Assembly (NCBI GenBank): GCA_030267965.1
Contig: BRYA01000203.1
Location: 1 to 14,856, forward strand
Length of the DNA: 14,856 bases
Source: Triparma columacea
Taxonomy: Eukaryota; Sar; Bolidophyceae; Parmales; Triparmaceae
Direction: 5' to 3'
The translations under genes and the position numbers were made by a program. Shown here piece by piece: positions 1 to 14,856 of this stretch. Every line of letters begins with the position of its first letter. Positions within the stretch are counted from its first letter, which is position 1. The notes under the pieces were generated by a model. It did not search any database. It worked only from the letters and a program-made list of their open reading frames with translations, and was not told the DNA's origin.

Positions 1-24
1 AACCCTAACCCTAACCATAACCCT
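1..24. repeat. Telomere terminal repeats (TTAGGG type, C-strand)
   Basis: Four hexamers in phase: AACCCT, AACCCT, AACCAT, AACCCT; the third has a C to A change. The C-rich strand reads 5' to 3' into the sequence, the orientation expected at a left chromosome end. The canonical array is short, so it is either trimmed in assembly or the innermost edge of a longer telomere. Confidence 0.9.
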
Positions 25-25
25 T

Positions 26-245
26 ACACCCTTTACACCCTTTACACCCTTTACACCCTTTACACCCTTTACACCCTTTACACCCTTTACACCCTTTACA
101 CCCTTTACACCCTTCACACCCTTCACACCCTTCACACCCTTCACACCCTTCACACCCTTCACACCCTTCACACCCCTTACACCCCTTACACCCTTCACAC
201 CTTTCACACCCTTCACACCCTTCTTACCTTTCACACCCTTCACAC
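26..245. repeat. Telomere-adjacent 9-bp minisatellite
   Basis: Nine uninterrupted copies of ACACCCTTT (26-106) are followed by seven copies of the variant ACACCCTTC (107-169). The array then decays through length variants (ACACCCCTT, ACACCTTTC) and fades near 245. The unit keeps the CCCT core of the telomere hexamer but is not a telomere repeat. There is no G anywhere in the array. Confidence 0.93.
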
Positions 246-862
246 ACACTTTACTCTTACACACACTTTACCTTCACAAACATCATACCATCTTAACTTT
301 CTTTCTTCTACTCTCACTTCTCAACTCCTCACTCCTCTAAACAACTCACTCTTTTTTCTTTAATTCATTTCCATACACATCTATCACACTTCCACACATA
401 CTCTCACACACAATTTACCTTTACACACACTATCCCATCCTATACCCCTCTCTCTTTCACTCTCACTCCTTAACTCCTTTCACTTTCTACCTTCACTACA
501 CTCACCCTCTTTTAACTCATCTTCATAAACATCTACTATACTCACACACATCATCCAACTTTATACCTTTCCCTTTTTTACTCTCACTCCTTATTTTCTT
601 TCACTCCTCTTCAAAAACTACACTCACCCTTCCTTAATTATCTTCATACACACCTACTACACTTACACACATGATTCCACCTTACACTCTCCCCTTTTCT
701 ACCCTCCCTCCTTATCTCCTCTCTCTCTTTTCTACAAATCCACACTTCTCCCCTTTAATCCATCCCTATACGCTCCACTACACTTTCATTATACTCACAA
801 ACCACTATAACACTCCCACATTACTTAACATTCACCTAAAACACACTCAATAATCAAAATAA
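246..862. repeat. G-depleted subtelomeric region with degenerate repeats of about 121 bp
   Basis: This stretch is made of C, T and A; the only Gs before 863 are at 673 and 772. It carries about four degenerate tandem copies. A block like TACTCTCACTCC recurs near 309, 459, 579 and 700. A second block, TTAATTCATCTTCATACACA-like, recurs near 360, 512, 634 and 754. Spacings are about 150, 120 and 120 bp. I see no gene here. The short ATG reading frame at 671-853 is a product of the low-complexity composition. Confidence 0.8.
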
Positions 863-884
863 GTATCAAATGAAATTGTTCATC

Positions 885-3800
885 CTACAAATGTTGCTGT
901 CTCTTTAGATACTCCCCCTCCTCATCTTCTATCGGTACGACGCTGCTTACTTTAGCATTCCCACCTGCTAACCCTATAATATCTCCACCATCAGCGCCAC
1001 CAACACTTGCTCTCCTAATACTTGCTCTCAAAGTACCTGCTAGACCACCCTCAGCTTCAGCATCAACACTTGCTCTCCTCACACTCTCTCTCTTTCTAGC
1101 ATCTCCATCTGCTGGAATGAACTCTACAGGTATCATAGCTTTCCTTACATCACTAAACCACTCTGGCTGCTCCACTTCCCATTTAGCCCAATTTAGCTCA
1201 ACCCATTTCTTAATTTCTCCTTCAATTGAAACCCAGTGATGCCTTGAGTTTCCAAACACTTTTATCTTTATTTCATCACTTTCCCCTTCAAGGAAGTATG
1301 CCATTGTAAAAGCCTTCGATCTTTTTGTACTCAAGAAAGTATGCCAATACTTTCTCACAATATTCGAAATGAAAACAGCAAAGAACATGGTAGTAAGTGG
1401 TATGAAATAGTTCATAATCAATGATGCAATATTAATTGCCTTTTCATCTACATAAGGTGTAGCTACATATATTGACACTGGGAGGCTTCCCATTGTCAAC
1501 ATAAGACCAAGCAACCAATATGCTCCCCCAACTTCGTTAGGATGTCTAAACTGCACCATTGAAGTGAAGTCTACAATGATCTTTACAATCACTCTGCAAA
1601 GTATACTAGTCACAATCTCTGCATTACTGCCTAATGGTAACCAATACCAGAAGTCTCCCCTCAATATCCTAACAAACAAATATAGACCAAGGTCAGCGCC
1701 AATGTAGAAAAAGGCCCAACTACCTCCAATTAACCCAAGAAGAACTATTGTTGTACATCTTATCAGAAGCATTCCTGCAGTGAACAGCAACATTGACACA
1801 AACACCACCATTCTCTTGCTTGCTTTTGCTGGTATATAACCATAAAAGTCTGGTGCAGATTCTCTTCCAGCAGGGTCTGTGTCCCAATCATAACTTATTG
1901 TTGCTGAGGCAAAGCCTGTTGTTATTGCTGACACTGCAAGTGAAAGCCATGCCGTAGTTTTAACATCTTTGTCACTGGTTGCAATAGCCATAAGTTGGAT
2001 AATCACTCCAGGAATTGCCTCAGCAAACATCTCGACAACTTTCATCATTGTCATTTCGAACATTGGGTTAAGTGCAGTTCCTACCTTTTGTTTTGCTCCA
2101 GTTGCTACCCTGTAGGCATCAACTGCAGGCTTGTATCCAATCAATATAGGGAACCACTCTCTCAGCACCTTCCTTGTCCCCAACTTTCTGTTTTGAATGA
2201 AAACAATAATCATCTGAAACCCAATTGACACGATCAAACTTGCCAAAGAAGCTTTGAAGTATCCATACTTCTCATCTTTTAAAAACATGTATGTCACATA
2301 TACATCAGTAAGCAAATCAGTCATGCTTGTGACAGCACCAAAGGTAACCCTTGCCTTCAAGCCAATCTTTGAGTTCTTAAATAGATCCACAGCAATTGTC
2401 TCAATCATTGGCCTAAGCCATTTGTACTCTCTCATTACTTCTTGTACTTCAGTGTATTGATGGGCCCACTCGTCTACAGCATGATTTGCTGTTAGCGTTG
2501 TCATTGTGATAACTTTCAGTGCACTCCCAATCTCCAAGCCTCTTGCTTCCTCCATACTCCCAACTTCTCCTTCATTTGTTGCTCGTCGCCTCAGCTTGTT
2601 CCTAATTATAGCGCACAACATTGTCCCAACAAACCTGTTTTGCTTCTCAAGCTCTTTCATTGCCCTATTGGCAGCAATAAACTCCTTTACTACCTCATCC
2701 TTACTAGCTCCAACTGGCATCTCCTTGACCCTTAACATCAACTGATCTCCAAACCTCTTGCCATCCTCTTCATTGGCTTCTGAGCTGCTTAAAAGGTTAT
2801 CAAAATAGCAAGCAGCGTCAGTTGCTATGCCCAGGTGCTTGATTACACTCTTTTTACTGGTAGCCTTTGAGATCTCTTTTCCCAGCTTCAGCCTTGTGAC
2901 AATATTTATCTTGGTCTCTTTTTTACCAACCCTGCAAAATCTTACTGCAAAATCTTCTCTTGCTAGAGACTGCAACCCTCTCTCTTTGATTGCTTCACTC
3001 ATGATAACAAGAGTCCTTTTATCTGCTCTATACAAAAGCATCTTTGAGACGAAGTTCACATTGAAGCTTTGCAACGTTGTTTTGATGCGCTCCTTTGCCT
3101 TGACCTCTAAATCAAAGTCGGTACCTGTATTTACAGATTCCCTCACTAAGCCCTTGGTCTGAAGCCTGTCAACATCCCAAAAGTAGGCAGCTGCTTCCTC
3201 AAACCCTGTTCTCAATGTAACTGAAATCATTCCCCAGCTCTTTCCTCCTCCTTCTGCACCAACAGTTGCTCTAATCATGTCAAACAGTGGTAAGAGTTTT
3301 GTGTCGCCCCTCACCTTGAGATCTTTCATCTTCTTGACAATCTCAATCCTCCTTGGCTTGTCAATCTCATTAGTCTTATCAAACTTTTGGCGCAATTTTG
3401 ATGCAGCAGTTAGGAACTTTGTACCCAACTTTTCAACAACTGCATTGGGTATGGAGCTGTGAAAATCTACTTGTGTTTGGTATGTAGCTCTTGTTTGTGG
3501 AACACCACCCAAAGGAGGTAAAGATTCAAACATCCAGATTGTGTGCACAGTGCCAACAACATGGCCAAACTTGACGGGGTGTTCTTTTGTCAAGTCATCT
3601 ATGCTCTGGGCATCAATCCACACAACATCTCTGTCGTCCATGGTTTCCCTTTTCCATGTCACCTTGGTTCTGAAGTCCCTGTAAGCAAATCCAGGAATGC
3701 CAAGATCTCTTGTGGAGAAGTAGTATAGTGAGTGATTGTTGATGTTCTTCACAGTCATGTCCACTATCCCCCTTTTTTTTAGTGATTTCATTGCATAGCG

Positions 3801-5655
3801 GCTGTTGATGTCTACAAACGCATATGCTGCGCATTCATAAACACTCGCATCTACTGTTGTGGTTGCTATTGCGACACCATGGGAATCTCCAACAATATGG
3901 GCGACACTCATCTCAACGTTACTGTCGGGGCTTTCGAGTTCATACGCCCCAGTTCCTTCCTTGCACTTTTTGTAGAATTCCTTTGCACTCCTGATAGCCT
4001 TTTCCTCCTCTTCTGTATAAGTTTGCTGCTCATTTTTTATAACTTTGGCAAGCAACTCTCGTGTAATTGAGTCCTTTTCGTCATCAGTTTTTGCAAACTT
4101 GTTCCTGATGTCAATTATCACCTTTGCATAATTAGATGACAAGTAGTTCATTACAAATGTTGGCACAGAACTCTTGATATCAACCCTGGAGGCAAATGTG
4201 ATGTGACACTGAGGGGTTCCCTTATCACTTGGTAGCGCTTCAAACAGCCATGTTGATGTTGCAGATGCAAGAACAGTCCCAGAGCTTAATGGGAAGTCGT
4301 TATCCAACAGGTTGGTGTCTTTGTACACTGTCCAACACTTCTTTTCTCCCTCCTCAAACTTCCACATACCAATTCTCCTCGACTCCCTATCAGATAATCC
4401 TCGTACCCCAAGGTTTTTCCTTTGTAAGTACAGCTGTGAGTGATCGTTCAGCTTTTTTGTTTTGAGCGCCTTGTACTCCTTTCCAAGCTTGGACTGTTCC
4501 TCCCTTGAATCCTTGATGAACTCGTATGCAACGCACTCTGAAAGTGTAGCATCGACAACCGTTTCGCAAAATCCGACGCCTAGAGACTCTCCCTCAAGAT
4601 GGACAAACTTCAACTGCACCCTGGGATCTGGACTCTTCAAGTTTTTGAATTTTTTGCTTGCCTTGCAACTCATGTAGAACTCCTTGCCCTCCTTGATTGC
4701 CCCCTCCTCCTCATCGGTGTAATTTTGTGGCTCGTTCTTTATTATATTTGCGAGGGCCATGAGTGCCTCCTTGTCAATCTCGTCGTTGTTCATGATTTTC
4801 GGTTGATCTTTCGGCACACTGTCCTGGACAGTGCCTCGGGATGTGGTCAGCCCCTCCTCTCCACCTCCATCAGTCTCAACATGCCCGATCTTGATGTCGT
4901 CGTCCATGTCGCGTACGATATCCTCTTCTTCGTCGAGCCCCCCGTTGCCGTTATCTTCAGTAACAATTCGCTCGTAGTCCTCTGAGTCTGTTGAAGAAGA
5001 AGCCTTTGTAAGGGCTGCAGTACCAATCTCTTCTGCAGCAGCCCTGAGCGCATTGTTCTCCGTCATCAACTTGTCGTTGAGATCTTTGAGGTTCTTAATT
5101 TCAATGAGGTATTCGGCGGTGACCCTTACCGCGGATGCCTTTAGTTCGGCAATTTCTATCCCTCGAGCATTGACGAGGTTCACTAATCTTTCGATTTCCT
5201 CCTCCGTCTTTGCAACGGTTACAAAGCTGTCAGGATTCATTGGTACGGTCGAAGCGGCGGTCGTGCGGCCGAGGGACGGCGGCACGGCACTAAAGTTATT
5301 GCTGTCCGCAACCAGACCGACAGCGTCCTCGTGACCATTTTCAGAGTCTGTGGTAATGGCGATTATGGTGTTTGTCAGTCAAAATAAAAAAGATTTCCAC
5401 ACGTGCTCCAACATATCGTCCTCGTTCCCCTGTAGAATATCAAGGGTCTCCGCCCCTACAACCCCCTAACATGAACTCACCTTGTCCAGCGTCCCCACGA
5501 AGTCTTTCAATTGCAGAAGACGGAGTAACTTGCCTCTCATGGCCAAGATCGGGTTCTGAAAGGCAGCTATCGGACATCGGGGCGTCAACCTGAAGTACAT
5601 GAGTCTCTGTCGCAAGGCCCTCTCTCCCTCCTCGGGATTCACTTTCCGTGTCCAT
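885..5655 (-). CDS. START-like lipid-binding repeats fused to XKR-like membrane domain (1545 aa)
   Basis: Two exons: 5655-5481 and 5347-885. The start ATG (5653-5655) has G at +4 and an in-frame TGA 9 bases upstream; the stop is TAG at 885-887. Residues 1-105 look disordered; 106-165 form a coiled coil; about 247-484 and 485-724 are two homologous START-like (Bet v1/START fold) repeats, each opening with IKNExQ-YT-EEE-AI-KEFY--CK; about 724-930 looks like a third, divergent copy. About nine membrane segments follow at 1055-1395. These contain TDLLTDVYVTYMFL (about 1068), EAIPGVIIQL (about 1168) and a SAITTGFASATISY segment (about 1198), which match the order and character of XK-related scramblase signatures. 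The basic tail has two RRASV motifs (1482, 1503). Inference: a membrane-anchored lipid sensor, transfer protein or scramblase. START and XKR assignments are by eye; the XKR one is the less certain. Confidence 0.82.
5348..5480 (-). other. Intron of the START-XKR gene (133 bp)
   Basis: Donor AAG|GTGAGT at 5480 and acceptor CCACAG at 5348, phase 1. Splicing joins an open ATG-started exon exactly into the frame of the long exon and removes an in-frame TGA at 5379-5381. This explains why the long open frame has no ATG until residue 95 of the spliced protein. Confidence 0.8.
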
Positions 5656-6023
5656 GCTGTTAGCTCAACTCTCGCGCGGGGGATTTAGAATCTGTGGGGG
5701 CATTGGTACGTAAGGTGAGAGTGAGAAAGACTGCTGGTCTGGTCCCATATTTAAGAGATATGTTGCCCTCGATCACTCAAGCCGGCATTTAGGCCCCTTC
5801 TGAGAATCCAACACACCCACACACGTTCCATCGCTGCCTCTCTCCTCAGGGTTTTTTTGTCTCCAGTTTCTATTGATTTATGACTCCTCCTCCCCATCGG
5901 CGCCTATATTCATCCCTTGATCCTCCCCAACAACCTACCTGCTCAGCACACGTCTTGTAGCCCCACTCCTTCAAGGGTTTCAACAAGTAACAACGACGAC
6001 CTCACGGGTGTGTATTTCCACTT
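5656..6023. promoter_or_regulatory. Intergenic region upstream of the START-XKR gene
   Basis: This 368-bp stretch holds the 5' leader and presumed promoter of the leftward gene. If the doubtful gene at 6024 is real, it is a divergent promoter. A TATTTAA-like AT patch lies at 5748-5756, about 95 bp before the leftward ATG. Pyrimidine-rich and CCTCC-rich segments cover 5840-5960. I found no coding signal or RNA gene. Confidence 0.4.
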
Positions 6024-6315
6024 ATGGACGCAGTTCGCACACAATTTGGGTTAAGTGCTCTCGAAGGTACTTTTTAAAAGGTTCTTAGCGATCCCCCCGG
6101 TAGTCGTCTCTTCGGGTAAAACAGTTATTAAGGGAATCCACACAACAGTTTTGCAAGTCAATTCCGAAGGAAAAGAGGGAAAATTTGGGGATTCTTTGGT
6201 AGTCTGTCCACGGCAGATCCCTTCTTCCAACGGTATGTCTCCTGTGCCTCTCGGTGACCGTGCACGCAACTCCAAACACGCCGCAGAAAGGTCAATTTGG
6301 GAAGACGCTCAATAA
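6024..6315 (+). CDS. Doubtful small two-exon gene, product unknown
   Basis: An ATG at 6024 opens a 43-base exon (MDAVRTQFGLSALE plus one base) ending at a possible GAAG|GTACTT donor (6067). A frame-compatible acceptor CCGGTAG ends at 6103. The second exon runs open to TAA at 6313-6315 and encodes a Lys/Gly/Ser-rich stretch beginning VVSSGKTVIKGIHTTV. The inferred protein is about 84 residues. A 37-base intron is very short, and an alternative acceptor at 6088 would give 22 bases. An AATAAA lies 25 bases past the stop. No family is recognised. It could equally be a decayed gene or chance open frame. Confidence 0.25.
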
Positions 6316-6321
6316 TAATGG

Positions 6322-6333
6322 AACCCTAACCCT
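6322..6333. repeat. Interstitial telomere dimer 1
   Basis: AACCCTAACCCT, two perfect telomere hexamers, about 6.3 kb from the chromosome end and in the same orientation as the terminal repeats. Confidence 0.85.
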
Positions 6334-6339
6334 ATTTTT

Positions 6340-6345
6340 AATAAA
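6340..6345 (+). terminator. Possible polyadenylation signal
   Basis: AATAAA lies in an AT-rich patch 25 bases after the TAA of the doubtful small gene. It is meaningful only if that gene is real; whether this lineage uses AATAAA cannot be judged from this window. Confidence 0.25.
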
Positions 6346-6427
6346 CAACATTGTGTTCGAGTGAAGAGGTCCTTTCCCCAACCACTCCAACGCTTCATAC
6401 TCCTGCTTCCTACTTCCTACTCTATAC

Positions 6428-6440
6428 AAACCCTAACCCT
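6428..6440. repeat. Interstitial telomere dimer 2 / telo-box
   Basis: AAACCCTAACCCT, a second telomere dimer 107 bp from the first and in the same orientation. Its first nine bases equal the plant telo-box AAACCCTAA. It lies in the presumed 3' flank of the leftward channel gene, so a promoter role for that gene is unlikely. Confidence 0.8.
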
Positions 6441-6543
6441 TCTATGATCATAATCTTGATCCTTCTCCTCCTAATAATGGCAGCACGTTCGCCCACCCCA
6501 CCCCCTTCTCTATAATTTTCTTCTCTCCGTCCTCCCCTTCCCC

Positions 6544-9500
6544 CTAGCCCGGTGTTTGCTTCTGAAATATCATGGTCCTGTCGGCCGTGTCCTCTAGATT
6601 GGATCTATACCTGCTCATCTTGGTCGCCTCGTCGAGAAGTTCCATGACTTTGCTCTGGACCCTCTCGAGTGCCTCCATTTGTTCCTTCCTTTCGCTGACG
6701 TTGTGGGCCGTAAACATTGCGCTGTTGGGTGGCATTCCATCTCCAATTTTGTCGATGTTGCCGTAGAGGAAGCTGACTTCATTCTTCAGCACCTTGAGTC
6801 TCGCTATAAGGAAGTCGTTGATGAAGGACTTTACCCTGATCTCTCTTATTATGCTATTTAGCTTTTCCACTAAGCCGGAGATCATCGTCTTGGACATTTC
6901 GAGCTGCCTCCCGGGGTCCTCCTTGAACTCGTCGAAACTCAGCCTGCTCTTCCTTGCCCTCCTCACACTTTCTTCGTCCTCCTCGTCATCGGAACCCGAG
7001 CCACCCGAGCTACTGCCGCTTTCGTCATCGTCGCTTTCTTCTTCTCCTTCTATGTCCCCCCTGGCTTGCTTGATGGCCGCCTTCAGGGCGCTGACGTCCG
7101 TTGCTTTCACCCCCTCGGTCCCTGCAATCGACTGGGCAATGATGGAGCTTAGACTTTGAGCGATCCTCTCGTCCATCTCGTCGGCGGAGGAGGACAACTC
7201 TTCGTCGTCCTCGTCCTCGTAATTTCTCTTTGTGGATTTCCTCTTTGTCCTAGTGGTGGACTTCCTTGCAGAGCTCCTCGTTCGTCTTGAACCTCTTGCC
7301 ATGGTCTGCCTCGACATCCGCGTTAGAGCCTTTCCTGTTTTCATCGAGTTGTCTACGATCCTCTCTTCCATACTCCTAAGCCTCCTTTCAATGTTTTGTA
7401 GCACCTTGCCGATATTCGACTCTGACTCCTGCTGCTGGTCGATGACGTCCTTCAATTTTAGGGTCTTCAAGCTCTTCTTTTGGAGGGCCCAGTCTTTCGC
7501 CTCGCCCTTGTACTTTTCCATGATGATCTCCTCAAGAACCTTCCTCTCGTCGTCAAAGTCCGTAACGACCTCGTCGAAGTCGTGCCTCGAGAGTACAGTC
7601 AACTCGCAGAATGATTTCGCCCTGACGTTGCAGGTCCTCGGGGTGTTTAGGACCAGGCAGATCTCCCCGAAGTATTCACCTGCCAAAAGCTCCTTGACGA
7701 CCTTTTCCTTCTTTACCTGCTTGCTGATCATGCTCGCCCTACTCTCGAGGTTGAGTCCGCTATTCATCGCTTCTGCCTTCTTCTTCTCCTCCTCCTCCTC
7801 TTCCTCCTTCTTCTTCTTGGCTGCTTCCGCCCCCCCCTTGCCGCTAATGCTCAAGCTCCTCATTCCGCCCTTGGGGCTCATAGCTGCCCTAATGCTCTCT
7901 GATGCCATGCCGATACCCTGTTGCATGTCGCTAAGTCTAAAGGTTTTCAGCCTCATCTTTTGCACTGCCTTGGGGTCCTGACCGGTGTAAGTCTTTCTCT
8001 GCTCGGGCAAATTCGTGTCGGGGTCCACCTTCAGTGGGGCGACCCCAGCCTCCTTATCTCTGGCAGCCTTGAGGTTCCTCTGCTGAAGGAAGTCCATGAA
8101 GTTATCCTTCATGCCCTTTAAGGCGTCGACGCTGCTCCTTCTCCTGCCCATGTCCCTCCTCCTCTTCGGCTTATTAGCCTCCTCCTTCTTGACTGGGTTG
8201 ATTATGTCTGTAATGGTCACCTCGCAGATTCCCTTGGAAATTAGGAACATCTCGGCCCCGGGGGCCCCCTTGTGAACGATATAGTCAGCGGGGAGAAAAA
8301 TCTCGCTCTTGAGTCTCATGACAAGCTCCTGGACGACTTCCGGGCTACACTGTCTCAGGAAGGGCACTGAGAGGATCAGATTGGTTCTCAGGTAGAGGTA
8401 GACCTCCGAGCTGCGATGGGGGGGAGAGGGGGGGGGGGATGCGTTGCGTTGCGTTGCGTTGCATTGCGGGTCCATCATTAGTTGATTATCTGCATGTGTA
8501 TTTGACCTGTCTGCTTGCGTAGCAGATCCTCTTTCCCTCACCTTAGCTGCTTCGAGAGCTCAGGGATAAAATACGTGATACTTCCGTCTAAAGTCCTATA
8601 CTCCTTCCATATGTGGTCGTAGTACATGAGGATACGCTTCTTGAGGTTCTGGGGGAGCTCAAGGTGGTTCATGCTCTCGAAGAGAAGCTCCATCTTCCTC
8701 TGGTACGCGGTCTGGTTGGCGGTATAGTTGGCAATGTACATGGACACGTTACCGTAGATGATAGCAATAATCACCGAACCGAATAAGATGATGATTGTGG
8801 CAAACCACTTCTCTGATATGTCCCTCGGGCCTATACTCTCTCCCATAATGAGGAGCATACTGAAATAGTAGGCGGTGGTGTAACTTATCGCGTTGGCCTG
8901 TCCAGAGCAGCTGCCGTAGAGGTCACCATCAAGAAAGCAGTCGTAGTCTAGCGTTGGCGCGGTGTACTGCTCCACAAGATCGTTGACGTACGTCTCGTTA
9001 AGCCCGAGTACCCTCTCCTCGGGGGGCTTGAGCCTGTTGGCGAGCGTCACTCTACCGGCTTCGTATTCCGATACAGAAAGCCTATCTGTGTAGTAGAAGT
9101 CCCTGAAACCGAGGCAAACCTCCTCGGGAGGGGACGCCATCAACCTTATCTGCACCTCGTAATTTTCGGGATAATCGCACTCTTGCAGGTCCATCCACGT
9201 TGGATTAGGGTTGCCGGGATCGGGAAGCTCATTCCCGAGCACCATCATGAAGACGCACGCGATATAGTGCACGAGGACCATCATCCCGAAGATTAGGTAA
9301 ACCATCCTGATCAAGTTGGCGTTCCTGCTGTACTGGAACCACCACATGAGCTCGGGCCTGATATGAGCCATCTTGAAGACCTTTAAAAGCCTGCGATGGG
9401 CGAGAAGGGTTGGATTGCGTCGGTAGGTTAGAACCGTCGCATTTATGGTTGAGGGGGGGGGGGGGTTAGAGGGCAAATAACATTCTCACCTCATGATTTT

Positions 9501-11678
9501 CAGGAGCCTCAAAAGCCGAGGGATCTTGAGGCCCTTGAGCAAACCAAGGGCGCCTGCCCCGTCATTCGTCGCCTTGCCGCTGCTCAAGGATTCCGCGATT
9601 CTATCAAAGGGAAGTGAGGCAGGGAGATCGATCCAGAACCAAAGCTTGAAGTAATTATACGCTGAGGGGGGGAGCGGAGCGGAGCGAAGCGATGCGACGA
9701 CCGAATTAATCGGATTAGTTAGTTTGCGCGTTTGTTCTCTTTCCGTCGCTACGCCCCTCCTCATGCCGCGTCCATCTTTACCTATCTTTTTTCGGTCCGT
9801 AATCAAATCTGCCTGGGGATGGGGTCTGTAGGCGAGGTTGAAGTTCATGATGAGGTCAAAGATGAAGAGGCAATCGACAACGAGGTCGAAGTCCCAATCC
9901 TCTCCCAACGAGTACTGCCAGGCCACAGAGTAGGGGATGTAAAGCGCCTGGAAAACTACCATCAGCATCATGAGGAAATCCCACGACCTTCTAAACTTGG
10001 TGTCGGGATCCATGGGCTCCTTCAGCCTCTTCTTGAGGTTCTCCGGATTGAGGAGGCTGCGTAAGGGATTGTTGCATGACGTGTTAAGTGTTTCCGTGAA
10101 GTTGTCTTGTTGCTAGTGAAGCGTCGCCAGAAGCATCGAACGCTAACTAGACACAAAATTTCTCTCACCTGTCTTTGTTCTTCTTGATGCCAAGGTTCTT
10201 CATGTTTAAGGAGAGCTGGGCCTTGAGGGTATCCTCGTCGATGTCTACGCTCATCCTTCGTAGGTTGAAGTGTTTTACCATTTGGTCGTGCTGCCGCGAC
10301 AGCTCGACCTTCTTCTTCTCGGCCTCCAGCTTCTTCTGATTCTCGAATAGGTGCTTCCTGTTGGCAGAGAAGCCCATGCCGTTCGTTTCGTTGTCCTTCT
10401 GGAAACTCTTCACAAGATTGCCAAGTTTTCTCCAGTGATCTCCGTGTTTCATCTTGTCGTTTTCCCCTTCCAGGCCTTGCTCCTTATCGAGCATAATATC
10501 CTGGACCTTTTCGACGAACTCCTCAAAGCTCACTTCCCCGTCCCCGTCCTTGTCGACGTCCTTCACCATGGCGGCGAGCTCGGACGGGGTCAGCTTTACA
10601 TTGTATAGAGTCTGCATCACACCACCAAGTTCCTCCTTGGAGATGCTGCCGGACCCGTCCACGTCAAAGAGGTTGAAGGCGTCCTTGATGACCTGGGGGG
10701 GGGGGGAGGGGGGGGGTCAACAGCGCGTTGTTTGTATCACCCTGCACTTCTCGTCCATTCTCACCTTCTTCTCTCTCGCGGTGATCTCGTGCCCCTCTTC
10801 TTTCCTCTTTTCCTTTATTTTTTGCTTCAGCTCCTTCTTTTTCTTAATTTCGTGCTGCAACGAGCGAAGCGAGCGGAGCGAGCGGGAGCACAAAATGTGG
10901 TTGCGTCAGAGCAGGGTACGTTGCGCTGGCCTTCCTTCCACCTTTCCCGCATCGATTTAACATAAGGTACTTTTCTTCTCGTTCTCACCTCCTCCATCTT
11001 GGCCTTAGCGTGAGCCGTGCCGGCGCCGCTCCCTAGCATCATCGACATGTTCTTCTGCCTCTGGCCTTTCTTTCCCGACGCGCCTTTTCCCATGTGGATG
11101 GACATGTTCTTTCCCTTATGTTTGATATTCGATTTGAATGATCCGAGCTTCTTCAGGAGAGAGTTCGTACCCCGCTGAGGTAAGGTGGAGAATGTGTCGC
11201 CGCCTTCCTCCTCCGCTTCCGCCTCCGAGTCGTTTTCCGATGAGTGGTTTTCCCCATCTTTACTATCACCGCCGTCAACTGGAAGGATCTTGTTTGCCGA
11301 GTAGCTGCTCTGCTTAAGAATCCCCCCCGCCGCCGCCGCCTCCTCGTCAGTCTTTTGGGGTGCTCTTGTCTCCCCGTCTTTGCCATTCCCGTCGGTAGTT
11401 GCCTCATCCCCCTCATTAGCCCCCCTCACCGCTCCAGGTAGTAAGTCTATGGGCTCCGGTTTGGCCCCTCCCTTGTCTCCCGTGAAGGAAACCCTCCCAG
11501 GGTCCACGGGCGCCTTGCCAAGGGAGATTCCGGGTGGCGGTCGAGGCGCTCTACTCTGAGCCTGTGAATTAGTCGAGCTGCCCTTGGCCGGTTTACCGAC
11601 TTGGTTACCAGCAGTATTCTCTCCATAGTTACCATAACCCCCGCCCGTGGACGGTGGCGGTTCACTAGGAGGTTTCAT
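6544..11678 (-). CDS. EF-hand, voltage-sensor, cyclic-nucleotide-binding cation channel (1488 aa)
   Basis: Seven exons: 11678-10989, 10854-10765, 10692-10169, 10056-9782, 9661-9490, 9390-8542, 8410-6544; all joins keep frame and total 1489 codons including TAG. An in-frame TAG directly precedes the start ATG. Residues 1-230 are disordered, Gly/Pro/Ser-rich. Two canonical EF-hand loops lie at 270-281 and 307-318. S1 is about 460-482, S2 488-510, S3 527-545. S4 has Lys/Arg at every third position from 569 to 587, a strong voltage sensor. S5 is about 607-635, followed by a long Cys-containing turret, a pore helix (755-764) and filter IMGESIGP (765-772), then S6 and a C-linker. The CNBD begins about 883 and its phosphate-binding cassette is at 1114-1131 (FGEICLV...PRTCNVRA). 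A 165-residue insert splits the CNBD. The tail has coiled-coil and acidic Ser-rich segments. Likely a plasma- or organelle-membrane cation channel in the HCN/CNG/EAG superfamily. Confidence 0.92.
8411..8541 (-). other. Channel gene intron 6 (131 bp)
   Basis: Donor CTAAG|GTGAGG, acceptor CCCATCGCAG, phase 2. Frame and fold agree: the C-linker residues LSKQL join directly to SSEVYLYL. It contains pentamer repeats (8441-8467) and C-tracts of 7 and 11 before the acceptor. Confidence 0.9.
8418..8467. repeat. Pentamer repeat plus C-tract in channel intron 6
   Basis: On the + strand: G7 (8418-8424), AGA, G11 (8428-8438), then GCGTT four times (8441-8460) and GCATT. In transcript sense this reads an AACGC pentamer array followed by C-tracts leading to the splice acceptor. 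Confidence 0.9.
9391..9489 (-). other. Channel gene intron 5 (99 bp)
   Basis: Donor ATGAG|GTGAGA, acceptor CCCATCGCAG, phase 2. Splicing continues the S4 helix, joining LLKIMR to LLKVFK. A C13 run lies at 9453-9465. The motif at 9463-9480 recurs in an intron of the rightmost gene. Confidence 0.92.
9662..9781 (-). other. Channel gene intron 4 (120 bp, stop-free in frame)
   Basis: Donor ATAG|GTAAAG, acceptor CCCCTCAG, phase 1. The length is a multiple of three and the read-through frame is open, so retention would add 40 residues between S2 and S3. I call it an intron because it falls at a compact S2-S3 loop, and its acceptor has the pentamer/C-tract form seen in other introns here. Confidence 0.85.
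9666..9697. repeat. Pentamer repeat plus C-tract in channel intron 4
   Basis: On the + strand: G7 (9666-9672), then AGCGG, AGCGG, AGCGA, AGCGA, TGCGA. In transcript sense: CGCT-type pentamers, then C7, then the acceptor CTCAG. Confidence 0.88.
10057..10168 (-). other. Channel gene intron 3 (112 bp)
   Basis: Donor GACAG|GTGAGA, acceptor TTACGCAG, phase 2, joining the EF-hand exon to the exon with S1 and S2. The junction codon becomes AGC (Ser 435). Another AG (CACTAG) lies upstream in the intron, so the acceptor choice is slightly less sure than for the others. Confidence 0.8.
10693..10764 (-). other. Channel gene intron 2 (72 bp)
   Basis: Donor AGAAG|GTGAGA, phase 0. The acceptor is preceded by C9-T-C12 running directly into AG, a polypyrimidine tract made almost wholly of C. 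The downstream exon opens the first EF-hand with VIKDAFNLFD. Confidence 0.9.
10855..10988 (-). other. Channel gene intron 1 (134 bp)
   Basis: Donor GAGGAG|GTGAGA, acceptor CGTTGCAG, phase 0. It flanks a 90-base, Lys/Glu-rich exon 2 (10854-10765). A GCTCG/GCTCC pentamer-like array abuts the acceptor. Confidence 0.85.
10861..10889. repeat. Pentamer-like repeat in channel intron 1
   Basis: On the + strand an imperfect GAGCG/AAGCG/GAGCGG array lies directly upstream, in transcript sense, of the acceptor. It is the same kind of array as at 9673-9697. Confidence 0.8.
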
Positions 11679-11849
11679 CTAAGCCCGATATCTATCCGCA
11701 AGCGTCTGACTGTCGAACAGGGATGAGCCCTAGTACTATTTTAACTGAGCTGAAACTGCCTGGGGAACGAAGAAGCACTCTTCTTTGGAACCGAAGACAT
11801 TCATTCATTGACTGTCTTCAGCCTGACTGGAAAGGCCACCACTTCTGAG
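11679..11849. promoter_or_regulatory. Divergent promoter between the channel and Tic20 genes
   Basis: Only 171 bp separate the two start codons, so promoters and leaders of both genes must share this space. It contains AAGAAG-CACT-CTTCTT (11770-11785) and a perfect 7-bp inverted repeat, GAAGACA (11793-11799) with TGTCTTC (11813-11819), 13 bp apart. I see no clear TATA box. Whether the inverted repeats bind a regulator is unknown. Confidence 0.55.
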
Positions 11850-12561
11850 ATGAGAACCCAATTTCTCTTCTTCTTATCGCTACTTTCGCAGTGTGGAGCA
11901 TTCACTGTAAGTAAGACACGTCCTCCTACCCCTAAAATTCCATCTCACCTCACCATCTTCCTCCATTTAGCACAAAACCTGGAATCGACAATCAATCTCT
12001 CCCATATTAAACTCCCCAAAATCTATCCCAGTTCGTACCTCTCCTCTCTTGAGCTTCAACAACCCTGGCGGTGATGAGGCCCCCGTCGAGGATCGCCTCG
12101 TCGCCTGTCTACCCTACTTACTTCCTCTTGCTGACGGAGCGGAGTTCGGCAACTATATTTACCAGAGGTTTCCGTTTCTCGGAACGCTCGAGAGAGCCAC
12201 TGTGCAACCTCTTGTGAATCTTTTCCACGCTGTCCCCTTCTCCTCCCTCATCATCTTTATTGGATTTTCATTCGCTGCACGCCAGCCCTCCCTCTCCCGG
12301 TTCATTAGGTTCAACATCCAGCAGGCCATCCTGATAGATATCGCCCTGATATTCCCCTCCCTCTTCGGGGGCGCAGCGAACGAGCTCCCGCGCTACCTCG
12401 TGGAGCCGGCAACCAATTTTGTCTTTTACGCCTTTGCAGCCACCATCATTTACTGTTTCTTCTCGAACCTGGCTTTGGGGAGGGAGCCGAATGAGATACC
12501 GGTGGTGTCGTCAGCGGCGAATCAACAGCTAGGTGAGGCTGTGGACCGGGGTTTCATGTAG
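11850..12561 (+). CDS. TIC20: Tic20-like plastid inner-envelope protein import component (215 aa)
   Basis: Two exons: 11850-11906 and 11971-12561. The start is the first ATG in frame; stop TAG. Residues 1-17 form a signal peptide (MRTQFLFFLSLLSQCGA) followed by Phe 18, matching the phenylalanine cleavage motif of stramenopile plastid preproteins. Residues 20-50 are basic and Ser/Pro-rich like a transit peptide. The mature part opens RLVACLPYLLPLADG, followed by FGNYIYQRFP and SRFIRFNIQQAILIDI, the Tic20/Ycf60 signature, with about four membrane segments (63-77, 107-123, 134-151, 168-186) and a NEIPVVSSAA tail. Tic20 is a channel-type subunit of the TIC translocon. Its length is usual for algal Tic20 plus presequence. 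Confidence 0.93.
11907..11970 (+). other. Tic20 gene intron (64 bp)
   Basis: Donor ACT|GTAAGT, acceptor CCATTTAG, phase 0. The alternative acceptor ATCCCAG at 12031 would break frame with this donor. The intron lies just after the Phe cleavage motif, so exon 1 encodes little more than the signal peptide. Confidence 0.85.
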
Positions 12562-12727
12562 CAGGTCACCTGCATCTTGTCGTTTTGCTTCTCACCGCGC
12601 ACTGCACCGCACTACTCTCAACCCTACAGGCCCCTTCTAATGCTATAGGGTTTCCAAATGAATAACGAAGCGCACGCGCAACCAAAAGAAAAGAAAATCA
12701 CATTTTTTTTCGCATTACACATTAAGA
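12562..12727. other. Convergent intergenic region
   Basis: 166 bp between the stop codons of the Tic20-like gene and the rightmost gene, so both 3' UTRs and cleavage sites lie here and may overlap. It includes a T8 run near 12703 and a CTATAGGGTTTCC patch. No clear AATAAA is visible on either strand. Confidence 0.5.
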
Positions 12728-14832
12728 TTATTCCCCCGTAGCCCCCTCCGGCTTCTCAAGCTTCCTGAGCCCCTTGCCCCTGAACCTCGTGGTCATCTCG
12801 TGCGCCCTCGGGATGATCTCTTGGGATATGAAGTGGTCTATTCTGATCTCCACTACATTGTAAGGGTCTGGCCTCATCTGGCACCCCATGGCCGCGTTGG
12901 CCTCTACAAACTCTGCAAAGACCATCTCGCTGTCCCCTACATCCTCGCTCCTCTCGTCTTCATCGAGCGCCTCCTCCTCCTGCTGGACGTAGGCGAAGAG
13001 GACCTTGACAGACCTCTCGCTCATTAAAGGCCCGATCATCTTGAAATCCCTGCAGAAGCTCACGAGCTCTTTGTTGTTCATCGTATCGTTGAACATGGCG
13101 GCATCGCCGTCGTCGTCGTCCGCTGCAAACACCTTGTAAATTATCTTCATGTTGTGCTTGTGCTTGGCGAAGACGTCCTTGACCCTGTCCCCTGCGATCC
13201 TCTCCCTGAAGACGTCCGTATCTACGCTGCAGGCGTTGGGAAGGACCTCCTCGTCCAAGAGCTTCTGGAGCCTCTGCGCGGGCGTGCCCTTCGTGAACCT
13301 ATAGACCGCAAGGCGGGCGAGGGACTCAACGAACTCAGTAGGCTCCAGCTCACCGTCGTCAGATTGCAGTCGATCCTTGCCCTCCAAACTGTAGTCTATG
13401 TTGCAGCACTGGAAAATAAGGTCCACCCTAACACTTGGCATGGCCTTCCTGTCCTTCTGGAGCTTGCAGTCCTTTACGAACTTCCAGAATTCTGAGTGGT
13501 CCATGCTATCCGCAGGACCTCCATCTCCCGCCGCGGCGTAGAACTGGAAGATCCTCTTGAGGTCCCTGATTCTCGTTTTCAAAATTCTTTTCATCTCAGC
13601 GCACTGGAACGGGCCGCACCGGGTTATAGGTTGAGGGTGATGGGTAAGGATTAGGGTTAGAGGGTAAATAATCACATTGAGGCAAGGTGTCCTTCTTCCT
13701 TCCTTCGGGTTAGTCTTCCTATGTCTGCCTCCGATTCTTCTCACCTGCTCGTCCCTAACCTCCTCGCTGAGGATTCCCAGCCTCTTGAATTCGTTCGCAA
13801 ACTGTATCTTCTCCACCGTCGTGTATGTCCCGTCGTCGATGTCCTCCTCTGTGCGGAGGCGCCTGGACAGGATGGTGGTGCAGAGCGACTGCCAGACGTA
13901 GTATACGCTGTCGTGGATGTGGCAGCGGAACCTCTGGCGGTCCTCTACGCACTCAACGTACTCGTCGATCACTAGGCCGGCCGTCCTCTTGGCTTCCATG
14001 TGATGGTTCTTGACGTCCTTGGCGCACTTCTTGAGGCCCTCATGGCTCATGTACTGGTCGACCCAGATCCGAACGGTGATTTTGCCGTCGCCGATTTTCC
14101 TCAAGGCCGATCCGTCTGCGTAGGCGAGCACCTCGTTGAGTCCCTCGGTGATCTTCTCCCAACCTTGCAAGAATTTTTCTTCAAAGGCTGCCAGGAACTT
14201 GTCCTTGAAGCCTTCCCAAAGGTCCTGGGTCTTGAAATGGTGCGCGAAGAGCTCCGACATAAGGGCGGCGCACTTCTGTTCCGAGGTATCCATAACGTGC
14301 ACCCTCATTCCCATGTACTTGGACATGACGTGGACAATTATGCCGGACTCCTTCTCCCTAGCAGCCAGCCTCCTCATTCTCTCCGCCTTGGCAGCGATTT
14401 CTTCAGGTGTCGGAGGGGGCTCCTTGCCGGAAATGTGCTTCTGCTCGACGTACCGGCCGACTACTGGGTTCATTGTAGGCAGATAATTGGCGACCGCTTG
14501 GCACGTTGGAACTTCAGGGTTCTCCTCGTAGTAGTTATCGCAGGTGCGTTCGGGGACAGTGATCTCCGGGAACTCCGGCTGCTCGTTGACCTTTGAAATC
14601 GACCGCAGGATGGAGAGCCAGTTCTTGCCATCCTTCATGTCGTCGTGCGTCTTCCAGGGCCTTGCTCCCTCAGGGACCTTGAGCGATCCCTCGGGACTAT
14701 TGTCTATCCAGTCTTGGCGTATCAAGTTGTTCGCCCACCTACGAGTGCGGTTACCAGGCCTAGTTTCGAAGGGGTAAAAAGCGTGCGTGAACTCCTTCGA
14801 CGCGAGCTTTCCGGGAATAAAGTCCCGAATAG
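12728..14832 (-). CDS. Protein with duplicated EF-hand-like modules, 5' end outside window
   Basis: Two visible exons: 14832-13745 and 13603-12728 (stop TAA), giving 653 residues plus a split first codon. The frame is open to the acceptor at 14833, with no ATG before it, so at least one further 5' exon lies beyond the edge. The N-terminal 362 visible residues are mostly helical, with a charged PPPTPEEIAAKAERMRRL stretch. The last exon holds two homologous modules (about 376-465 and 513-605). Each has an IF-FYAA or VFAADD loop segment, an acidic EL/EF stretch and an EFVE helix; they read as divergent EF-hand pairs with insertions in the loops. Canonical 12-residue loops are not intact, so Ca2+ binding is uncertain. 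No precise family name or role can be given. Confidence 0.8.
13604..13744 (-). other. Intron of the EF-hand-like gene (141 bp, stop-free in frame)
   Basis: Donor GAGCAG|GTGAGA, acceptor CGTTCCAG, phase 0. The length is a multiple of three and there is no in-frame stop, so retention would insert 47 residues. On the + strand it contains a degenerate telomere-like run at 13621-13667, including TTAGGGTTAGAGGG. Confidence 0.82.
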
Positions 14833-14856
14833 CTGCAGGGGGGGTTGGGGGGGGGG
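14833..14856 (-). other. 3' end of an intron cut by the window edge
   Basis: In transcript sense this reads at least C10, AA, C7, TGCAG, then the coding exon. The C-rich tract before the acceptor matches other introns here. Position 14856 is still within the C-run, so the contig or window ends in homopolymer. Confidence 0.75.

Follow-up and report, generated by a model that had tools for sequence, protein, structure and literature searches.

Why should one strand of a chromosome end go almost without guanine for hundreds of bases, and what keeps the base out? The question is raised by the start of a contig of Triparma columacea, analysed here as a window of 14,856 bp (contig BRYA01000203.1, C201 in the assembly that we searched). 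The first-pass annotation had reported only two Gs in positions 1 to 862 of the + strand, and a direct count confirms this: the first Gs stand at 673, 772, and 863, followed by 872, 878, and 893, and the 862 positions comprise 226 A, 351 C, 283 T, and 2 G.

Layout and composition of the window end

The features of this end are as follows.

1 to 24, + strand: C-strand of a TTAGGG-type telomere repeat (CCCTAA units and variants), read from the sequence at the contig start
20 to 245, + strand: G-free 9-bp array, unit TTTACACCC / TTCACACCC (Tandem Repeats Finder, 25.2 copies, 93% matches)
246 to 422, + strand: degenerate G-free DNA, read from the sequence
423 to 760, + strand: diverged 121-bp tandem repeat with G only at 673 (Tandem Repeats Finder, two overlapping rows, 2.5 copies, 74 to 75% matches)
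761 to 862, + strand: gene-proximal stretch of the G-poor zone, its single G at 772, homologous to the corresponding stretch of other ends (multiple alignment of 31 ends)
885 to 5285, − strand: open reading frame of a subtelomeric gene, 1466 amino acids (listed from GTG), stop codon at 885 to 887, oriented towards the telomere

At the start of other contigs, the run of CCCTAA units reaches about a dozen. It had been proposed that simple repeat reaches only to ~245 and that the rest is degenerate; the array does end at 245, but the remainder is not free of repeats, given the 121-bp tandem repeat at ~75% matches. With respect to telomere-repeat units beyond the telomere, neither of the units reported by Tandem Repeats Finder in the zone (9 bp and 121 bp) is by inspection a TTAGGG variant, and the window gave no Rfam match at gathering thresholds.

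Outside the simple repeat, positions 246 to 862 hold 168 A, 230 C, 217 T, and 2 G. Against an interior G fraction of 0.178, the log10 probability of at most 2 Gs in 617 bases is −48.7. This interior control (98,446 bases, with longest G-free and longest C-free runs of 52 each) consists of the window from 1501 and of 19 fetched ends, each taken from a point 600 bp into the gene, and is largely coding sequence of the same family; in the window from 1501 the longest G-free run is 50. GC skew is −1.0 over positions 1 to 600, polarised to the telomere and next to telomere repeats, and has equal polarity at other fetched ends with a zone. The C-strand, whose 5′ end lies at the telomere, is almost G-free in the zone, and the G-rich strand and any telomere-ward read-through RNA are almost C-free. 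The direction of the gene, the polarity of the C-strand, and the lack of self G:C pairing can all be seen in the sequence.

The C-terminal half of the gene is weakly XK-related-like (Pfam PF09815, E = 1.9e-4, 21 bits, under the gathering score of 24.8). It belongs to a large, telomere-ward family with an XK-like C terminus, with diverged copies at many ends, among them 888 to 5285 of the window and places on at least 31 further contigs; the copy on C376 has several internal stops. Metagenome relatives of the family gene are present in a protein collection, while in IMG/VR a peptide pattern had four matching stretches, of which none could be confirmed as related to it. Elsewhere in the window, short interstitial CCCTAA or TTAGGG pieces occur at 6322 to 6334, 6431 to 6440, and 13651 to 13660. 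At 8440 to 8468, a pentanucleotide TGCGT repeat, perhaps intronic, adjoins a poly-G tract. It lies close to where two coding pieces meet in an ion-channel-like gene that has a cyclic-nucleotide-binding domain.

Recurrence across chromosome ends

The assembly searched comprises 37.85 Mb in 789 contigs, an extent that differs from that of the published T. columacea assembly (43.0 Mb in 1,858 scaffolds; PMC10328945). A 22-bp pattern of two and a half units of the 9-mer array had 356 overlapping genome matches, which fall on at least 20 contigs among the matches listed. We fetched 20 ends with the 9-mer pattern and 20 with the gene family, which together with the window made 41 sequences; the sample is biased to such ends because each was chosen for holding one or the other. 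The longest G-free run was at least 300 bp in 29 of the 41, at least 200 bp in 35, and at least 100 bp in 39, with a maximum of 1,080 bp. Runs of at least 200 bp were present in all 21 sequences of the 9-mer set including the window (at least 300 bp in 19), in 14 of the 20 ends picked for the gene alone (at least 300 bp in 10), and, counting the window, in 29 of the 30 ends that carry telomere or 9-mer arrays (at least 300 bp in 26).

The first-pass annotation held that the asymmetry runs well beyond the telomere repeats and stops close to the gene, and this pattern was recovered at most fetched ends. Ordinary G content at other ends, which would have spoken against it, was in general not what we found, and some zones are short or interrupted. 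G-bearing DNA lies outside the array at L031 (~620 bp), L064 (~300 bp), and L058 (~70 bp), and L053 contains a stretch of N and ordinary DNA. Eleven further loci on new contigs had longest G-free runs of 413, 395, 290, 269, 255, 251, 211, 146, 118, 77, and 41 bp; the last of these (L074) is surrounded by ordinary sequence, and several of the other ten are interrupted by motifs. Three additional loci (L073, L077, and L080) repeat contigs already counted and stand outside the eleven.

Zones measure ~0.2 to 1.8 kb including arrays, are noncoding, and lie between the telomere and the 3′ end of the subtelomeric gene family. That family adjoins the zone, with its matches pointing to the telomere, in 40 of the 41 end sequences, half of which were fetched for the gene, and in 20 of the 21 in the 9-mer set including the window; at L040 only a C-terminal piece of the family gene is present. 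The one end without it, L039, has a zone that is homologous to the others (67 to 83% identity) and gives way abruptly to ordinary DNA near position 1000, with G counts per 100 bases of 0, 2, 1, 16, and 17 from position 701; the gene bordering this zone had no Pfam match at E 0.01. Judging from such alignments, the guanine-poor zones at different ends are homologous. The contig C340 (101,402 bp) carries subtelomeric sequence at both ends, with L081 at one end and a family gene at 98,785 to 100,842, and is the only two-ended contig among the loci listed; it is either a small complete chromosome or a misassembly.

Recurrence also bears on whether the zone is an artefact of Illumina assembly or library construction, which we regard as very improbable. 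It recurs with different sequences on dozens of contigs, runs on into genes, and does not occur in the interior sample, and we know of no artefact that strips one base from one strand. What an artefact would have in its favour is that contigs often start inside the 9-mer array, so that ends are truncated or collapsed, and that the group's published assemblies, except that of T. laevis f. inornata, are described as Illumina assemblies made with Platanus (PMC10328945).

Substitution in paralogous zones

The zones might have inherited their composition, having grown from telomere-like or 9-bp/121-bp G-free repeats that spread between ends, so that the common ancestor was itself G-free. Their homology and their tandem repeats accord with such an origin, as does a fitted root composition that is nearly G-free in most models. 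However, even the closest pairs differ by ~15%, and others by more, with C/T, A/C, and A/T differences plentiful and hardly any that involve G. Across 19 disjoint paralogue pairs, which share 84.6% identity over 8,863 aligned columns, we counted 697 C/T, 322 A/T, 279 A/C, 33 A/G, 27 G/T, and 11 C/G mismatches and only 15 G/G matches. In the adjoining coding sequence, 20 pairs gave 500 C/T and 278 A/G differences. An unrestricted model put the total rate of G loss at 13.5 (5.7 to A, 5.7 to T, and 2.0 to C) and the total loss of each of A, C, and T at 0.7 to 1.0.

We compared substitution models on three alignments. The proximal-zone and coding-end alignments hold 31 ends, 9 of the 40 copies having been dropped for a short, N-bearing, or non-homologous flank; the distal set holds 22 of the 40 copies and L039, with 14 Gs in 7,957 bases and a tree length of 3.7. 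Under the null, G-related rates are the strand complements of the others. The remaining models add one selection coefficient (S), excess G loss (M), excess G-to-A change only (T), or free loss and gain factors (F), and all have a free root composition. They assume strand-symmetric background mutation and a single tree; ends exchange sequence, so that the trees are approximate. The log-likelihoods were as follows.

Proximal zone (31 ends, 365 columns): null −5330.0, S −5241.8, M −5242.5, T −5262.3, F −5236.0
Distal zone (23 ends, 428 columns): null −4164.6, S −4055.5, M −4051.8, T −4053.7, F −4051.7
Coding end (31 ends, 324 columns): null −3837.45, S −3837.44, M −3833.8, T −3829.0, F −3831.8

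A strand-symmetric model that lets the zone start from a G-free seed loses by 88 ± 13 log units in the proximal zone and by 109 to 113 ± 15 in the distal zone. Expansion from such a seed, one of the causes suggested at first, is thereby rejected as the sole cause, and inheritance is improbable as the main explanation, while repeat expansion and homology do shape the zone. The aligned paralogues show that newly arising Gs were removed during divergence, the zone being not merely a G-free relic. They likewise show that the exclusion continues in the noncoding zone, where a process particular to chromosome ends seems to act, and that it is at most weak in the adjacent coding sequence. This second result carries a caveat on root composition, since the freedom of the coding end from exclusion rests on letting the root vary: with a free root, the selection term in the coding alignment was 0.04 for a gain of 0.01 log units, whereas with a stationary root it was 0.72, an improvement of 13.9 log units on the null; the corresponding values for the proximal zone are 3.1 and 193. 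The M, T, and F fits all put G loss at the coding end below expectation.

What removes the Gs could be strand-specific hypermutation, in which cytosines of the G-rich strand are damaged while single-stranded (during 5′ resection, in R-loops, or before C-strand fill-in), Gs of the C-strand are lost ~20 to 100 times faster than expected, and bypass of abasic sites gives A, T, and C. Excess loss of + strand G, which is to say of 3′-strand cytosine, is present in the zone, and a model of excess loss fits much as selection does (S minus M, +0.8 ± 8.3 log units proximally and −3.7 ± 2.4 distally). It thus has a slight edge in the distal zone, which shows the strongest effect, and this counts against selection. 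The distal free model combines near-normal G gain with ~98-fold loss, and its proximal counterpart beats both pure forms, S and M, by ~6 log units. Selection accounts for the excess equally well, with a scaled coefficient of ~2.7 to 4.5. The initial suggestions of selection for a C-free minus strand and of strand-biased mutation therefore both survive; the substitution data fit them equally and single out neither.

Changes of 20- to 100-fold far exceed ordinary strand asymmetry, which counts against a mutational cause. Nor was the excess loss detected under a free root in the coding sequence beside the zone, although that sequence lies 230 to 1,853 bp from the contig end. In its plain form, as G-to-A deamination, hypermutation was tried and set aside, being worse than unspecific loss by 19.7 ± 12.9 log units in the proximal zone and equal to it in the distal zone (1.9 ± 2.1). 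In yeast reporter strains, strand-coordinated cytosine deamination in subtelomeric single-stranded DNA has been described (PMC3521656), in line with a mutational cause.

The idea that L059, which has no telomere repeats in front, might be regaining G was not borne out, since among 212 mismatches the focal copy had G at 10 and its relatives at 11. For decay of G in G-bearing DNA distal to the zone (L031, L071, L076, and L064), the longest useful alignment was only 289 bp, with 11 A/G and 18 C/T differences.

Where guanine persists, and comparison with known systems

The asymmetry had been said to stop at the gene. This is approximately right, but in pooled copies G rises gradually towards and into the gene. 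Beyond 300 bp from the stop codon, pooled G is 0.0 to 0.4% (0.8% in the bin at 450 to 500 bp); it reaches 0.5 to 1.0% at 150 to 300 bp, 1.5% at 100 to 150 bp, 2.9% at 50 to 100 bp, and 7.8% at 0 to 50 bp, then 6.5 to 11% in the last 200 bp of coding sequence and 14 to 18% at 450 to 600 bp inside the gene. The gradient was calculated from 34 of the 40 copies with two motifs masked (L053, L031, L058, L064, L062, and L057 left out). G is therefore lowest farthest from the gene, as hypermutation would have it.

Coding composition by the stop showed no correlation with distance from the contig end over 230 to 1,853 bp (Spearman −0.12, P = 0.54, 29 ends), nor did G in the near flank (0.15, P = 0.47, 26 ends). 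In a regression on the 27 array-bearing ends, with motifs and arrays masked and L059 left out in addition to the gradient omissions, the effect of distance from the stop was clear (−0.98, 95% interval −1.55 to −0.64) and that of distance from the end weak (+0.87, 95% interval −0.15 to 1.51), in the direction of more G farther from the end at a fixed distance from the stop. Both the pooled gradient and this tendency suit a telomere-centred process and so speak against selection. Within the gene, the last 75 codons are poor in synonymous C on the coding strand (NNC/NNY of 0.17, 0.08, and 0.09, compared with 0.14 to 0.54, mostly near 0.3 to 0.4, elsewhere), another point against selection, the gene copies not being independent.

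The rare Gs of the zone are located in part in two words, copies of which include the following.

L038, 130 to 156; L040, 301 to 327; L056, 1168 to 1194; and others: copies of AGATCAAAAAGTAACGGTTATCGTATC
L055, 467 to 485; L060, 472 to 490; L074, 1501 to 1519; and a variant in L064 near 356 to 374: copies of CGGCCGGGTTACCCTGTCT

The first, a 27-bp motif, has 22 genomic matches at up to 3 mismatches, of which 15 are exact and so keep all five Gs; 16 of the 22 lie no more than 1.2 kb from the start of a contig, and a further two are at most 110 bp from a known contig end. Its flanks differ between copies, it often stands between 9-mer-like arrays and the degenerate zone, and it is a possible protein-binding or recombination junction site. 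In five degenerate copies from fetched loci, 10 of 25 G positions were changed, as were 7 of 110 others; the copy in L042 had lost 5 of 5 Gs with 0 of 22 other positions changed, and that in L053 differed at 1 G and 4 others. The second word has 12 exact copies, several at subtelomeric junctions and one (C294) in ordinary DNA, and resembles the terminus of a segment that moves or is exchanged. In addition, one G column in the 31-end alignment is common to 11 of the 26 ends with a base there. The persistence of such Gs favours function or recent spread of the words and counts against indiscriminate, very fast loss. With these points on both sides, we consider hypermutation quite possible, if second in rank.

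Weak, strand-specific purifying selection for a C-free telomere-ward strand is in our judgment the most likely cause, at a little short of an even chance. It is narrowly favoured because the gene shows little or no exclusion however far it lies from the end, because the replacement of G is unspecific, and because motifs keep their Gs; the stationary-root result for the coding end is what makes the gap between selection and mutation small. Neither strand of such DNA can pair with itself through G:C, so that the G-rich 3′ strand and a read-through transcript would stay unfolded. The G-rich 3′ strand, where exposed at the end, would pair only with the C-strand, as would a putative TERRA-like transcript running towards the telomere, and unfolded strands of this kind could favour C-strand fill-in, strand invasion, or RNA:DNA hybrids at the end. 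Short conserved G-bearing words, such as the 27-bp motif found at many ends, would be the exceptions expected if they are binding or junction sites. Here we infer transcription of the zone, exposure of its single strand, and the effects on fitness. More speculatively, and less likely than not, the zone may represent a dedicated chromosome-end property of this lineage. At most or all ends, selection or a strand-directed mutator specific to ends would keep the telomere-ward strand C-free over ~1 kb, with a single telomere-ward gene family as its boundary and conserved G-bearing motifs as the only breaks. This would be in effect a second telomere domain of degenerate sequence, defined by base exclusion and not by its repeats.

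A literature search on Triparma telomeres and on guanine-free subtelomeric or telomeric DNA found no published account. Related asymmetries are described in other systems. Human distal subtelomeres downstream of TERRA promoters have variable GC skew that is linked to RNA:DNA hybrids (PMC5286223), and the Triparma zone resembles them in the presence of strand asymmetry by the telomere and in the G-richness of the telomere-ward strand. However, the human skew, as reported there, is variable and found at part of the ends, whereas in Triparma G is near-absent over hundreds of bases at most fetched ends and its exclusion continued during divergence. The chromosome extremities of Encephalitozoon cuniculi also display GC skew, which the authors credit to strand effects of replication or transcription (PMC4704409); that skew spans the rDNA region and, in the portion of the account drawn on here, is not described as exclusion of one base, unlike the Triparma zone.

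Degenerate and variant telomere repeats inward of the telomere (PMC9498494) likewise extend C-strand character past the perfect repeats, but most of the Triparma zone is not recognisable telomere repeat, consisting instead of 9-bp, 121-bp, and unrelated degenerate sequence. Closest to a mutational reading is subtelomeric hypermutation in yeast (PMC3521656), a strand-specific end process that consumes cytosines of the 3′ strand, although that case, as presented, was a laboratory induction in strains whose single-stranded ends are long, and involves no standing G-free zone. The new elements in Triparma are the extent of the zone and the active exclusion that maintains it. As a rule, the strand asymmetry seen near telomeres is a mild skew, and its cause is inseparable from its history. 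Dozens of paralogous ends in one genome, with one base all but barred from one strand and free exchange among the other three, amount to a natural experiment, and they make it testable whether end asymmetry comes from mutation of exposed single strands or from selection for unfolded, hybrid-forming strands.
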